This document shows positions 1 to 64,000 of a DNA stretch of 64,000 nucleotides, in pieces. Position numbers and translations under genes: made by a program. Source of the stretch: Mariprofundus sp. (lineage in GTDB: Bacteria; Pseudomonadota; Zetaproteobacteria; Mariprofundales; Mariprofundaceae); assembly GCA_021772835.1 (NCBI GenBank), contig JAJFLE010000037.1:1-64000 (forward strand), given 5' to 3'. The notes beneath the pieces are model-generated. The model saw only the letters and a program-made list of their open reading frames with translations, ran no database searches and was not told the origin of the DNA. Every line of letters begins with the position of its first letter. Within the stretch, counting starts at the first letter, position 1.

Positions 1-416
1 AGATACACCAGCCGGGCCTCTTCCTCGCCGCTGATAAGGTCGAGCTGGATGCCTGTTTCTTCAAGAATGCGTTTGGCCAGCACCGGGCCGTTTTTTGCAT
101 CACGCATCGCACTGGTGGCTGTGGCACGCAGGTTGCCGACATGATGACGCTCGAGGATGCGGCGGAACTGCTGGAAGGCCATGATAGCCTCGTTCTGCGT
201 GGCCTCGCTCAGCGTGCCTGTGGTGAAAGCATCGTGACCGAGACGAACCGGCTCGCGGTGGCGCAGAATGATGTTAGGCACCCCCTTGTCATCACGCAGG
301 GCAATGCCCAGTCGCATGGCGTTGGAGCCGACATCAATGGCGGCCATGTAGGCTCCTGGTGCGAGAGATGCTTCGGCCTCGCTCTCAGTCGTGATTTCAA
401 TTTTCGTTTCTTGCAT
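1..416 (-). CDS. Ppx/GppA family phosphatase, N-terminal part (cut by window edge)
   Basis: About 138 N-terminal residues are visible; the rest lies beyond base 1. The frame reads from an ATG at 416-414. Residues about 25-36 read IDVGSNAMRLGI, the first phosphate-binding loop of the Ppx/GppA branch of the ASKHA fold, and the visible end reads SGEEEARLVY, the conserved segment seen in these proteins near residue 130. The family hydrolyses inorganic polyphosphate or pppGpp in the cytoplasm. Exopolyphosphatase and guanosine pentaphosphatase cannot be told apart from this part. The N-terminus before the loop is rich in Glu and Thr and probably not part of the fold. Confidence 0.9.
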   Translation of the reverse strand, partial: MQETKIEITTESEAEASLAPGAYMAAIDVGSNAMRLGIALRDDKGVPNIILRHREPVRLGHDAFTTGTLSEATQNEAIMAFQQFRRILERHHVGNLRATATSAMRDAKNGPVLAKRILEETGIQLDLISGEEEARLVY

Positions 417-819
417 GGCTTTAGCCTGTTCCCCGGCGTGTCATTAGTCTCACTATGTATATCATGCCTCTATTCTGGCAAAGCACCAAGAAAAATGCCG
501 GAGAGTTGCTCAATACTGAACCTGTAGTCTACATTATTTGGGCTCATCCGGGTCGAATCCCACGCTCAGCCTGACCATCGTCATCATTGCCGTAATTCTG
601 CTGATCAAGCTCATCACCTGCTGACAACTCAGCGAGAAATGCGTGCCTGCGACACCTCAACCAGCACTGACAGCTCCACTTCCGGCTCCAACAGCGGTTT
701 CAACGCTTCAGCCGAAACAACAACCGCCACATACTCCAGTACTCTCACTCGATTGTTAAACTCGAATTGTACTGAAGAGAAAAACGCTTATGCTGAGCGT
801 GCGAATAAACGGAGGTGCC
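417..819. other. Intergenic stretch with a possible tiny hydrophobic peptide
   Basis: No convincing gene of normal size. A short plus-strand frame at 538-624 (TTG start, 28 codons) ends in a strongly hydrophobic segment, SLTIVIIAVILLIKLITC, then a stop. There is no good ribosome binding site before the TTG, so it may be a peptide gene or the tail of a decayed one. Other open frames here (such as 639-842) have low-complexity Ser/Thr-rich content and no gene-like start. The stretch should hold the promoters for the divergent phosphatase gene (minus) and the gene at 820 (plus). Confidence 0.4.
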
Positions 820-1347
820 ATGCCAACCATTCAACGTGGTGAACTGCCGCAAGAGGCACTTCTCAACAGATACAATCACGAGGGTGTCTACACAGATTGC
901 TACTTCGTGGATGTACGACGTCGTATTCACCACGCTGAATACGTAGAGGCTTTTTACACCACTTCACTGTTCAAGGTTGAGCGACTAATCCTTTCACTTC
1001 TGGCATCAAAACCATCGAGTGATGTGCAAGTGAAACAGCTTGTCTCGGGCGAGATCGCAAACTTCGCTGCCTGGAGGGTTGAAGGGAGAGCTGTTAATCA
1101 ATTGCTGCTTTGCGATTTTTTAGGGCGCACGAGGTCGTGGCTGATGAGCGTCTGTACCGAGGAGCATGATTCAGTCACAACGCGCTTGTACTTTGGCACT
1201 GCTGTCGTTCCAAAGGGTAAATCAATATCGGGTCAAGTGTCATATGGTTTTGCGTTCCATGCCCTTTCAGGCTTCCACCGGCTCTACTCACGAATGCTAA
1301 TACGGGCTGCGCTTTCTAAACTCTCCAGGCTGCATGCCACCCATTGA
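820..1347 (+). CDS. Conserved-looking protein of unknown function
   Basis: A 175-residue protein. The ATG at 820 was chosen because GGAGG lies at 811-815; an upstream ATG at 790 has no such site. There is no signal peptide or membrane segment. The sequence is well mixed and gene-like, with a Trp-containing centre (FAAWRVEGR, LCDFLGRTRSWLM) and a C-terminal half ending in basic residues. It resembles small uncharacterised proteobacterial proteins with the same central DFxGRTRSWL segment, but I cannot name a family with confidence. It stands alone between the phosphatase gene and the convergent pyrimidine operon. Confidence 0.7.
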   Translation: MPTIQRGELPQEALLNRYNHEGVYTDCYFVDVRRRIHHAEYVEAFYTTSLFKVERLILSLLASKPSSDVQVKQLVSGEIANFAAWRVEGRAVNQLLLCDFLGRTRSWLMSVCTEEHDSVTTRLYFGTAVVPKGKSISGQVSYGFAFHALSGFHRLYSRMLIRAALSKLSRLHATH

Positions 1348-1466
1348 GCCTCTTAGCATGGTCCAACCCAAACAGGACCGAACAGGACATTCAAGATTCA
1401 AGACTTGACCCCAATTATTCAATTATTTCTGACGGAAGCAGGCTTATAACACGGGTAAAACTTAGA

Positions 1467-2009
1467 TCAGAAAGAAGAGTCCGGCTGAGTCAGAAATTCA
1501 ATCTCTTTCGATGTCGATTCGCGTCCCAGAACAGCGTTGCGATGAGGATAACGACCAAAGCGGTCAATAATTGCTTTATGTTTAAGCTCAAATTCCAGAT
1601 TAAATTCGGAACCCGGTTGATCGAATAGTTTCACCGCCTGCGTATGAATCGCCATTGATTCACTGTGCATATACGGCATATAAAAGAAGGCTTTCTCCGG
1701 CGCCTCGAACTCCTGATCAGCACCGATACGCACGGCTTCCTGGGCAAGCACCAATGCCATGCCGTCATAAGCAAAGGCTTCAGGTTTGTCTCTGTAGATA
1801 TTACGTGAAAACTGGTCGAGTATTATAATCTCCGCCAGGCGACCCACTGCCTCCTCACGCCAGACATATAACTTGCCAGCTATGGCATCATTATGCAGTG
1901 AGCCAAAACGCGCTTCTATTTCGCGATCCAGCACCTCATCTTTAACCCACCACTGGCGCGGCTCCAACTCAGCAAACCAGAGTTCAAGAACATCAATCAC
2001 ACCACTCAT
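1467..2009 (-). CDS. DUF924 family protein
   Basis: A 180-residue cytoplasmic protein. It carries the DUF924 hallmarks: an N-terminal VLELWFAEL segment, WWVKD, the central IIILDQFSRNIYRD motif and, later, FFYMPYMHSES and RFGRYPHRN. The family is all-helical (TPR-like) and has no established reaction. Its start overlaps the end of pyrK by 4 bases (ATGA), so it is the last gene of the pyrimidine operon. Nothing shows a role in pyrimidine synthesis itself. Length is normal for the family. Confidence 0.9.
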   Translation of the reverse strand: MSGVIDVLELWFAELEPRQWWVKDEVLDREIEARFGSLHNDAIAGKLYVWREEAVGRLAEIIILDQFSRNIYRDKPEAFAYDGMALVLAQEAVRIGADQEFEAPEKAFFYMPYMHSESMAIHTQAVKLFDQPGSEFNLEFELKHKAIIDRFGRYPHRNAVLGRESTSKEIEFLTQPDSSF

Positions 2010-2878
2010 GCAAATTCTGGTAGTAACTCGGCAGCAAATACAGGCCCGTCCACACAGACACGGCGATATTTCTCTTCACCATTCTCAATCGTTTTGACTA
2101 CACAGCCGGCACAACCGCCAAGCGCACATGCCATATATTCTTCAAGACTGAGATACGTTGGCAGATCAAACTCGCGACCCACTCGTGCTACCGCATGCAG
2201 CATAGGATGCGGCCCACAGGAGAGCAGCACGCAGCGCTTGCGCTCTTCTTCATTCAGCGCTGCCAGATAGTCGCGCGCAAGATTCGGCACATGTCCCTCA
2301 TAACAGCCATAAAGACCGGCATTGGATGCAAGACGTGATGGAATATCGCGTTCTTCCAGTGAACGAATGGCAAGAATCGTGTTGCCTTTGATGCCTGGCA
2401 GCAGTGTAGCTGACGGTTTCAGGGCAAAGGGAAATTCGACTTCAGAACCTGCAAAAACAATACAGTCCGCTTTGCCCTGCAGGGTATCGGCGGCAAAAAT
2501 CATGGGCGGAATACCAACGCCGCCTCCGATCAACACATAACGCTTCGACCCATCCGACAAATCAAACGGCTCGCCTATCGGCCCCAGCATGGGAATCACA
2601 TCCCCTGTTTTCCGCTGCGACAACAAACGTGTGCCTTCGCCAATCGCTTTATACAACAGATCAATCGTGCCGCGTTCCGGGTCAGTCAGCATGATCGAGA
2701 TAGGACGACGCAAATCACGTTCATCAGAGACACGCATATGCACAAACTGACCGGGTCGGGCTCTGGCCGCAGTTTTCGGCGCCATCAATCGCATAACAAA
2801 CTGATCACCGGGATGGGTGATATGAGCCAGCACCTCGGCCTGTTCTTCAAACAGTGTATTGCGATGTTCGTTAGCCAC
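2006..2878 (-). CDS. pyrK: Dihydroorotate dehydrogenase electron-transfer subunit PyrK
   Basis: 290 residues, GTG start at 2878 overlapping the pyrC stop. The order is a ferredoxin-reductase-like FAD domain (PGQFVHMRVSD, RRPISIM), an NAD-binding domain (YVLIGGGVGIPP, LLSCGPHPML) and a C-terminal 2Fe-2S site of four Cys within CALGGCAGCVVKT and YRRVCVDGP. In class 1B dihydroorotate dehydrogenase, PyrK passes electrons from the PyrD flavoprotein to NAD. No pyrD lies next to it, so the catalytic subunit must be elsewhere, or this PyrK-like protein serves another partner. It sits between pyrC and the DUF924 gene. Confidence 0.92.
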   Translation of the reverse strand: MANEHRNTLFEEQAEVLAHITHPGDQFVMRLMAPKTAARARPGQFVHMRVSDERDLRRPISIMLTDPERGTIDLLYKAIGEGTRLLSQRKTGDVIPMLGPIGEPFDLSDGSKRYVLIGGGVGIPPMIFAADTLQGKADCIVFAGSEVEFPFALKPSATLLPGIKGNTILAIRSLEERDIPSRLASNAGLYGCYEGHVPNLARDYLAALNEEERKRCVLLSCGPHPMLHAVARVGREFDLPTYLSLEEYMACALGGCAGCVVKTIENGEEKYRRVCVDGPVFAAELLPEFA

Positions 2879-4160
2879 AGACTTTTCCTCCAGCGAACAC
2901 CAAACGTCCAGCTTTCAACGTGTGGGTAACCTGACCCGTCATCTGTTTACCGTGCCATGGTGTGTTTTTGCCCTTGGAAACCATGGCTTCACGATCCACA
3001 ATCCATGTAGCTTCGGCATCGAAAATGCAAATATCTGCGTCCACACCTTCGGATAAGGTGCCCGAACCAAGACCGAGCAACTGCGCAGGATTGCAGGTCA
3101 TCTTGGCGATCATATCGGACATGGAAAGTATGCCTCCACGCACCAGATCAAGGGATACAGGCAGCATGGTTTCCAACCCCACAATACCGAAAGCTGCGCA
3201 CGACAGGCCGCAACGTTTATCATCTTCATGATGCGGAGCATGATCGGTGGCAATGACTTCAATCGTGCCATCGCGCAGCCCTTCAATCACAGCCAGACGA
3301 TCGTCCTCTGTTCTTAGCGGAGGACTCATCTTGGCATCGGAGTTGAATCCCAGTACCTCTTCTTCGGTCAGTGCAAAATGATGTGGTGCCGCTTCCGTTG
3401 TCACCATCAATCCGTCCGCGCGCGCGCTCCGCACCAGATCAACCCCGCCTTTGGTGGAGATGTGAGCGACGTGATAACGGGCATTGGCAAGTTTGGTCAG
3501 CATAATGTCGCGAGCGATCATCGAATCTTCACCTACGGCTGGCATACCGGTGACACCCAGCTGTGTAGAAATCCAGCCCTCATTCACCGCACCACCGGCA
3601 GTCAAGTCCTTCTCCTCGGCATGCTGGATAATCAGATAACCGAAACTGGAAGAGTATTCGAGTGCCTTGCGCATGACACCTGCATGCCAGATCGGCAAAC
3701 CATCATCGGAAAAAGCCACACAACCGGAACGCGAAAGCTCGCGCATCTCGGTCAGCTCTTTTCCATCGAGATTTTTTGTCACCGCACCTATCGGGTGCAC
3801 ATTGCACAGACCCACCTGTTTGGCACGTGCAACAATCTGAAGGGCTACGCCTGCATGATCGATATGTGGGCCGGTATTGGGCATGCAACACATTGAGGTG
3901 ACGCCACCTGCCACCGCAGCCCGGGAACCGGATTCGATATCTTCTTTCCACTCCTGACCAGGTTCACGCAGGTGCACATGCATATCGATCAGCCCCGGAC
4001 AAACCACCTTTCCGGTCGCATCAATCACCTCATCGGCCGCTCCATCATAGTCACCAACAGCAGCTACCTTGCCGTCCCTGATCCAGAGATTGGTCACTTC
4101 ATCAATTTCATTTGCCGGATCGATAATGCGTCCGTTTTTTATCAGCAGTATGCCGCTCAT
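2871..4160 (-). CDS. pyrC: Dihydroorotase
   Basis: 429 residues, the length of class I (long) dihydroorotases. It cyclises carbamoyl-aspartate to dihydroorotate, step three of pyrimidine synthesis. Metal ligands are visible: HVHLREPG near residue 60, IQHAEE, HVAHIS and ATDHAPHH. Because these are intact, it should be a catalytic enzyme and not the inactive pyrC-like partner known next to pyrB in Pseudomonas. It overlaps pyrB by 4 bases (ATG 4160-4158 over the pyrB stop) and pyrK at its 3' end. It is cytoplasmic and may form a complex with PyrB, as in related organisms. Confidence 0.96.
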   Translation of the reverse strand: MSGILLIKNGRIIDPANEIDEVTNLWIRDGKVAAVGDYDGAADEVIDATGKVVCPGLIDMHVHLREPGQEWKEDIESGSRAAVAGGVTSMCCMPNTGPHIDHAGVALQIVARAKQVGLCNVHPIGAVTKNLDGKELTEMRELSRSGCVAFSDDGLPIWHAGVMRKALEYSSSFGYLIIQHAEEKDLTAGGAVNEGWISTQLGVTGMPAVGEDSMIARDIMLTKLANARYHVAHISTKGGVDLVRSARADGLMVTTEAAPHHFALTEEEVLGFNSDAKMSPPLRTEDDRLAVIEGLRDGTIEVIATDHAPHHEDDKRCGLSCAAFGIVGLETMLPVSLDLVRGGILSMSDMIAKMTCNPAQLLGLGSGTLSEGVDADICIFDAEATWIVDREAMVSKGKNTPWHGKQMTGQVTHTLKAGRLVFAGGKVCG

Positions 4161-5152
4161 AACAGTGTCCCCTGCGCCTGCATCGCTTCATCGGACAGCT
4201 GTTTCCTACTGCCCTCCTTCTTCTCTTCTGCATGGCCTCCGCACAACGCTGCCAGCACGGCCATACGAACGGCGACACCGTGTTCGACCTGTCTGAGGAT
4301 ATGACTCTTTGCCGAATCGGCTACGTCGGTGGAAATTTCCACACCGCGGTTCATGGGCCCCGGATGCATCACGATGCAATCGGAACCTGCCGCACGCAAT
4401 CGTTTCACATTCAGGCCATAAGCTTCGTGATATTCACGGATGGATGGGAAGGCGCAGCTATCGGTCAGCCGCTCAGTCTGAACGCGTAACATGTACACCG
4501 CGTCGGAGCCGGGCAGAGCTGCATCAAAATCATGGTATACTTCGCAGCCGTAACGTTCGATCTGGGAGGGCAACAGCGTTTTTGGTGCCACCACTCGCAT
4601 CGTGTAACCCAGCTTCTTGGCCGCCAAAAGGTGTGAGCGGGCAACACGTGAATGGGCGATATCACCAACCATTGTGATGACCTTGCCTTCCGGGCTTCCC
4701 CAGGCTTGCTTCAGTGTCAGCAAATCCGTGAGAACCTGCGTCGGATGTTCATGGGCTCCATCACCTGCATTGACCAGTGCGGTATTGGGTAAATAATCTG
4801 CCAGCAACTCACAGGTCCCGGCCAGCGAATGACGGATAACCAGCACATGCGGCTGCATCGCCGCCAGTGTCTGGCCCGTATCGAGCAGTGTTTCACCCTT
4901 TTTGGTAGCACTGGTCGATGCAGAGATATTGATCACATCGGCGGAAAGCCGCTTGCCCGCCAATTCGAAGCTGGTGCGTGTGCGCGTCGAATTTTCAAAG
5001 AAAAGATTGATGATCGTTTTACCGCGTAACGTTGGCGCCTTTTTCAGCGGACGGCGATTAATCTCGATAAAAGAATCTCCGAGATTCACCAGATATTCGA
5101 TCTGTTCCCGATCCAGGTCGGCAATGCCGAACAGATGTTTCAGTGGTCGCAT
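4157..5152 (-). CDS. pyrB: Aspartate carbamoyltransferase, catalytic subunit
   Basis: 331 residues. It joins carbamoyl phosphate to aspartate, the committed step of pyrimidine synthesis. The carbamoyl-phosphate motif STRTRTSF, the HPTQ segment, GDIAHSRVARS and the aspartate-loop region VMHPGPMNRGVEI are all present. The C-terminal 25 or so residues are a charged tail (KKEGSRKQ) beyond the usual fold. Its ATG overlaps the pyrR stop by one base (TAATG), which suggests translational coupling. No pyrI regulatory subunit is nearby, in keeping with the class where PyrB pairs with a dihydroorotase. Confidence 0.96.
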   Translation of the reverse strand: MRPLKHLFGIADLDREQIEYLVNLGDSFIEINRRPLKKAPTLRGKTIINLFFENSTRTRTSFELAGKRLSADVINISASTSATKKGETLLDTGQTLAAMQPHVLVIRHSLAGTCELLADYLPNTALVNAGDGAHEHPTQVLTDLLTLKQAWGSPEGKVITMVGDIAHSRVARSHLLAAKKLGYTMRVVAPKTLLPSQIERYGCEVYHDFDAALPGSDAVYMLRVQTERLTDSCAFPSIREYHEAYGLNVKRLRAAGSDCIVMHPGPMNRGVEISTDVADSAKSHILRQVEHGVAVRMAVLAALCGGHAEEKKEGSRKQLSDEAMQAQGTLL

Positions 5153-5661
5153 TATTTCACCTGCCTCTGCTCAATAGTCCATGCCCCATCCGTCACCAGC
5201 TCCACCGTGCAACCGGCAAGGGCCTCGAAGTTCAATCCTGTAGTCTCTGCAGCGATTGGCAATTGCCTGCCACCACGATCCACCAGTACGGCCAGCCGGA
5301 TTGATGCAGGCCTGCCGTAATCAAAAATCTCGTCCATCGCGGCTCGAATCGTTCTGCCCGTATACAGCACATCGTCAATCAGCCAGATATCTTTGCCTGC
5401 CACGTCGAACGGCAACTCACTCGTTCGCACCAGTGGATGCGGAGCAATCGTATCCAGATCATCCCGATAGAAACTGATATCAAGGTTACCGCGAAAAACA
5501 GTGCAGCCTTTCTGCTCAAGACGCCGTTGAATTGCATCGGCCACACAGGCGCCACCGCTGTGGATGCCGACCAGAAAAATTTCAGCAGCAGTCATCGCAC
5601 CGGCCATCTGATTCAGCGCCTCCTCAACAGTCTGATGATCGAACAAAACAGTTTCTGTCAT
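5152..5661 (-). CDS. pyrR: Bifunctional pyr operon regulator / uracil phosphoribosyltransferase PyrR
   Basis: 169 residues. The PRPP-binding loop IWLIDDVLYTGRTIRAAMDE lies near residue 90-110, the hallmark of type I phosphoribosyltransferases. PyrR in Gram-positives binds pyr mRNA to attenuate transcription and also makes UMP from uracil; in proteobacteria it often sits before pyrB, as here. I did not find a clear PyrR-binding attenuator in this operon, so its regulatory role is open. Its ATG overlaps the ruvX stop (ATGA), placing it fully inside the operon. Confidence 0.94.
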   Translation of the reverse strand: MTETVLFDHQTVEEALNQMAGAMTAAEIFLVGIHSGGACVADAIQRRLEQKGCTVFRGNLDISFYRDDLDTIAPHPLVRTSELPFDVAGKDIWLIDDVLYTGRTIRAAMDEIFDYGRPASIRLAVLVDRGGRQLPIAAETTGLNFEALAGCTVELVTDGAWTIEQRQVK

Positions 5662-6176
5662 GGTTTCAACTCCGGGTGGGAATACAGAAAATCTTCCAGG
5701 ATCACCGCTGCTGCGGTCTGGTCCAGTTTCTCTTTCACCTTTTTCTCATTCAGCCCCTGCGCATACAGGCGCTCCTTGGCCGTCCAGGTCGATAGACGTT
5801 CATCCTGGAAGACCACCGGCAATGTGCAGATCGCTGCAAGCTCGTTCACTGCCGCCCTGGCATCTGCTGCCTGCACTCCTTCCGTGCCGTCCATATTCAT
5901 GGGCAGTCCTGCCACGATGCCTTTAGAGCCATATTCACGAATCAGCTTAAGCAACTGATTCGGCCACCCCTGATCCTTGCGGTGCAGGTAGGTCACACCA
6001 CGGCAGGAGAAAGCCATACGATCACACACGGCCACACCGATACGTTTCATACCTATATCAAGGGCAATTAGTGGCAGTTGCAACTGTACATTTTCAGGGG
6101 AAACAGTGGATTGGGAAACATCGGCTCGGGATTCGAGCGTCACTGGATTAGTGGTTGAGCAGAATACGACTTTCAT
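5658..6176 (-). CDS. ruvX: Putative pre-16S rRNA nuclease / Holliday junction resolvase-like YqgF (RuvX)
   Basis: About 172 residues from the ATG at 6176. The RNase H-like core starts at LIALDIGMKRIGVAVCD, with later motifs GIVAGLPMNMDGTEG and VVFQDERLSTWTA, and the acidic end DQTAAAVILEDFL. YqgF trims the 5' end of 16S rRNA. The start is uncertain: ATG 6176 overlaps the previous gene by 29 bases, a GTG at 6143 lies just after that gene's stop, and neither has a good ribosome binding site. The core is preceded by a 25-40 residue non-conserved extension, longer than usual. Confidence 0.93.
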   Translation of the reverse strand: MKVVFCSTTNPVTLESRADVSQSTVSPENVQLQLPLIALDIGMKRIGVAVCDRMAFSCRGVTYLHRKDQGWPNQLLKLIREYGSKGIVAGLPMNMDGTEGVQAADARAAVNELAAICTLPVVFQDERLSTWTAKERLYAQGLNEKKVKEKLDQTAAAVILEDFLYSHPELKP

Positions 6177-6843
6177 CAAAGCCAAGATTCTGCAATGTTT
6201 CACTACAGGCGTCCACCATGGCACTCATACCAGCCAGACATGCCACCGCATTGACACCGTCCGGAGCATCAGCTTCCAGCGCGTGCTGCACATAGCCTAT
6301 AGGGCCATCCCAGCTATCGTGGCCGATTTCCAGCGTAATAGAAACTTCAATATTAAACTTGGCCAACTCTTCCAGTTCATCGGTAAGCAGCTGATGCATA
6401 GAGGTCAGAAAACCCGCATAAATCGTAACTTTTCCGAAGTCTTCGCGGTGGTGAATAATATTCTGCCAAACAGTGCGTAGCGGCGCTATGCCGGTGCCCA
6501 CACCGACCAGATAGACATCTGCGCCTTTAAATGGTGCCAGGTCAAAGCCTTTTCCCATCGGGCCTTCCACTTCCAGCTCAGTACCTTCGTTAATATCGCA
6601 CAAATAAGCGGAAAGTGGGCCCGCATTTTTAACAAAAAACTCATAGCTGTCCGGATATTCAGGGCAAGAGGCAATGGCAAAATAGCCCGGGGCAGGTTCG
6701 TTCAGCTTCGGAATGCCAATGCGCACAAACTGACCCGGCATAAACGGCTTCAGTGCTTCCCCATAAATCGGTTCAAGTGCAAGGAAAATGACTGTGTCTT
6801 CACAATCTGAGGCGGTCATGCGGATATTTTGCTTTACCCGCAT
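6148..6843 (-). CDS. FAD/NAD(P)-binding oxidoreductase of the ferredoxin-reductase superfamily
   Basis: 231 residues from ATG 6843; a second in-frame ATG is at 6819. The FAD domain shows PGQFVRIGIP and the loop AYLCDINEGTELEVEGPMG; the nucleotide domain shows VYLVGVGTGIAPLRTVWQ and CLAGMSAMVDAC. This is the layout of ferredoxin-NADP reductase and of the electron-transfer subunits of hydrogenases or sulfite reductases. No 2Fe-2S motif is present, unlike PyrK downstream. It is the first gene of the overlapping pyrimidine operon, divergent from prmA with 76 bases between starts. Its redox partner is unknown. Confidence 0.85.
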   Translation of the reverse strand: MRVKQNIRMTASDCEDTVIFLALEPIYGEALKPFMPGQFVRIGIPKLNEPAPGYFAIASCPEYPDSYEFFVKNAGPLSAYLCDINEGTELEVEGPMGKGFDLAPFKGADVYLVGVGTGIAPLRTVWQNIIHHREDFGKVTIYAGFLTSMHQLLTDELEELAKFNIEVSITLEIGHDSWDGPIGYVQHALEADAPDGVNAVACLAGMSAMVDACSETLQNLGFDESRILLNH

Positions 6844-6919
6844 GCGATATGTAGAAGAGTGCTGCACGAGAAACGAACCTCCAGACAAGAGTCTGTATTG
6901 GACAGAATGGGAGCCAAAG

Positions 6920-7774
6920 ATGCAAGCATCAAAATGCCTTGAGTTGAAAATACCTGCCGACCGGATTGACACTGAGGCCTTTGAAATGCTGGCTGAATCC
7001 ATTGATGCATTGGGAATTGCTGAAGAAACCGATGTCGATTCGAACCTCACGGTACAGATCGCATGGTTTGACTGCGACGAAGATGAATCCCTTACCAAAA
7101 ACAGGATTCTGGCTGCCGCATTACAGGCCGGCATCGAAAAAGATCAGATCACACTGATTACACTGGAACAACAGAACTGGGAAACAGCCTGGCAAAAGGA
7201 CTGGTGCGGCATGCCCATCGGCAAAAACCTCTGGGTGCGCCCCTCATTCTGTGATGGCCCGACAGACGGTCGTGTCGATATCGTGCTCGATCCGGGCATG
7301 GCGTTCGGCACAGGCACGCATCCAACTACCCAACTCTGTCTGGAAGCGGTTGAACGTATTTGTGCCGAGTCTCCGCCAACGAGACTACTCGACATGGGTG
7401 CAGGCTCCGGCATTTTAGCCATTGCAGCCGTCAAACTGGGATCAGGGTCTGCGCTTGCCATTGATATGGAAGAGGAGTCCGTTGAAGCGTGTTTAACCAA
7501 TGCCGCCATCAACGATGTTCTGCTCGAAGCAAAGCTGGATGACACACCACCGCAGCAACAGTTCGACCTTGTTGTTGCCAACATTCTCGCTGCACCGCTG
7601 GTATGGATGGCCAAAGAGCTGGCACCGTGCGTAAAAAACCACCTGATTCTTTCCGGTTTGCTGACTACGCAAGTCGACGATGTGGCAGCAGCCTATATTG
7701 CAGAAGGATTAAGCGAGATTCGCCGTGATACTCAGGGTGACTGGGCTTCAGTCGAATTCCTCAGGCACCCGTAA
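6920..7774 (+). CDS. prmA: Ribosomal protein L11 methyltransferase
   Basis: 284 residues. PrmA trimethylates lysines of ribosomal protein L11 using S-adenosylmethionine. The substrate-binding N-terminal domain (about 1-90) is followed by the linker VRPSFCDGPTDG and the Rossmann methyltransferase domain: DPGMAFGTGTHPTT, LLDMGAGSGILAIAA (motif I) and LVVANILAAPL (post-motif II NI). The ATG at 6920 follows GGGAGCC and begins right before the conserved domain; an in-frame ATG at 6788 would overlap the divergent gene. Confidence 0.95.
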   Translation: MQASKCLELKIPADRIDTEAFEMLAESIDALGIAEETDVDSNLTVQIAWFDCDEDESLTKNRILAAALQAGIEKDQITLITLEQQNWETAWQKDWCGMPIGKNLWVRPSFCDGPTDGRVDIVLDPGMAFGTGTHPTTQLCLEAVERICAESPPTRLLDMGAGSGILAIAAVKLGSGSALAIDMEEESVEACLTNAAINDVLLEAKLDDTPPQQQFDLVVANILAAPLVWMAKELAPCVKNHLILSGLLTTQVDDVAAAYIAEGLSEIRRDTQGDWASVEFLRHP

Positions 7775-7871
7775 CGTTTTCTGCAACGATTGAGATAATG
7801 TGATTCTTGCGAGCTCTTTGCCATCTGAAGAATTACAAGTAATGTAGCATTCCCATGCAATAAGCTGTTCC

Positions 7872-7879
7872 AAGGAGAA
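7872..7879 (+). promoter_or_regulatory. Strong ribosome binding site with no ATG/GTG/TTG start after it
   Basis: AAGGAGAA lies 5 bases before an in-frame ATC codon at 7885. The frame from here encodes a good signal peptide that runs into the outer-membrane protein gene, yet no ATG, GTG or TTG occurs in that frame before 7966. It supports initiation at a rare codon (ATC 7885, or ATA 7879 overlapping the site). Confidence 0.6.
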
Positions 7880-7884
7880 TATTT

Positions 7885-9477
7885 ATCCACTTCTCAAGAT
7901 TATACACAATCCTTTTAATCATCCTGTTTTCTATTTCCGCACAAACGGCATTCGCCTCACAACAAATGGACCCTGCCCCTGTTGCCGATGGGTCAAACGG
8001 TAAGGTAATGCCGGAGCAATATACGCTAAGTCCAGCAAAGGGAATGATCATGCTGGATTATGAAGTGATCCCTGTTCCCGGGAATCAATCTCTTGATTTG
8101 CTTGGTTTTCACTATTTTCATCAATTGAATGACTGGCTATATCTGGGGCTTGGGCTTAGTGCGCCGTTGGTTCATGGTAATTATGGTGGTTTCATGGCTG
8201 CTGATGTGACAATCCATGCGCAACGTAAAATTTTTGGAAACTTGTTTGCCGATGCCGGTGCTGCTTTTGGGGGCGGCGGTGGCGGCTCCAGTATTGGGCA
8301 TAGCAAAGTATTATCCGGTACAGGTGGATTTATCAAAAGTTACGCAGGACTGGGTTATGATTTCCAAGGTTTCTCAGCCGGGGTGAATTACGCGCATTTT
8401 CGATTTATGAAGGGGCAAATAAATCATTCTCAACTGAATTTTTTTATTCAAAAGCCTGTTTCGTACGCAATCGGTTCTTATGCGTACTCAGGCAATCGCT
8501 TGTTGTCGATGGATCAGATAGAAAATGCCGATGGACTCTCCGAAAGCGAAGAAAATATATTAACATTTGATTTAAACAATATATTTCAGCTTAAGCCTCA
8601 GGCCAAGGTTAAGGACACCATTAACACGGTATCTCTACAATTTTCCCATTTTCTGACGGAGAACCAATATATGTTTATTGGCCTGGATGCAGGCTACAAT
8701 GGTCTGGCACTATATAATCAGGTTTTAGGCGGCATTGGCTATAGATTTTCAATTCTTCCTCGTGTTAATTTTTATAGCCAAATAGGTGTTGGCTCTGGAG
8801 GCTATGCCCCTTCAGTTATCGATACGGGTGCAGGATTGCTTGTTTATCCTAAGGTTTCGATTGAATACTTACTATACAATAACCTTGGACTGTCTTTATC
8901 GAGTGGCTACCTGTTTGCACCCAAGGGGACCTCTAAAAACTTCACCCTGGGTGCTGCTATGAACTATCACCTTGGCACCGATGAAGGTGACTCTCGTGGA
9001 CTCAGCGCTGCAAAGGAGCAGATATTTAGAGGGTTCCGTATGAATGTATTCCACCAGACTGAATTCAACGTTCGGGTTGGCGGAAAAAAGCATCAAAATA
9101 TAACCATGTTATCAACACAATTTGACTATATCCTGCATGATTATTGGTATTTCCCTGTTCAGGCGAGTGCTGCATACAATGATTTTTTAGGGTACCCTGG
9201 TTATGGAGAGCTATTAGCAGGCTTGGGCATCCAAAGTAAATTTTCTCCAACAAACCGGTTCCAAGGGTTTTTCCAAATATTAGTTGGCGCCAATGCAAAT
9301 GGCATCATATTAAAGCCATCCGTTGGCCTCAATTGTAGCCTGAGTGATCACTATGCTATCTATGGTCAAATTGGAAAAACGGTTCCACTTAATAAAGATA
9401 AAAGAGCCCCGGTTAACCTGCAATTAAATGCCTACAATATAGGTTTAGGTTTGACCTATCGTTTCTCGTTACTGTGA
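7885..9477 (+). CDS. Predicted outer-membrane beta-barrel protein, unknown substrate
   Basis: About 530 residues if started at ATC 7885; the first ATG is 7966 (503 residues). The frame before 7966 reads as a signal peptide: HFSR, then YTILLIILFSISAQTAFA with an AxA-type cleavage site. The rest is rich in alternating aromatic and polar residues with Gly and Asn, ends in LGLTYRFSLL, and has a Gly-rich segment near AAFGGGGGGSS. This fits a beta barrel with an aromatic C-terminal strand. I do not recognise the family. Codon use and base composition are visibly more AT-rich than the neighbours, which suggests transfer. It stands alone between prmA and tamB. Confidence 0.75.
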   Translation: MHFSRLYTILLIILFSISAQTAFASQQMDPAPVADGSNGKVMPEQYTLSPAKGMIMLDYEVIPVPGNQSLDLLGFHYFHQLNDWLYLGLGLSAPLVHGNYGGFMAADVTIHAQRKIFGNLFADAGAAFGGGGGGSSIGHSKVLSGTGGFIKSYAGLGYDFQGFSAGVNYAHFRFMKGQINHSQLNFFIQKPVSYAIGSYAYSGNRLLSMDQIENADGLSESEENILTFDLNNIFQLKPQAKVKDTINTVSLQFSHFLTENQYMFIGLDAGYNGLALYNQVLGGIGYRFSILPRVNFYSQIGVGSGGYAPSVIDTGAGLLVYPKVSIEYLLYNNLGLSLSSGYLFAPKGTSKNFTLGAAMNYHLGTDEGDSRGLSAAKEQIFRGFRMNVFHQTEFNVRVGGKKHQNITMLSTQFDYILHDYWYFPVQASAAYNDFLGYPGYGELLAGLGIQSKFSPTNRFQGFFQILVGANANGIILKPSVGLNCSLSDHYAIYGQIGKTVPLNKDKRAPVNLQLNAYNIGLGLTYRFSLL

Positions 9478-9563
9478 CACCCCTCTCAATGAAGAGCTGA
9501 CCGGAAAAAGCGAGAAGGTCATGGCTGCTACGCCGATACCGCATCAACCCGATCTGCTGGCTA

Positions 9564-12500
9564 CTACTCCTTGACCGCCTCGGCCGTCACTTTGGGAGAG
9601 CCGAACCACTGCTTGCTGTAACGCAGTCCTATGCGGGGGGCGAGATTGCTCGCCTGGCTGGCAAAAACAGAGAAACTTTTACTCAGCATGTACTCCAGCG
9701 TCAGCGCCGTCGTCGACTCCTTCGACACCGCCTGCTCAACCGTCACTGTCACCTTGTCGGATATCTTGCTGCCCGCGCGCACAAAACCACCGGACGAGTT
9801 ACTACCCACCTCAAAAATATCCAGCCCGGTCGTCTGTTTCACCTTGCCTTGCACCTCCTGCATCATGGTGCCCGGGCCGAGTAGGAACTCGGCAGCTGTC
9901 ATAACATCGCTCGCATTATCCTTGCCTAGCGTGGCCAGCGGCCTTCCCGTAGCAATGTAGGAGAAGATTTCCGAGTTGCTCATCGCCGGTGTCGAATAGA
10001 GCTGCGTGATCAACTGGTCAGCGGGACCGTCAACGGTAATGCCAGCGATAACATCACCAACCTTGCGGGCGGCCCGGATATGGACCGTCGGCCGCGCCGG
10101 GTCGCCTGAAAACACCGCATTGCTGCCGGGCTGGATATCGAGCTTAATACTGCGGTACTCGATTTTGCCGCTGGCAATCTCCAGCACACCGGTCAATTTC
10201 GGCTGCGTCAGACTGCCGCCCAGGTGCAGCTTTCCCTTTGGTTTCAGACTCATGCCGCGTCCGTAAATCTCGGCATCATCGCTGATCTTCAACGCTACAT
10301 CGATCTTCGACAATGGCGCTTTCTGCTTTTCCACTTCCCCGGCTGTTTCACGCTCCCAGAGCAAGTCGGAAGTCGGCATCGGGGCCGGTTCGGGAATCTC
10401 CAGCCGCATGTGCACCACTTCCAGGTCACCGGCAATCACACTGACATGTTGCGTTTCTGAAGCGCGGATAGTACCACTGACTGTCAACTGCTGGTCGGGC
10501 AGCTGCATCAGCGGAAAACGGGTGAAACGAATATCGGGGATAGTGCGTTGATCGACATCGACATCACCCTTGATACGCAATTCACCGTCACCGCCCTTCA
10601 GCATCAGATCGACTGTGGGTTTGCCCCTGGCCAGCTGAACCTGCATACCGCCCTTCATCTCCAGACCGAACTCGGGAACTCCCAGCGCATCAAAGTGGAT
10701 ACGCCCACCGCCCCGTACCGAATTCACACTCAACGGCATTTTCCAATTCAGTTCCAGGTTGCCGCTACCGTCAAACGGGTCAATGCGCGGCATCAACGGC
10801 TGCAGATCAGAGAGACGGGCGAACGTTGCAACCAGCCTGCCTGCGCCATCGCGCCGCTCAGGCAGGGTCATTTTCCACGGGTCGACACTGAACAGCAGTC
10901 CGTAACTGCCGTCGCTTTCGATAACCCCTCCTGCAGGCGCTGCAGCATGCAGCTTCCAGGTCAGTCGCTGGTTGCGAAAAGCACTGTCCATTGTGACATC
11001 ACTGAGCACCAGTTCTTTGCCTGCCTCACCGGCAAACATGGCATGCCTCAGTTTCAGCTCGGGCGCATTCAACTTCAGCATCAGTTGTGGCGCCTTTGCT
11101 TTACCATCTAACCTGACGGACAGGTTTACGCGACCGCCAAGACGGTAAGGCAACGACTTTAGCCACGGCTCTGTACCCGAAAGACGCAAGTCGGAGACAT
11201 TCAATCGCGCCATCACCTGCTCACCACTGAGACTGAATTCACAAACCGACTCAGCTCCCATCAGCAGCAGCGGCGCTTTTGCAAGTTGGATTCCCTTGCC
11301 ATCACGCGTGAATGCCAGCTCTTGTGCCTCCAGCAAGGTGACCCCGTCGTAGGCGAGCTGCATGCCACTGAGCTTAGCTGCATATAACCCGGCGGCGGCG
11401 ATTCCGGCTTTGCCTGACGTTTTAAGCTGCAACCGTCCCTGCGTGGCCAGCGAAAAGTCGAGTTTTTCACCTTTCAATGCAGCCCTGCCATCGAGTCGTT
11501 CTATTTCGCGATTCCCATCCACAGCCAGGCCTGACATCACCAGCTTGAGTGTGCCGAGATTCCCTCGTTGACGAGCGGTAATATCCACACGACTGAGGCT
11601 GATGTTATCCAGCGTCAACGATTGCGCCGTAACCGTGATGTCGGCCTGTGGCTGTTTATATGCTCCCGCCAACCCAATGTCGGCGCGCACACTACCTGCT
11701 GCACCTGCCATGCCGCCCAGCCTCATGACCGGTCCGATATCCGCACCGCTCAACTTGCCGGTCAGATTGAATGCTTTTGTATCCCCCTTACCTTTGGCGG
11801 TCAGACTTAACCCCAGCGCCTGCACATCGGCGCGCCTGAGTAGCCAGTGTTCGGCATCGCCTTCGCCATCAAGCTTGAGTCTCGCCACCACCCCGGCCAG
11901 TTCACCCTTGTCGATATCTCCGTTTAATTTCCACTGGCCGCTTTTCAGCTGCCAGTTACCAGCCAGTTGTCCATCCAGCCGACCGGGTGCATCGTTCAAT
12001 GGCGACAGCCACTGCTTTAACACCAGTGTCGCGGCCAATGTTTCACTTTCATGGTGTAACTCAAGCCTGAAACCATGCCCGACCTCTTCAGCTACAGTCG
12101 ACAACCTGCCGTCCGCCCAGCTGCCACTGATATCAAGCGGCAACAGCCGGTTTAGCATACCGCTCCGGGCTTTGCCGTCGATCTTCCACGCGACCCGAGC
12201 CGATTCTATGCCTGCGCTGGCCTGCCATGTGCCGTCAAATCCAGCCGTGTCGCTGGTGAGTTTCAGCTTACCTGTCGCATTCACTTCGTCGCCATGGCGT
12301 TGCCAACCGGCTTCAACAAGTGCCGACTTGTCTGCGAGAATCGCCTCTATGCGCGCCTCACCCGCCTGCAGTTGTTGGCCTGTAAGCGCCAGCTTGAGAT
12401 CCCCCTTGTTTTTGCTACGCAGCAGGCCATCCACCTGCCAGCTGGAGAGGGTGCCTGCCAGCATGACTTCCGCCACGGCATCAGGGTCAACAATATGCGC

Positions 12501-13001
12501 CCTCAGCCTGCCAGTCAGAGCCCCGTCAACACGCAGATCATCGGCCCTGATATCATCGAGCGCAAACGTAGTCCCATCCGGCTGTTCAATGGCTAAAGCA
12601 GCAAGCCTGAACGCATGCAGGCGCACGGCTGGAAACTGCAGATCTGCGGCAGGTTGAGTCTCGCTTGCCGGAACCGTTTCTGACAGCCGCACCTGCACCG
12701 ATTCGGCCTCCAGCACTGTCACATTCAACTCCATAAACAGCAGCTGTAGCGGCGACCAGATCAAATGGACGGCAGTTGCCGTCACCTGGGTTGCATGATT
12801 TTTAAACAGTACACTTTCGGCGCTAAGCTCGCGCAGCGGATGCCCCTGCAATCCACGAATCTCAACCATGCCGTCGGAGGCAGTGCTCACCGTATCAGTC
12901 AGCCACTGCCGGCCGCTGTCACTACCCAGCCAAAACCAGAGACCGGCAACCGTAATAACAGGCGCGGCAAGAGCGGCGATAGCGATATGACGTAATTTCA
13001 C
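9564..13001 (-). CDS. tamB: Translocation and assembly module inner-membrane component TamB
   Basis: 1145 residues, GTG start at 13001 overlapping the tamA stop (GTGA). It has an N-terminal signal anchor (IAIAALAAPVITVAGLWFWLG), then a very long repetitive beta-rich region typical of AsmA/TamB bridge proteins, and the C-terminal TamB (DUF490) domain with IFSYIATGRPLATLG and ending in GLRYSKQWFG. TamB spans the periplasm, works with TamA in outer-membrane protein insertion and is implicated in phospholipid movement to the outer membrane. The long open frame on the opposite strand (11602-12657) is a shadow. Confidence 0.96.
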   Translation of the reverse strand: MKLRHIAIAALAAPVITVAGLWFWLGSDSGRQWLTDTVSTASDGMVEIRGLQGHPLRELSAESVLFKNHATQVTATAVHLIWSPLQLLFMELNVTVLEAESVQVRLSETVPASETQPAADLQFPAVRLHAFRLAALAIEQPDGTTFALDDIRADDLRVDGALTGRLRAHIVDPDAVAEVMLAGTLSSWQVDGLLRSKNKGDLKLALTGQQLQAGEARIEAILADKSALVEAGWQRHGDEVNATGKLKLTSDTAGFDGTWQASAGIESARVAWKIDGKARSGMLNRLLPLDISGSWADGRLSTVAEEVGHGFRLELHHESETLAATLVLKQWLSPLNDAPGRLDGQLAGNWQLKSGQWKLNGDIDKGELAGVVARLKLDGEGDAEHWLLRRADVQALGLSLTAKGKGDTKAFNLTGKLSGADIGPVMRLGGMAGAAGSVRADIGLAGAYKQPQADITVTAQSLTLDNISLSRVDITARQRGNLGTLKLVMSGLAVDGNREIERLDGRAALKGEKLDFSLATQGRLQLKTSGKAGIAAAGLYAAKLSGMQLAYDGVTLLEAQELAFTRDGKGIQLAKAPLLLMGAESVCEFSLSGEQVMARLNVSDLRLSGTEPWLKSLPYRLGGRVNLSVRLDGKAKAPQLMLKLNAPELKLRHAMFAGEAGKELVLSDVTMDSAFRNQRLTWKLHAAAPAGGVIESDGSYGLLFSVDPWKMTLPERRDGAGRLVATFARLSDLQPLMPRIDPFDGSGNLELNWKMPLSVNSVRGGGRIHFDALGVPEFGLEMKGGMQVQLARGKPTVDLMLKGGDGELRIKGDVDVDQRTIPDIRFTRFPLMQLPDQQLTVSGTIRASETQHVSVIAGDLEVVHMRLEIPEPAPMPTSDLLWERETAGEVEKQKAPLSKIDVALKISDDAEIYGRGMSLKPKGKLHLGGSLTQPKLTGVLEIASGKIEYRSIKLDIQPGSNAVFSGDPARPTVHIRAARKVGDVIAGITVDGPADQLITQLYSTPAMSNSEIFSYIATGRPLATLGKDNASDVMTAAEFLLGPGTMMQEVQGKVKQTTGLDIFEVGSNSSGGFVRAGSKISDKVTVTVEQAVSKESTTALTLEYMLSKSFSVFASQASNLAPRIGLRYSKQWFGSPKVTAEAVKE

Positions 13002-14692
13002 AGCACATCTCCGAGGGTGATATAGAACTGGAAGTGGGCATCCTGCGGTTTACGTTTGAGCGGAAAAGCCAGATCAAGGCGCAAAGGCCCTGCCGGAGTA
13101 TGAACAATAGCACCGATGCCGGCTGACCAGACCACCGGCGCAGTGGTGCCTATTGCCTGCCACACTTTCGCCACATCGCCGAACAAAACCGGCGAAAAGA
13201 GATCGTCATCAGGCATAAAAACAAGATCCAGCCCGCCGTAGGTTTTCATCAGGCCACCGGTGGCCAGCCCGTCAATGCCGACCGGCCCCAGTGAGTCAAG
13301 CGCATAACCGCGCACGCTGGTCGCGCCACCGGCAAACTGGCGGTAAGTCTTGGGCACCGTGCCCTGCAGGTTCAATGTGCGGCCGTAACCCAGGCGCGGT
13401 GAAATCAGCAGCCAGTCTAGCGGTTGCTGATACAGTCGCCCTCTTGCATCAAAGACCGGCCACAACCCCGGACTTCCCATGCGCATCGGCAGATCAAGGC
13501 CGACATCAAGCTTCCAGCCGCTGGTCGGAAGCTTGATGCCACGGGTACGCTGAAGATGAATGTCGGCACGCGGGCCTAAGGTCAACAGACGGAGACCGGC
13601 CTCACGAACTTGCTCCGCATGCAGGGTCAGGCGCAGGTAGTCATCACGGCCAAAATACCACTGCCAGAACGGACCGCCACTGACCGCATCGTAACGGCGA
13701 CCATCACTATCGACTCGGTTGTAATCCGCACTGATACCCACCTGCTGATCCGCGTCCGGCCATACCGGTCTGAGCAGCGTTGCACCGATACCGGAATTGG
13801 TGCGCGATGCCGCGCCGCGCAGGCTGTATTCAAGCAGGCCGCCAAGCAGACTGCGATCGACCCAACCCATGCCAAGGCCGATGCCGGAATCGGTCGAGAA
13901 GCCTGCATCAGCCGTCAGCTTGCGCCAGGCAGATTCAGTCAGGGTGATGCGCACAGGCACCTGATCGCCTTCCGCCTTTTCCAGCTCAGGTACGATAATC
14001 GCGTGTTGGTAACGGGAGTCTGCAGCGATGCGAAGCATTGCATCCTGCAACCGTTTTTGTGTGAGCACCTGACCCGACTGCAACCGGCTGAGTTTCATCG
14101 CCAGTTCGCTGTCGTACTGGCGTGCTCCTTCAATATGTATCTCTGAAATATTGAACAACGGCCCGAGCTCGACCTGCCAGGTCACATCCACTTGTTGACT
14201 CTGGTGGTCTGGTTTCACTACCGCGCGGATGTAGCGGGCTTGCAAATAACCGGCATCGCGCCAGCTCCAGAGCAGGCGCGCTTTAGCGCTATCATAACTT
14301 TCGCTGCGAAAAGCATCATTGGCATGGAGAAGTTTAAGCGACGGGGAAGTGAGGGGCGGCAAGATCTCAATATGGCGGACACGCCACAATGCTCCGGCCT
14401 TGACCTGCCAGCGTGCCTGCCCTTCAATGTACTGAGGCACGACTTCGGCATCAAGATAACCCTCACTGCGCAACCAGTTGCGCAGCAGTTCGGCATCATG
14501 GCCGGCCATGTAGCGCACCACGCCGCTGCCCGCATCCGGACGCAGGCGCAACGTATCCATCTTCTTGAGCAGCACTTCGGGAACAGCGACCGGCGAGTCA
14601 ACAATACGCGCGGCATCATCGGCCAGAGCTACGAATGAAAACAGGCATACCACTGTCAACAGCGTCATGCGCAGCAGGCAGACAACATGCAT
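12998..14692 (-). CDS. tamA: Outer-membrane assembly factor TamA (Omp85 family)
   Basis: About 564 residues from the ATG at 14692, which gives a compact signal peptide (MHVVCLLR, then MTLLTVVCLFSFVALA). In-frame ATGs at 14722, 14728 and 14752 would add residues before it, and 14668 would shorten it. POTRA domains occupy about residues 25-265, followed by the Omp85 barrel with FAGGATSVRGYALDSLGP (the VRGY motif of the L6 loop) and the last strand FQFYITLGDVL. TamA is the outer-membrane partner of TamB, encoded directly downstream with a 4-base overlap. Confidence 0.95.
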   Translation of the reverse strand: MHVVCLLRMTLLTVVCLFSFVALADDAARIVDSPVAVPEVLLKKMDTLRLRPDAGSGVVRYMAGHDAELLRNWLRSEGYLDAEVVPQYIEGQARWQVKAGALWRVRHIEILPPLTSPSLKLLHANDAFRSESYDSAKARLLWSWRDAGYLQARYIRAVVKPDHQSQQVDVTWQVELGPLFNISEIHIEGARQYDSELAMKLSRLQSGQVLTQKRLQDAMLRIAADSRYQHAIIVPELEKAEGDQVPVRITLTESAWRKLTADAGFSTDSGIGLGMGWVDRSLLGGLLEYSLRGAASRTNSGIGATLLRPVWPDADQQVGISADYNRVDSDGRRYDAVSGGPFWQWYFGRDDYLRLTLHAEQVREAGLRLLTLGPRADIHLQRTRGIKLPTSGWKLDVGLDLPMRMGSPGLWPVFDARGRLYQQPLDWLLISPRLGYGRTLNLQGTVPKTYRQFAGGATSVRGYALDSLGPVGIDGLATGGLMKTYGGLDLVFMPDDDLFSPVLFGDVAKVWQAIGTTAPVVWSAGIGAIVHTPAGPLRLDLAFPLKRKPQDAHFQFYITLGDVL

Positions 14693-14807
14693 ATCACACC
14701 ATTGGGGTAAAAAACATCTCATATTCATAGCAAGGCAAACATCTTCCGGCAATTCTGAGCGGAATTCAATAGTGTGTCATACCCGGAAAAAAATGCAGGC
14801 GGTGTAA

Positions 14808-16199
14808 TTATTTACCTTGCAGAGTGGCCATTCCCGTCTTCAGACGCTTCATCGTTTCAGCCTTGCCTAACAGGCCAAGCGTAAGGTCGATTGGCGGAGA
14901 AACCGGGCCGCCGGCGACCATAATACGGATCGGTTGAGCCAGCTTGCCCATATTCACGCCTTCGGCTTCGCAAATCGAAGCTATCAGTGCATGCGCCGCT
15001 TCCCCAGAAAAATCAGCCATGGCATCAACACGTGCGATGAACGTTTCCAGCAATGCCCAGGTCGTATCTTTGATATGCTTTTGAACGGCCTTTCCATCAT
15101 ATTCAGTGGGCGCCGCATAAAAAAATCGTGCGCCCTCTGCCAGATCAACAAGGCTTTTTGAGCGCTCCTGCAGTGAGACAATCACAGGCTCCAAATCCGG
15201 GCCCGAAGTTGTATCAAGCGCCAGCAGACGGGCAACTTCTGCCACCAGATCTGCGGCTTTTGCTTCGCGCAGATAATGGCCATTGAGCCAGTCCAGTTTC
15301 TGTTGGTCGAAACGGGCAGGTGCCTTACCGACCTGTGCCAGATCAAATCGCTCAATCAGCTGTTCACGAGAGAAAATTTCTTCATCCCCGTGCGACCAAC
15401 CAAGACGGGCCAAATAATTGACCAGAGCATGCGGCAAACAGCCCAACTCACGATATTCGGTAATCGCCACCGAGCCATGACGCTTGGACATCTTGGCACC
15501 GTCAGGGCCATGAATCAGCGGAATATGGGCAAACTGCGGGATCGGCAGACCCAGCGCCTGGTAGAGTTGAATCTGGCGCGGGGTATTGTTCAAATGATCG
15601 GAACCACGCACAACATGGGTGATGCCCATCGCCGCATCATCGGCAACCACCGCCAGGTTATAGGTAGGGGTACCATCGGTGCGCAGCAGAATCAGGTCGT
15701 CAAGTTCGACGTTCGGAAAACTGACCATGCCCAGGACTATATCGTTAACGATGGTTTCGCCTTCGTCAGGTGAGCGAAAACGTACCACATGCGGAGCGCC
15801 TTGCGGACGATCAGAACGATGCCGACAACGCCCATCATACATTGCCTTTTTACCGGCAGCGCGCTGCGCCTCGCGCATCTCGTCCAGCTCATCTTTTGAG
15901 CAGTAGCAACGATAGGCGTGCCCCTCCTCAATCAGCTGTTCAACCGCAATGACATGTTCAGCCTGCCGCGAGGCCTGAAAAACCGGTTCACCGTCCCAGT
16001 CCAGCCCCAGCCATGACAGACCATCGAGAATCACCTGGGTCGCTTCGTCGGTAGAGCGCTCACGGTCGGTATCTTCGATACGCAGCAAAAAATCACCGCC
16101 GAAATGGCGGGCATAGAGCCAGGCAAACAGTGCGGTGCGTGCACCACCAATATGTAACATGCCAGTTGGTGATGGGGCAAAACGGGTACGAACAGTCAT
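14808..16199 (-). CDS. gltX: Glutamate-tRNA ligase
   Basis: 463 residues, normal for bacterial GluRS. The class I HIGH-type motif SPTGMLHIGGAR lies at the N-terminus and the KMSKS loop as KMSKRHGS near residue 240. A zinc-binding set CYC ... CRH is visible at about residues 98-126. The C-terminal anticodon-binding helices end at LKTGMATLQGK. It charges tRNA-Glu with glutamate in the cytoplasm, which also feeds the tetrapyrrole pathway used by the B12 region. It lies about 115 bases upstream of tamA on the same strand. Confidence 0.97.
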   Translation of the reverse strand: MTVRTRFAPSPTGMLHIGGARTALFAWLYARHFGGDFLLRIEDTDRERSTDEATQVILDGLSWLGLDWDGEPVFQASRQAEHVIAVEQLIEEGHAYRCYCSKDELDEMREAQRAAGKKAMYDGRCRHRSDRPQGAPHVVRFRSPDEGETIVNDIVLGMVSFPNVELDDLILLRTDGTPTYNLAVVADDAAMGITHVVRGSDHLNNTPRQIQLYQALGLPIPQFAHIPLIHGPDGAKMSKRHGSVAITEYRELGCLPHALVNYLARLGWSHGDEEIFSREQLIERFDLAQVGKAPARFDQQKLDWLNGHYLREAKAADLVAEVARLLALDTTSGPDLEPVIVSLQERSKSLVDLAEGARFFYAAPTEYDGKAVQKHIKDTTWALLETFIARVDAMADFSGEAAHALIASICEAEGVNMGKLAQPIRIMVAGGPVSPPIDLTLGLLGKAETMKRLKTGMATLQGK

Positions 16200-16336
16200 G
16201 GTTTCTCCTTAATACTTCCAAAAACGGCGGCGCAGCCTAACCGGAACGCTCACAGATATGTAGGGGCTGACATCAAATTTGCCAGAGAAAAAGTCACCAT
16301 GTTACGTTTGGGCATCAGCAGCGAGGAGAACAGCAC

Positions 16337-16450
16337 ATGAATACTAAACAGCACGATCAGCGGAACCCGTTAAAACGTTACCTGGGCATTGCCTTGTTTC
16401 TAGTCGGATTTCTCATGCTCGGCATGGCTGTTTCCGGCTATTTTAAATAA
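16337..16450 (+). CDS. Very small single-pass membrane protein
   Basis: A 37-codon frame with a good start: ATG at 16337 preceded by GAGGAGAAC at 16323-16331. The product has a polar, basic N-terminus (about 15 residues, NPLKRY) followed by one hydrophobic helix (GIALFLVGFLMLGMAVSG) and ends YFK. The shape, start context and length fit a real small membrane protein. Function unknown. It is on the plus strand between gltX and cmoM, both on the minus strand, so it has its own promoter or is spurious. Confidence 0.55.
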   Translation: MNTKQHDQRNPLKRYLGIALFLVGFLMLGMAVSGYFK

Positions 16451-16477
16451 GAACGTTAAAGCAACCAAACAGCAACT

Positions 16478-17263
16478 CTAACCACCTTTTTGTGCAATCA
16501 GGTGCAGATAACGACCCATGTGCAGATATGGCTCTTGCCGCGCATACTTCATTTCAATGCGCACCACCTCTTCGGTTGGCCTTGCCTCGCGCATCTTTCG
16601 ATCCATATAATCATAGACCACACGCACTCCGGCACGACTGAGCAGGTCAAGCTGCCACTGCTGCAACCAGCCTTGCACCTGCTCCAGTGTTAACGGATTG
16701 TACGGGGTTAAACCACCTTCTTCTCCCTGCAGGTTATCGCTCTCGGCCTTGCGCCAGTTGCCGCGGATCAGATTACGAAACACCAGCGCATCACGATTAT
16801 AAAACATCAGGGAAAGATTCCCTGCCGGTCGAATCAGTGTAAGCAGATGCTCCAGCGTCTGTTTCGGCTCGGCAAGCCACTCCAGCACCGCATGGAACAA
16901 CACCAGATCAAACCGCCCTAAATCTTCGCCATGCAAATCCTGCACAGACGCATGAATCAACCTCACCTCAGTATCCGGTAACTGCCTTGCAAACAAAACA
17001 CGAGTCTCTTCCACCATCTTTTCAGACAGATCGGAAAGCACCACCTCATGCCCCAGCTCTGCCAGCTTTAATCCCATCTGCCCCAGCCCACAGCCAGCAT
17101 CGAGAATGCGCAGCGTTTTACCTGCAGTCAGCTGCGGCAAGGTCTGTAACAGATGTTCCCAGACAATGGCCAGGCGCACTTCACCCTTGGCACTGCCATA
17201 GATGTTGCGCGCAAATCGCGTGGTTAAATCATCAAAATTTCGATCGGACTGAATCAAAGCCAT
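16478..17263 (-). CDS. cmoM: tRNA 5-carboxymethoxyuridine methyltransferase CmoM
   Basis: 261 residues. It methylates cmo5U at position 34 of tRNA to mcmo5U using S-adenosylmethionine. The start DRNFDDLTTRFARNIYGSAKG is near-identical in pattern to Escherichia coli CmoM (SmtA). Motif I reads LRILDAGCGLGQMG, and FHAVLEWLAEPKQ, LSLMFYN, GVRVVYDYM and QEPYLHMGRYLHL follow in family order. The length matches. It is separated by only 27 bases from the convergent small gene at 16337-16450. Confidence 0.93.
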   Translation of the reverse strand: MALIQSDRNFDDLTTRFARNIYGSAKGEVRLAIVWEHLLQTLPQLTAGKTLRILDAGCGLGQMGLKLAELGHEVVLSDLSEKMVEETRVLFARQLPDTEVRLIHASVQDLHGEDLGRFDLVLFHAVLEWLAEPKQTLEHLLTLIRPAGNLSLMFYNRDALVFRNLIRGNWRKAESDNLQGEEGGLTPYNPLTLEQVQGWLQQWQLDLLSRAGVRVVYDYMDRKMREARPTEEVVRIEMKYARQEPYLHMGRYLHLIAQKGG

Positions 17264-17403
17264 TCCTCTTCACTGAGACTTCCATCTCGCGCACACCCTA
17301 CGTTGTCTCCTATATCGGGGATAGCGGAGTTATCAACCATGGTCTATAAGGTATCTACATCAGGAATATTTATATTTATTTATGGACGAATCAGGGGGCA
17401 CCA

Positions 17404-17559
17404 ATGGGTGCAAATAAAAAAAATACTGCTGACAGTGGCGACACGTGGAAACGCAATCCCATGCCTGGCGACGTTGGCGATGTCAGAGGCCCCAGCTTTC
17501 TGATGATCACTTTGATTATCTGCACCATTGGCTTATTGCTTGCAATCGATTTCATCTGA
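17404..17559 (+). CDS. Small single-pass membrane protein
   Basis: A 51-codon frame: ATG at 17404 with AGGGGG at 17392-17397 upstream. The first 30 residues are polar (KKNTADSGDTWKRNPMPGD) and the last 20 form one membrane helix (FLMITLIICTIGLLLAIDFI) right before the stop, a tail-anchor-like layout. The family is not recognised. A perfect 18-bp hairpin follows at 17588-17629, which supports a real transcription unit. The gene lies between divergent cmoM and convergent ilvE. Confidence 0.6.
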   Translation: MGANKKNTADSGDTWKRNPMPGDVGDVRGPSFLMITLIICTIGLLLAIDFI

Positions 17560-17587
17560 GAAAGGCCCGACTTTATCGGGTATTTCT

Positions 17588-17629
17588 AAATCAAATGGCC
17601 CGCAGCATACACTGCGGGCCATTTGATTT
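17588..17629. terminator. Strong inverted repeat, likely bidirectional terminator
   Basis: An 18-bp perfect inverted repeat (17588-17605 and 17612-17629) with a 6-base loop, GC-rich at the tip (GGCCCGCAG) and A/T-rich at the base. It gives U-rich tracts in both directions. It lies between the end of the small gene at 17559 and the end of ilvE at 17656, so it can terminate both converging transcripts. Confidence 0.85.
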
Positions 17630-17655
17630 ACGGATCAGGTGAGGGCTAGCCCGGA

Positions 17656-18576
17656 CTAAACGTAAGCCAACCAGTCCTTGTGTGCTTCGCTGCGCCCATG
17701 AACCACATCAAAATACTTCTTCTGCAAGACTTCAGTCACAGGGCCTCGCGAACCACAACCAATGGTGCGTCCATCCAACTCACGAATCGGGGTTACTTCA
17801 GCGGCCGTGCCGGTAAAGAAAGCCTCATCAGCCACATAAACCTCATCACGTGTTATACGCTTCTCACGCACCTCATAACCCTCTTCTTTCGCCAACTGCA
17901 TCACTGTCTGTCGCGTAATACCATCGAGCGCACTGGTCAACTCAGGCGTATAGATCACACCATCATAAACCATGAAGAAATTCTCACCTGAGCCTTCGGC
18001 CACGAAACCATCAACGTCGAGCAGCAACGCTTCGTCATAACCGTCACGCAGCGCATCGGAAAGCGCCAGCATCGAATTGATGTACTGACCATTGGCCTTC
18101 GCCTTGCACATGGAGATATTTACATGATGACGGGTAAACGAAGATGTGCGGATACGAATACCCTTTTCCAGCGCATCCTTGCCCAGATATGCACCCCAGC
18201 TCCATGCAGCCACAATCACGTGCGACTTCAGGTTGTCCGCACGCAGGCCCATACCTTCGGAGCCGTAAAACACCATAGGGCGCAGGTAGGCCGAATCCAG
18301 ACCATTCTCACGCACTGCAGCCAGTTGCGCTTCGTTCAGTTCCTCTTTGGAAAAAGGCATATCCATATTCATGATTTTTGCCGAACGGAACAGGCGATCT
18401 GTATGCGCCTGAAGACGGAAAATCGCCGTGCCACCCTCGGCGTGATAGGCGCGCACGCCTTCGAACACACCCATGCCATAATGCAGTGTATGCGTTAGTA
18501 CATGCACTTTAGCCTCGCGCCAGTCTACCATCTGACCATCAAACCAAATCAATCCATCACGGTCTGCAAAATTCAT
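17656..18576 (-). CDS. ilvE: Branched-chain amino acid aminotransferase
   Basis: 306 residues, ATG start at 18576 with GGAGATG before it. It is a fold-type IV PLP enzyme that transfers the amino group to or from Leu, Ile and Val. Motifs: GVFEGVRAYH near residue 37, the PLP lysine region CKAKANGQYINSMLA near residue 160, DGFVAEGSGENFFMV and the C-terminal FFTGTAAEVTPI. Length matches bacterial IlvE. It is transcribed alone; its 3' end faces the bidirectional terminator at 17588-17629. Confidence 0.95.
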   Translation of the reverse strand: MNFADRDGLIWFDGQMVDWREAKVHVLTHTLHYGMGVFEGVRAYHAEGGTAIFRLQAHTDRLFRSAKIMNMDMPFSKEELNEAQLAAVRENGLDSAYLRPMVFYGSEGMGLRADNLKSHVIVAAWSWGAYLGKDALEKGIRIRTSSFTRHHVNISMCKAKANGQYINSMLALSDALRDGYDEALLLDVDGFVAEGSGENFFMVYDGVIYTPELTSALDGITRQTVMQLAKEEGYEVREKRITRDEVYVADEAFFTGTAAEVTPIRELDGRTIGCGSRGPVTEVLQKKYFDVVHGRSEAHKDWLAYV

Positions 18577-18726
18577 CGAACATCTCCAATCCAGCAGTTA
18601 ATAACTAGTGGGCCGCACAAAAAAGTCAGGGCAGCCTCAACAAAAAGAGCGCGTAATGTAGCGCCTCCCCCCAACCCACGCCATCCTTGAGCGTGCAAAG
18701 CGCTTTTGCTGTGCTATCCTGTCGCC

Positions 18727-19536
18727 ATGATCCGCGGAGAAAACTTAAGTAAACGATATGGTGATGTTGATGCAGTGGCATCTACCGACATCCAAATCAA
18801 GGCCGGTGCTATTACTGCCATTATGGGCGGTTCAGGATCCGGTAAAACCACCCTTCTGCGTCTGCTTTCCGGCCTTGATGCGCCAACTACCGGCCATGTC
18901 TGGTATGGAGATGAAGATCTTTGTGGCCTTTCTGAAAGGCGTTTGTATGAACTGCGTGAAAACATGGGCATGCTGTTCCAGTATTCAGCCCTGCTGAACT
19001 CTTTAAATGTTTATGACAACGTGGCATTTCCGCTACATGAGCACACTGATCTGGATGAAGAAGTGATTCGCACCATGGTGTCGATGAAGCTGGAGCAGGT
19101 TGGGCTGCGCGGCTTTGAAACCATGATGCCATCAGAGCTGTCCGGCGGCATGGCCAAACGTGTGGCGTTTGCACGTGCCATAGCGATGGATCCTAAAATT
19201 GTTTTCTTCGATGAGCCGACTTCAGGACTGGACCCCATTTCTGCCGGTGTGATCAGCACACTGATTCTCAACACATCCAAGATGAACCGCATGACTTCGG
19301 TTGTTGTTACCCATGATGTCTCCGCAGGCCTTGCCATCGCCGACCAGGTCGTGCTGATGTGGCAGGGTTGCATTATTGCCGAAGGAACACCGGCTGAGAT
19401 TCAGGCCAGTACAGATGAGCGTGTCAGGCAGTTTCTGGAAGGCCGGCCCGATGGCCCGATTCCTTTCTCGCGCAGTACTACATCCTATATTGATGACCTG
19501 ACTCACAGACCGGGTACGGTAAGGATGGCATCATGA
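18727..19536 (+). CDS. mlaF: MlaF-type ABC transporter ATP-binding protein
   Basis: 269 residues from ATG 18727. All ABC motifs are intact: Walker A GGSGSGKTTL, Q-loop MLFQYSALLNSLNVYDNVAFPL, signature LSGGMAKRVAFARA, Walker B IVFFDEPTSGLDP and H-loop VVTHD. MlaF drives the Mla system, which moves phospholipids between inner membrane and periplasmic MlaC and keeps the outer membrane asymmetric. Its stop overlaps the mlaE start (ATGA). The C-terminal 30 residues (RSTTSYIDDLTHRPG) resemble the MlaF tail that contacts its neighbour subunit. It is the first gene of mlaFEDC. Confidence 0.95.
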   Translation: MIRGENLSKRYGDVDAVASTDIQIKAGAITAIMGGSGSGKTTLLRLLSGLDAPTTGHVWYGDEDLCGLSERRLYELRENMGMLFQYSALLNSLNVYDNVAFPLHEHTDLDEEVIRTMVSMKLEQVGLRGFETMMPSELSGGMAKRVAFARAIAMDPKIVFFDEPTSGLDPISAGVISTLILNTSKMNRMTSVVVTHDVSAGLAIADQVVLMWQGCIIAEGTPAEIQASTDERVRQFLEGRPDGPIPFSRSTTSYIDDLTHRPGTVRMAS

Positions 19537-20336
19537 GCAACGGCATGAGCAGCAATCAATCTTCTGCAACGATGTTTTTTGGATCCATGGGCCGCTACGC
19601 CATGCGCGGGATCGAGCAGCTCGGCGACGGCACTCGCTTAGGCCTGCACGCACTGTCACTTATTTTCGCCCGTCCATGGCAGGGTAAACATTTTGTCCTG
19701 CAACTGTACGCACTTGGTGTCGGCTCTCTGATTATCATTATTATTACCGGCGCTTTCACAGGCATGGTACTGGCCCTGCAAGGGTATTACACACTGGCAA
19801 AATTTGGTTCGGAATCACTGTTGGGAGCAGGTGTTGGCATGTCCATCATCCGTGAACTCGGTCCGGTGCTCGGCGCTTTCATGATTATTGGCCGGGCAGG
19901 TTCCAGCATTACTGCTGAAATCGGTATTATGCGTGTAACTGAGCAGACCGATGCACTGGAAATGATGGCGGTAAACCCGAAACAGCGCATTCTGCTGCCT
20001 CGAATTGTTGCCACCACAATTGCCGTACCGCTACTGGTCTCCATTTTTGATGTCGTTGGCATCGCTACCGGCTACATTGTCGGCGTTGAAATGCTGGGCG
20101 TGAACTCAGGCGCTTACATGGCCGAGTTGATCGCCAAACTGGAAATGATAGACCTCAACGGCGGCTGGGTGAAAGCTGGTGTGTTCGGATTCATGATAGG
20201 CATGATCTGCACCTACATGGGCTACCGTGCCACCCCCACCACGGAAGGTGTTGCCAAAGCGACCACGCAAGCCGTGGTCATCGCTTCAGTAGGCGTCCTG
20301 ATCATGGACTATATTCTCACCTCGTTTTACCTGTAA
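19533..20336 (+). CDS. mlaE: MlaE-type lipid ABC transporter permease
   Basis: 267 residues with five or so membrane segments. Family motifs are clear: LIIIIITGAFTGMVLALQ, RELGPVLGAFMIIGRAGSS, AEIGIMRVTEQTDALEMMAV (the coupling helix region that meets MlaF) and the C-terminal GVLIMDYILTSFYL. It is the inner-membrane channel of the Mla complex. It starts inside the mlaF stop and is followed after 11 bases by mlaD with its own AAGGAG site. Confidence 0.96.
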   Translation: MSNGMSSNQSSATMFFGSMGRYAMRGIEQLGDGTRLGLHALSLIFARPWQGKHFVLQLYALGVGSLIIIIITGAFTGMVLALQGYYTLAKFGSESLLGAGVGMSIIRELGPVLGAFMIIGRAGSSITAEIGIMRVTEQTDALEMMAVNPKQRILLPRIVATTIAVPLLVSIFDVVGIATGYIVGVEMLGVNSGAYMAELIAKLEMIDLNGGWVKAGVFGFMIGMICTYMGYRATPTTEGVAKATTQAVVIASVGVLIMDYILTSFYL

Positions 20337-20347
20337 GGAGTTTGATG

Positions 20348-20797
20348 ATGCAACCATATAGACGTATTGAAATGACTGTCGGCGTATTTGTTTTCCTCGG
20401 TCTTGTTGCCATTGCATGGCTGGCCCTGAAAGTCGGTCAGGTTGGTGGTATCGGTGAATCGGGTTACACGCTCACTGCCAACTTCAATGACGCCGGTGGT
20501 GTCCGCAAAGGCAGCGACATTATGATGGCAGGCGTCACCGTGGGCCGTGTTGACGATGTCAAACTTACCAACAACGACCACGCCACAATGATACTGCGCA
20601 TCCATGAGGGCGTGGCAATTTCTGAGGATGCATTCGCATCTGTGCGCACCAAAGGCATCATTGGCGATCGCTATGTCCGCATCACGCAGGGCATGGAAGA
20701 GGCCCATCTCGTTGCCGGCAGTGAAATCGAAGAGACCGAATCAGCCATCAATATCGAAGATCTGATCAGCAAGTATATTTTCAGCGGCAAGGAGTAA
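20348..20797 (+). CDS. mlaD: MlaD, MCE-domain lipid-binding subunit
   Basis: 149 residues. AAGGAG at 20335-20340 fits ATG 20348 (7 bases) better than ATG 20345. One N-terminal membrane helix (GVFVFLGLVAIAWLAL) is followed by a single MCE domain: ANFNDAGGVRKGSDIMMAGVTVGRV and SVRTKGIIGDRYVRI. In the Mla complex six copies form a ring with a central hydrophobic channel on the periplasmic side of MlaE. The end, EDLISKYIF, matches the usual MlaD tail. Confidence 0.95.
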   Translation: MQPYRRIEMTVGVFVFLGLVAIAWLALKVGQVGGIGESGYTLTANFNDAGGVRKGSDIMMAGVTVGRVDDVKLTNNDHATMILRIHEGVAISEDAFASVRTKGIIGDRYVRITQGMEEAHLVAGSEIEETESAINIEDLISKYIFSGKE

Positions 20798-20863
20798 TCA
20801 TTTCGCTTCGCCTTTAAAACGAACCACCCTATGATTCATTATCAAGCGTAAGGAGTTCAGACT

Positions 20864-21475
20864 ATGAGATTCATGAAACACGGCATTGCCGCACTAATCA
20901 CCCTGTTACTATCCACGTCTGCATGGGCAAATGAAAGTGATCCCAAAGCAGTGATTGAAAGCACGGTAAATCAGATCATTCATGTGCTCGACAGCAGGGC
21001 TGACAAAACCAGATTAACCTCGACTGACCGTGTAGCCATTCGCAAAACCGTTGAAGGGAAATTCGATTACATGGCCATGGCCAAACGCAGTCTGGGCAAA
21101 CCATGGAACAACTTGAAAGCAGATGAATCTGTCCATTTCACTGAAGTCTTTCGTGAGTTACTGGAACGCTCCTACGGCAATCGCCTGAGCGAATACAATG
21201 GCCAGAGCGTAGTATTTGCTGATGCTGAAATGAAAGGCAAAAAAGCGCGTGTGGAGTCGACTGTTATTGATGGCACACGTGAAACACCGGTTGAATACCG
21301 CCTGCACCAGACCGATACCGGCTGGCAGGTATATGATATTCGCATTGAGGGCACCAGCATGGTACGCACTTTCAACCAAGACTTTAAATCAACATTTGAT
21401 GACGGTGGCTACGGCCATCTGCTGAAAACGCTGGAAGACAAAGTCGCCAGTCTGAAGGAGAAGGATCAGGGCTGA
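20864..21475 (+). CDS. mlaC: MlaC, periplasmic phospholipid-binding protein
   Basis: 203 residues with a clear signal peptide (KHGIAALITLLLSTSAWA) and a good site AAGGAG before ATG 20864. The body shows the family pattern: FDYMAMAKRSLGKPWNN, HFTEVFRELLERSYGNRL and WQVYDIRIEGTSMVRTFNQDF. MlaC ferries phospholipid between the outer-membrane MlaA complex and MlaFEDB. It is the fourth gene of the operon. No mlaA and no adjacent mlaB are found; the next gene is a YhdP-like protein. Confidence 0.94.
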   Translation: MRFMKHGIAALITLLLSTSAWANESDPKAVIESTVNQIIHVLDSRADKTRLTSTDRVAIRKTVEGKFDYMAMAKRSLGKPWNNLKADESVHFTEVFRELLERSYGNRLSEYNGQSVVFADAEMKGKKARVESTVIDGTRETPVEYRLHQTDTGWQVYDIRIEGTSMVRTFNQDFKSTFDDGGYGHLLKTLEDKVASLKEKDQG

Positions 21476-21495
21476 TCCCTCCGGAAACGGTTACC

Positions 21496-24400
21496 GTGTC
21501 AGGTAGTCTTTTTAATCGCGCGCTGGCATCTTGCCGGCGCGTCTTCCTTTTACTGCTGCTGGCAATCACTGCAACAGGAAGCTGGATTTATTGGCAGTCG
21601 CCCAGCCTGGATTCACTGCGCCCCACGATCGAAAACTATCTCAGCCAGAAGCTTGAGCTCAAGGAAGTGCATCTGGGAGGCCTGTCATGGTACTGGGCCG
21701 GCTACTTGTGGCTACGCTCAGACAGTCTGGACTTTGTCAGCAATCAGGAAGATATAGCCTTTCACGACGGCGGCGTTGCCGTACGCATGCCACTCTCCTC
21801 GTTATTCACCGGCGCAATCAAACCCGATCGCATCAGACTCAATGGCGGCAGCCTGACCGTACGTCACAACGAGCAATCAGCTGCCCCACTCCCGGCTGAG
21901 CAGATTATTCTGGAGGATGTTACCCTTAACTGGTTCTACAAACATATGCAGGGATCACTGCCGGGACTGCATTTGACACTGGACGGAGAAAACAAACAGC
22001 TCGACGCCATCTCACCTGCATTTACCATGCATGCAAAAATTGATGCCGATGGCCTGCCCAAACAATTAACCATGTCCTGCAAGCATATCAACTGGTTACC
22101 GGAAGCACTGCGGCAACAGATCAAGGGCGAGCCCAAGGTTAAGATATCACTGCAAAGATCCGGCCAACATCAGTGGCACATTCAGATGTCTGCACAATCG
22201 AACCTGCCCATCACCCTGTTTCCCGAAACTATTTATACCTACAGCCTGAATCTTGTTGAAACAGAATTCAACATCAAAACCCGCGAAGGTGGGCCGCTGG
22301 CTCTTGAGCGTGTCGACATAAGCAAGCTCTTCTGGGCTTTGGGGAATAACACAATTTCGGCCAACGGCAACTGGCATGCAGGCAAGCTGTATGCTACGGC
22401 AACATCTGAGCACCTGGCCATGCCGCTGATCTGGTCATGGCTACGGCCACTCGGCGATGAAGCATGGCAAAACTGGCTTTCCCTGATGCAGGCTGGAGAA
22501 GCAAAACAGATCAAAGGCCAACTGTCTCTGGCATGGGAAACCCCATTAACCGCCCTGCCTTCTACCGAAGCATGGCAAGCCATGCAGTACCAGCTCGCCG
22601 CAGAAATCGAGCAAGCTGACATTGCCCTCGGTCTGTCCGAGGATTTCCTGTTGCAGACTCATGCCAGGGTGAATCTTGATCAGGATGGACTGAATGCCGA
22701 AGTCCTTGATACTGAATTGCCCCGACAGCTTGGCCGCTCCACCGGCAAACTGTTTATCCCCTGGCAAACGCTTGAGCTGCATGTCTCCGGTCAATCAAGG
22801 GTGGATGTGGCCTCTCTGCTGCAATGGTTCGGGCCAAGTCAGATCAAGCAGTGGCAATGGCATCAGGCCAAGGCAGATAGCGCATTTGAGCTGACATGGG
22901 ATCCGAGTCAAACGGAGCCTTCAGTGGTTACAGCCTCACTCACACCGCTTGGCATATGGGATGTATCCATTCTTGATGCTGCGTTAAAGCTTTCCAATGG
23001 CACGGCACACTGGGATCAGCAGCAGGGACTAAACATTTCCAACATGCAGCTTCAAACCGAACATATAGACGGCACCCTCTCTCTCGCCACTGCGGCTGAT
23101 GCCGACGGCAACTGGCGCATCACCAAGGTAGATGCCACAGGCAACAGCGATTTTGCCGCGATGGCCGCCCATTTTCAGCTACCCTTATCGCATGCATCCG
23201 GCACGATCAAAACAGAACTGCATTTTGACAAAACATGGTCTGGTCACGTTGATATGACGGCTGCCGGATGGCAGCACCTGCTTGGTTCCAGTAAAAAAAC
23301 AGATGAAGCTTATCGCATCACATATGCTGGCAATGTTGAACTGAACAAGACGTTGCCAACCATACATCTGACAGAGCTGGCCAGTGAAGGTCAGGCATTA
23401 CTGATTCGCAGCGGTGCAATTGAAATCAACCGTAACGCCTTCAAGCTCAGCCTGAAGGATCTACACACACCCTCGTTCAGCGGCTCATTGCACATGAACA
23501 TCCCCTTTGATGATGCTCCCTGGCAGCTGGCAACCAATGCCCGTTATCTGAATCGTAATGCGCTGCCTGATGCGCTCGATCATCCGGATCAGATGATCGA
23601 TAAGTCATGGCTGCTCACTGCCGATATTCAACGCTTTGACTGGAATGATGCGCAAATGGATGGTGTACATATTCAACTGGCTTCAGCCAAAGGTAGCGTG
23701 GGACAGCTTAAAGCTAAGCAAATCAGCACGGCACAACTGAACATCACCGATGTGAATGCCCGTTTCTCACTACCCGGTGATGGTAAAGTGGATCTACGCA
23801 AGCTCTCCGCCCATGTGGAAAAACAGAATCTAACCATGTCAGCCACCCTGACACCTGAACTGGAAGGCGGCATGCATTGGCGCGGGTTTGCTAAACTCGA
23901 TGGCAACTTTGGCCACCTGATGAAATTTGGCAACCTGTCCAAACGCTTCAGCGACGGTGACGGCCGCCTTCTGTTTTCCGGTCAGGGCATCATCCTGCGG
24001 GATCAACCATGGTGGCAAGGCATTGATGGCCGGCTTCGACTACGCGTCGATGATGGCAGAATCCTGGAAGGAGGAACGCTTACCACACTGCTGGCCGCGT
24101 TTAATCTTACGGAACTGTACAAACTGCTGTTAGGTCAACGCAAAGACCTCTCAGGCCCCGGCATTATGTATGAACGCCTGCAGATGGAGGCCATCATGCA
24201 GAATCAGGACATCCAGATTCGCAATGTTGCTCTGCGCTCATCGGCATTTGATCTGGTCGGCAGGGGAAGCATGGATATCAATCAGGCCGAGATTGACCTG
24301 TTTCTGATTGCACAACCACTGCAAAACCTGGATGCGCTGTTGGCTAAAATCCCACTGCTGCGTGATCTGCTTGGTGGCAAGTCTCATAGCCTGATGCGTA

Positions 24401-24570
24401 AGGTTTATCATATGCATGGTCCCTTCACCGATGCCAAGGTCGAGGAGGTCAGTGCAAAGGATGCAGGGCTCGCCTCCCCCGGCATAGTCGAGACATTGTT
24501 CAATTTACCCAGGTTATGGTTTGGTTCTGAAGACACAAAACCTGATCTGGAACCCGCACCTGCACCTTAA
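21496..24570 (+). CDS. YhdP-like AsmA-superfamily protein
   Basis: 1024 residues, GTG start 20 bases after mlaC. An N-terminal signal anchor (VFLLLLLAITATGSWIYW) is followed by a long repetitive beta-rich periplasmic region and an AsmA-type C-terminal domain near residue 850-980 (SDGDGRLLFSGQGIILR, LDALLAKIPLLRDLLGG). YhdP, TamB and YdbH are proposed bridges carrying phospholipid across the periplasm. Placement right after mlaC in one transcription unit supports a lipid-transport role, by inference. It is somewhat shorter than E. coli YhdP (about 1270 residues). Confidence 0.88.
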   Translation: MSGSLFNRALASCRRVFLLLLLAITATGSWIYWQSPSLDSLRPTIENYLSQKLELKEVHLGGLSWYWAGYLWLRSDSLDFVSNQEDIAFHDGGVAVRMPLSSLFTGAIKPDRIRLNGGSLTVRHNEQSAAPLPAEQIILEDVTLNWFYKHMQGSLPGLHLTLDGENKQLDAISPAFTMHAKIDADGLPKQLTMSCKHINWLPEALRQQIKGEPKVKISLQRSGQHQWHIQMSAQSNLPITLFPETIYTYSLNLVETEFNIKTREGGPLALERVDISKLFWALGNNTISANGNWHAGKLYATATSEHLAMPLIWSWLRPLGDEAWQNWLSLMQAGEAKQIKGQLSLAWETPLTALPSTEAWQAMQYQLAAEIEQADIALGLSEDFLLQTHARVNLDQDGLNAEVLDTELPRQLGRSTGKLFIPWQTLELHVSGQSRVDVASLLQWFGPSQIKQWQWHQAKADSAFELTWDPSQTEPSVVTASLTPLGIWDVSILDAALKLSNGTAHWDQQQGLNISNMQLQTEHIDGTLSLATAADADGNWRITKVDATGNSDFAAMAAHFQLPLSHASGTIKTELHFDKTWSGHVDMTAAGWQHLLGSSKKTDEAYRITYAGNVELNKTLPTIHLTELASEGQALLIRSGAIEINRNAFKLSLKDLHTPSFSGSLHMNIPFDDAPWQLATNARYLNRNALPDALDHPDQMIDKSWLLTADIQRFDWNDAQMDGVHIQLASAKGSVGQLKAKQISTAQLNITDVNARFSLPGDGKVDLRKLSAHVEKQNLTMSATLTPELEGGMHWRGFAKLDGNFGHLMKFGNLSKRFSDGDGRLLFSGQGIILRDQPWWQGIDGRLRLRVDDGRILEGGTLTTLLAAFNLTELYKLLLGQRKDLSGPGIMYERLQMEAIMQNQDIQIRNVALRSSAFDLVGRGSMDINQAEIDLFLIAQPLQNLDALLAKIPLLRDLLGGKSHSLMRKVYHMHGPFTDAKVEEVSAKDAGLASPGIVETLFNLPRLWFGSEDTKPDLEPAPAP

Positions 24571-24648
24571 GGTCTCGAGCCTGTAATGACTCTCTCTTGT
24601 CTTTCCTGACAATCGGCATATAAAGTCAGCATGGCAATGAAGGGACGG

Positions 24649-25455
24649 ATGATGATACACCAGCTTCACAGCCGGGCTGACCAGCTGGGCAGCCTCGCCC
24701 TGCACCTGTTTTCGGAAATTCATCGTATTTTCCAGATGACGACATCCATGATGAGCGTAGGGCTGCGTATGAGCTGGTTATCCAAACCTGCCGTCACCAA
24801 CATCGTCTTCAGACAGATCTATTTCACCGGTGTTCAGGGGCTTCCATGGGTTATACTGGTTGCGCTCGGAGTCGGTGTACTGGCCGTTTATAACATCGTT
24901 GACTTTGCCAAAAGCATTCAGGACATGTCATTGATAGGACGGTTGATCTCAAGCCTGTTGGTCAATGAAGTGGCACCACTTATTGTCACTATTCTACTGC
25001 TCTCCCGATCCGGAGTCGCCATGGTTACTGAACTCGGTACAATGCATGTGCGCGGTGAAGACCTGACGCTACGCAGCATGGGAATCAGCGTGCAGGAATA
25101 CCTGCTATGGCCTCGACTGATGGCATTCACCCTCTGCGGTCTGATTCTTACCTTTGTTTTTGTCTTTGTATCGATATGGCTTGGCGGATTACTTGTTTCT
25201 CTCAGCTATGAGATTAATTTCATCGACTTCCTCATTGAAGTCAGAAGAGGTACCAGCTTCAACGAAATTCTCATGCTTATTTTGAAAGGCTCATTATACC
25301 CTATGCTCAGTGCCATCATGCTGCTCAACAGGGGGTGTCGCGTGGGTCGTGAGCCCAACCTGATTCCGGTGCATGCCACGCAGGGTGTATTGGGAGCATT
25401 GATGCTGATACTGATGAGCGATGCCATCATCGCCATTATACAGGGACTCTCATGA
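24649..25455 (+). CDS. Second MlaE-type permease (MCE locus 2)
   Basis: 268 residues from ATG 24649; ATG 24652 is equally possible (GAAGGGAC lies just upstream) and 24631 less so. The MlaE fold is evident: VEF-type start region FRQIYFTGVQGLPWVILVAL, VNEVAPLIVTILLLSRSGVA and VTELGTMHVRGEDLTLRSMG, the coupling-helix region, then four or five membrane segments. It differs clearly from the first MlaE. Its end overlaps the next gene by 4 bases. It starts a run of six overlapping genes (24649-28936) that together look like an MCE lipid-transport and control module. Confidence 0.9.
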   Translation: MMIHQLHSRADQLGSLALHLFSEIHRIFQMTTSMMSVGLRMSWLSKPAVTNIVFRQIYFTGVQGLPWVILVALGVGVLAVYNIVDFAKSIQDMSLIGRLISSLLVNEVAPLIVTILLLSRSGVAMVTELGTMHVRGEDLTLRSMGISVQEYLLWPRLMAFTLCGLILTFVFVFVSIWLGGLLVSLSYEINFIDFLIEVRRGTSFNEILMLILKGSLYPMLSAIMLLNRGCRVGREPNLIPVHATQGVLGALMLILMSDAIIAIIQGLS

Positions 25456-26126
25456 ACAGTATCTTGTTCTGGCATGAGTTGCACCTTGGACACACGCTCA
25501 TCCCGTCATCACAAGTGAAACATGGTGAGTTTGTCCGTCTGGTGATGAACTATCCGTGCCAGTATGCATTTATGCAGCATATGTTCTCTCCCTGTGACGA
25601 ATCGAGTGCCAACTCATGGTGCATGTGGCTGCAAACAGGTGCAGACAGGCACATGTCAGGCAGCCGCGAGTTCAGTATGTCTGTTGGCAGCATGATTCGT
25701 CATCGTGGCCTCATCGCCAACTTAAGTCTGCGCGAAAATCTGCTGCTTCCATTCCTCTATCACGAAGACCAACAGCGCCTTGAACAGGCCACAGATGAGC
25801 TCACGAATGTGGCCGGAATTCTCGGCATTACAACAGCACTGGATGAAAAAGCCGGCGAACGCACAACCTTCACCCATGCTTTGATTAGCCTGGGGCGCTG
25901 CCTGCTGATAAAACCTGCGATTATTGTTGCCCAGGAAGTACATATCGGCATGCCTCCGGAGCATCTTGAACAGTTTAAAGATATTAGCATGCACGCACTA
26001 CAGCGATTAGGGTCAGGTCTGCTCTATTTAACCGCCAGCCCGGATGAGGGCTCTGGCCTGAATTATGCTCGTACGCTGACTGTCGCAAGCAATAAGCAGA
26101 GCATGCAGAGCGGAAAAGGAGAATAG
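25452..26126 (+). CDS. Degenerate ABC ATPase-like protein (MlaF-derived, motifs lost)
   Basis: 224 residues in an intact frame. It lines up with MlaF by position: the Q-loop zone reads SVGSMIRHRGLIANLSLRE (Gln to Arg), the signature zone TTFTHALISLGRCLLIKPA (no LSGG), Walker B IIVAQE (Asp to Gln, Glu kept) and the H-loop zone LLYLTASPDE (no His). No Walker A lysine motif is visible in the N-terminal part (VRLVMNYPCQYAFMQHM sits there). ATP hydrolysis is therefore unlikely. It overlaps the permease by 4 bases and the MlaD-like gene starts one base after its stop, so it is kept in the operon. Assignment to the ABC fold is inferred from pattern and context. Confidence 0.72.
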   Translation: MNSILFWHELHLGHTLIPSSQVKHGEFVRLVMNYPCQYAFMQHMFSPCDESSANSWCMWLQTGADRHMSGSREFSMSVGSMIRHRGLIANLSLRENLLLPFLYHEDQQRLEQATDELTNVAGILGITTALDEKAGERTTFTHALISLGRCLLIKPAIIVAQEVHIGMPPEHLEQFKDISMHALQRLGSGLLYLTASPDEGSGLNYARTLTVASNKQSMQSGKGE

Positions 26127-27128
26127 GTGGGCGAATTCGTTGCTAATGTCAGGCGTCAGGTGGGCTGGTTTGTTTTGCTCGGCATGGGCACTATTGTACT
26201 GATTATCCTCGCTGTCAGCCTGCAAAGCGATCTCTTTGCCAAGAAGTTTACTCTCTATTTTTCTCCGCCTTCTGCAGCATTCTTTTACGACGGTCAGGCC
26301 GTCAAATTTCAGGGTTTCACCGTTGGCCGCATCAACGAGATGGACTTACAAGAGGATGGCAGGGTACGCATCACACTCAAGCTGCTTGAGCGATATCACC
26401 CAATGCTGCATCAGGATGCCATCATTCATCTGGTCAGGGATGGTCTTATTGGCGAGCAGACATTGGAAATCACTTCCGGCAATGCCAAAAAACCTGTCGT
26501 TGAAGCCGAACAGACTATCCATTACGAAACTGCGGCCACCATTGAACAACTACTACAGGACATAAAACCTGCTGTCGAAAATGCCAATACCTTGCTGCGG
26601 GAGCTGACTGAACTCGCCGCATGGTTGAATGATCCGACCAGTGATTTCCGTCAGATGCTGTCGCGCATGAATGCAGTCAGTCAGGATCTGAACCGTGAAA
26701 ATGTAGGCAAACTGGTTATCAATTTAGCCGAAATACTGGAAAACCTGCAGAGCATGACCAAGGGCCTGAAAGATAGTCGGGTCGGTGAACAACTGGCCAG
26801 GTCTCTGCAGTCCACTTCGGAGATACTGTCCGATCTCAGACCTCTGACTCAACAGCTTGCTAAAGAGGGGCCGGAAAGCCTGACACGCATCAACAGTCTG
26901 ATTAACCATGTCGACCTGTTATCCAAGTCTCTGGACACCGTTGCCTCTGACCTTTCCGAACTCACACCTGAACTGCCGGGACTGGCAAGAGAATCGCGAC
27001 AAGCTATTAGCGAAATACAAGGCATGCTGAAGTCACTTCAAGGTTCGTGGCTGCTCGGCAACCCGCCAGGACCTGCCCAAGGCAAAGGAAACAGTGTCGC
27101 TCCACCCGTATTGGATATGCAGCCATGA
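26127..27128 (+). CDS. MlaD-like MCE-domain protein with long coiled-coil tail
   Basis: 333 residues, GTG start at 26127 directly after the previous stop (GGAGAATAG supplies the site). It has one N-terminal membrane helix (VGWFVLLGMGTIVLIILAV), an MCE domain at about 38-120 (FYDGQAVKFQGFTVGRI, LVRDGLIGEQTLEIT) and then about 200 helical residues with heptad-like Leu/Ser spacing (NLAEILENLQSMTKGL), longer than MlaD of the first locus. Such tails can form a tube or needle in other MCE proteins. It overlaps the lipoprotein gene by 4 bases. Confidence 0.9.
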   Translation: MGEFVANVRRQVGWFVLLGMGTIVLIILAVSLQSDLFAKKFTLYFSPPSAAFFYDGQAVKFQGFTVGRINEMDLQEDGRVRITLKLLERYHPMLHQDAIIHLVRDGLIGEQTLEITSGNAKKPVVEAEQTIHYETAATIEQLLQDIKPAVENANTLLRELTELAAWLNDPTSDFRQMLSRMNAVSQDLNRENVGKLVINLAEILENLQSMTKGLKDSRVGEQLARSLQSTSEILSDLRPLTQQLAKEGPESLTRINSLINHVDLLSKSLDTVASDLSELTPELPGLARESRQAISEIQGMLKSLQGSWLLGNPPGPAQGKGNSVAPPVLDMQP

Positions 27129-28111
27129 AACATCTCATCAGATGTTCATGCTACGGCAGATGGTTGCTGACTCTGTTGTGTGTTTCCATGCTCTGTTCTT
27201 GCGGAGGCAAAAGCAGCCATAAAGCTCCTGAACCTGAAAATCCTTATATCTCGCAAGCTAACAATTTTATTCAGAACGGATTGGCCGCAATGCAGAATGA
27301 ACGCTGGCAATCCGCAGAAAACTCATTTGCGCGGGCTTTAATCTCATCCCAACTTGCTGATGATATCAGTCTTGTTTCCCTATCCTGGTACAATCTGGCA
27401 GTGATACGATCCGCACTGAATAATGTTCAAGGTGCAGAAGAGGCATATGTTCGTGTGCTTGAGCTGACTGATCGTCACCAGGACAGCCTCATGCAATTGC
27501 GAGCACAAATCGCGCTTGCTCTGATACAAGAGCGTGAAGGCCACCTGCCGGAAACATTTGATCTGCAGCAGCTACCGGCCAGTCTGTATCAGGCAGGAGG
27601 GCACTGGCCTACGGATATTCGCCTGCAGGCAGCGCGCCTTGCACAACGCCTGCACTATACCACCTTGGCACAACAGGCTTATCTGGTCATAACGCAGAAA
27701 ACAGGCAGTGATCAAAACCTGCTGAAAATGAAGGCTGAAGCTCATATGGGCCTTGCCCTGCTGTCCAGCTCGGAAAGCAGATATGAGCATGCGTGGTCAG
27801 AAGCTGAGAAGGCTCTGAGTTATTGCCGCGTCGTCGGCGCTCCACGCCTGACAGCCCACGCTCTGCTTCTGCAAGGGCAACTGAGCATCGCAAGCAAGAG
27901 TGAACGCAAGGACAGGCTGGAGCGTGCACTGAGCATTTATGCCGCGCTCGAAGACAGCTTTGCTCAAAAGCAGGCCCTGACCGAACTTATCAAGTTGAAT
28001 GCTCCCGAGCCTTCCCCTGCACTGCGGTTGCGTTTACAGCAACTCGAGGACAAGCTTGGCAAAGAAAACGAAAAGGCTGAAACCTTTTCGATCATGGAAG
28101 AGGATCATTGA
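27125..28111 (+). CDS. TPR-containing lipoprotein of MCE locus 2
   Basis: 328 residues. The start is the ATG at 27125 in ATGA overlap with the MlaD-like gene. A signal peptide ends in a lipobox, SMLCSCGG, with a lipid-modified Cys near residue 25. The mature part is helical with TPR-like repeats (QNERWQSAENSFARAL, SWYNLAVIRSALNNVQGAEEAYVRVLEL, HAWSEAEKALSYC). Many MCE systems have an auxiliary lipoprotein (PqiC-like), but this one is a TPR protein instead. It is probably on the periplasmic face of the outer or inner membrane. The role is inferred from position. Confidence 0.85.
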   Translation: MKHLIRCSCYGRWLLTLLCVSMLCSCGGKSSHKAPEPENPYISQANNFIQNGLAAMQNERWQSAENSFARALISSQLADDISLVSLSWYNLAVIRSALNNVQGAEEAYVRVLELTDRHQDSLMQLRAQIALALIQEREGHLPETFDLQQLPASLYQAGGHWPTDIRLQAARLAQRLHYTTLAQQAYLVITQKTGSDQNLLKMKAEAHMGLALLSSSESRYEHAWSEAEKALSYCRVVGAPRLTAHALLLQGQLSIASKSERKDRLERALSIYAALEDSFAQKQALTELIKLNAPEPSPALRLRLQQLEDKLGKENEKAETFSIMEEDH

Positions 28112-28620
28112 TGGGCAACCCTTGCATACAAGACGTGAGCTTTCCCGCCAGCGAAAGCAGCCATGTCGGCAAATTATGTCTGCAACTGAACTGCAACAGC
28201 GACTGCATTCACGTATTGCGCTCCATGGTTGCAGTGATGACCGCGCGCGCCGGTATGGATGAGCTGCGCAGCAACAGAGTTGCCATCGCAGTCGATGAAC
28301 TGTTTGCCAATATCGCCGCCCACGCTTATGGCGGCAAAGCTGGCCGCGTGGAGATAGAAACCTGTATCTGCGACGAGGCCGAACACGGTCGGGCACTGGT
28401 CTTTGATTTTCGTGACTTTGCCTCCGTGGCCTGGGCTGGTTGTCTCAAAGAGGCCGCCAACCATGTTCCTGACCCTGAAAACCTCTGCCCCGGTGGCCTT
28501 GGCTTGAGGCTGATCTGCAAGGTGTCCGATCATTGCGAACACCAAGCCCTCGAAGACGGCAATCACTGGCGCCTTATATTTAACATCAACGATGGAGAAA
28601 ACGATGGATGTAACGCTTAA
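28111..28620 (+). CDS. RsbW-like ATPase-fold (HATPase_c) protein, putative anti-sigma/serine kinase type
   Basis: 169 residues; ATG 28111 shares the base A with the previous TGA. It has a GHKL-type N-box VAIAVDELFANIAAHAYGG and a G2-type box PGGLGLRLICKVSDHCEH, the pattern of RsbW/SpoIIAB switch kinases. The G1 box, normally with two glycines after Asp, reads DFRDFASVAWAG, so nucleotide binding may be altered. In partner switching such a kinase phosphorylates a STAS protein; a STAS gene follows directly, overlapping by 17 bases. No sigma factor is nearby, so its target is unknown. Confidence 0.82.
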   Translation: MGNPCIQDVSFPASESSHVGKLCLQLNCNSDCIHVLRSMVAVMTARAGMDELRSNRVAIAVDELFANIAAHAYGGKAGRVEIETCICDEAEHGRALVFDFRDFASVAWAGCLKEAANHVPDPENLCPGGLGLRLICKVSDHCEHQALEDGNHWRLIFNINDGENDGCNA

Positions 28621-28936
28621 TTTTGAACGTGAAGACCGGGATGATACGCATACATTGTTGCGCATCAAAGGTGACGTCACCATTCATACTTCAACACGAT
28701 TGAGAGAACAGCTTAAACCTCTGTTTACGACAAAAATGCAGGAGGTCCACGTGGCACTCGATCATGTCGATTTCATGGACTCATCAGGTATTGCGACACT
28801 GGTAGAGGGCTTGCAATGGTCACGCCTCACCGGTGGCCGCTTTGTGCTATCAGGGCTCAAGGACAACGTTAAAGATGTATTCTCTCTCGCCAAACTGGAT
28901 ACTGTATTTGATATTGAGGACAGCACTGCGGCATGA
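28604..28936 (+). CDS. STAS-domain protein (anti-sigma factor antagonist or MlaB type)
   Basis: 110 residues from ATG 28604, set by GGAGAAAACG just before it; an ATG at 28592 is in frame but lacks a site. The STAS fold shows [20 protein letters not shown] and the phospho-acceptor segment [17 protein letters not shown], with Ser present, then [26 protein letters not shown]. It could be a SpoIIAA/RsbV-type antagonist regulated by the kinase upstream, or the MlaB-like subunit that binds an MlaF ATPase; the locus otherwise lacks MlaB. It overlaps ubiD by 4 bases. Confidence 0.88.
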
Positions 28937-30393
28937 GTTTTTCTGACCTGCGCGCTTTTACAACTGAACTTGAGAAGCGCGGCCTGCTAAAGCGCATTTC
29001 AACAGAAGTCAGTACTGAACTGGAAATCACCGAAATCTCCGATCGCGTGTTGCGCGCCGGTGGCCCTGCCCTGCTGTTTGAGAACGTCAAAGGCTCGCAC
29101 ATGCCGGTGCTGACCAACCTGTTTGGTACAGCTGAACGCATTGCGCTCGGCATGGGTAGAGAATCAGCAGATGAACTGCGCGATATCGGTGAGTTACTTG
29201 CCTACCTGAAAGAGCCCGAGCCACCAAAAGGTTTGCGCGATGCCTGGGATAAATTCCCGATTCTGAAAAAAGTTATGCATATGCAGCCTAAAATGGTGAG
29301 CAAGGCGCCGTGGCAGGAAGTCGTTATGAAAGGTGACGAAGTGGACCTCTATCAGCTGCCTATCCAGAGCTGCTGGCCTGAAGATGCTGCTCCCCTGCTC
29401 ACCTGGGGCCTTGTGGTCACCAAGGGTCCGAACAAAGATCGGCAGAATTTAGGCATTTACCGCCAACAGCTGATTGGCAAAAACAAACTCATCATGCGCT
29501 GGCTCAAACATCGCGGCGGCGCCCAGGATCACCTGGAAGCAAAAAAGGCAGGTGCCGCGAAATTTCCTTGTGCGGTGGTGATCGGCGCAGATCCCGCCAC
29601 GATTCTGGCAGCAGTAACTCCGATCCCCGACACCCTGTCTGAGTACCAGTTTGCAGGCCTGTTGCGCGGGAAAAAAACCGTACTCACAGAGTGTCGAAAC
29701 ATTGAAATGCAGGTTCCCGCTTCGGCCGAGATTGTGCTCGAAGGTTATGTCTCCCTCGATGAATATGCCGAAGAGGGGCCATTCGGTGATCATACCGGCT
29801 ATTACAATGAAACCGAGATGTTCCCGGTCTTCACAGTTGAGAGTATCAGTAAACGCAGTGATGCCATCTACCACTCCACCCACACCGGCAAACCGCCTGA
29901 TGAACCCGCCATACTGGGGCTGGCATTCAATGAAGTATTTGTACCAATTCTGAAAAAACAGTTTCCTGAAATTGTCGATTTTTACCTGCCTATGGAAGGT
30001 TGCTCTTACCGCATGGCCATTGTTTCGATCAACAAGGGTTATGCAGGGCACGCCAAGCGGGTGATGTTCGGCATCTGGTCCTATTTGCGCCAGTTTATGT
30101 ATACCAAATTCATCATCGTCGTGGATGCGGATATCGATTGCCGGGACTGGAATGAAGTCATATGGGCGATTACCACACGCTGTGATCCTGTTCGTGATTT
30201 CACCATGGCTGAACACACACCGATCGATTATCTCGATTTTGCCTCGCCTGTGGCGGGGTTAGGCTCCAAAGTCGGCATTGATGCAACCAACAAATGGGAA
30301 GGTGAAACGGATCGCGAATGGGGACGTCCTATTGTCATGGATGAGGCTGTGAAAAAACGCATTGATGACATCTGGCCGGAACTCGGCCTCTGA
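28933..30393 (+). CDS. ubiD: 4-hydroxy-3-polyprenylbenzoate decarboxylase
   Basis: 486 residues. UbiD removes the carboxyl group of the polyprenyl-hydroxybenzoate intermediate in ubiquinone synthesis, using prenylated FMN made by UbiX (not in the window). Visible prFMN-binding and catalytic segments: [27 protein letters not shown], the Glu-containing [13 protein letters not shown] and [20 protein letters not shown]. Length matches. It overlaps the STAS gene by 4 bases, so it is probably co-transcribed with the MCE locus 2 run even though the functions look unrelated. Confidence 0.96.
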
Positions 30394-30456
30394 TCTCAGT
30401 GTGATCATGTCAGACGAGCAGCGTTAAAACTGACGGTTTCGAAACGGAAAGGACCG

Positions 30457-30945
30457 ATGCTCATCGCTGCCCTGCTTGCCATTGCCGGATTAACTTACCT
30501 AACACCGATACAGTGATTGGAATGCAGACGGGTTGGCGCGCGGTGAAGCGACCGTCAAGCAGGGGGATTTTGATGAAGCTGCCGAATGGTTCCATCAGGT
30601 AGCCAAACTGAATAATTAGAAAGCACAGTATGAGCTGGCCAAATTATTTGAAACAGGGCAAGGCATGGAAGCTGCTGATCCGGTCAACGCTGCCATCTGG
30701 TTTCGCAATGCACAGGCCAATCTGGGCATAATCTATGGTGAAGCCAAAGGTTCCGGTTTTACCCATGACAACAAGCAGGAACTTCTGTACTTGCAGAAAG
30801 CAGCAGATCAAAACAGAGCAAAGCCGAGGCAGACGGCAATCCACCGGCGAGGTTATTGCTGGGGCTGCTTTATCAGCTTGGCCGTGGCCTCCTGCACCAT
30901 GAAAAACTGGGCTCGCCGATCCGGGCAAGATTGGAGCCGCTATAA
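30457..30945 (+). pseudogene. Broken Sel1-repeat (TPR-like) protein gene
   Basis: The start is gene-like (AAAGGACCG, ATG at 30457, hydrophobic MLIAALLAIAGLTYL) but a stop follows at 30514-30516. Sense continues in another frame from 30515: GDFDEAAEWFHQVAKLNN, then a TAG at 30617, then KAQYELAKLFETGQG, NAAIWFRNAQANLGI and LLYLQKAADQ. After about 30815 it moves frame again to ADGNPPARLLLGLLYQLGRG. These are Sel1-type repeats. Two frame changes and one stop show a dead gene. It runs into a remnant of an antiporter gene on the other strand near 30895. Confidence 0.75.
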
Positions 30946-31082
30946 ATGCTGTCGCCCCAGCTTTTGCCAAGCAGCCTGAATACCACTGCATAGATCGCCG
31001 TATTCAGCACCAGCACCATCAGTGCCAGCGCGCGGGTTCCCATCATCCCATGTTTACATTTCAACGGCGCACCCTGTAACAC
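30893..31082 (-). pseudogene. Remnant of a Kef-type (CPA2) cation/proton antiporter gene
   Basis: The minus-strand frame reads ALALMVLVLNTAIYAVVFRL, then LLGKSWGDSIYSGSNLARIGEPSFS. This matches the CPA2 pattern of a membrane helix followed by a Glu-Ser-Trp-type turn and an IGEFSF helix. Only about 60 codons remain, with no matching sequence on either side, so it is an internal fragment. An ATG at 31082 happens to open the frame, but the product would lack almost the whole transporter. It faces the broken Sel1 gene end to end. Confidence 0.65.
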
Positions 31083-31198
31083 AATAGTTAAGACACACGA
31101 CCGTGCTCAATAGTCACACCAGAGTATGAAAATATATATTGTGACCTTTTTCGACTATACTACGTCTTAATTGATGGAGTCTTAAAAAGGAGAGTGTT

Positions 31199-32578
31199 AT
31201 GCATAAAGTTTTTTCCGGCGGCTTGTTCATTGCCGCCATCTTACTATCACCGCTTGCCGCATGGTCAGCAGAGTCCAGTGCACTGCTGCAGGAAGCTGAA
31301 GCTGTTCGAGCGGAGGAACTCTCACCGGTAGCATATAATGCAGCAAAAGACGCGTATGCCCAACGCCAGATAGGCACAGCTGACATGCAAGCCCAACAGG
31401 CTATCACCAACAGTCTAATCATGAGCCGCACGTTTCCAAAGCTCATCGAATCACGAGACCGCATGAACGCATCAGGAGCCATCGATGTTCGCAAGGAGCT
31501 GGCAGAACGTGCGGAAGAGGCATTCGACCGAGTCGTTGCGGCTGTTGAAGCAGGCGACATGCGTCGCGCCAAGAAAGATTCTGAAAATGCAGAGCTGCTG
31601 ACTTATCAGGCTGAAGTTGTAGCTGCTCGTGAACAGTTGACGCGCCCAATCGCCAAGGCGCTGTCCGCAGCCCGCAAGGAAGATGGCAACCGCTATGCGC
31701 CGAAAAGTTTTGCCAAAGCCAATGAGGGCATGAAAAGAGTAGAGCGTCTGGTAAGCAGTAACCCTGCAGCGCGCGGGCAGCTCTACAATGAAAGCAGGAA
31801 TAGCCTGGAAATGGCTCAGGCTGCACTGGAGATCGGTCGTTTCGGCAAGCAGATCAAGAGAAAACCGGAAACGGCAGAGGCCTGGTTCAACAGCCGTGAC
31901 AATGACATGAGTGCCATCGCCAAACATCTGAACCTCAACCTGGGTGGTGCAAAGTCACATACTGAACGCGTCAAACTCATCACCGATGCGATTGATCAGA
32001 TGCGCTCCAGTTATGATGAGCAGCTTGCCGATGCACGTAAACAGATCAACAAACTGCAGGGCAACCTCGCTGAGCTTGATGATACGCGCACCAGCCTTGG
32101 GAAAGCCCGTTACGTGCTGAAACTGAAACGCGAAGCCGAAGCGAAAATTGCCCAGCTCGCCAGTCTGTTCGATCCGTCACAGGTGGAGTTGTTCCTGACT
32201 ACCGATGCTGACGTAATCATCCGCATGAAAGCCATGAACTTCCCGAGTGGCAGTGCTATTGTACCGGCACGCTCCTATGACCTGATGGAACTGGCGAGTA
32301 AGGCCGTTGACCTGTTTGGAGACCGGGCAGTGCGCGTAGAAGGTCATACCGACTCCGTGGGTAATGATGAATACAATCAGGCTCTCTCCGAGCGTCGTGC
32401 CGTTACTGTCAAAGAGTATCTCGATGCACGATTTGCTGAAAATAACCGTACTATCACCTCAGTCGGTTTCGGTGAAGAGCGTCCAATCGCCAACAACGAA
32501 AAGGCGGAAGGCCGTGGCAAAAACAGGCGTATTGATATCGTGCTGATTGCACCGCCAATTCCGACAACAAAACCCTGA
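31199..32578 (+). CDS. OmpA-family outer-membrane/periplasmic protein with helical N-terminal region
   Basis: 459 residues, AAGGAGAG site before the ATG at 31199. A signal peptide (LFIAAILLSPLAAWSA) is followed by about 290 residues of Ala/Glu/Arg-rich helix and coiled coil (YDEQLADARKQINKLQGNLAELDD) rather than a beta barrel. The C-terminal OmpA domain (about 340-450) has VRVEGHTDSVGNDEYNQALS and RGKNRRIDIVL, which bind peptidoglycan. It probably anchors the envelope to the cell wall. A -10-like TATACT is at 31156-31161 without a clear -35. A strong terminator follows at 32611, so it is its own unit between dead genes. Confidence 0.9.
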   Translation: MHKVFSGGLFIAAILLSPLAAWSAESSALLQEAEAVRAEELSPVAYNAAKDAYAQRQIGTADMQAQQAITNSLIMSRTFPKLIESRDRMNASGAIDVRKELAERAEEAFDRVVAAVEAGDMRRAKKDSENAELLTYQAEVVAAREQLTRPIAKALSAARKEDGNRYAPKSFAKANEGMKRVERLVSSNPAARGQLYNESRNSLEMAQAALEIGRFGKQIKRKPETAEAWFNSRDNDMSAIAKHLNLNLGGAKSHTERVKLITDAIDQMRSSYDEQLADARKQINKLQGNLAELDDTRTSLGKARYVLKLKREAEAKIAQLASLFDPSQVELFLTTDADVIIRMKAMNFPSGSAIVPARSYDLMELASKAVDLFGDRAVRVEGHTDSVGNDEYNQALSERRAVTVKEYLDARFAENNRTITSVGFGEERPIANNEKAEGRGKNRRIDIVLIAPPIPTTKP

Positions 32579-32610
32579 GTCACCCACTCAGAGTAAACTG
32601 TTGTACTGAA

Positions 32611-32641
32611 CGGGCTGCGAGAAATCGCAGCCCGTTTTGTT
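32611..32641 (+). terminator. Rho-independent terminator of the OmpA-family gene
   Basis: A 10-bp perfect GC-rich stem (CGGGCTGCGA / TCGCAGCCCG) with a GAAA tetraloop at 32621-32624 is followed by TTTTGTTTTT. It lies 33 bases after the stop codon at 32578, the classic layout of an intrinsic terminator. Confidence 0.95.
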
Positions 32642-32726
32642 TTTCCAACTTCAGACATACGACCGGACTTTCCGCCAGACTACATTGCCAAGGTAAAGTT
32701 CCAGTTTCTTCTTTCCAGAAGCTTAG

Positions 32727-33086
32727 GGGCATTGCGGCACAGGATTATCAATTCGCCAATTCGTACAGTCAGCGAATAAACCAGCGGCTACACGGTGGGC
32801 AAGAATCTGGAAACGTCTGACACAAGCTACGGCCGCGATGGGTATCGGTGTGTAGCGTGTCGAAGCGGCGGATCCCATCCACTGCTTCGCTATCGTCGCA
32901 TTAATCGGACACCTGTTGGCCTGGCTACCGCAGGAAATTGCCTCCTCGGCCGTGCTGCTCGCACTTGCAGCGCAGGGCGTCCTGCTTTGCTGCGCATGCA
33001 ATTTCGCTGTCCTGCTGGCTATAGGGCTGCTTATTACTCAGCCCTGGCGCAGAGCTGTGGATCTGATAACAAGTTGCAACCCGTGA
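32727..33086 (+). pseudogene. Decayed reading frame of a membrane protein, identity unknown
   Basis: One plus-strand frame reads like protein across an internal TAG at 32853-32855: ATRWARIWKRLTQATAAMGI before it and FAIVALIGHLLAWLP, then SSAVLLALAAQGVLLCC and FAVLLAIGLLITQPWRR after it, ending at 33086. The hydrophobic runs suggest two or three membrane helices. There is no start site and no complete gene in any frame. The rest of 32650-33200 shows nothing I can name. It may be a fragment left by the same decay that made the remnants at 30.5-31.1 kb. Confidence 0.35.
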
Positions 33087-33204
33087 CACGGGTTAAGCGA
33101 CTTGTTTTCGTCTCGGTTGGCGGCACACGATATTTATCGGCGGGAGCTCACAATCAATAGCGACCTGAGGACATCCAGCGCCACTGTGAACAGGTACAGA
33201 GGCC

Positions 33205-33780
33205 TTACTGACCGGCGCTCTTCTGGCCGGAATGCTCGGGCAGCATAAAGTCGGCAAGCGCAGCTGTAGCCGCCGCCGCCAGGGCATTCCCAATCATACC
33301 GCCGTTATCACGGCCAGACGGGCTCAGGGCAAACTGATCTTCAACTGCAGCACGGTAGGTTCGGCTCACTCTGGAGCTGTTCATTTTCGACTCAATCGCC
33401 ACTGCCACCTCCACCTTGCTTTTGATCATCTCTCTGGAGGCGGTGTAGGTGATGGACTGAATATGGATTAGCATGCCATTGGCAAGCTCACTGCTATATG
33501 GAACCACCTGATAGCCTGCGGCTTTCAGGGCGGTGACCATATAAGCATACAGGGACGCTGCAAGGTCGGAGCCCGGCACAAGGTACTCGCCGTCAACAGC
33601 ACGACCGAATGCCTTGTTCTCCCGTGTGTCTTCAATCCATAGTGCAACATTGCCTTTGCCTGCTGCAACCGCTATCGCACTTTTCGGATAGACCACATCT
33701 GTTTTGATCTCACCGGCCTGAGCAAATACCGGCATGCTCAGCATCAAAACAAGCATTGTATTTCTTTTCCATGTAAGCAT
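33205..33780 (-). CDS. YajG-like secreted protein
   Basis: 191 residues. A signal peptide (MLVLMLSMPVFAQAGE) precedes a domain with VALWIEDTRENKAFGRAVDG and a helical Ala-rich end, the pattern of the YajG lipoprotein family (unknown function, envelope). Unlike YajG lipoproteins, it has no Cys at the cleavage site, so it should be a soluble periplasmic protein. The start at 33780 could instead be the ATG eight codons in, which gives a tidier signal peptide. It is divergent from the B12 operon, with the riboswitch region between. Confidence 0.75.
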   Translation of the reverse strand: MLTWKRNTMLVLMLSMPVFAQAGEIKTDVVYPKSAIAVAAGKGNVALWIEDTRENKAFGRAVDGEYLVPGSDLAASLYAYMVTALKAAGYQVVPYSSELANGMLIHIQSITYTASREMIKSKVEVAVAIESKMNSSRVSRTYRAAVEDQFALSPSGRDNGGMIGNALAAAATAALADFMLPEHSGQKSAGQ

Positions 33781-34002
33781 CTCATTCCCCTTAAAAAAAC
33801 ATGTCGTTGTGTTCGCAAAAGTCAGACGGCTATCGCAGCCGAAAAATCACATATTACGACAGACCCGGGAAATGCCCCAAATTACTGATTGCCCGTATCG
33901 TTTGCGTATATGCTACCTGAAAACACCATATCACAGATCATCCGGAATTTCGCGGTGCAGATCTGTGAGTCTCGACACAGATAGACGCATATGCGAAGTG
34001 AC

Positions 34003-34207
34003 GTTAGGGTGCGCGCTGTTTTGGGTGCCCGATCGGTCGAAAGACTATGGGTGAAACGGGAAGTCCGGTGCGACTGTTATTAGTCAATTCCGGCGCAGCC
34101 CCCGCTACTGTAGGCCTGACAACGTTGTTCGAACCCACTGGGAGATTGATCACTGATCACCTGGGAAGGAGAACAGCCGCGGATGAAGGTAAGCCAGGAG
34201 ACCGGCC
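34003..34207 (+). promoter_or_regulatory. Adenosylcobalamin riboswitch
   Basis: Conserved cobalamin-aptamer blocks occur in order: TTTTGGGTGCCCG near 34018, ATGGGTGAAACGGGAA near 34047, CCGGTGCGA, TCCGGCGCAGCCCCCGC near 34089 and ACTGTA, then GGTAAGCCAGGAGACCGGCC (the B12 box) at 34188-34207. This family binds AdoCbl and shuts off the genes behind it. It lies upstream of btuB and the long B12 operon, on the same strand. A small hairpin (GGAACC TGCG GGTTCC, 34216-34231) and a further 135 bases lie between aptamer and start codon, likely the expression platform. Confidence 0.95.
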
Positions 34208-34365
34208 CGAAACATGGAACCTGCGGGTTCCGGACAGGGCAGTCTCGGTGGGAGACAGATCATGTATGGCTTCGCCGCATCCAGCTCACCGATATCGGCA
34301 AACATGTACATCTTCTTCTCACCACTCCTCTGATCACACATGCACGGCGGGTGCAAACAGGAGAA

Positions 34366-36210
34366 ATGGTGAAATCCATAACAAGTAAACACATATTGAT
34401 GACTACGGCAGCAATGCTGTTGGCTTATCCGGCACAGGCAACGGAACAACTGCCTGACCTGGTCATCACTGCTGATCGTATGGCACAGGATCGCGCTTCA
34501 GTCAGTGCTGATGTCACTGTCATCAATCAAAAGAAGATAGAACAATCTCAGGCAACGTCAGTAGCTGAGCTGTTAAGGTCTCAGGCAGGTATTGATGTCG
34601 CTGCCACAGGCGGCCCAGGAAAATCGGCTTCTGTATTTTTACGCGGTAGCAACAGTGGCCATACACTTGTACTGATAGATGGCGTACGCGTCGGCTCAGC
34701 AACACTGGGTAGTTTCGACTGGAGCAATCTCTCTACAGCAGACATTGAACGCATTGAAATTGTGCGCGGGCCACAATCTTCCCTTTACGGTGCAGACGCA
34801 ATGGGTGGTGTCATTCAGATCTTTACGCGCACAGGTGAGGAAGGCTCTAAAATTCGTCTGCATACAGAAGCTGGCTCCTATGGCACATCAGCAGGCCACA
34901 TCAATGTAACAGGATTAGCAGAGTCTGGTATTTCCTATGCGCTTACTGTTGATGCCCTGCGCACAAAAGGCGTTTCCGCTGCCGCCACAGGCACCGAACG
35001 TGACCCATACAGTCAGCTTACAGTTTCCGGCCGTGTCAGCATGCCCCTAGGTGAAGGGGAGCTGGAACTGATCGGACGCAATGTTGATGGTAAAACTGGC
35101 CTTGATGGGTTCGGACCGACTGATGTATTAAATTTTACCAGCAACACCAGACAGTCCGTCGGTAGTGCCAAACTGAGTTACCCGATCTCGGATATGATTG
35201 AAACCAGTCTGCAGTTATCACGTTCAAATGACGAGGTGATTGGTCGTGATCCAGCTGGAGGTTTTAATAACTCAGACTTCAAAACCAACATTGACCAGCT
35301 CACCTGGCAAAATCAGATTGAAATAGACTCGGTTTCACTATTAGCTGGCCTCGATATGTACCGCAGCAAGGGATATAGTGGCAGTGCAGGTCTTGATCGT
35401 TCCATTCGCCAGACTGCCGGTTTTGCCGTACTGTCATGGCATGGCGACTGGCTGGATCTGAATGGTTCAGTTCGTCATGACAGAAATTCTGCTACTTCGA
35501 ATAAAACCACTTATAAGGCCGGACTGGCGCTACGTCCTCTCAGCGGACTGAAAGTCTCTGCCAATTACGGTACGGGTTTTAAAGCGCCATCGCTGAACGA
35601 CCTCTATTTCCCCCCGTCTCTTTTTTCATCGGGCAATCCCAACCTGAAACCTGAAACCAGCCGTGGCTGGGATGCTGGTATATCCTATCAGTATGACAAG
35701 GAATCGGTGAAAGCAGGGCTTTCTCTGATCTGGTTTGATCAGTCATATAAGGATCTGATTGTCTGGCAGGGCCCCCCGCCAACATTCTTTTTCTCTCCGG
35801 CCAACATTGGAGAGGCGCGCACGAAGGGCCTGGAAGTTTCTGCCAATCTGAGCTTTGGCCCAGCTTATATGCAAGCAAACTGGACATATTTGAATGCTAA
35901 AGATTCGGTCACATCTGATCTGCTGCCGCGCAGGGCGAAGGATTCAGGCAATGTAACCGCAGGTGCTACATTCATGGGTCTGAATGCTGAAATCACATGG
36001 CATGTGGTCGGCCCGCGTTACTCATCAGTGGGCAATGTAAAGCAGATGAAGGGTTATCAACGGACAGATATTCGGGCAAGCTATGCAATCAATGACCAAT
36101 GGAAATTGATAAGTCGTGTCGATAATGCAGGTAATAAAACCTATGAAGAAGTCTCCGGTTACAGTGTGTTAGGCCGCGCTTGGTATGCCGGTGTAAGTGC
36201 TAACCTCTAA
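34366..36210 (+). CDS. btuB: TonB-dependent vitamin B12 outer-membrane receptor BtuB
   Basis: 614 residues; ATG 34366 is chosen for its CAGGAGAA site and signal peptide (MTTAAMLLAYPAQA). The TonB-box/plug start LPDLVITADRM is followed by plug motifs LRGSNSGHTLVLIDGVRVG and EIVRGPQSSLYGADAMGGVI. The barrel includes YGTGFKAPSLNDLYFPPS and NPNLKPETSRGWDAG. It imports cobalamin across the outer membrane using TonB energy. Control by the riboswitch upstream and the btuF, btuC and btuD genes downstream make B12 the likely substrate. An in-frame ATG at 34183 would run through the riboswitch and is rejected. Confidence 0.95.
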   Translation: MVKSITSKHILMTTAAMLLAYPAQATEQLPDLVITADRMAQDRASVSADVTVINQKKIEQSQATSVAELLRSQAGIDVAATGGPGKSASVFLRGSNSGHTLVLIDGVRVGSATLGSFDWSNLSTADIERIEIVRGPQSSLYGADAMGGVIQIFTRTGEEGSKIRLHTEAGSYGTSAGHINVTGLAESGISYALTVDALRTKGVSAAATGTERDPYSQLTVSGRVSMPLGEGELELIGRNVDGKTGLDGFGPTDVLNFTSNTRQSVGSAKLSYPISDMIETSLQLSRSNDEVIGRDPAGGFNNSDFKTNIDQLTWQNQIEIDSVSLLAGLDMYRSKGYSGSAGLDRSIRQTAGFAVLSWHGDWLDLNGSVRHDRNSATSNKTTYKAGLALRPLSGLKVSANYGTGFKAPSLNDLYFPPSLFSSGNPNLKPETSRGWDAGISYQYDKESVKAGLSLIWFDQSYKDLIVWQGPPPTFFFSPANIGEARTKGLEVSANLSFGPAYMQANWTYLNAKDSVTSDLLPRRAKDSGNVTAGATFMGLNAEITWHVVGPRYSSVGNVKQMKGYQRTDIRASYAINDQWKLISRVDNAGNKTYEEVSGYSVLGRAWYAGVSANL

Positions 36211-36905
36211 TGCTTAAAACAGGGCATGCCAGACTCCGACTGCTGGCCGCAATGATTGCGGCTATCGGACTGCATGCCCTGTTTTTTTTCCTGATCCCTT
36301 CACAAAACAGCAGGCTATTGTTGACTCCTGAAGGCGACCTTCAGGTTGAATTGTTGGCGCAGAAACAGACTTTCCGACCAGCTAAACCGCAGCATGTAAG
36401 TGCGACTCCCCGCACAACTAAAGAACATGTAAAACCAGAACCACTTCCACAAAAGCAGTATGCCAGCCACAGGCATCAACAACCTGTTGTCATCCAACCC
36501 CGCACAATAGCCAACCAACTAAGCAATGAGATAAACAGACAGATCATAGAACCAGATGAGCCAACATCTGCCACTTCCTCAAACACCCTCCCTCTTGCAG
36601 ACGTAAAAAACAGTAATGAAGAATCCGCTACAACCAGCAACGGAGTTACGGCTATTCCGCGCAATATTCATAAAACGATTCTGGCTCAGGTGCATTATCC
36701 AAAATGGGCACGACGCCATGGCTGGCAGGGGAGTGCTGAGTTCCAGTTTAATGTGCAACAGCAAACCATTCAAAACATTACCATGTTAGCCTCTACCGGC
36801 CATCCGATTCTCGATCGCGCAGCAATGCGTGGCCTCACATCTGTGAACCAGATTCCATTATCCAACGGCCTCTACCGCATGCCTGTAATGTTCCGCCTGC
36901 AATGA
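36210..36905 (+). CDS. TonB-family energy transducer
   Basis: 231 residues, starting in the last base of the btuB stop. It has an N-terminal membrane helix (LLAAMIAAIGLHALFFFLI), a Lys/Pro/Gln-rich periplasmic linker (KPEPLPQKQ) shorter in Pro-Lys repeats than E. coli TonB, and the C-terminal TonB domain at about 150-231 (ILAQVHYPKWARRHGWQGSAEF, ILDRAAMRGL). It links the inner-membrane proton motive force, through ExbB/ExbD, to the receptor. No exbB or exbD lies here. Its place between btuB and btuF suggests a TonB dedicated to B12. Confidence 0.9.
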   Translation: MLKTGHARLRLLAAMIAAIGLHALFFFLIPSQNSRLLLTPEGDLQVELLAQKQTFRPAKPQHVSATPRTTKEHVKPEPLPQKQYASHRHQQPVVIQPRTIANQLSNEINRQIIEPDEPTSATSSNTLPLADVKNSNEESATTSNGVTAIPRNIHKTILAQVHYPKWARRHGWQGSAEFQFNVQQQTIQNITMLASTGHPILDRAAMRGLTSVNQIPLSNGLYRMPVMFRLQ

Positions 36906-37708
36906 AAGCATTGCTCGCTCTTCTACTGCTTGCCTCCACCCTGTTTCCTGTGGTGTCAACTGCGCAACGTATCGTGGCATTAACACCCCATGCTTGTGAA
37001 ATGCTCTACGCCATAGGTGCCGGCCCCCAACTCGTTGGTGGTGTCTCCTACTGCGACTACCCGGCTGAAGCCAATGAGCTGCCGCACATCGGTAGTTACG
37101 AACGTATCAATGTCGAAGCGGCACTACGTCTGAAGCCTGATGTTGCTGTAGTGATGAGTCGAAATGTGGCCGGAGTGGCAATGCTGGAGAAGATGGGTGT
37201 ATCCGTCGTGGTCTCTAATCCGATCAGCTTCGAAACCATGTTCGATGATATACTGAAACTAGGCGAGATAACCGGTCAGCCAACAGAGGCCGAGATGCTT
37301 GTCGGCCAACTGCGCGAACGGCTCCAAGCGATACGTAATCGCCCCCGCTCTGAAACAGCAGTATTTTACGAAGTATGGCATGACCCGATGATTACTGCCG
37401 GTGGGCCCAGTTTTATCTCCGATCTGATCCATCAGGCCGGAGGCAGAAACATCTTTGCCGAGCTCAAGGTCGAAACGCCACATGTGAATGTCGAATCAGT
37501 GATCAGGGCAAAACCGGAATTGATCGTCATCCCCCTTGAACGACGCGACATTACTGATCGGCGCAACTTCTGGGAAAAATGGCTGGGGAGAGGCAACGTA
37601 CGCTTTGCCGCCATAGATCCCGATCTGCTACATAGGCCCGGGCCTCGCCTGCTCGATGGCCTGGAACTATTACAGCAAGCCTTGCAGGAGAAACCCGATG
37701 CCAGGTAA
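36902..37708 (+). CDS. btuF: Periplasmic cobalamin-binding protein BtuF
   Basis: 268 residues with a signal peptide (LLALLLLASTLFPVVSTAQ) and the class III binding-protein fold. Typical BtuF segments are VALTPHACEMLYAIGAG, VGGVSYCDYPAEA, RLKPDVAVVMS and EVWHDPMITAGGPSFISDLI. It delivers B12 to the BtuCD ABC transporter, whose genes lie about 7 kb downstream in the same run. It overlaps the TonB-like gene by 4 bases and bluB by 11. Confidence 0.93.
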   Translation: MKALLALLLLASTLFPVVSTAQRIVALTPHACEMLYAIGAGPQLVGGVSYCDYPAEANELPHIGSYERINVEAALRLKPDVAVVMSRNVAGVAMLEKMGVSVVVSNPISFETMFDDILKLGEITGQPTEAEMLVGQLRERLQAIRNRPRSETAVFYEVWHDPMITAGGPSFISDLIHQAGGRNIFAELKVETPHVNVESVIRAKPELIVIPLERRDITDRRNFWEKWLGRGNVRFAAIDPDLLHRPGPRLLDGLELLQQALQEKPDAR

Positions 37709-38354
37709 CAAAGAGCAGCCCTGCTTCTCCGAGCAGGAACGTGATGCCCTTTATCAGGTAATCTACGCCCGGCGGGACATGCGCCATTTTGCTACAGGAA
37801 CAGTCGATGAAGTTGTACTGTCACGTATTCTTGCAGCAGGTCATGCCGCACCCTCGGTCGGCTTCATGCAGCCCTGGCGCTTGATTCGAATCACCCGCTC
37901 AAAGCTCAGAGAACAGCTGGTCACCCTGGTAGAAGAAGAAAAATGCCGCACATCAGATCAAATGGATGAACGAAAATCTGAATTTATGCGCCTCAAAATT
38001 GAGGGTATCCGTGATTGCGCCGAGTTGATTGCAGTCGTACTGGCACCCGATGATGGCACACTATTTGGGCGACGCACCATGCCTGAAGAGATGGTGCTCT
38101 GCTCCGCATCATGTGCCATCCAGAATATGTGGCTGGCCGCGCGTGCAGAAAACCTTGGCATGGGCTGGGTCTCCTTTTTCGACCCTGCCGATGTTGCAAA
38201 GCTACTGAACTGCCCGGATGGCAGCAAACCGATCACACTACTCTGTCTCGGCCCTGTAAAAGAATTTTACGACAAGCCCATGCTTGAAACCGAAGGCTGG
38301 CGGAAACGAGAAAAAATGAATGTGATACTTGCAGAGGATTGTTACCCCTTATGA
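37698..38354 (+). CDS. bluB: 5,6-dimethylbenzimidazole synthase BluB
   Basis: 218 residues; ATG 37698 follows AGGAGAAACC inside the btuF end. It has a nitroreductase fold: VIYARRDMRHF, AAGHAAPSVGFMQPWRLI, and the C-terminal SCAIQNMWLAARAENLGMGW. BluB breaks down reduced FMN with oxygen to make the lower ligand DMB of cobalamin, so it needs oxygen. Its presence with cobT shows the cell can build the B12 lower loop itself. It overlaps cobQ by 4 bases. Confidence 0.93.
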   Translation: MPGNKEQPCFSEQERDALYQVIYARRDMRHFATGTVDEVVLSRILAAGHAAPSVGFMQPWRLIRITRSKLREQLVTLVEEEKCRTSDQMDERKSEFMRLKIEGIRDCAELIAVVLAPDDGTLFGRRTMPEEMVLCSASCAIQNMWLAARAENLGMGWVSFFDPADVAKLLNCPDGSKPITLLCLGPVKEFYDKPMLETEGWRKREKMNVILAEDCYPL

Positions 38355-39832
38355 AGGCTTTAATGATTCAGGGTACTGCCTCAGGTGTTGGCAAGTCTGT
38401 GCTGGTAGCTGGTTTGTGTCGGCTTCTGGCCAGAAAGGGCATCTCTGTTGCTCCGTTCAAACCACAGAACATGAGCAATAATGCAGCCGTCACTGTCGAT
38501 GGTGGCGAGATCGGCAGGGCTCAGGCTTTACAGGCGCTGGCCTGCGGTATTGATGCAACCGTGGATATGAATCCGGTGCTGATCAAACCGGAAGCTGATG
38601 AAAAAGCACAGTTGATCGTTCGTGGCCAGGTGGTTGGTAAACTTGAAGCACGGCGCTTTCGTGAAGATCGCATTGGCTGGCTGGATACGGTGCTGGAATC
38701 CTTTGCCAACCTTCAGTCTCAACATGATGTGGTAATCATTGAAGGAGCAGGCTCCCCTGCTGAGCCCAATCTGCGCGAAGGTGACATTGCCAACATGGGC
38801 TTTGCCGAGGCTGCTGATGTACCAGTCTGGCTGGTGGGCGATATTGATTGCGGTGGCGTATTTGCATCGCTGACCGGCTCACTCGGCATACTTTCCGAAT
38901 CAGAATCGAACCGTGTAAAAGCCCTGTTGATCAATCGTTTCCGTGGTAATATTGCACTGTTGGATGATGCTCTGGAGTGGTTGGAGCATAAAACGAACAA
39001 ACCTGTCGCTGGCGTCATCCCTTACCTGCATCTGGAATTGCCTGAAGAGGATAGTCCCTTTCGCCATGTCACGCCCTCGCCCCTTACTCCTGACTCCGCA
39101 CAGTTTAACATCGCTGTCATTGCCTATCCCCGTCTGTCCAACCATGATGATATTGATCCGTTGGCATCAGAAGCAGGCATTAAACTGCGATTTATCCGTT
39201 CAGCCGATGAACTGCAACCTGCAGATCTAATCATTCTGCCCGGCTCCAAACATGTCACGTCGGACCTAGAGTGGTTACAGGAGCAGGGTTTCGTAGCGGC
39301 ACTAAAGCGGCACCTGCGTTATGGCGGCAAGATACTCGGCATCTGCGGCGGCATGCAGATACTGGGCTCTTTCATTGAAGATGATGGTATCGAAGGAGGC
39401 TGCGCAAATGGACTGGGATGGCTGCCACTATCCACAACGATGCAGGTCGAAAAAACATTGTCCCGGGTGGACCGGCTATCATCCCTGCCCGCTTCTCATC
39501 GCATAACCGGCTATGAAATTCATCATGGTGAATCAGATTCAGACGATTCGCTATTTCCCTTTGCAGCTTGCTCCGAAGACAAACAGGTGTGGGGAACTTA
39601 TGTGCACGGGCTTTTTGAACAGGGTGCATTTCGTAAGGCCTGGCTTACAAAAATGGGTTTTATAAACAGTGATGGAAAAGATCAGACACAGCGCACAATG
39701 GCTTCACTTGATCTGCTCGCTGATGCATTGGAGCGTGAAATATGTCCAGATCTACTAGCCCCGCTTCTTACTGCACAGAAGCGTAACTCTCAATGTTCGA
39801 CAACAAGTTCAAGTGCGCCGTTGTCGAAATGA
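38351..39832 (+). CDS. cobQ: Cobyric acid synthase
   Basis: 493 residues, ATG 38351 in ATGA overlap with bluB. The N-terminal ATP-binding domain shows IQGTASGVGKSVLVAGLCR and FKPQNMSNN; the C-terminal glutamine amidotransferase domain shows the catalytic Cys in ILGICGGMQILG and the His in GYEIHHGES. It amidates the corrin side chains b, d, e and g of adenosylcobyrinic a,c-diamide. The last 15 residues (SQCSTTSSSAPLSK) are a low-complexity tail. A 55-base gap with a short repeat separates it from cbiB. Confidence 0.95.
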   Translation: MKALMIQGTASGVGKSVLVAGLCRLLARKGISVAPFKPQNMSNNAAVTVDGGEIGRAQALQALACGIDATVDMNPVLIKPEADEKAQLIVRGQVVGKLEARRFREDRIGWLDTVLESFANLQSQHDVVIIEGAGSPAEPNLREGDIANMGFAEAADVPVWLVGDIDCGGVFASLTGSLGILSESESNRVKALLINRFRGNIALLDDALEWLEHKTNKPVAGVIPYLHLELPEEDSPFRHVTPSPLTPDSAQFNIAVIAYPRLSNHDDIDPLASEAGIKLRFIRSADELQPADLIILPGSKHVTSDLEWLQEQGFVAALKRHLRYGGKILGICGGMQILGSFIEDDGIEGGCANGLGWLPLSTTMQVEKTLSRVDRLSSLPASHRITGYEIHHGESDSDDSLFPFAACSEDKQVWGTYVHGLFEQGAFRKAWLTKMGFINSDGKDQTQRTMASLDLLADALEREICPDLLAPLLTAQKRNSQCSTTSSSAPLSK

Positions 39833-39856
39833 ACAAATCAGACTCGATAAGCCGCA

Positions 39857-39882
39857 TTTCCTCTGCGTTCCTCTGCGGTGAA
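39857..39882 (+). repeat. Short dispersed repeat, copy 1
   Basis: TTTCCTCTGCGTTC then CTCTGCGGTGAA. A near-identical copy with one base missing and one substitution is at 60903-60927. Each is itself a tandem of CTCTGCG units. It lies in the gap between cobQ and cbiB, and its end GGTGAAAG may act as the ribosome binding site for cbiB. Confidence 0.6.
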
Positions 39883-39887
39883 AGACT

Positions 39888-40763
39888 TTGACCTTCATCT
39901 TTGCCCTGATGCTGGAGTGGCTCATCGGAGATCCACAATCACGTTTCCATCCTGTAGCCATTTTCGGTTCCTGGGCTAACTGGTGTGAATCATTTTTATA
40001 TGCTGATCAACGCCGTCGTGGCCTGGTCACATGGCTGTTTGTTATCACCGTTCCTCTATCACTGCTATGGATCGCACACAATCTGATCGGCTGGCCATTC
40101 GACGTGCTCTTATTATGGGCATCAATAGGTTGGAAGTCTCTTTTTCAACATGTCCGAACAGTACTTGCTGCAACAACTGAAAACGAAGCTCGTCTAGCGG
40201 TTTCAAAAATCGTCAGCCGCGATACGGAACGCATGAGCCAGCAAGATGCACGCTCTGCAGCCCTGGAATCTCTGGCAGAGAATGCTTCCGATGCCGTTGT
40301 TGCCCCACTCTTCTGGTTTCTGCTACTGGGGCCAATCGGTGCAGCCTGCTATCGCATGGTGAATACATTGGATGCGATGTGGGGTTACCGTAATCAACAT
40401 TATCTCTCTTTCGGATGGTGTGCAGCAAAAATGGATGATATCGCCAACTGGATTCCGGCACGCTTAACCGCGCGTCTGATGCTCTGGACCGGGAAACCTG
40501 CAAAATGGGCTGACATCAAGTTACAGGCTAAGACACACGCCTCACCCAATGCAGGTTGGCCAGAAGTTGCTCTGACCTATGCTGCCGATGTAAGACTCGG
40601 TGGCCCCGTGTTGCGTGACGGCATTGAGGTGCCTCGCCCCTATTATGGCCCTGAACATGCCAGAGAGGCCGATGACATCACCGCATTTGAAGCACTCTCT
40701 GTCGTGCACAACAGCCTATTTTTGGCTACAGCAATGACATTGGGGGTCACATTTGTCTTCTAA
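39888..40763 (+). CDS. cbiB: Adenosylcobinamide-phosphate synthase (CbiB/CobD)
   Basis: 291 residues from TTG 39888 (GGTGAAAG 8 bases before); the next ATG, 39909, would cut the first helix. Motifs: LEWLIGDPQSRFHPVAIFG, SRDTERMSQQDARSAALESL, AENASDAVVAPLFWF and CYRMVNTLDAMWGYRN, with four or five membrane segments. It attaches the aminopropanol arm to cobyric acid. It overlaps the decarboxylase gene by 11 bases; that enzyme makes its substrate. Confidence 0.93.
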   Translation: MTFIFALMLEWLIGDPQSRFHPVAIFGSWANWCESFLYADQRRRGLVTWLFVITVPLSLLWIAHNLIGWPFDVLLLWASIGWKSLFQHVRTVLAATTENEARLAVSKIVSRDTERMSQQDARSAALESLAENASDAVVAPLFWFLLLGPIGAACYRMVNTLDAMWGYRNQHYLSFGWCAAKMDDIANWIPARLTARLMLWTGKPAKWADIKLQAKTHASPNAGWPEVALTYAADVRLGGPVLRDGIEVPRPYYGPEHAREADDITAFEALSVVHNSLFLATAMTLGVTFVF

Positions 40764-41748
40764 CGTTATTGAACCGCCAGTCTCTCCGGCACTCTCCAAC
40801 AGCCAAGGCAATCCGCATGGTGGCGGTATTGAGGCAGCAGCTTCAAACTGGCAGTGCCATGTTGCTGATGTACTGGATCTTTCTACTGGCCTGCATCCGG
40901 AAGGACCGCCCAAATGGCTACAAGCGTGGATGGCTGAACATGTTTCACTTGCAGGCCACTATCCTGAAACAGACGGCGAGCCTGCACGCAGTCATCTGGC
41001 GAAAGAGTTTGGCATTTCTCCTGAACAGGTGCTGATCACTGCCGGAGCGCAAGCGGTTATTGAAGTCATTTTTCATGCCATGAAATGGCAGTCACTGGCA
41101 ATTTGCGTCCCCTGTTACAGTGAGCCGATTCGATGTGCAAAACGGGCTGGATGCAGTGTGCATACGATTGAAACCGGAGACCGGTTTCCATCTGTTGATG
41201 CATGGTGGTGGACCTCGCCAAACAATCCATTCGGCAATGCTGAATCCTTCCCTGAAGATCTAAGTGGTGTTCTGGATGAATCGTACATGTCATTTGCTGA
41301 ACGTCGAACGGCACGAGTGATTCCGAATGTAATTCGTTTAGGCTCGCTGACAAAAACATTTTGCATTCCCGGCTTACGCCTAGGTTATGTGATTGCAGAT
41401 ACTCCAACCATCCAGGCACTGAAAGCCTGGTTGCCCCCATGGCCAGCATCGACGCTGGCACTGCATCTGCTACCTGAACTATTACCTGAAGCGGACAAAC
41501 GCGATATGCAAATTGCAGTGGCGCGTGAACGGCTGGCTCAATTATTAAAAAAATATGACTGGCACTGCTATCAGTCACAAGCATCATTTGTCTTGGCCAA
41601 ACCGGTCGCGACACTGCCTGATTTTTCCTTACAGAAAATACTGGTTCGGGCATTCCCCGAATGGCCGCAGCTGAAGGGCTGGATTCGCTTTGGCTTGCCA
41701 GGAGACGAAGCCGACTGGCAAAGGCTAGAGGAGGTTTTATGCCTGTAA
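40753..41748 (+). CDS. Threonine-phosphate decarboxylase-like aminotransferase for the B12 arm
   Basis: 331 residues, TTG start at 40753 inside the cbiB end; no other suitable start precedes NPHGGGIEAAASNW. It is a fold-type I PLP enzyme: LDLSTGLHPEGPPKW, VLITAGAQAVIEVIF, TSPNNPFGNAES and the PLP lysine in RLGSLTKTFCIPGLRLGYV. It matches CobC/CobD-type proteins that make (R)-1-amino-2-propanol phosphate from threonine phosphate. Symbol use differs between species, so none is given. Its end overlaps cobU by 10 bases. Confidence 0.9.
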   Translation: MSSNVIEPPVSPALSNSQGNPHGGGIEAAASNWQCHVADVLDLSTGLHPEGPPKWLQAWMAEHVSLAGHYPETDGEPARSHLAKEFGISPEQVLITAGAQAVIEVIFHAMKWQSLAICVPCYSEPIRCAKRAGCSVHTIETGDRFPSVDAWWWTSPNNPFGNAESFPEDLSGVLDESYMSFAERRTARVIPNVIRLGSLTKTFCIPGLRLGYVIADTPTIQALKAWLPPWPASTLALHLLPELLPEADKRDMQIAVARERLAQLLKKYDWHCYQSQASFVLAKPVATLPDFSLQKILVRAFPEWPQLKGWIRFGLPGDEADWQRLEEVLCL

Positions 41749-42263
41749 CACTGATCCTTGGTGGTGCCCGTAGCGGTAAAAGTCAGCGTGCTGAGGCCAT
41801 TGCGCTATCACTCAACAATAATCCGATTTATATCGCCACAGCACCGCTGATTGATAACGACCACGAGTGGATGGAACGCATCCAATGCCACCGAAATCAA
41901 CGAGACCCTCACTGGCAGCTTGTCGAAGAGGAGCTCGACCTGATAACTGTGCTGCAGAAATATGCAGCGTCTGAGCAAGCTGTACTGATCGACTGCCTCA
42001 CACTCTGGGTGTCCAATCTGATCTTTGCCAGCAAAGATATCAGCAGGGAAGTAACATCTCTATGCACACTGCTGCCCACTCTTTCCGGTCATATCATACT
42101 GGTCGCCAACGAGGTTGGTATGGGACTGGTTCCTGAGCACCCGGAAAGCCGTATCTTTCGTGATGCACAGGGGCGATTGAATCAGCAGCTCGCGGCACTG
42201 GCTGATCGTGTAGAGTTTATTGTGGCAGGCCTTCCGATCTACCTGAAAGGAGATAAAACGTGA
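41739..42263 (+). CDS. cobU: Adenosylcobinamide kinase / adenosylcobinamide-phosphate guanylyltransferase
   Basis: 174 residues; ATG 41739 follows GGAGG directly. A P-loop LILGGARSGKSQRAEA is followed by IYIATAPLIDNDHEW, the nucleotide-binding CLTLWVSNLIFA and ILVANEVGMGLVPEHPESRIFRD. It phosphorylates adenosylcobinamide and then adds GMP to give AdoCbi-GDP, the substrate of CobS. It overlaps cobT by 4 bases. Confidence 0.95.
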   Translation: MPVTLILGGARSGKSQRAEAIALSLNNNPIYIATAPLIDNDHEWMERIQCHRNQRDPHWQLVEEELDLITVLQKYAASEQAVLIDCLTLWVSNLIFASKDISREVTSLCTLLPTLSGHIILVANEVGMGLVPEHPESRIFRDAQGRLNQQLAALADRVEFIVAGLPIYLKGDKT

Positions 42264-43288
42264 CGATAGCAACGGTAAATTTGGTAATCGAAGAAGAGGC
42301 TCGACAGCATCAGAATAATCTGACCAAACCACGCGGGTCACTCGGGCGACTGGAAGATATCGCCTGCTGGTTCGCCTCCCGTCAGGGTCACCTGCTGCCT
42401 GAAACTTTGCGACCACATATCACCGTATTTGCCGGTGACCACGGCGTTTGTGCCGAGGGTATCTCCGCCTTCCCGAGCATTGTGACCGGCGAGATGGTAC
42501 AGAATTTCGTTCACGGTGGCGCTGCAATTAATGTGCTGGCAAAACAGTGTTCCGCACAACTGTCCGTTGTTGATGTCGGTACCCTCTCCGATCTTTCAGG
42601 GTTAAAGGGCATTGCACATAAAAAGGTTAAATCCGGCACTGCCAACCTGTTGCATAAAGCTGCGATGAGCGAAACTGAATGTGCTGAAGCTATCAACGTC
42701 GGTAAAGAAGAAGCCAGAATGGCTATTGCCGCTGGTGCCAATCTGTTGATTGCCGGTGATATGGGCATCGGCAATACCACAGCATCGGCTTGTATCATAT
42801 GCAGGCTCACCGGCTCACCGGCTGAAAACGTAGTGGGCTTCGGAACCGGTATTGATGAAACAGGATATCAGTTGAAGGTCAGCGTGGTTAAGGCTGCACT
42901 ACAACGTATCTCAGACAAACCGGATGAGGACACACTGCAGGAAGTTGGCGGCCTTGAAATTGCGGCCATGGCCGGGTTTTATCTACAGGCTGCCGAGTCC
43001 GGCGTGCCTGTATTGGTCGATGGATTTATCGCATCTGCCGCCGCACTTTCAGCACGGATGATTGAGCCATCGGTCACCGAGTGGATGCTGGCCAGCCATG
43101 TCTCAGAAGAGAATGGGCATGCCCTCGCACTGCATGCACTGGGTCTGTCAGCACTGATAGATTTCAACATGCGCCTTGGTGAAGGCTCCGGTGCCGCCCT
43201 TGTCGTACCGCTGCTACAGTCTGCCATCGCCCTGCATCGCGAGATGGCTACTTTTACCAGTGCAGGGGTCACCGATAAAGATGGCTGA
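42260..43288 (+). CDS. cobT: Nicotinate-nucleotide-dimethylbenzimidazole phosphoribosyltransferase
   Basis: 342 residues, GTG start at 42260 after AAAGGAGA. Conserved parts: LTKPRGSLGRLEDIA, FAGDHGVCAEGISAFPS, NFVHGGAAINVLA, DMGIGNTTAS and the catalytic Glu region RLGEGSGAALVVPLLQSA. It activates the lower ligand DMB, made by BluB nearby, to alpha-ribazole phosphate. Complete and of normal length. It overlaps the phosphatase gene by 8 bases. Confidence 0.96.
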   Translation: MTIATVNLVIEEEARQHQNNLTKPRGSLGRLEDIACWFASRQGHLLPETLRPHITVFAGDHGVCAEGISAFPSIVTGEMVQNFVHGGAAINVLAKQCSAQLSVVDVGTLSDLSGLKGIAHKKVKSGTANLLHKAAMSETECAEAINVGKEEARMAIAAGANLLIAGDMGIGNTTASACIICRLTGSPAENVVGFGTGIDETGYQLKVSVVKAALQRISDKPDEDTLQEVGGLEIAAMAGFYLQAAESGVPVLVDGFIASAAALSARMIEPSVTEWMLASHVSEENGHALALHALGLSALIDFNMRLGEGSGAALVVPLLQSAIALHREMATFTSAGVTDKDG

Positions 43289-43904
43289 ACCGGTTATTGT
43301 CGACCTGCTACGTCATGGCGAGGTAGAAGGCCCTGTCGCGATTGCGAGAGGTTGTGGTACCGATGTGCCTTTGACCGAAAAGGGATGGCAACAGATGCAC
43401 AGTGTCGCGCAATCCCTGCATCTTGAAGGCTCATTAACCGCGATAGCCACATCCCCGCTTTCCCGTTGTGCCCTGTTTACCGAATCTTTCAGCAACAGCA
43501 GCCATGTGCCTGCTACGATCCTTGATCAGATGCGCGAGATTGATTTCGGTCATTGGGAAGGGAAACAGGCTTCCGAGATAAAGGAGCAGGAACTACTCAG
43601 TCGTTTTATGGAAAATCCGGATGGTATCCAGATTCCCGGCGGCGAATCATTTCAGCAGTTTGGCGAACGCGTCATTACAACCTGGGATAACTGGCTTGAA
43701 GGTGCAAGTGGTGAACACCGGTTGCTGGTCAGTCATGGACTGGTCAAACGCATACTGCTGGCTCACCTGCTGGGCATCCCGGTCTCCCACATTTGGCGCC
43801 TGGCACTACCCTATGGTGCCTGGAGCAGGATATCACTGTTGAAAGGAGAGCAGCCACGACTGCTGTTTCTGAATAAGGAGACGGGGGAGTCATGCGTGGA
43901 TTGA
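43281..43904 (+). CDS. cobC: Alpha-ribazole phosphatase / histidine phosphatase family
   Basis: 207 residues from ATG 43281 at the end of cobT. The histidine-phosphatase core shows VDLLRHGEVEGP (RHG), TSPLSRC, REIDFGHWEGKQ and the second His in LLVSHGLVKR. In B12 synthesis CobC removes the phosphate of alpha-ribazole phosphate or of cobalamin phosphate. The position between cobT and cobS supports this role. It overlaps cobS by 13 bases. Confidence 0.9.
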   Translation: MAEPVIVDLLRHGEVEGPVAIARGCGTDVPLTEKGWQQMHSVAQSLHLEGSLTAIATSPLSRCALFTESFSNSSHVPATILDQMREIDFGHWEGKQASEIKEQELLSRFMENPDGIQIPGGESFQQFGERVITTWDNWLEGASGEHRLLVSHGLVKRILLAHLLGIPVSHIWRLALPYGAWSRISLLKGEQPRLLFLNKETGESCVD

Positions 43905-44617
43905 TTCTCGCTTTCCAGTTTCTGACCCGCATTCCGATGCCGGAACTTGTCGACTTCAAGAAAGAAGAGCTCTGCGCTGCGGCCGTCTGGTTTCCGGTGG
44001 TTGGACTTACTATCGGTCTGCTACTGCTGTTCACAGCTCAAATCGGCATGAGTGCCAGCCCATGGATGGCAGCTCTTCTGGTCATGTTGCTCTGGACTGG
44101 TATTACAGGTGGCCTGCATCTGGATGGTGCAGCAGATCTGGCCGATGCGTTAGGTGCGGCCCACCGTGATCCGGAACGTTTTTTAGCCGTAATGAAAGAT
44201 CCGCACACCGGTTCATTCGGCGTAATTGTCATTGTTGCCATCATTACCACCAAACTGGTGGCGGTTGCATGGATCGTAAAGTCCCCGGAGATCGAGTTAA
44301 GTGCGCTACTGCTAATTCCCGCCTGGGCGCGTCTGGGTGCGATCTTCTGGTCACAAACACTGGAGCCTCTTGCACCGGGCAGTGGTGAGTCTTTCGTCTG
44401 GCAGGTGTCTAAAAATATCTACTGGATCTGGGGGGCCATCCTGTTACTGCTCTCCATCTTTTTCGTCTCACTTCTCTTTGCTACGGCTGCGATTGCCTCT
44501 CTGCTATTGTGGAGGGCTTATCTGAAATGGCGACTGAACAGCATGAGTGGCGACTGTCTCGGTGCCGGCATTGAATATTGCGAATGTTTTATGCTGCTCG
44601 CTCTGGGCTTGCTCTGA
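43892..44617 (+). CDS. cobS: Adenosylcobinamide-GDP ribazoletransferase (cobalamin synthase)
   Basis: 241 residues, mostly membrane helices. Family motifs: LILAFQFLTRIPMPE, AAVWFPVVGLTIG, TGGLHLDGAADLADALGAAH and KDPHTGSFGVIVI, plus DCLGAGIEYCE near the end. It joins AdoCbi-GDP to alpha-ribazole in the inner membrane, the last assembly step. The start at 43892 follows AAGGAGACGGGGGAG. The stop is directly followed by btuC. Confidence 0.95.
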   Translation: MRGLILAFQFLTRIPMPELVDFKKEELCAAAVWFPVVGLTIGLLLLFTAQIGMSASPWMAALLVMLLWTGITGGLHLDGAADLADALGAAHRDPERFLAVMKDPHTGSFGVIVIVAIITTKLVAVAWIVKSPEIELSALLLIPAWARLGAIFWSQTLEPLAPGSGESFVWQVSKNIYWIWGAILLLLSIFFVSLLFATAAIASLLLWRAYLKWRLNSMSGDCLGAGIEYCECFMLLALGLL

Positions 44618-45544
44618 ATGCGCTGGTTTATCCTTTTTTCCGCAGTGATAAGCTGCCTGCTTCTGGGGCTGGCTGTTGGCGAGCAGTGGATTAATCCCTT
44701 TGCTGCCAGCGACGCACTTGAAGAAACAATACTGTGGGAACTGCGTTTTCCTCGCCTGCTCACAGCTTTTGCAGTTGGCGGTTTGCTGGCTCTTGCCGGA
44801 GCATGGTTCCAGGTACTCCTAGGTAATCCGCTGGCTGAACCCTATGTACTGGGGGTAGCAGGCAGTGCTTCCGCGGGTGCCGTGACCGGACTGATGTTGA
44901 TGCCTGAATCGGCATGGGCCATGTCAGCAGGTGCCTTTGTCGGCGCATGGATCGGCATAGTCACGGTGATGCTCTTCTCACATCTGGGTGCCAATCGCAT
45001 GTTGCTGGCAGGTGTTGTGCTGGCTGCATTCTGGTCTGCCGTGCTTGCCCTGCTACTCGCACTGTTACCTGAACAGGGACTGTTTCGCGCCTTCGCATGG
45101 ATGATGGGGGACCTCTCTCACTCAGATATTCCCGTACCCGTACTGCTTCTGGCGTGGGTTATCGCGCTGATTTGCGGCCTGATCCTCTCCCGATCACTGG
45201 ATAAGCTACTGCTCGGCGAACGCCATGCCGAAGCTCTGGGCGTGGACATTAAACAGCTGAGATCACGACTACTACTGCTGGCATCCGCCGTTACCGCACT
45301 GGCAGTCACTGCTGCCGGTACGATTGGCTTCGTGGGTCTGGTCATTCCACATCTGATGCGGCTGCTGTTCGGCTCCCTGCATAGCACCATACTGCCCGCT
45401 TCCGCCATCGGCGGTGGCCTGCTGCTGGTGTTGGCTGACTCGGCGGCACGCACGATTATTGCACCGGCCGAACTGCCGGTCGGCATTCTCACTGCTATTA
45501 TCGGCGTGCCGGTGTTCCTCTTCCTGCTGTTGAGACGCAGTTAG
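44618..45544 (+). CDS. btuC: Vitamin B12 ABC transporter permease BtuC (FecCD family)
   Basis: 308 residues with eight to ten membrane helices. FecCD-family segments are WELRFPRLLTAFAVGGLLALAG, LLGNPLAEPYVLGVAGSASAGA, GTIGFVGLVIPHLMRLL and ELPVGILTAIIGVPVFLFLL. It begins on the base after the cobS stop. With BtuD (next) and BtuF (36.9 kb) it forms the inner-membrane B12 importer. It could in principle carry another chelate, but the location argues for B12. Confidence 0.92.
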   Translation: MRWFILFSAVISCLLLGLAVGEQWINPFAASDALEETILWELRFPRLLTAFAVGGLLALAGAWFQVLLGNPLAEPYVLGVAGSASAGAVTGLMLMPESAWAMSAGAFVGAWIGIVTVMLFSHLGANRMLLAGVVLAAFWSAVLALLLALLPEQGLFRAFAWMMGDLSHSDIPVPVLLLAWVIALICGLILSRSLDKLLLGERHAEALGVDIKQLRSRLLLLASAVTALAVTAAGTIGFVGLVIPHLMRLLFGSLHSTILPASAIGGGLLLVLADSAARTIIAPAELPVGILTAIIGVPVFLFLLLRRS

Positions 45545-45556
45545 GTGTCCGCCATC

Positions 45557-46273
45557 ATGAAACTGGCCGATGTGACCGTGAAACGGGGCGAATCCACCCT
45601 GCTTTCAGGACTGAGCTGCCAAATCCGTGCCGGTGAAGTCACCGTAGTGCTCGGGCCCAACGGGGCCGGAAAATCGAGCCTGCTGCTGGCACTTGCCGGA
45701 TTAATCCCCGTATTGGGAATCATTGAATTACAGGGCAGACCGCTCTCGGCCTACCATCGCATGGAACTTACCGCTCAGGTCGCATGGCAGGGAGATTTGC
45801 CGCCAACCGAGTTCGGACTCACCGTCAAACAACGTCTTGAACTTGCCGCAGGCGAAAGCGATGTTGAGTCCACTGCCGCTGCCATGGATATTGCACCGTT
45901 ACTGCAAAGACCTTTGGGAGAGCTCTCCAGCGGCGAGCGCCAGCGAGCGGAGCTGGCAGCACTGATGCTGCGTGATACCCCGATCTGGCTGCTTGATGAA
46001 CCGACAGCCCATTTAGATCTGAAACACCAGATTCACTGCATCCAGATGCTAAAGTCACAACGCGACAAGGGTCGTGCAATCATGACTGTGCTGCATGATA
46101 TTCAGCAGGCGATGGCCATTGCCGACCACCTGATTCTGATTGATGGTAAAGGCGGGGCCGAATATGGTCAGGCGCATCAATTGTTCGAGGGCAGAAAACT
46201 GACCGAACTATTCGACGCCCCACTCACACAACAAGGCGGTGTACTCATGCCTGACTATGGAGACCACAAATGA
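45557..46273 (+). CDS. btuD: Vitamin B12 ABC transporter ATPase BtuD
   Basis: 238 residues from ATG 45557 (AGGTG 9 bases before); a GTG at 45545 is also in frame. Walker A is GPNGAGKSSLLLALAG, signature LSSGERQRAELAALML, Walker B IWLLDEPTAHLD and H-loop VLHDIQQA, all intact. It powers import through BtuC. It overlaps the adenosyltransferase gene by 4 bases. Confidence 0.93.
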   Translation: MKLADVTVKRGESTLLSGLSCQIRAGEVTVVLGPNGAGKSSLLLALAGLIPVLGIIELQGRPLSAYHRMELTAQVAWQGDLPPTEFGLTVKQRLELAAGESDVESTAAAMDIAPLLQRPLGELSSGERQRAELAALMLRDTPIWLLDEPTAHLDLKHQIHCIQMLKSQRDKGRAIMTVLHDIQQAMAIADHLILIDGKGGAEYGQAHQLFEGRKLTELFDAPLTQQGGVLMPDYGDHK

Positions 46274-46806
46274 AAATACGCGATAAAAGAGAAGGCATTG
46301 TGCTGGTGCATACCGGCGAAGGTAAAGGCAAAAGCTCATCGGCTTTCGGTGTGGCATTTCGTGCTGCTGGCTGGGGTATGAAGGTATGCGTCATCCAGTT
46401 TATCAAGGGTAAATGGAAAACCGGAGAAGAGCGGGCCGCCAAACAGTTCGAAAATATCGAATGGCATGCACTTGGCGACGGTTTTACCTGGGATACAAAA
46501 AATCCCGAACAGGATATCAAAACCAGCCAGGAAATCTGGGAGCTGTGCAAAGAAAAGGTGCGCTCGCACGAGTTTGATATGCTGGTTTTCGATGAGATCA
46601 ACTACTGTACCGGTTATGGCTGGATCTCGGGAGAAGAGGTTGCCGCCTTCATCCGCGAGGAAAAACCGAAATGGATGCACCTGATCCTCACCGGCCGCAA
46701 TGCCGCTGCTGAGGTGATCGCAGTTGCCGATACCGTCACAGAGATGAAGATGGTCAAACACGCTTTTGAGTCCGACATTCCGGCAACACAGGGCATTGAG
46801 TTTTGA
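46270..46806 (+). CDS. cobO: Cob(I)yrinic acid a,c-diamide adenosyltransferase
   Basis: 178 residues. It is a CobA/CobO-type corrinoid adenosyltransferase with a P-loop variant TGEGKGKSSSAFG, CVIQFIKGKWKTGEE, LVFDEINYCTGYGWI and LILTGRNAAAEVI. It adds the upper adenosyl ligand to reduced cobalt, making AdoCbl, the molecule sensed by the riboswitch upstream of btuB. It is the last gene of the contiguous B12 operon. An imperfect hairpin follows near 46811-46829, but with no U-tract. Confidence 0.95.
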   Translation: MKIRDKREGIVLVHTGEGKGKSSSAFGVAFRAAGWGMKVCVIQFIKGKWKTGEERAAKQFENIEWHALGDGFTWDTKNPEQDIKTSQEIWELCKEKVRSHEFDMLVFDEINYCTGYGWISGEEVAAFIREEKPKWMHLILTGRNAAAEVIAVADTVTEMKMVKHAFESDIPATQGIEF

Positions 46807-46992
46807 TCCTTGTCTCTCATTTGAGGGACAGACGAAATAAATAAGGTGGTCTATACTCACCTAAGAAGTTAAACAACAGGGAGGGGGGAGATAATGCGCA
46901 AAACAAGCCCTTGACCCCAAATACTCCAGACGCTTTTTCTTCTGCAAGCAATTGTATATATGCGTTCATTAATAAGTCAGGGCAAGGAATAC
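46807..46992. other. Gap after the main B12 operon
   Basis: No gene. It contains CCCTTGACCCCAAATACTCC (46908-46927), similar to the TTGACCCCAATTATTC stretch at 1405-1420. Such short pieces are often scraps of dispersed elements. The B12 gene order resumes at 47325. Confidence 0.4.
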
Positions 46993-47202
46993 ATGATAAG
47001 GGAATATTCAATCTATAAAACATTATCCAAAGTAGATCTTCCATACTTTGTTAAAACCCAAGCTTCTGTTAAGCCTAATGCACATTGGAAGGTTAGCTAC
47101 TATGGTGATGGTGAGAAAAGTACACATGAAAATGCTCTAACCAGCATAAACATACCAGCAATGAATATGCAGTTGTTGGCAATTGATGAACTATTAAAGT
47201 AG
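46993..47202 (+). CDS. Small protein of unknown function
   Basis: 69 residues from ATG 46993 with AAGGAA before it. The sequence is polar (EYSIYKTLSKVDLPYFVKT, WKVSYYGDGEKSTHENAL) with no membrane segment or known motif. It is markedly AT-richer than the flanking B12 genes, which suggests an acquired small gene or a remnant. It sits in the gap between cobO and the chelatase gene, on the same strand. It may not be a real gene. Confidence 0.35.
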   Translation: MIREYSIYKTLSKVDLPYFVKTQASVKPNAHWKVSYYGDGEKSTHENALTSINIPAMNMQLLAIDELLK

Positions 47203-47324
47203 CGCTTAGCAAAGCGTTAGAACTAATACCTGGATATCGACGGGCGATGCAAATACAGGTTGGGGAAAAACAGGTGTCGACCTGACCAAGCGCAACAAGA
47301 AAGTAATACTGGAGCAAAGTTAAT

Positions 47325-47954
47325 ATGACGAAAGTGCTACTCGCTCATGGATCTTCCGACTCGGTGCATGGGGAACAGGTTCGGGAACTGGCCACGCGTG
47401 TCTCCGAACTGTTGGGAGAAGAAGTTGGCGCAGGCTTTTTGTCTGATGAAAGGCTGCCTGAGGGTGCACAGGTGCTGCCGCTATTTCTCGGGGCAGGCAA
47501 ACATGTCACAGAAGATATTCCGAAGCTGATAGAAACTTCAAACTGTACGCTGTTGCCGTCACTGAACGAATATGCCGAAACATTGGTCAACATGGCATAT
47601 GATCAACTGGCTCAGGAGAGCAAACGCATCAATGCCATGTTTGCTCTCTACCGTTTTTCAGGGTTTGAATCCCTTGCTGCGGCCATTCACAGTAAAAACA
47701 AGCGTTGCAGTAAAGTAGCTATGGCTTCAATGCACTCCGAGCCCTCCATCACCAGCGTGCTGGATCTCTGGCACACTGACGGCATAGAGACGGTAACCGT
47801 ACAACCTATGCTGCTGTTTGGCGGACGAACTCTTGTTAGAGTTCAGGCTATGATTGATAACTCATCTATGAAAAATATCACACTGGCACCGGTGTTGAGT
47901 GAACATGAAGGCTTTGCTTCATTCGTTGCAGATTGCCTGAAGCAGAAATCATGA
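47325..47954 (+). CDS. CbiX-type sirohydrochlorin chelatase family protein
   Basis: 209 residues, GGAGCAAAG before ATG 47325. The N-terminus VLLAHGSSDSVHGEQVREL holds the conserved His of the CbiX/SirB chelatases, and the middle VLPLFLGAGKHVTEDIPKL holds the second His region. The second half (AMFALYRFSGFE, VQPMLLFGGRTL) looks like a degenerate second half-domain. The family inserts cobalt or iron into sirohydrochlorin. Next to the uroporphyrinogen methyltransferase gene this points to the early B12 or siroheme branch; the metal cannot be told. Confidence 0.85.
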   Translation: MTKVLLAHGSSDSVHGEQVRELATRVSELLGEEVGAGFLSDERLPEGAQVLPLFLGAGKHVTEDIPKLIETSNCTLLPSLNEYAETLVNMAYDQLAQESKRINAMFALYRFSGFESLAAAIHSKNKRCSKVAMASMHSEPSITSVLDLWHTDGIETVTVQPMLLFGGRTLVRVQAMIDNSSMKNITLAPVLSEHEGFASFVADCLKQKS

Positions 47955-48700
47955 GGCTCGATGCGCCCATCAAAGCTGGTGAAGTGGCCCTTGTCGGTGC
48001 GGGTCCCGGTGATGCCTGCCTGCTGACACTCGCAGCTGCAAAGCTGATCAGTGATTGCGATGCCATTGTTTACGATGCATTGGTCTCTGAAGATGTTTTG
48101 AATCTGGCATCTGTTGGTGCCGAGTTGATTCTGGCTGGCAAACGCGGCGGACGACCTTCGGCCAGTCAGCACGATATATGCGAGACGCTGATTGAACTGG
48201 CGAAAGAGGGGAAACGCGTAGTACGTCTGAAAGGCGGCGACCCGTTTGTCTTCGGGCGTGGCGGCGAAGAGATGCGCGCACTGGCTGCGGAAGCTATCCC
48301 ATTCAGAGTCATTCCGGGCATTACTTCCGGCATCGCAGCCCCGGCCATGGCCGGCATCCCTGTCACCGATCGTTCGGTGAACGCTTCACTGGCCTTTCTC
48401 ACCGGTCATGAAGCCAGTGAAAAAAGCCGCATGGACTGGCAAGCGCTTGTTAAGGCATTTCCCGTACTGGTCTTCTATATGGGGGCAAAAAATCTGCCGC
48501 AGATCGCTGCCCGTCTGATTGAAGCGGGACTTGCGGAGCAGACCGCCGTTGCAGTGATCTATTCGGCGACACTGGCCGATGAAGCCACCAGCACAGGCAC
48601 TTTAAAACAGGCCGCAGCCATGCAACTGGTGGCGAAATCGCCATCGATTGTCATTATAGGTGATGTCGTCAACGACAGAATACACTGGAAAAAGGACTAA
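47951..48700 (+). CDS. cobA: Uroporphyrinogen-III C-methyltransferase
   Basis: 249 residues from ATG 47951, overlapping the chelatase stop (ATGA). It methylates uroporphyrinogen III twice to precorrin-2, the branch point to B12 and siroheme. Motifs: VALVGAGPGDACLLTLAA, CDAIVYDALVS, KRGGRPSASQHDI, VRLKGGDPFVFGRGGEE and VIPGITSGIAAPAMAGIPVTDR. It is a single SUMT domain, not the CysG fusion, so precorrin-2 oxidation is handled elsewhere. Confidence 0.95.
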   Translation: MRLDAPIKAGEVALVGAGPGDACLLTLAAAKLISDCDAIVYDALVSEDVLNLASVGAELILAGKRGGRPSASQHDICETLIELAKEGKRVVRLKGGDPFVFGRGGEEMRALAAEAIPFRVIPGITSGIAAPAMAGIPVTDRSVNASLAFLTGHEASEKSRMDWQALVKAFPVLVFYMGAKNLPQIAARLIEAGLAEQTAVAVIYSATLADEATSTGTLKQAAAMQLVAKSPSIVIIGDVVNDRIHWKKD

Positions 48701-48703
48701 GCC

Positions 48704-49018
48704 ATGCAAAAACCAATCATGATGCCATTCAAACGCCATGCCATTATGTGCTGCGGTAAAAGTTGTGGTGAAAATCTGCCACTGCTGAACTACATGAAAG
48801 AGAAAGTCGCGCAGGCAGGTCTGATTGTCGGTGATCCTGATTCCGTACGCGTCAACCGCGCTGGCTGTTTGGGCGTCTGTATGCAAGGCCCTGTCATGGT
48901 CGTACACCCGGATAATGTCTGGTACTGCAACCTGAACGAGGCCGCCATTGATCGCATTGTTGAAGAGCACTTCAAAGGCGGCAGAGTCGTTGAGGAATTC
49001 GCTTTTCATCAAGGTTAA
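48704..49018 (+). CDS. Thioredoxin-like 2Fe-2S ferredoxin
   Basis: 104 residues, 3 bases after cobA. The N-terminus has CCGKSCGENLPLL and the C-terminal half NRAGCLGVCMQGPVMVVHPD; the four Cys (CxxxxC and CxxxC spacing) match thioredoxin-fold 2Fe-2S ferredoxins. Related proteins (CbiW type) are found in B12 gene clusters, where they may feed electrons to corrin-ring steps or to corrinoid reduction. Role here inferred from location. It ends the B12-related run. Confidence 0.85.
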   Translation: MQKPIMMPFKRHAIMCCGKSCGENLPLLNYMKEKVAQAGLIVGDPDSVRVNRAGCLGVCMQGPVMVVHPDNVWYCNLNEAAIDRIVEEHFKGGRVVEEFAFHQG

Positions 49019-49123
49019 GTCCCATCCGCTGATGCACATGGTCACAGCATTCACCTGCTGACTGGCGAGAAAGGAAAATTCTGTCTAAGGTGGCTGCAAG
49101 GGTTTGACTCAGGAAGGGCTTAT

Positions 49124-51073
49124 ATGCGCTTAACAGGTTTGATCATTGTATTCATACTGGCTTGTGCACCCTGTGCACAGGCTGCTTCTGCGCCCCCCTC
49201 TATTGATCAGCAGCGGCAGTGGTTCGAGCAGGCCCGCCAAGCTTTAGACAAGAACAACCTGATAAGCTTCCATGAACTGAAAGCCAAACTCGAGAATTAC
49301 CCGCTAACCCCGTACCTCAATATCTGGCATGCCCGCGATGAACTCAAACAGGGCCGTGATTCATCCATTGCGGATGTGCTGGAGCGGCATGCCGATGTGC
49401 CGGAATCGATCAACCTGCGTATTGCCTGGATTGAAGATCTGGCCAGGCGCGGCCTATGGTCAAAAATCTCGGAATTACTGGAAAAAAACTCATCTGACAT
49501 CAAGCGAGTGCCGGAAATATCCATGATTGCCCAGTGGCATATGGGAGCCAAGGACACTGCCCTGCTGCAATTTTCGCAGCACTGGATAAAGGACAAACAT
49601 GTTTCCGATTTCTCCTATCGCCTGCAACAGAACTGGAAAAAACAGGGGCATCCAACAAAAGCAGAATACTGGGCGCGCATTGATAGCTTTGTTCAACAGG
49701 GCCAATGGAGTAAAGCCAAAAAGATAGCACTAGAACTGCCTAAAGCAGAACAGCAATGGCTGGATTACTGGCAGCATGTCCAGAGGCAGCCTGAAGAGCA
49801 GCTTGCAGCGTGGCCGGATGCTATCGCATCGATCCCATCCAAGCTGATTCTGAACGATGGCTTGAATCGACTGGCAAGACTGGATCCGCTCAAAGCCTGG
49901 AACAGCTTAGAGCTATTGAAATCCAAAGCTGATCAACAGATTGAAGCGGAATTTTACAGTGCACTGCAAAAATCTATCGCCCTGCGCGGTGCCAAACGAC
50001 ATATGCAACAGGCTGTCGATTGGCTACAGAAGTTGCCAGCCCGCGAACACGATGCTCAGACCAGAGGCTGGACAGCGAGATTACAGATTCTCAATCAGGA
50101 CTGGCACAATTTTTCTCAAACGATTGATAGCATGCCTGCAAATGAGCAGCAGGAAAGCAACTGGCTCTACTGGAAGGCACGCATGCTTGAAAAAACAGGC
50201 AAGCAACTGGAATCCGGTTCCATCTACATGGCTCTGGCCAAATCACGCGGTTATTACAGCTTCTTAAGTGCTGAGCGGCTCGGCCTTCCTCTGAGTATTA
50301 CTTCGACTGATTTTCAAGCTTCAGAAACTGAACTGGAAGCACTCAACAAAGAACCGGCCATCATGCGTGCCTACGAGTGGCTGCAACTGGGCAACAGCAA
50401 CAAAGCCAGTCGTGAATGGCATTTTTCACTCGCAGGTTCTGCAAATCACACATGGGAAGCAGCTGCAACTCTTGCCTCCTCATGGGGCTGGCATGATCAG
50501 GTGATTCGCGCCGCATTCAAAGCCGACAGACTCGATGCGCTGAAGCAGCGCTTTCCGCTCGCACATGAAAAATCCGTATTGCAGGCATCCGGCAAAACAG
50601 GCCTTAGCACCTCCGCCATCTGGAGTATTATCCGTCAGGAATCCGCCTTCAATGAACAAGCCACCTCTTATGTCGGAGCGCGTGGCCTGATGCAGTTGAT
50701 GCCGAAAACGGCACGGGCTACGGCCAAAAAACTGAAGATGAAAAGCAGGCACCCGGATCTGTTTTCCCCATCCATCAACATCCAGCTTGGCTCAGCTTAT
50801 CTGGCTGAACAGAAGAAGCGTTTTGGCAGTCTGGCTCTGGCTGCCGCAGCATATAATGCCGGCCCTCACCGCGTGAACACATGGCTTGAGCGCACCCCGT
50901 TTGATGCTGCCGAGGCCTGGGTGGAGGCCATCCCATTCAATGAAACACGCCGCTATGTGCAACAGGTCATGGCGTTTATTTCCGTGTATGAATGGCGACA
51001 GGCCAAAAGGCCATCGAGTCTGATTGTGCGACTGAATCGAGAGCAGGAAGTCAGCCTGAACGAATACCCGTAA
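49124..51073 (+). CDS. slt: Soluble lytic murein transglycosylase
   Basis: 649 residues with a signal peptide (LIIVFILACAPCAQAAS). A long superhelical region (about 30-470) precedes the lysozyme-like SLT domain: IWSIIRQESAFNEQATS with the catalytic Glu, GARGLMQLMPKTARATA, NIQLGSAYL and AAAYNAGPHRVNTWL. It cleaves peptidoglycan strands to 1,6-anhydro-muropeptides in the periplasm. AmpD, which processes those products, is encoded at 53.6 kb. It is transcribed as a single gene. Confidence 0.95.
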   Translation: MRLTGLIIVFILACAPCAQAASAPPSIDQQRQWFEQARQALDKNNLISFHELKAKLENYPLTPYLNIWHARDELKQGRDSSIADVLERHADVPESINLRIAWIEDLARRGLWSKISELLEKNSSDIKRVPEISMIAQWHMGAKDTALLQFSQHWIKDKHVSDFSYRLQQNWKKQGHPTKAEYWARIDSFVQQGQWSKAKKIALELPKAEQQWLDYWQHVQRQPEEQLAAWPDAIASIPSKLILNDGLNRLARLDPLKAWNSLELLKSKADQQIEAEFYSALQKSIALRGAKRHMQQAVDWLQKLPAREHDAQTRGWTARLQILNQDWHNFSQTIDSMPANEQQESNWLYWKARMLEKTGKQLESGSIYMALAKSRGYYSFLSAERLGLPLSITSTDFQASETELEALNKEPAIMRAYEWLQLGNSNKASREWHFSLAGSANHTWEAAATLASSWGWHDQVIRAAFKADRLDALKQRFPLAHEKSVLQASGKTGLSTSAIWSIIRQESAFNEQATSYVGARGLMQLMPKTARATAKKLKMKSRHPDLFSPSINIQLGSAYLAEQKKRFGSLALAAAAYNAGPHRVNTWLERTPFDAAEAWVEAIPFNETRRYVQQVMAFISVYEWRQAKRPSSLIVRLNREQEVSLNEYP

Positions 51074-51146
51074 TCCAACGGCAGTAGCCATTGCCTTAAG
51101 TGCTTGCTAGCCTCCGTCGCCAATTTAATATGTGAGGTAAAGACTC

Positions 51147-51491
51147 ATGGCGTTTGTTGTCACCCAGCTGTGTAAAGACTGTATAGATACTGCATGTGTA
51201 GCCGTTTGCCCGGTTGACTGTTTCTATCAGCCAAAAGAGACCAACGATGAAACACCGAATATGCTCTACATCTCGCCTGAAGAGTGCATCGACTGTGCCG
51301 TATGTGAGCCGGAATGCCCATGGGAAGCAATTTACCCTGAAGAAGATGTGCCTGAAATATTTGTATCTGATATCGAATTGAACGAACTGTGCGACTCCGA
51401 CCGCGAAGCGTTTGATCTGGCTGAAGTCACGGATCACACACCACCCTCTGCTGAAGAAGTGGCTCAGAACAAGAGCAAATACGGCCTCTGA
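51147..51491 (+). CDS. Ferredoxin with two iron-sulfur sites
   Basis: 114 residues, GTGAGGTAA before the ATG at 51147. The N-terminal cluster site [17 protein letters not shown] has the spaced Cys of a 3Fe-4S/4Fe-4S (7Fe) type ferredoxin, and the second site reads [18 protein letters not shown]-terminal acidic extension of about 45 residues follows, as in FdxA-like proteins. It is a cytoplasmic electron carrier; partners are unknown. It is followed at once by a strong terminator at 51517. Confidence 0.92.
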
Positions 51492-51516
51492 TCGTTTCGA
51501 GTTTGCCCGTTTCCAG

Positions 51517-51552
51517 GCGCATGTGTGGGATCACCACACATGCGCTTTTTTT
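51517..51552 (+). terminator. Rho-independent terminator after the ferredoxin gene
   Basis: A 12-bp perfect stem (51517-51528 with 51534-51545) and a 5-base loop are followed by seven T. It lies 25 bases after the ferredoxin stop and 22 bases before the rlmN start, so rlmN must have its own promoter within or beside it. Confidence 0.93.
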
Positions 51553-51574
51553 ATCCGGGCATTGAACATCACCC

Positions 51575-52621
51575 ATGACAACAGAACTGCTCGGATTACA
51601 ACACACACAACTGATTGAGCTCTGCCTGCAGGCTGGAGTTAAACCTGTGCATGCCGAGAAAATTCTCGCATCCGTGTTTCGTTACAACAACCGGGATTTG
51701 GCATCTATCAAAGAACTGCCTCTTCAGCTGTCTGCGTATCTGGCCGAACATGTTTCGATATTGCAGCCGCAATGTACCGCCAAGCAGCAATCTGAAGATG
51801 GCACTCGCAAATTACTGCTGAAAATGAATGATGGAAAAGAGGTGGAGACGGTACTGATTCAGGGGTCCGGTCGCCTCACCCAGTGCATCTCCACTCAGGT
51901 CGGCTGTGCAGTCGGCTGCACGTTTTGCCTGACCGCAACAGCAGGGCTTACACGAAATCTGACTGCTGCGGAAATGGTCGCTCAAGTGATGGCCGGGCAA
52001 GAGATCAGCCATCGCAATGTGCGTAATCTGGTGTTGATGGGCATGGGTGAGCCGCTACACAATTATGATGAAGTGGCTCAATTTGTACGTATCGCCGCAG
52101 ACCCCAAAGGCATGGCTTTCTCACCCAACCGCATCACCCTCTCCACCTCAGGCATGGTTCCGGCCATATACCGCATGATGGAAGATAAACTGCCGTGCAA
52201 TCTGGCTGTTTCGCTCAATGCTACTACGGATGAAGTGCGCAACCGTGTGATTCCAATCAACCGCAAATACCCGATGGCTGAACTGATGCAAGCGGTAAAC
52301 GATTATATCAAGGCGCGCGGCAATAAACGTGTGTTGATCGAATATGTTATGCTGGCCGGAGTTAACGATTCCATTGAAGACGCCAAACGCTTGTGTGATT
52401 TGCTTGCAGGACTGGGTTGCACCATCAACCTGCTGCCATTCAACCCCTATCCGGGTGCTGTATATGAAAGTCCGAGCGACGTTACTGTTACAGCCTTCCG
52501 TGATGTGCTGGTAACGGCAAAGATCATTGCCGTTGTCCGGGAATCACGAGGGCGTGATATTTCGGCAGCCTGCGGTCAATTGAAAACCGAAGTCGCTCGT
52601 CGCCGCCAATCAGCGACATAA
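51575..52621 (+). CDS. rlmN: Dual-specificity 23S rRNA / tRNA adenine-C2 methyltransferase RlmN
   Basis: 348 residues. This radical SAM enzyme methylates A2503 of 23S rRNA and A37 of tRNAs. The cluster motif reads QVGCAVGCTFCLTATAG (CxxxCxxC) near residue 110, followed by NLVLMGMGEPLHNYD, TLSTSGMVP, LAVSLNA and the second catalytic Cys in ISAACGQL near the end. Length is normal. A hairpin overlaps its end at 52625-52646. Confidence 0.96.
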   Translation: MTTELLGLQHTQLIELCLQAGVKPVHAEKILASVFRYNNRDLASIKELPLQLSAYLAEHVSILQPQCTAKQQSEDGTRKLLLKMNDGKEVETVLIQGSGRLTQCISTQVGCAVGCTFCLTATAGLTRNLTAAEMVAQVMAGQEISHRNVRNLVLMGMGEPLHNYDEVAQFVRIAADPKGMAFSPNRITLSTSGMVPAIYRMMEDKLPCNLAVSLNATTDEVRNRVIPINRKYPMAELMQAVNDYIKARGNKRVLIEYVMLAGVNDSIEDAKRLCDLLAGLGCTINLLPFNPYPGAVYESPSDVTVTAFRDVLVTAKIIAVVRESRGRDISAACGQLKTEVARRRQSAT

Positions 52622-52624
52622 AAA

Positions 52625-52646
52625 AAGCGGCCCATTCAGGCCGCTT
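52625..52646. terminator. Terminator hairpin between convergent genes
   Basis: An 8-bp stem AAGCGGCC / GGCCGCTT with loop CATTCA, preceded by a run of A and followed by TTAAAC. It serves as terminator for rlmN (plus) and, through the upstream A-run, for the DUF2892 gene (minus). Confidence 0.85.
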
Positions 52647-52665
52647 AAACGCTGGAAGTTGCTTC

Positions 52666-52884
52666 TTAACTTTCTGAAGTTTTACATTTGCCGCATGTGC
52701 TCGCCCCAACAATTGCATAAAGCGGGCAAAATTTAATCACCGACGTCAGCACAAGCACACTACCTGCGCCAATCGCTATCGCATTCCAGGGTGCTTCCAG
52801 GCCACCCATATAACCAAAAGCAATCGCTGCCGCACCTGCTAACAACCTGAATACTCGATCAATCGTTCCTACATTTGCCTTCAT
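52666..52884 (-). CDS. DUF2892 (YgaP-like) small membrane protein with CxxC tail
   Basis: 72 residues; AGGAGG at the right distance fits ATG 52884 (a GTG at 52887 is also in frame). The start NVGTIDRVFRLLAGAAAIAFG and the second helix AIGAGSVLVLTSVIKFCPLY are typical of DUF2892. The end has three Cys (FCPLY, STCGKCK), as in the membrane tails linked to sulfur-handling rhodaneses. It lies 77 bases after the Crp/Fnr gene on the same strand and is probably under its control. Function unknown. Confidence 0.88.
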   Translation of the reverse strand: MKANVGTIDRVFRLLAGAAAIAFGYMGGLEAPWNAIAIGAGSVLVLTSVIKFCPLYAIVGASTCGKCKTSES

Positions 52885-52961
52885 CACTAACCTCCTCAGG
52901 TTCTCTGTTTTCTAGGATTACTGCATTCTAGCCCATCTCATATGACAACACCGTGATATTG

Positions 52962-53618
52962 TCACACATCAGTCGTCGCAATATGCCAGAGCGCATCAAG
53001 ATCAGTCAGGGTTATCTCTGCACGCCCCAGAGTCACATGACCACGCCGTTCAAAATCTTTCAGAATCCGGCTAATCACTTCCCGTGCTGTGCCCAACTCG
53101 GTAGCAAGCTGTTGATGCGTAAATTTGAGCATGTGGCTACCATCATCAAGCTCCATCAATCGACGAATCAGTCGTGCATCCATACGTCCGAAAGCAACAT
53201 CTTCTATCAGCGCCATCAGATCGGCAATGCGCTCAGATATCATACCCAGAGCAAACTTGCGGAATGCGCTGTCAGCAAGCAGCTCGTCAAAACGTTTGGC
53301 CGGGATAAGTGCCAGTTCGGTCTCTACTTCAGCAATACCTTCGGCAGGATAAGCCTTACCACCAAGCAGGCAGGATGTGGTCAGCATACAGGTCTGACCA
53401 TCCTCCACGCGATACAGCACAATTTCTCTTCCCTCAGAGTCCATCTTATGCACACGTACTGAGCCATCGAGCACAAACACATAACCCTGACAGGCATCAC
53501 CATCACGAAACAAAACAGTTCCCTTTGGCACCTTCATCGTTTGCAGCCCGGTCAGCTCTTTGGCCACAGGTGTCGGCAATTGATTCATCGATGGAAAAAG
53601 CTCCAGCCAACTTGTCAT
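52962..53618 (-). CDS. Crp/Fnr family transcriptional regulator
   Basis: 218 residues. It has a cyclic-nucleotide-type sensor barrel (GTVLFRDGDACQGYVFVLDG), a dimer helix and a C-terminal winged helix (THQQLATELGTAREVISRILKDFERRGHVTL). Cys residues are at about 43, 77 and 82 (GQTCMLTTSCLLGG); there is no N-terminal FNR cluster motif. The ligand is therefore unknown, with a thiol or iron-sulfur signal possible. Its ATG overlaps the ampD stop (ATGA), so it may be co-transcribed with ampD. The likely target is the DUF2892 gene downstream. Confidence 0.9.
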   Translation of the reverse strand: MTSWLELFPSMNQLPTPVAKELTGLQTMKVPKGTVLFRDGDACQGYVFVLDGSVRVHKMDSEGREIVLYRVEDGQTCMLTTSCLLGGKAYPAEGIAEVETELALIPAKRFDELLADSAFRKFALGMISERIADLMALIEDVAFGRMDARLIRRLMELDDGSHMLKFTHQQLATELGTAREVISRILKDFERRGHVTLGRAEITLTDLDALWHIATTDV

Positions 53619-54157
53619 ATTATCTCCAGATCCATGCGTTTGATGCGCTGCAGGGAACGTTTAAATTTATCCCAGTGCCATTGTTTACCGGGATCCCACT
53701 TGCGCCCCGGCGCAATATCCTGATGCCCGACGATACGATCAACGGAAATCAGCGGATAGCGTTTCATCAACACCCGGCAAAGGCGGGCCGTTTCACGATA
53801 TTGCGCCTGAGTAAATGGTCGTTTCTCATCACCAATCATTTCGATACCAACAGCAAAATCGTTGCAACCGCTCCTGCCCTGCCATTCGGACACGCCTGCG
53901 TGCCATGCGCGGCGATCACTGCCAACAAACTGCGTAATTTCACCACGGCGGTCGACAACAAAATGTGCCGAGACCTGCAAATGGCTCAACGATTCAAAAT
54001 CCGGGTGTATTGAGCAGTCCAGCCTGCCCATAAACAGATCATCAATGTAGTGCGATTCAAACTGCCCGGCTGGCAAACTGATGGCATGCAAAACAATCAG
54101 TTCTACTCCCGTGCCTTGCGGGCGTTCATTCTGGTGCGGTGAAGTCAGTTCTCGCAT
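53615..54157 (-). CDS. ampD: 1,6-anhydro-N-acetylmuramyl-L-alanine amidase AmpD
   Basis: 180 residues from ATG 54157 (AAGG close upstream); a TTG at 54181 would add eight. It cuts the peptide from anhydro-muropeptides in the cytoplasm during wall recycling. Zinc ligands and catalytic parts are in IVLHAISLPAGQF, LQVSAHFVVDRRGEITQFV, AWHAGVSEWQGRSGCNDFAVGIE and IVGHQDIAPGRKWDPG. No signal peptide, as expected for AmpD. It overlaps the regulator gene downstream. Confidence 0.94.
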   Translation of the reverse strand: MRELTSPHQNERPQGTGVELIVLHAISLPAGQFESHYIDDLFMGRLDCSIHPDFESLSHLQVSAHFVVDRRGEITQFVGSDRRAWHAGVSEWQGRSGCNDFAVGIEMIGDEKRPFTQAQYRETARLCRVLMKRYPLISVDRIVGHQDIAPGRKWDPGKQWHWDKFKRSLQRIKRMDLEII

Positions 54158-54257
54158 GGCCTTATCATGGTGCGCTTCCAACTGAAAGTCATGTTCAATG
54201 CATAAGCATAAAATAATTGTAACTTTATTCAGCGGGAAATTACGGCAGAATCGGCTT

Positions 54258-55166
54258 ATGAAAAATACTACGCCTGAGCAAAAGGCAAACCTGCTACGAT
54301 GGGCTACCTATGCTTCCACACTGGTCGCCCTTACGCTGATCGTTGTTAAAACCGTTGCATGGGGATTGACCGGCTCAGTCAGCCTGATGGCGACACTGAT
54401 CGATTCATGCCTGGATGCAGCCGCTTCCATCATCAACCTGTTGGCCGTACGCCATGCACTGATGCCTGCGGACAAAGAGCATCGCTTCGGCCACGGCAAG
54501 GCCGAGGCGCTGGCGGGCCTCGGGCAGGCGACATTCATCAGCGGCTCAGCCCTGTTTCTCATACTTGAAGCCATATCTCACTTCTGGAACCCTAAACCGG
54601 TTGAGGCTGTAGCAACCGGTGTCAGCGTCATGGTATTCTCCATACTCGCCACGATCGCCTTGCTGATGTTCCAAAAACATGTAATCAGCAAAACAGGATC
54701 CACCGCCATCAAGGCCGATAGTCTGCATTACAAAACCGACCTGCTGGTGAATGGCAGCGTCATTATCGCACTGCTGCTGGCCTATTACGGCTGGGCAGGC
54801 TTCGACCCGCTGTTTGCCCTGCTTATTGCCGCTTACATCCTCTACAGCGCCTGGGATATCGCCAGCGAATCGCTCAACCTGTTGATGGACCGTGAACTGC
54901 CCACTGAAGAACGTAATCAGATCAAAGCCATCGTAAACGCGCACCCGGAAACACGGGGTTTACACGATCTGCGCACGCGCAGATCCGGCACCACGACATT
55001 TATTCAGTTTCACCTCGAACTCGATGCCAACTTAAGCCTGAGGCAGGCGCATGCGATTGCAGATGATGTTGAGGCACAAATTATGGCTGAATATCCGGAT
55101 AGCGAAGTCATCATTCATGAGGACCCGGCCGGCCTGAAAGAAGGCCACCCGGAGTTTACGTCGTGA
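54258..55166 (+). CDS. fieF: Cation diffusion facilitator FieF-type metal efflux pump
   Basis: 302 residues from ATG 54258; an earlier ATG at 54198 adds 20 residues before the fold and has no better site. Six membrane helices. Metal-binding residues: the Asp of TLIDSCLDAAASIINL, HRFGHGKAEALAGLGQ and HYKTDLLVNG. The C-terminal cytoplasmic domain (LHDLRTRRSGTTTFIQFHLE, VIIHEDP) matches FieF. The family exports Fe(II) and Zn(II) with proton exchange. It overlaps the next gene by 4 bases (GTGA). Confidence 0.92.
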   Translation: MKNTTPEQKANLLRWATYASTLVALTLIVVKTVAWGLTGSVSLMATLIDSCLDAAASIINLLAVRHALMPADKEHRFGHGKAEALAGLGQATFISGSALFLILEAISHFWNPKPVEAVATGVSVMVFSILATIALLMFQKHVISKTGSTAIKADSLHYKTDLLVNGSVIIALLLAYYGWAGFDPLFALLIAAYILYSAWDIASESLNLLMDRELPTEERNQIKAIVNAHPETRGLHDLRTRRSGTTTFIQFHLELDANLSLRQAHAIADDVEAQIMAEYPDSEVIIHEDPAGLKEGHPEFTS

Positions 55167-56074
55167 TCAGACTGCTGACAGCGCTAGCCATGTGGTTATC
55201 TCTGCTGGCCCCTGCTTATGCCGCATCTGAAGTGATCGAAGTCTATTACCTGCCCATGCAGGAAGCTGCCGATGCAGCCAGGAGCCGACTTTCAGAGCAG
55301 GGTAAGGTGGTCATCATCACTTCACGCCGCATCCTGATCCTCGATGATGATGTTACCCACATCAAACAGGCCAGAACACTATTGAAACAGCTGGATCAAC
55401 CGATTCAGCAACTCCTGGCCCAGGTTGAGATTGAAGATGTACGCTCAGATACAAGCTCAAGTTCAGGCCTGTCATCTGCGAATATTTCAACAGATCAGCT
55501 GCCCGGTGGCTGGGCCCGCATTCAACTGGATGATCACAGCAACAGCTCGAGCAACAGGAGCAGTTTCCAGCTTCGCATCAGCGCCAATGAACCGGGCAAT
55601 ATCGAAGTAGGTACGCTGCAGACACTGAACCATGAAACCAGACTATGGCTCTCCGGTTATGGTCTGGTGAAAATGAACAGTGTCGAACTGATACCTATCA
55701 CCTCCGGCTTCAAGGTACAGGCATGGCCCGTCGGCCTTGATCAGGCGCGCATTCGCATTACCCCATGGATGCAACGAAAGTCAGCGCAGGTCACGGGAAG
55801 GCATGAAATGCTGGTTGATCTTGGCACGGCACAAAACCCGAACACTCCGCCATCGAATGCAGCCAACATGCGCTACAATGCAACACCACAAACCAGACCG
55901 GCTGATATCGTGGAAATCACAGGTGCCACAACAGAGCTGACCGTACCGCTGGATCAAACCGTCACCATTGCAGCCTCACAGAATGAAGCAAGCAAGCTCG
56001 GCAGTGCCCTGCTCTCTCGTCACTCCACTATTGGCAAAAGAACTATTGTGATTCGCCTGCGCATGTCACGCTAG
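55163..56074 (+). CDS. Secreted protein with secretin N-domain-like (NolW-like) region
   Basis: 303 residues, GTG start at 55163. A signal peptide (MWLSLLAPAYAAS) is followed by a NolW-type beta-alpha-beta stretch: EVYYLPMQEAADAARSRL, VVIITSRRILILDDDV and HIKQARTLLKQLDQP. A Ser-rich linker (SDTSSSSGLSS) and beta-rich C-terminal parts follow, but no secretin pore domain. The fold match is by pattern only. Translational coupling to fieF is striking and unexplained. Probably periplasmic. Confidence 0.72.
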   Translation: MIRLLTALAMWLSLLAPAYAASEVIEVYYLPMQEAADAARSRLSEQGKVVIITSRRILILDDDVTHIKQARTLLKQLDQPIQQLLAQVEIEDVRSDTSSSSGLSSANISTDQLPGGWARIQLDDHSNSSSNRSSFQLRISANEPGNIEVGTLQTLNHETRLWLSGYGLVKMNSVELIPITSGFKVQAWPVGLDQARIRITPWMQRKSAQVTGRHEMLVDLGTAQNPNTPPSNAANMRYNATPQTRPADIVEITGATTELTVPLDQTVTIAASQNEASKLGSALLSRHSTIGKRTIVIRLRMSR

Positions 56075-56126
56075 ATAAGCCAGCCACGAATGCGCGATGA
56101 AACAAGCTTAAGGGCTACTGAATTCC

Positions 56127-56411
56127 TTAACGCTCCAGACGATACCACTGTGCTTTTTTGCTCAGCCAGAATTCACGGTATTCTTCTGCACTAACTTCAC
56201 CGTTGCGATTAGCGTCCATCTCTTTGAAACGCACATTCATGCGCTGTTCAACCATGGCCCTGTATTCCCCCTGCGAAACACCGTCCGAATGATTGCTGTC
56301 CAGATCCATAAATGCGTTGACGATTTTATCCGTTGCGGTGATCGGAGCCGCCCATGCCGGAGTTGCCATACAGGCCATCACAATTGAAACACTCATCCAA
56401 CGTATATACAT
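56127..56411 (-). CDS. Secreted EF-hand protein
   Basis: 94 residues with a signal peptide (SVSIVMACMATPAWA). Two EF-hand loops: DSNHSDGVSQGE (Gly one place late) and DANRNGEVSAEE (canonical), about 30 residues apart as in a paired EF-hand. It should bind calcium in the periplasm. Function is otherwise unknown. It converges with the secretin-like gene and is 82 bases from the divergent thyA start. Confidence 0.85.
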   Translation of the reverse strand: MYIRWMSVSIVMACMATPAWAAPITATDKIVNAFMDLDSNHSDGVSQGEYRAMVEQRMNVRFKEMDANRNGEVSAEEYREFWLSKKAQWYRLER

Positions 56412-56493
56412 GGTTCACCTCGACTTAACTCTCTGCCATGATTCATGACAGACGCGAGTTTATCCAAGTTACATTCATCCGGCGAGGGGAAAC

Positions 56494-57327
56494 ATGAAAG
56501 CCTATCTAGATTTAATGCGCCATGTGCGCGACAACGGCACACAGAAAGGCGACCGCACCGGCACCGGCACCAGGTCGGTATTCGGTCACCAGATGCGATT
56601 TAATCTCTCCGAAGGCTTTCCACTGGCAACCACCAAGAAAGTACATCTGAAATCCATCATCCATGAACTTCTATGGTTCCTCAAAGGTGAAACAAACACC
56701 AGATACCTGACTGAAAATGGCGTCAGCATCTGGAAAGAATGGGCAACTGAAGATGGATCATTAGGCCCTGTATATGGTTACCAGTGGCGCAACTGGCCTG
56801 CGCCGAACGGTGAATCAATTGATCAGATTTCAGAGCTGATCAAACAGATCAAGTCCACACCCAATTCTCGCCGCCTGATTGTTTCAGCCTGGAATGTGGC
56901 CGACCTGCCTGATGAATCAATCAGCCCACAAGATAATGTGCACAACGGCAAAATGGCACTTGCCCCCTGCCATGCCTTTTTCCAGTTTTATGTCGCTGAT
57001 GGCAAGCTCTCCTGCCAACTCTACCAGCGCAGTGCAGATATTTTCCTCGGTGTGCCTTTCAATATCGCCAGTTATGCACTGCTGACCATGATGATTGCCC
57101 AGTGCTGTGATTTGGAAGCGGGCGATTTTATACACACCTTTGGAGATGCCCATCTCTATTCCAATCATACAGAGCAGGTGGAAACTCAACTGGCAAGGGA
57201 GCCATTCACCCTGCCAATCATGAAAATCAATGCGAACATAAAAAACATCTTCGATTTTACTTTCGAAGATTTCGAACTGATCAATTATGAGTGCCATCCG
57301 GGTATTCGTGCGCCGATTGCGATTTGA
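56494..57327 (+). CDS. thyA: Thymidylate synthase
   Basis: 277 residues, GAGGGGAA before the ATG at 56494. It makes dTMP from dUMP with methylene-tetrahydrofolate. The catalytic Cys is in [12 protein letters not shown] and dUMP/folate contacts in [19 protein letters not shown] and [12 protein letters not shown]; the C-terminus ends RAPIAI as usual. The folA gene, which regenerates tetrahydrofolate, follows about 970 bases later with a peroxidase gene between them. Confidence 0.97.
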
Positions 57328-57375
57328 GGCTGATCATAGGCTGGAATAAAACAAGTTAATTCAGGAGACAGGACC

Positions 57376-58263
57376 ATGAGCAACTATCAAACTGGCATCC
57401 TTGCCGACGTGCCGAAACAGGCACGTTACCTCAGTTTCTCTGTCTCAGAAAATGGTGATGCAAGGGCCGCATTGCAAAAGCTGGCTGACTTTGCAGACGG
57501 TAAATCAGTCGTTGTCGGCATTGGAGCCGGGCTCGCCAAATCGCTGAATAGCTGCATCGTCGGACTGACTTCGTTTCCGCAGTTCGAAAATGCCCGGGTT
57601 GAAATACCGGTTACAAATGCCGATCTCTGGTGCTGGCTGCGCGGAGATGATCGTGGCATTTTGGTCCACCACACCCATGAACTGGTCAACCTGTTGGCGG
57701 GTGGCTTTGTCTGTGAACAGATCATTGACGGCTTCCGCTTTGATATCGGTCGTGATCTGACCGGTTATGAGGATGGCACGGAAAATCCGGTTGATGATCT
57801 GGCCGTTCAAGCAGCGATTCTTGGCAATGCCGGTGAAGGGTTGGATGGCTCCAGTTTTGTTGCCGTGCAACAGTGGGTACATAATCTCGATGATTTCCTC
57901 TCCAGGCCCGAAACAGAGCAGGATGACACCATAGGTCGCAGAAAGTCGGACAATGAAGAGATTGATGATGCGCCAGAAACAGCCCATGTGAAACGCACAG
58001 CACAAGAAGATTTCGACCCGGAAGCATTTATCCTGCGCCGTTCCATGCCATGGGCTGATGCGGCCCATGAAGGGCTGGTATTTGTCGCCTTTGGCCACAG
58101 CTTCAATGCTTTTCATGCCCTGCTCAAACGCATGGTTGGTGCGGATGACGGGCAGGTTGATGCCCTGTTTAGTTTCACCACGCCGGTGACCGGCAGTTAT
58201 TTCTGGTGCCCGCCCATACTGGATGGAAAGCTGGATCTGCGTGCGCTAGGCATCAACCGGTGA
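57376..58263 (+). CDS. DyP-type heme peroxidase
   Basis: 295 residues, no signal peptide, TCAGGAGACAGGACC before the ATG at 57376. The DyP hallmark GxxDG appears in DLTGYEDGTENPVDD near residue 138, and the heme region includes HEGLVFVAFGHSFNAFH with the proximal His upstream, then GSYFWCPPIL near the end. DyP peroxidases oxidise dyes, lignin-like compounds or unknown cell substrates using hydrogen peroxide; the bacterial YfeX-like group is cytoplasmic and this protein resembles it. It sits between thyA and folA without clear link. Confidence 0.92.
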   Translation: MSNYQTGILADVPKQARYLSFSVSENGDARAALQKLADFADGKSVVVGIGAGLAKSLNSCIVGLTSFPQFENARVEIPVTNADLWCWLRGDDRGILVHHTHELVNLLAGGFVCEQIIDGFRFDIGRDLTGYEDGTENPVDDLAVQAAILGNAGEGLDGSSFVAVQQWVHNLDDFLSRPETEQDDTIGRRKSDNEEIDDAPETAHVKRTAQEDFDPEAFILRRSMPWADAAHEGLVFVAFGHSFNAFHALLKRMVGADDGQVDALFSFTTPVTGSYFWCPPILDGKLDLRALGINR

Positions 58264-58297
58264 TTGCAATAACAACGCCAATGATGATGGTTAGCCG

Positions 58298-58792
58298 ATG
58301 ACAAAACCGACACTTTCCCTGATCTGGGCCATGGATAACAACCGCCTGATCGGCTCTGACAATGCACTGCCGTGGAAACTTTCGGCTGATATGGCCTGGT
58401 TTAAAAAAAACACCATGGGCAAACCTATCCTCATGGGCCGCAAAACCTATGACTCCATCGGCAGGCCACTGCCGGGCCGCAGCAACCTGATACTAACGCG
58501 CCAGCAGGGTTTGCAGGTTGAAGGCTGCACTGTAACCAACACAGTCGACGAAGCGCTGGCCGCAGCAAATGACGCGGATGAAGTGATGGTGATGGGTGGC
58601 GCCGAAATTTACGCGCAACTGTTTGATCAGGCCGAGCGCTTATATATCACCGAAATTGATGGCGAATTTGAGGGTGATGCATGGTTTCCGGAATTCGATC
58701 GTAGCAGCTGGCGCGAAATCTTCCGAGAATCCCACGCACCGGATGAGAAGAATGCTTACGCTTACGATTTCATTGTTCTGGAAAGAGTGTAA
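58298..58792 (+). CDS. folA: Dihydrofolate reductase
   Basis: 164 residues. It reduces dihydrofolate with NADPH. The N-terminus LSLIWAMDNNRLIGSDNALPWKL contains the Met20-type loop and the acid-binding segment; KPILMGRKTYDSIGRPLPGRSN and VMVMGGAEIYAQLF are the NADPH contacts. The catalytic acid is Asp or Glu at SADMAW. Length is typical. Start at 58298 lies 35 bases after the peroxidase stop. A weakly gene-like 300-base gap follows. Confidence 0.96.
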   Translation: MTKPTLSLIWAMDNNRLIGSDNALPWKLSADMAWFKKNTMGKPILMGRKTYDSIGRPLPGRSNLILTRQQGLQVEGCTVTNTVDEALAAANDADEVMVMGGAEIYAQLFDQAERLYITEIDGEFEGDAWFPEFDRSSWREIFRESHAPDEKNAYAYDFIVLERV

Positions 58793-59091
58793 CACAACAG
58801 CGTTTCTACGCCCCCCTGCGCTCACTTCCGGACAACAGTATATAGCCCCTTCAATTTTCCATCTGAAGCTTTCAATCCATACTCAGGCGGGGGAACTTCA
58901 GACAAGTTTCTACCCCTATAGTGCTGCCTTGAGGGATCACCAGGCAATGTGGTGTTCGTAACAGCCCGAAAGTCGATGCATGCGTAAGCTTCTTTCGCAA
59001 GCACAGGTACAACTTCAATGGAGCACTTTATCAGACAGTTTGCGGGCCCTTGGCCTCCAATATCCGACAAATATCGGAATCATGTAGTGAA
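58793..59091. other. Gap after folA
   Basis: A minus-strand open frame of 82 codons (58822-59070) fills most of it: IEVVPVLAKEAYACIDFRAV and YGLKASDGKLKGLYTVVRK. It lacks a ribosome binding site, a recognisable motif and a clear neighbour link, so I leave it as unassigned. A weak inverted repeat TCCGA / TCGGA near 59065-59081 could end the diguanylate cyclase transcript. Confidence 0.4.
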
Positions 59092-60405
59092 TCAGGTGGC
59101 AACATGGACCCTGTTTCGCCCTTCCTCTTTCGCCGCATATAAGGCTTTATCTGCCAAATCGATCATCTCTTTGATGCTGTTTCCTGCCTGACTATTATCA
59201 GCAATGCCTATACTCACCGTGACTGTGACAGGACTGCTGCTGCCGACATCCATTTTTTTGTTGGCCACACAGGTTCGGATACGCTCAGCCAGAATAATAG
59301 CATCCGCCGCTTTTGTAGCTGGCAGGATCACCACAAACTCTTCACCACCATAACGGTATAGGAATTCATGTTTACGCAACTGAGAACGGATAATCTCTGC
59401 TGCGGTCAGCAGAACCGAATCACCTGCAGCATGGCCATAGGTATCATTCACCCGTTTGAAATAATCCAGATCCAGCATAAGTACGGTTAACGCCTCATCG
59501 CTGCGATTGGCCAGGGAGTAAGCTGCCAGAATATCTTCATCGAGTTTACGCCGGTTGTGGCAGCCGGTCAGTGAATCCCTGTACGATGATTTTCTGAGCT
59601 CGGAATAAATATCATCCAGTTTTCCGGCCATATCATTGATGCCATGCGTCAGTTCATCGAGTTCCACTGGCATATCATTGGTAATTCTGTGATCAAGATT
59701 GCCGCGCCCATACAGCCGAACCCCGGCCATAATTCTATTCAGTGGAGGGAAAAATATGCGTGCAAGCTGAATGCTTCCAAAAACGGCTATGGCCAGTCCG
59801 GTTATTGATAATAACACCACAAGGATTGTGGATTGACTTTCTATCTCATGAAGGCGGTCATGGCTCTTTACAGTATCTTTGTAGATCTCATCATATATCT
59901 CACTTAACAGATCGGTTCCCTGGTCGATGAGTGCATCGAATGCTTCCATCTGCTCGGCAGCATGAGAATTTCCGATTGGCTCGGGTATTAGCATAATGGC
60001 GTTCGCCAGTTTTTTTGCGTTGTTCCAGGCAGCCAGGCTTTGATTCAATGTCTCGCTGAGATCAGCCCTGTTTTTCACAGTCGTGGCAAGCGCTTTATAT
60101 TGCCTGTCCGTTTCATCCCGCAGGGCGATATAATTGATTTTCTCATCCTCACCCGCGCGAATAATGTAATCATTAACAGGCATGGCCGAACGGTTGAGTG
60201 CCAGTCGCAACGACATGGTACCGTGAATCTCTGTTAGCGCTGTTTCGACAATGGCATTACTTAAAGCGATAGCTTTGTTGAGACTGAACAGCGAGACACC
60301 GGAAATGAGTAGCAGTGCGATAAACGTGGCAATCGTTTCTATCTTGAAATATTTTTTTAGCGAAGGCTGTCCCAGAAAATCCCTCAATTCACCAATAACC
60401 TCCAC
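59092..60405 (-). CDS. Membrane diguanylate cyclase with HAMP and GGDEF domains
   Basis: 437 residues, GTG start at 60405 (a TTG at 60387, better spaced from GGAGG, is an option). TM1 at about 24-43, a periplasmic four-helix-type sensor at 45-190, TM2 at 193-211, HAMP at 212-265 and a GGDEF domain at 266-430 (DYFKRVNDTYGHAAGD, RYGGEEFVVI at 351-360). GGEEF is an active form, so it should make c-di-GMP from two GTP. The product-inhibition site, normally RxxD five residues before, reads RKHE here. The signal sensed is unknown. Confidence 0.93.
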   Translation of the reverse strand: MEVIGELRDFLGQPSLKKYFKIETIATFIALLLISGVSLFSLNKAIALSNAIVETALTEIHGTMSLRLALNRSAMPVNDYIIRAGEDEKINYIALRDETDRQYKALATTVKNRADLSETLNQSLAAWNNAKKLANAIMLIPEPIGNSHAAEQMEAFDALIDQGTDLLSEIYDEIYKDTVKSHDRLHEIESQSTILVVLLSITGLAIAVFGSIQLARIFFPPLNRIMAGVRLYGRGNLDHRITNDMPVELDELTHGINDMAGKLDDIYSELRKSSYRDSLTGCHNRRKLDEDILAAYSLANRSDEALTVLMLDLDYFKRVNDTYGHAAGDSVLLTAAEIIRSQLRKHEFLYRYGGEEFVVILPATKAADAIILAERIRTCVANKKMDVGSSSPVTVTVSIGIADNSQAGNSIKEMIDLADKALYAAKEEGRNRVHVAT

Positions 60406-60774
60406 AACATATCATATAAAGTCCGCCATAGGGCGGGATACCTTCACGATATATGTAAATTACTATCAAATCCAGCGAACAGTCAATGAAATTCTTATTT
60501 AACACCGTACGGGTTATCCAGCTTAGTTAATTTCCATCTTGTTTATACGCACTCAATGTCGCGGGTCATGTTCGTAAAGGTTGGTACAATAAAACAAACA
60601 CTATTCTGCTCGACTTGACGTTTCCATACCGCTCCTGCCTCGCTATACGTCCAGCGCACGTTAGCCCGGCCGTCAGAGCGACTTGCGTGACCAACACAAG
60701 CGGAATCGGTCGCACATAGCCGAATAAGGTCTTCTCATCTGTTTGCACTGGCGGAAAAAAAGGACTCAAAAAAA

Positions 60775-60802
60775 TAAGGGGCCGATATAAATCGACCCCT
60801 TA
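60775..60802. repeat. Inverted repeat, hairpin with GACCCC core
   Basis: TAAGGGG-C-CGAT, loop ATAA, ATCG-A-CCCCTTA: an 11-bp stem with one mismatch. It is preceded by AAAAAAATAA. It could act as a terminator for minus-strand transcription from the Bax-like gene. Its CGACCCCTTAATC arm resembles the TTGACCCC pieces at 1405 and 46911. Confidence 0.55.
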
Positions 60803-60902
60803 ATCATGACTATGTCTGTCAGCTTTTTACCCCAGAGTACACAGGTTTTTCACTGCAAGGTCATCATGGCCAGGTGCAAATAGAAATTGCTTATTTTTAG
60901 AT

Positions 60903-60927
60903 TTTCCTCTGCATTCTCTGCGGTGAA
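60903..60927 (+). repeat. Short dispersed repeat, copy 2
   Basis: TTTCCTCTGCATT then CTCTGCGGTGAA, matching copy 1 at 39857-39882 with one substitution and one missing base. It lies 13 bases beyond the 3' end of the Bax-like gene. Confidence 0.6.
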
Positions 60928-60940
60928 CGATCAAAAGCCG

Positions 60941-61711
60941 TTAACTCTGTTCGATCAATTCGCGGTTACTGCGAATCATGGCCTGAATGGTTTTTACATA
61001 GTCCATGCCGCGTTCGGAGTAAGATTTCAGGCCCAGCACCAGCTTTTCAGCGTTAAGCGCGCGCCCTTTGTTTCTGGACTGCTGGCGCAAATTTCGAAAC
61101 TCGGCGTAAGCGCGGGTGGTGTTGATGTTATTCATATAGGCATCCACTGATTCTCGTGCATCACTGAAGCTGCGTACTTCATGGGTGGCACCGGCTGCAC
61201 GCTGTTCAGGCACGATGCCGCAGCCCTTCTCGTAACACCACTGCCCGAAATAGTTGTTTCCCTTGCGGGCGAAACGTGAAGTACCCCATGCCGACTCATT
61301 GGCAGCCTGCACCAGTGCCATTTCAAGCGGTATCACATCCACACGCGCTTTGAGTCTCTGCCACTGTTTCGGCGTGAGCTGTTCATCAATGTTCACCTCG
61401 TACTCTTTAGCAAGCGTCTGCAGCCACTGCATATCACTGCGACTGAGCTGTTTTTTATCCTGCAGTTTGAGCAGCTGCTTGCGTTGCTCGGTTATGCGTT
61501 TGTTCTCTTGCTCAACACGCGGTTTCATAAAAGCAAAAAATTGCTGCTTCTTCTCAGAGGCACTCTGTTGAACTTCCGGCTTGAAAACGTCCGGTTTCGT
61601 TTTTACGATCACAGTGGAACAGGCAGCCAGTAAAGCCAGCGCCATGAGCCAGGCGATCAGCGCAAGCCCTGAGCGAGCGAATAAGGTTGGGGTAAGGTTA
61701 GGTCGTTGCAT
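60941..61711 (-). CDS. Bax-like lipoprotein with glucosaminidase domain
   Basis: 256 residues. The signal peptide ends in a lipobox (MALALLAACS), so it is a lipoprotein. A charged coiled-coil region (about 45-115) is followed by a glucosaminidase domain: MALVQAANESAWGTSRFARKG with the catalytic Glu, NNYFGQWCYEKGCGIVP and YMNNINTTRAYAEFR. This is the E. coli Bax pattern, a putative wall hydrolase. It has a longer N-terminal part than Bax. It diverges from srkA. Confidence 0.9.
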   Translation of the reverse strand: MQRPNLTPTLFARSGLALIAWLMALALLAACSTVIVKTKPDVFKPEVQQSASEKKQQFFAFMKPRVEQENKRITEQRKQLLKLQDKKQLSRSDMQWLQTLAKEYEVNIDEQLTPKQWQRLKARVDVIPLEMALVQAANESAWGTSRFARKGNNYFGQWCYEKGCGIVPEQRAAGATHEVRSFSDARESVDAYMNNINTTRAYAEFRNLRQQSRNKGRALNAEKLVLGLKSYSERGMDYVKTIQAMIRSNRELIEQS

Positions 61712-61827
61712 AGCTCAACTATGCGGCATGTATCATCATGCGTCCGTGACAGGCCGCACAAAACGCATCGCCGCGATCTAAACAGTAGTTCTGACGCTTT
61801 AGCAAATGCCTGTGTTAGCTTCCCGCC

Positions 61828-62823
61828 ATGACTAAACAGGAAGCATTTTTTGATCTCGGACCTGAACAGGTAATCCAGGCGGTGGAGAGCTTGGGCTTTC
61901 ACTGTGACGGCCATCAGCTGGCACTGAATTCATACGAAAACCGCGTTTATCTGGTCGGCATCGAACATGAGCCCTCCATGGTCGCAAAATTCTATCGCCC
62001 GGGCCGCTGGTCGGATGAGGCCATTCTGGAAGAACACCAGTTCATCGAAGAACTGGCCTCGCTCGAAATCCCTGCCGTGCCTCCTTTGACACTGAAAGGA
62101 AAGACATTACATCGTTACCTCGATCATCGCTTATCGCTGTTCCCGGTCAAAGCCGGTCGCGCACCCGATCTCGAAAACGATGATCACCTGAAACAGCTTG
62201 GCAGATATATAGCCCGCATCCATGCACTGGGAGCAGTGTCTGATTTTAAGCACCGTCCTACACTTGATGTCGCCACATTCGGTGATGATTCCTACGAATA
62301 TCTGATGGAGAACGACTTTATCCCCCGTGATCTGGAGTCCGCCTATGAAAGGCTGGCTGAAGATCTGCTCAACGTCATTGAAGATGCATTTGAACGTGTT
62401 GATGCCAAACAGATACGTCTGCATGGCGACGGTCATCCGGGTAATATCCTCTGGGACAGCAATGCGGGAAAACACGGCATACCCTATATTGTCGATTTTG
62501 ATGATGCCCGCATGGGGCCCGCTATTCAGGATCTGTGGATGTTTCTCTCCGGTGATCGCAACCAGATGAGTGCATCGCTGGACACACTGCTGACCGCTTA
62601 TAGCCAGTTCCATGATTTCGATGCTCGCGAACTGGCTCTGATCGAACCCTTAAGAACCCTGCGCATGATGCACTATGCCGCATGGCTGGCAAAACGCTGG
62701 CATGATCCCGCATTTAAAGCTGCATTTCCCTGGTTCAACACGCAGCACTACTGGGAGCAGCACATCCTTTCACTGAAAGAACAGGTATCAGCCCTTCAGG
62801 AACACCCTCTGCTGTGGGCTTAA
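61828..62823 (+). CDS. srkA: Stress response kinase A (YihE)
   Basis: 331 residues. It has a protein-kinase-like fold of the choline kinase type. Motifs: ALNSYENRVYLVGIE (nucleotide loop), MVAKFYRPGRW with the ATP lysine, QIRLHGDGHPGNILWD (catalytic Asp) and YIVDFDDARMGPAIQDLWMF (metal Asp). SrkA phosphorylates Ser/Thr and counters stress-induced death signals in E. coli. Length and order fit. slyX follows 45 bases later. Confidence 0.95.
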   Translation: MTKQEAFFDLGPEQVIQAVESLGFHCDGHQLALNSYENRVYLVGIEHEPSMVAKFYRPGRWSDEAILEEHQFIEELASLEIPAVPPLTLKGKTLHRYLDHRLSLFPVKAGRAPDLENDDHLKQLGRYIARIHALGAVSDFKHRPTLDVATFGDDSYEYLMENDFIPRDLESAYERLAEDLLNVIEDAFERVDAKQIRLHGDGHPGNILWDSNAGKHGIPYIVDFDDARMGPAIQDLWMFLSGDRNQMSASLDTLLTAYSQFHDFDARELALIEPLRTLRMMHYAAWLAKRWHDPAFKAAFPWFNTQHYWEQHILSLKEQVSALQEHPLLWA

Positions 62824-62868
62824 CACAGAGTATTCGCTGAACAGGCTGTACTAAAGTAGACTTCACGC

Positions 62869-63072
62869 ATGGAAAATCGCCTCATTGAACTGGAAACCAA
62901 GATCTCCTATCAGGATCACATCATTGATGAACTCAACGATGTGGTAACCCGCCAGCAACAGCAGATCGACCGCCTGGAAAAGGCGATGAAAAGCCTGAAC
63001 GAACACCTTAAGCAGGCAGGCAGCTCAGGGCTGGCCCGCCCTGATGAAGAAGTCCCGCCACCGCATTATTGA
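62869..63072 (+). CDS. slyX: SlyX family protein
   Basis: 67 residues, a short coiled coil: RLIELETKISYQDHIIDELN and RQQQQIDRLEKAMKSLNEH, with the family's PPPHY ending. The function of SlyX is unknown. It is cytoplasmic and common in proteobacteria. It probably shares a transcript with srkA. Confidence 0.92.
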   Translation: MENRLIELETKISYQDHIIDELNDVVTRQQQQIDRLEKAMKSLNEHLKQAGSSGLARPDEEVPPPHY

Positions 63073-63207
63073 TACTCAGAATAATTCAACATTCCTGACT
63101 AAAGCTTGGCTTGCACTCTGATCCTCCTGAAAGAAACTGTCCGAACCGTCCATACCGCTTGAACTGTCCGCATTACTGCTCTACCTTAGCAGGGTGAGGT
63201 TGTGGAT

Positions 63208-63801
63208 ATGAGATATATGACTACCGGTGAAGCCGCCCGTTTATGTGGTGTTGGCATCAATACCGTTAAACGCTGGATTCAAAAGGGTGAACTAAAGAGG
63301 GTGATCACTCCGGGGGGACACTGGCGCATTCTCGAGCACGAATTCCAACAGTTTTTAAAGACTCACGACATGGAACCTCTGCAGCCCCGGCTCAAACCGC
63401 TGTATAAAGTATTGCTCATTGAAGATGATCAGGCCATGTGCTCGCTGATTGAGGGTGCCCTTGAACTGGCAGCTTTCGATATACAGTTTGATGTTGCCAA
63501 TGACGGTTACACCGGCCTGATGAAGTTGGGCGCCATGCAGCCGGATCTACTTATTCTTGACATTATGTTGCCCGAAATAAACGGGCTGGAGCTGATGCAG
63601 CGTATTCGCTCAAGTGATAGCTGCAGCAATCCACGCATACTAGTAATCACCGGTGCCGGTGACCGCCGGATAGTCAAACGTGCGCTGGAAAAAGCCGCAC
63701 CCGATGCACTTATTTTCAAACCATTCACAACCAAAATGTTGATCGATTGTATTGAGCAGCAGATGAATGCCGTCCCGTTGCACTCTCGATGCTCAATGTG
63801 A
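63208..63801 (+). CDS. Response regulator with N-terminal excisionase-type helix-turn-helix
   Basis: 197 residues; ATG 63208 is 8 bases after AGGGTGAGG, with GTG 63202 and ATG 63217 as alternatives. The first 50 residues form a MerR/excisionase-like DNA-binding domain (TTGEAARLCGVGINTVKRWIQKGEL, TPGGHWRI). A receiver domain follows (about 68-187) with VLLIEDDQA, the phospho-Asp in LLILDIMLPEINGLEL, a Thr in ITGAGD and the Lys in LIFKPF. The usual order is receiver first, so this is reversed. No histidine kinase is visible; a second receiver gene follows with overlap. Confidence 0.88.
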   Translation: MRYMTTGEAARLCGVGINTVKRWIQKGELKRVITPGGHWRILEHEFQQFLKTHDMEPLQPRLKPLYKVLLIEDDQAMCSLIEGALELAAFDIQFDVANDGYTGLMKLGAMQPDLLILDIMLPEINGLELMQRIRSSDSCSNPRILVITGAGDRRIVKRALEKAAPDALIFKPFTTKMLIDCIEQQMNAVPLHSRCSM

Positions 63802-64000
63802 TGCAGGCAGCCTTCGACAAGACTGTCCTGATCATTGACGATGATGCAATTCTGGTCGAGCTGTTTGACGAGATTCTAAGCACTTCGTTCTCTACCAGGA
63901 CCGCCACCAATATCGTCGATGCCATAGCAATTCTGCAAAACATGCACATTAGTGCCGTCATCAGCGATTATCACCTCGGGACTCATGACGCTGATGTACT
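63789..64000 (+). CDS. Receiver-domain protein, N-terminal part (cut by window edge)
   Basis: About 70 codons are seen from ATG 63789; ATG 63801 is an equally good start and leaves 66. The receiver fold begins VLIIDDDAILVELFDEIL, and the phospho-Asp lies in AVISDYHLG. What follows the receiver is outside the window. It overlaps the previous response regulator gene, so both are in one operon and may act in a single phosphorelay. Confidence 0.85.
   Translation, partial: MLNVMQAAFDKTVLIIDDDAILVELFDEILSTSFSTRTATNIVDAIAILQNMHISAVISDYHLGTHDADV

Follow-up and report, generated by a model that had tools for sequence, protein, structure and literature searches.

A degenerate ABC nucleotide-binding subunit retained beside an MlaE-family permease in an MCE cassette of Zetaproteobacteria

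ATP-driven nucleotide-binding domains (NBDs) are a defining part of ABC transporters. What, then, is the role of an NBD gene that has lost its ATP motifs and still stands, with an open frame, beside the gene for an MlaE-family permease? We consider such a case in a 64,000-nt stretch of Mariprofundus sp. DNA (contig JAJFLE010000037.1), referred to as “the window”, in which all features described here are on the forward strand. The gene, pABC (25452..26126), has an ATG start and is predicted from its sequence and from profiles to encode a degenerate ABC nucleotide-binding subunit of 224 amino acids. At this locus, the nearest named relative is Mariprofundus micogutta (M. micogutta; L033), whose protein is 83% identical. 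Here, we describe what pABC descends from, what it has lost, the company it keeps, and what it may do.

pABC is the second of four tightly packed genes. The first, MlaE2 (24631..25455), encodes an MlaE-family permease of 274 amino acids (Pfam MlaE, 2e-39), and its stop codon shares four bases with the pABC start (ATGA, 25452-25455). The third, MCE2, starts at position 26127, with no gap after pABC; this arrangement, a 4-base overlap at the start and an MCE gene directly after, had been described in an initial annotation and is borne out by the coordinates. MCE2 (26127..27128) encodes 333 amino acids, with a transmembrane helix, one MCE domain, and a helical C-terminal region of ~200 residues; it matches the MlaD domain (1.5e-8) and Mtu_fam_mce (9e-22), along with families of coiled-coil type. 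The fourth gene (27125..28111) also starts in a 4-base overlap and encodes a TPR lipoprotein of 328 amino acids, recognised by its TPR matches and a lipobox-like LCSC-GG near the N-terminus. Outside these four genes, the window has a canonical MlaF, MlaE, MlaD, MlaC locus (18706..21475), then, directly upstream of MlaE2 in the gene order, a gene for a large protein (21496..24570) that we take to be YhdP/AsmA-like. On the other side, family matches identify an RsbW-like kinase and a STAS protein (28108..28936), an RsbW-RsbV/STAS pair that adjoins UbiD.

The boundaries of the unit are evident from relatives without it. In two cassette-free genomes (G010 and G022), the order IlvE-MlaFEDC-YhdP-RsbW-STAS-UbiD is that of the window minus exactly MlaE2-pABC-MCE2-TPR. 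In such empty sites (L207, L208, L209), YhdP is followed directly by RsbW where the window has 24571-28108. A further genome, G018, has an empty site between YhdP and RsbW, yet carries the cassette elsewhere. Because the empty site is clean, the unit is the four-gene cassette: judged by gene order, MlaE2-pABC-MCE2-TPR is a discrete unit, and RsbW, STAS, and UbiD have long stood beside the Mla/YhdP cluster. We considered the RsbW/STAS partner switch as a cassette-specific regulator, by analogy with MlaB, and rejected it, since 64 of 78 Zetaproteobacteria carry a STAS gene, among them most of the genomes without pABC, and RsbW-STAS directly follows YhdP where the cassette is missing. The STAS protein could instead be an MlaB-like regulator of MlaF, given that an mlaB gene is absent from the MlaFEDC locus. 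We also rejected, as a candidate for a missing motor, an additional ABC ATPase encoded 2 kb upstream in G004 and G018, because it lies in what, read by eye, is apparently a molybdate-uptake (ModABC)/molybdopterin cluster.

The descent of pABC from ABC ATPases is best seen at the level of profiles. The single sequence has no Pfam match, and its weak matches elsewhere are to ABC ATPases only, the best at 2e-4 in NCBIfam and, in the PDB, 1g9x at 1.5e-5. With a profile of 18 pABC members, all 38 PDB matches with E up to 0.01 are ABC transporter proteins, the best at 1e-9. Alignment with hhalign to a profile of MlaF-type ATPases gives a probability of 96.9, over residues 74-212 only. Single-sequence matches to LolD and MalK begin at residues 20-23; hence the N-terminal part of pABC is probably an altered P-loop half, although with less support. 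Indeed, the N-terminal third is weakly conserved except at a few positions. An AlphaFold model built from only three sequences reached a pLDDT of 35. Given the significant profile similarity and the colinear register, pABC is, by sequence comparison, an ABC-ATPase homologue by descent, as the initial annotation had proposed from the positions of the motif remnants.

We identified 34 pABC orthologues, 33 in one family (f1) and one in a second (f2). Walker A (GxxxxGK[ST]) is absent from all 34. Its former site, residues 32-40 (MNYPCQYAF; 25545..25571), was placed by a spacing of ~45 residues to the Q-loop, as in MlaF, and by the longer PDB alignments; within it, Gln37 is invariant in the 33 f1 orthologues. 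The Q-loop Gln is Arg83 in the window and R, H, N, or G across f1. Similarly, neither LSGGQ nor LSGG occurs in any of the 34. The former signature, residues 134-142 (AGERTTFTH; 25851..25877), is replaced in most members by R[ST]x[YF][TM]H, with Arg137 in place of the signature Leu (33/33) and His142 nearly fixed (32/33). At the former Walker B, residues 158-162 (IVAQE; 25923..25937), the Asp is gone from all 34 sequences and has become Gln161 in every f1 member; the next residue, Glu162 in the window, is mostly acidic (E in 21, D in 11, Q in 1). The alignment of orthologues places the former H-loop at residues 194-196 (TAS; 26031..26039), where A, S, T, G, D, or C stands for the His in f1. pABC therefore lacks the features of a functional NBD: Walker A, LSGGQ, the complete pair of Walker B Asp and catalytic Glu, the Q-loop Gln, and the H-loop His. 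The losses that had been read from the window sequence are thus correct, and they extend across the whole of f1. The most conserved stretch is the region of the Q-loop and the coupling-helix groove, residues 78-104 (25683..25763), with a mean column entropy of 0.78 bits versus 1.68 for residues 1-212; A89, N90, N96, L99, P100, and Y103 are each present in 33/33 f1 members. Two divergent members were seen, in G037 (L082:2209-2832) and G118 (L192). The G037 protein retains a Walker-B-like end (AEEP) and is missing the AGERS..TH motif of the family, so the pattern of degeneration varies at the base of the pABC family.

In E. coli, the coupling helix of MlaE touches MlaF (PMC7790496). The corresponding helix of MlaE2 (TELGTMHVRGEDLTLRSMGIS; 25027..25089) was located in an alignment of 18 MlaE2 sequences with 28 other MlaE sequences, the latter drawn from several loci and families and including MlaE of the canonical locus. 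A D-A pair in the core of the helix is present in 28/28 of the others and 0/18 MlaE2. The Glu that precedes the pair is kept in 26/28 of the others and is changed from E to G in 17/18 MlaE2, with the core reading RGE(D) in most of the 18. By contrast, the cluster of buried Glu, Lys, and Asp described for E. coli MlaE (Glu98/Lys205/Asp250) is kept in 18/18, 18/18, and 17/18 MlaE2, respectively. In the permease tree, MlaE2 forms a clade (100/99) apart from the 28 other MlaE. As aligned, MlaE2 has preserved its translocation core, whereas its NBD interface and the NBD itself have changed in step. In a separate case, G363 encodes an MlaE-like orphan permease (L214:3558-4340), flanked by an adenylate/guanylate cyclase gene on one side and thrS on the other. 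Its coupling helix is also without the usual D-A pair (SELALMKTRNEMTSLARMG), and there is no ATPase or MCE gene next to it.

The altered interface bears directly on whether MlaE2 is powered from elsewhere. The initial annotation suggested that this MCE locus may borrow the intact MlaF near 18.7 kb. That MlaF is indeed intact (18706-19536), and borrowing is possible; it is disfavoured by a coupling helix that has lost the D-A pair found in 28/28 permeases elsewhere and the Glu found in 26/28. In its fullest form, the proposal is that MlaF energises MlaE2 in trans, with pABC as an adaptor, a stabiliser, or an off-switch that competes for the coupling helix. One ATPase is common to Mce1 and Mce4, a precedent for such sharing (PMC9947336). 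An MlaF orthologue was found in 20/20 genomes tested, among them all 19 cassette genomes then known; however, MlaF has other reasons to be there, and finding it is therefore uninformative on borrowing. Moreover, MlaF already has a dedicated permease, and the cassette often lies at a distance from it. The joint change of coupling helix and NBD is the main argument against simple borrowing. In an ABC dimer, each composite ATP site pairs the Walker A and B motifs of one subunit with the LSGGQ of its partner. Composite sites thus need the motifs of both subunits, and a pABC-MlaF heterodimer would be without any complete ATP site, i.e., there would be no rescue. Overall, we regard powering by MlaF as unlikely, while still deserving serious attention. 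Alternatively, an unrelated energiser may drive MlaE2.

A different possibility is that pABC acts mainly on MlaF and the Mla locus rather than on MlaE2, as a regulatory pseudo-NBD that forms, e.g., mixed dimers. Its NBD-like sequence and the adjacency of the cassette to MlaFEDC in the window and in close relatives fit this proposal. The distribution of the genes does not. pABC orthologues occur in 34 of 78 Zetaproteobacteria genomes, and MlaE2 accompanies pABC in 34/34, two of which (G196 and G275) were judged from contig edges, where the contig ends cut the cassette on the permease side; elsewhere in the 78 genomes, neither gene was found without the other. Many Zetaproteobacteria have canonical MlaE and no pABC, which links pABC to MlaE2, not MlaF. 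In addition, the cassette lies apart from Mla in most genera, and pABC is missing the C-terminal extension of MlaF. A primary role on MlaF is therefore improbable. We give slightly less credence still to the proposal that pABC is a sensor that gates the conduit by binding a nucleotide or another ligand through Q37, R137, H142, and Q161. Polar replacements are fixed at these formerly catalytic positions, but no known nucleotide-binding motif is left, and the fixed residues may be structural.

Is pABC maintained at all? Five pairs gave Nei-Gojobori dN/dS estimates of 0.06, 0.13, 0.19, 0.16, and 0.14 (one further pair was saturated), in a similar range to those of MCE2 (0.05–0.16). None of the 34 orthologues has a premature stop; two stops flagged by the search are gene ends. 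Neutral evolution and frameshifts in relatives had been named as grounds for doubt, and neither was encountered. From these comparisons, pABC is under purifying selection and not decaying. That it is an ordinary pseudogene, open by chance, would account for the loss of every motif, but is hardly credible and is refuted by the 34 intact copies, the dN/dS values, and the invariant residues. Conversely, the earlier description of pABC as a maintained structural or regulatory subunit gains support from the purifying selection, the stop-free orthologues, and the strict co-occurrence with MlaE2.

One genome shows what an earlier stage might have looked like. G041 belongs to a class other than Zetaproteobacteria, one that no other genome in the collection represents. 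In it, the four genes recur in unchanged order (L083:9007-12644), each matching the profile of its cassette family. Its ATPase matches Pfam ABC_tran at 5e-18. Walker A (GPNGNGKT), Walker B (VLFIDE), and an H-loop His (SSHN) are still in place there, but neither the Q-loop Gln (GFILSHT) nor the signature (MSELQ) remains. The coupling helix of the G041 permease reads HGEVEG, i.e., it is partly changed, alongside a partly degenerate NBD. In the tree, this permease groups with the MlaE2 clade, on long branches that call for caution. A search for further intermediates outside Zetaproteobacteria, covering 399 genomes of the phylum, yielded only G041. Its half-degenerate ATPase makes stepwise loss of the NBD motifs, through a state like that of G041, plausible.

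We favour a model in which pABC, descended from an MlaF-type NBD, would have lost ATP binding and hydrolysis and been retained as a structural partner that MlaE2 cannot do without. One pABC would bind each MlaE2 coupling helix, so that the MlaE2 dimer is held or gated by pABC instead of by an ATP-driven NBD dimer. MlaE2, the long helical tube of MCE2, and the outer-membrane-type TPR lipoprotein would together form a complex that reaches the outer membrane, an envelope-spanning conduit in the manner of PqiABC. Lipids, the default cargo for MCE systems, would move through the conduit passively, without local ATP hydrolysis. We hold with even confidence that pABC is a non-hydrolysing pseudo-NBD that clamps MlaE2 in an ATP-independent, Pqi-like lipid conduit. 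A little more tentatively, we propose an evolutionary course in which one lineage of lipid-transporting MCE ABC systems abandoned ATP, passing through a signature-less intermediate of the G041 type to a selected non-nucleotide clamp, and so turned from a pump into a trans-envelope conduit.

Several known systems resemble parts of the cassette. MlaF in MlaFEDB of E. coli is the NBD of an MlaE-type transporter, and it shares with pABC profile homology and, in the permease, the core charges (PMC7790496, PMC7367683). Unlike MlaF, pABC is without all catalytic motifs and without the C-terminal handshake extension; unlike the E. coli Mla system, the cassette has no MlaC, its MCE protein ends in a long helical tail, and its coupling helix is altered. 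Measured against the definition of a true Mla system (PMC7790496), the permease is MlaE-type, as the Pfam match indicates; the MCE protein of that definition has no long C-terminal helix, whereas ~200 residues follow the MCE domain of MCE2. The mycobacterial Mce1 and Mce4 loci also lack an active ATPase of their own; there, the two transporters share the active ATPase MceG (PMC9947336), whereas the cassette keeps a dead NBD and a changed permease interface. PqiABC of E. coli combines an inner-membrane protein, an envelope-spanning MCE protein, and an outer-membrane lipoprotein, and none of these three components is an ATPase (PMC10897342). PqiA is not an MlaE permease and there is no NBD remnant, whereas the cassette permease is of the MlaE family and its lipoprotein is a TPR protein. 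Finally, heterodimeric ABC transporters with one degenerate site also retain a subunit despite NBD motif loss (PMC7756269). However, each such pair keeps one complete ATP site; pABC has none, and the cassette encodes no active partner NBD. We did not find a description of an ATP-motif-free MlaE-partner subunit like pABC in the open-access papers searched.

Here, the sole cognate NBD of a permease is free of ATP motifs, yet it is under selection throughout a bacterial class and is matched by the coupling helix. Nature has thereby set up an experiment on what NBDs do besides hydrolysis. The pABC cassette also bears on an open question of envelope biology, namely whether MCE conduits can move lipids in the absence of ATP, and by what means. 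Its features suggest that, in many iron-oxidising Zetaproteobacteria, an ABC transporter has come to operate without an ATP motor.
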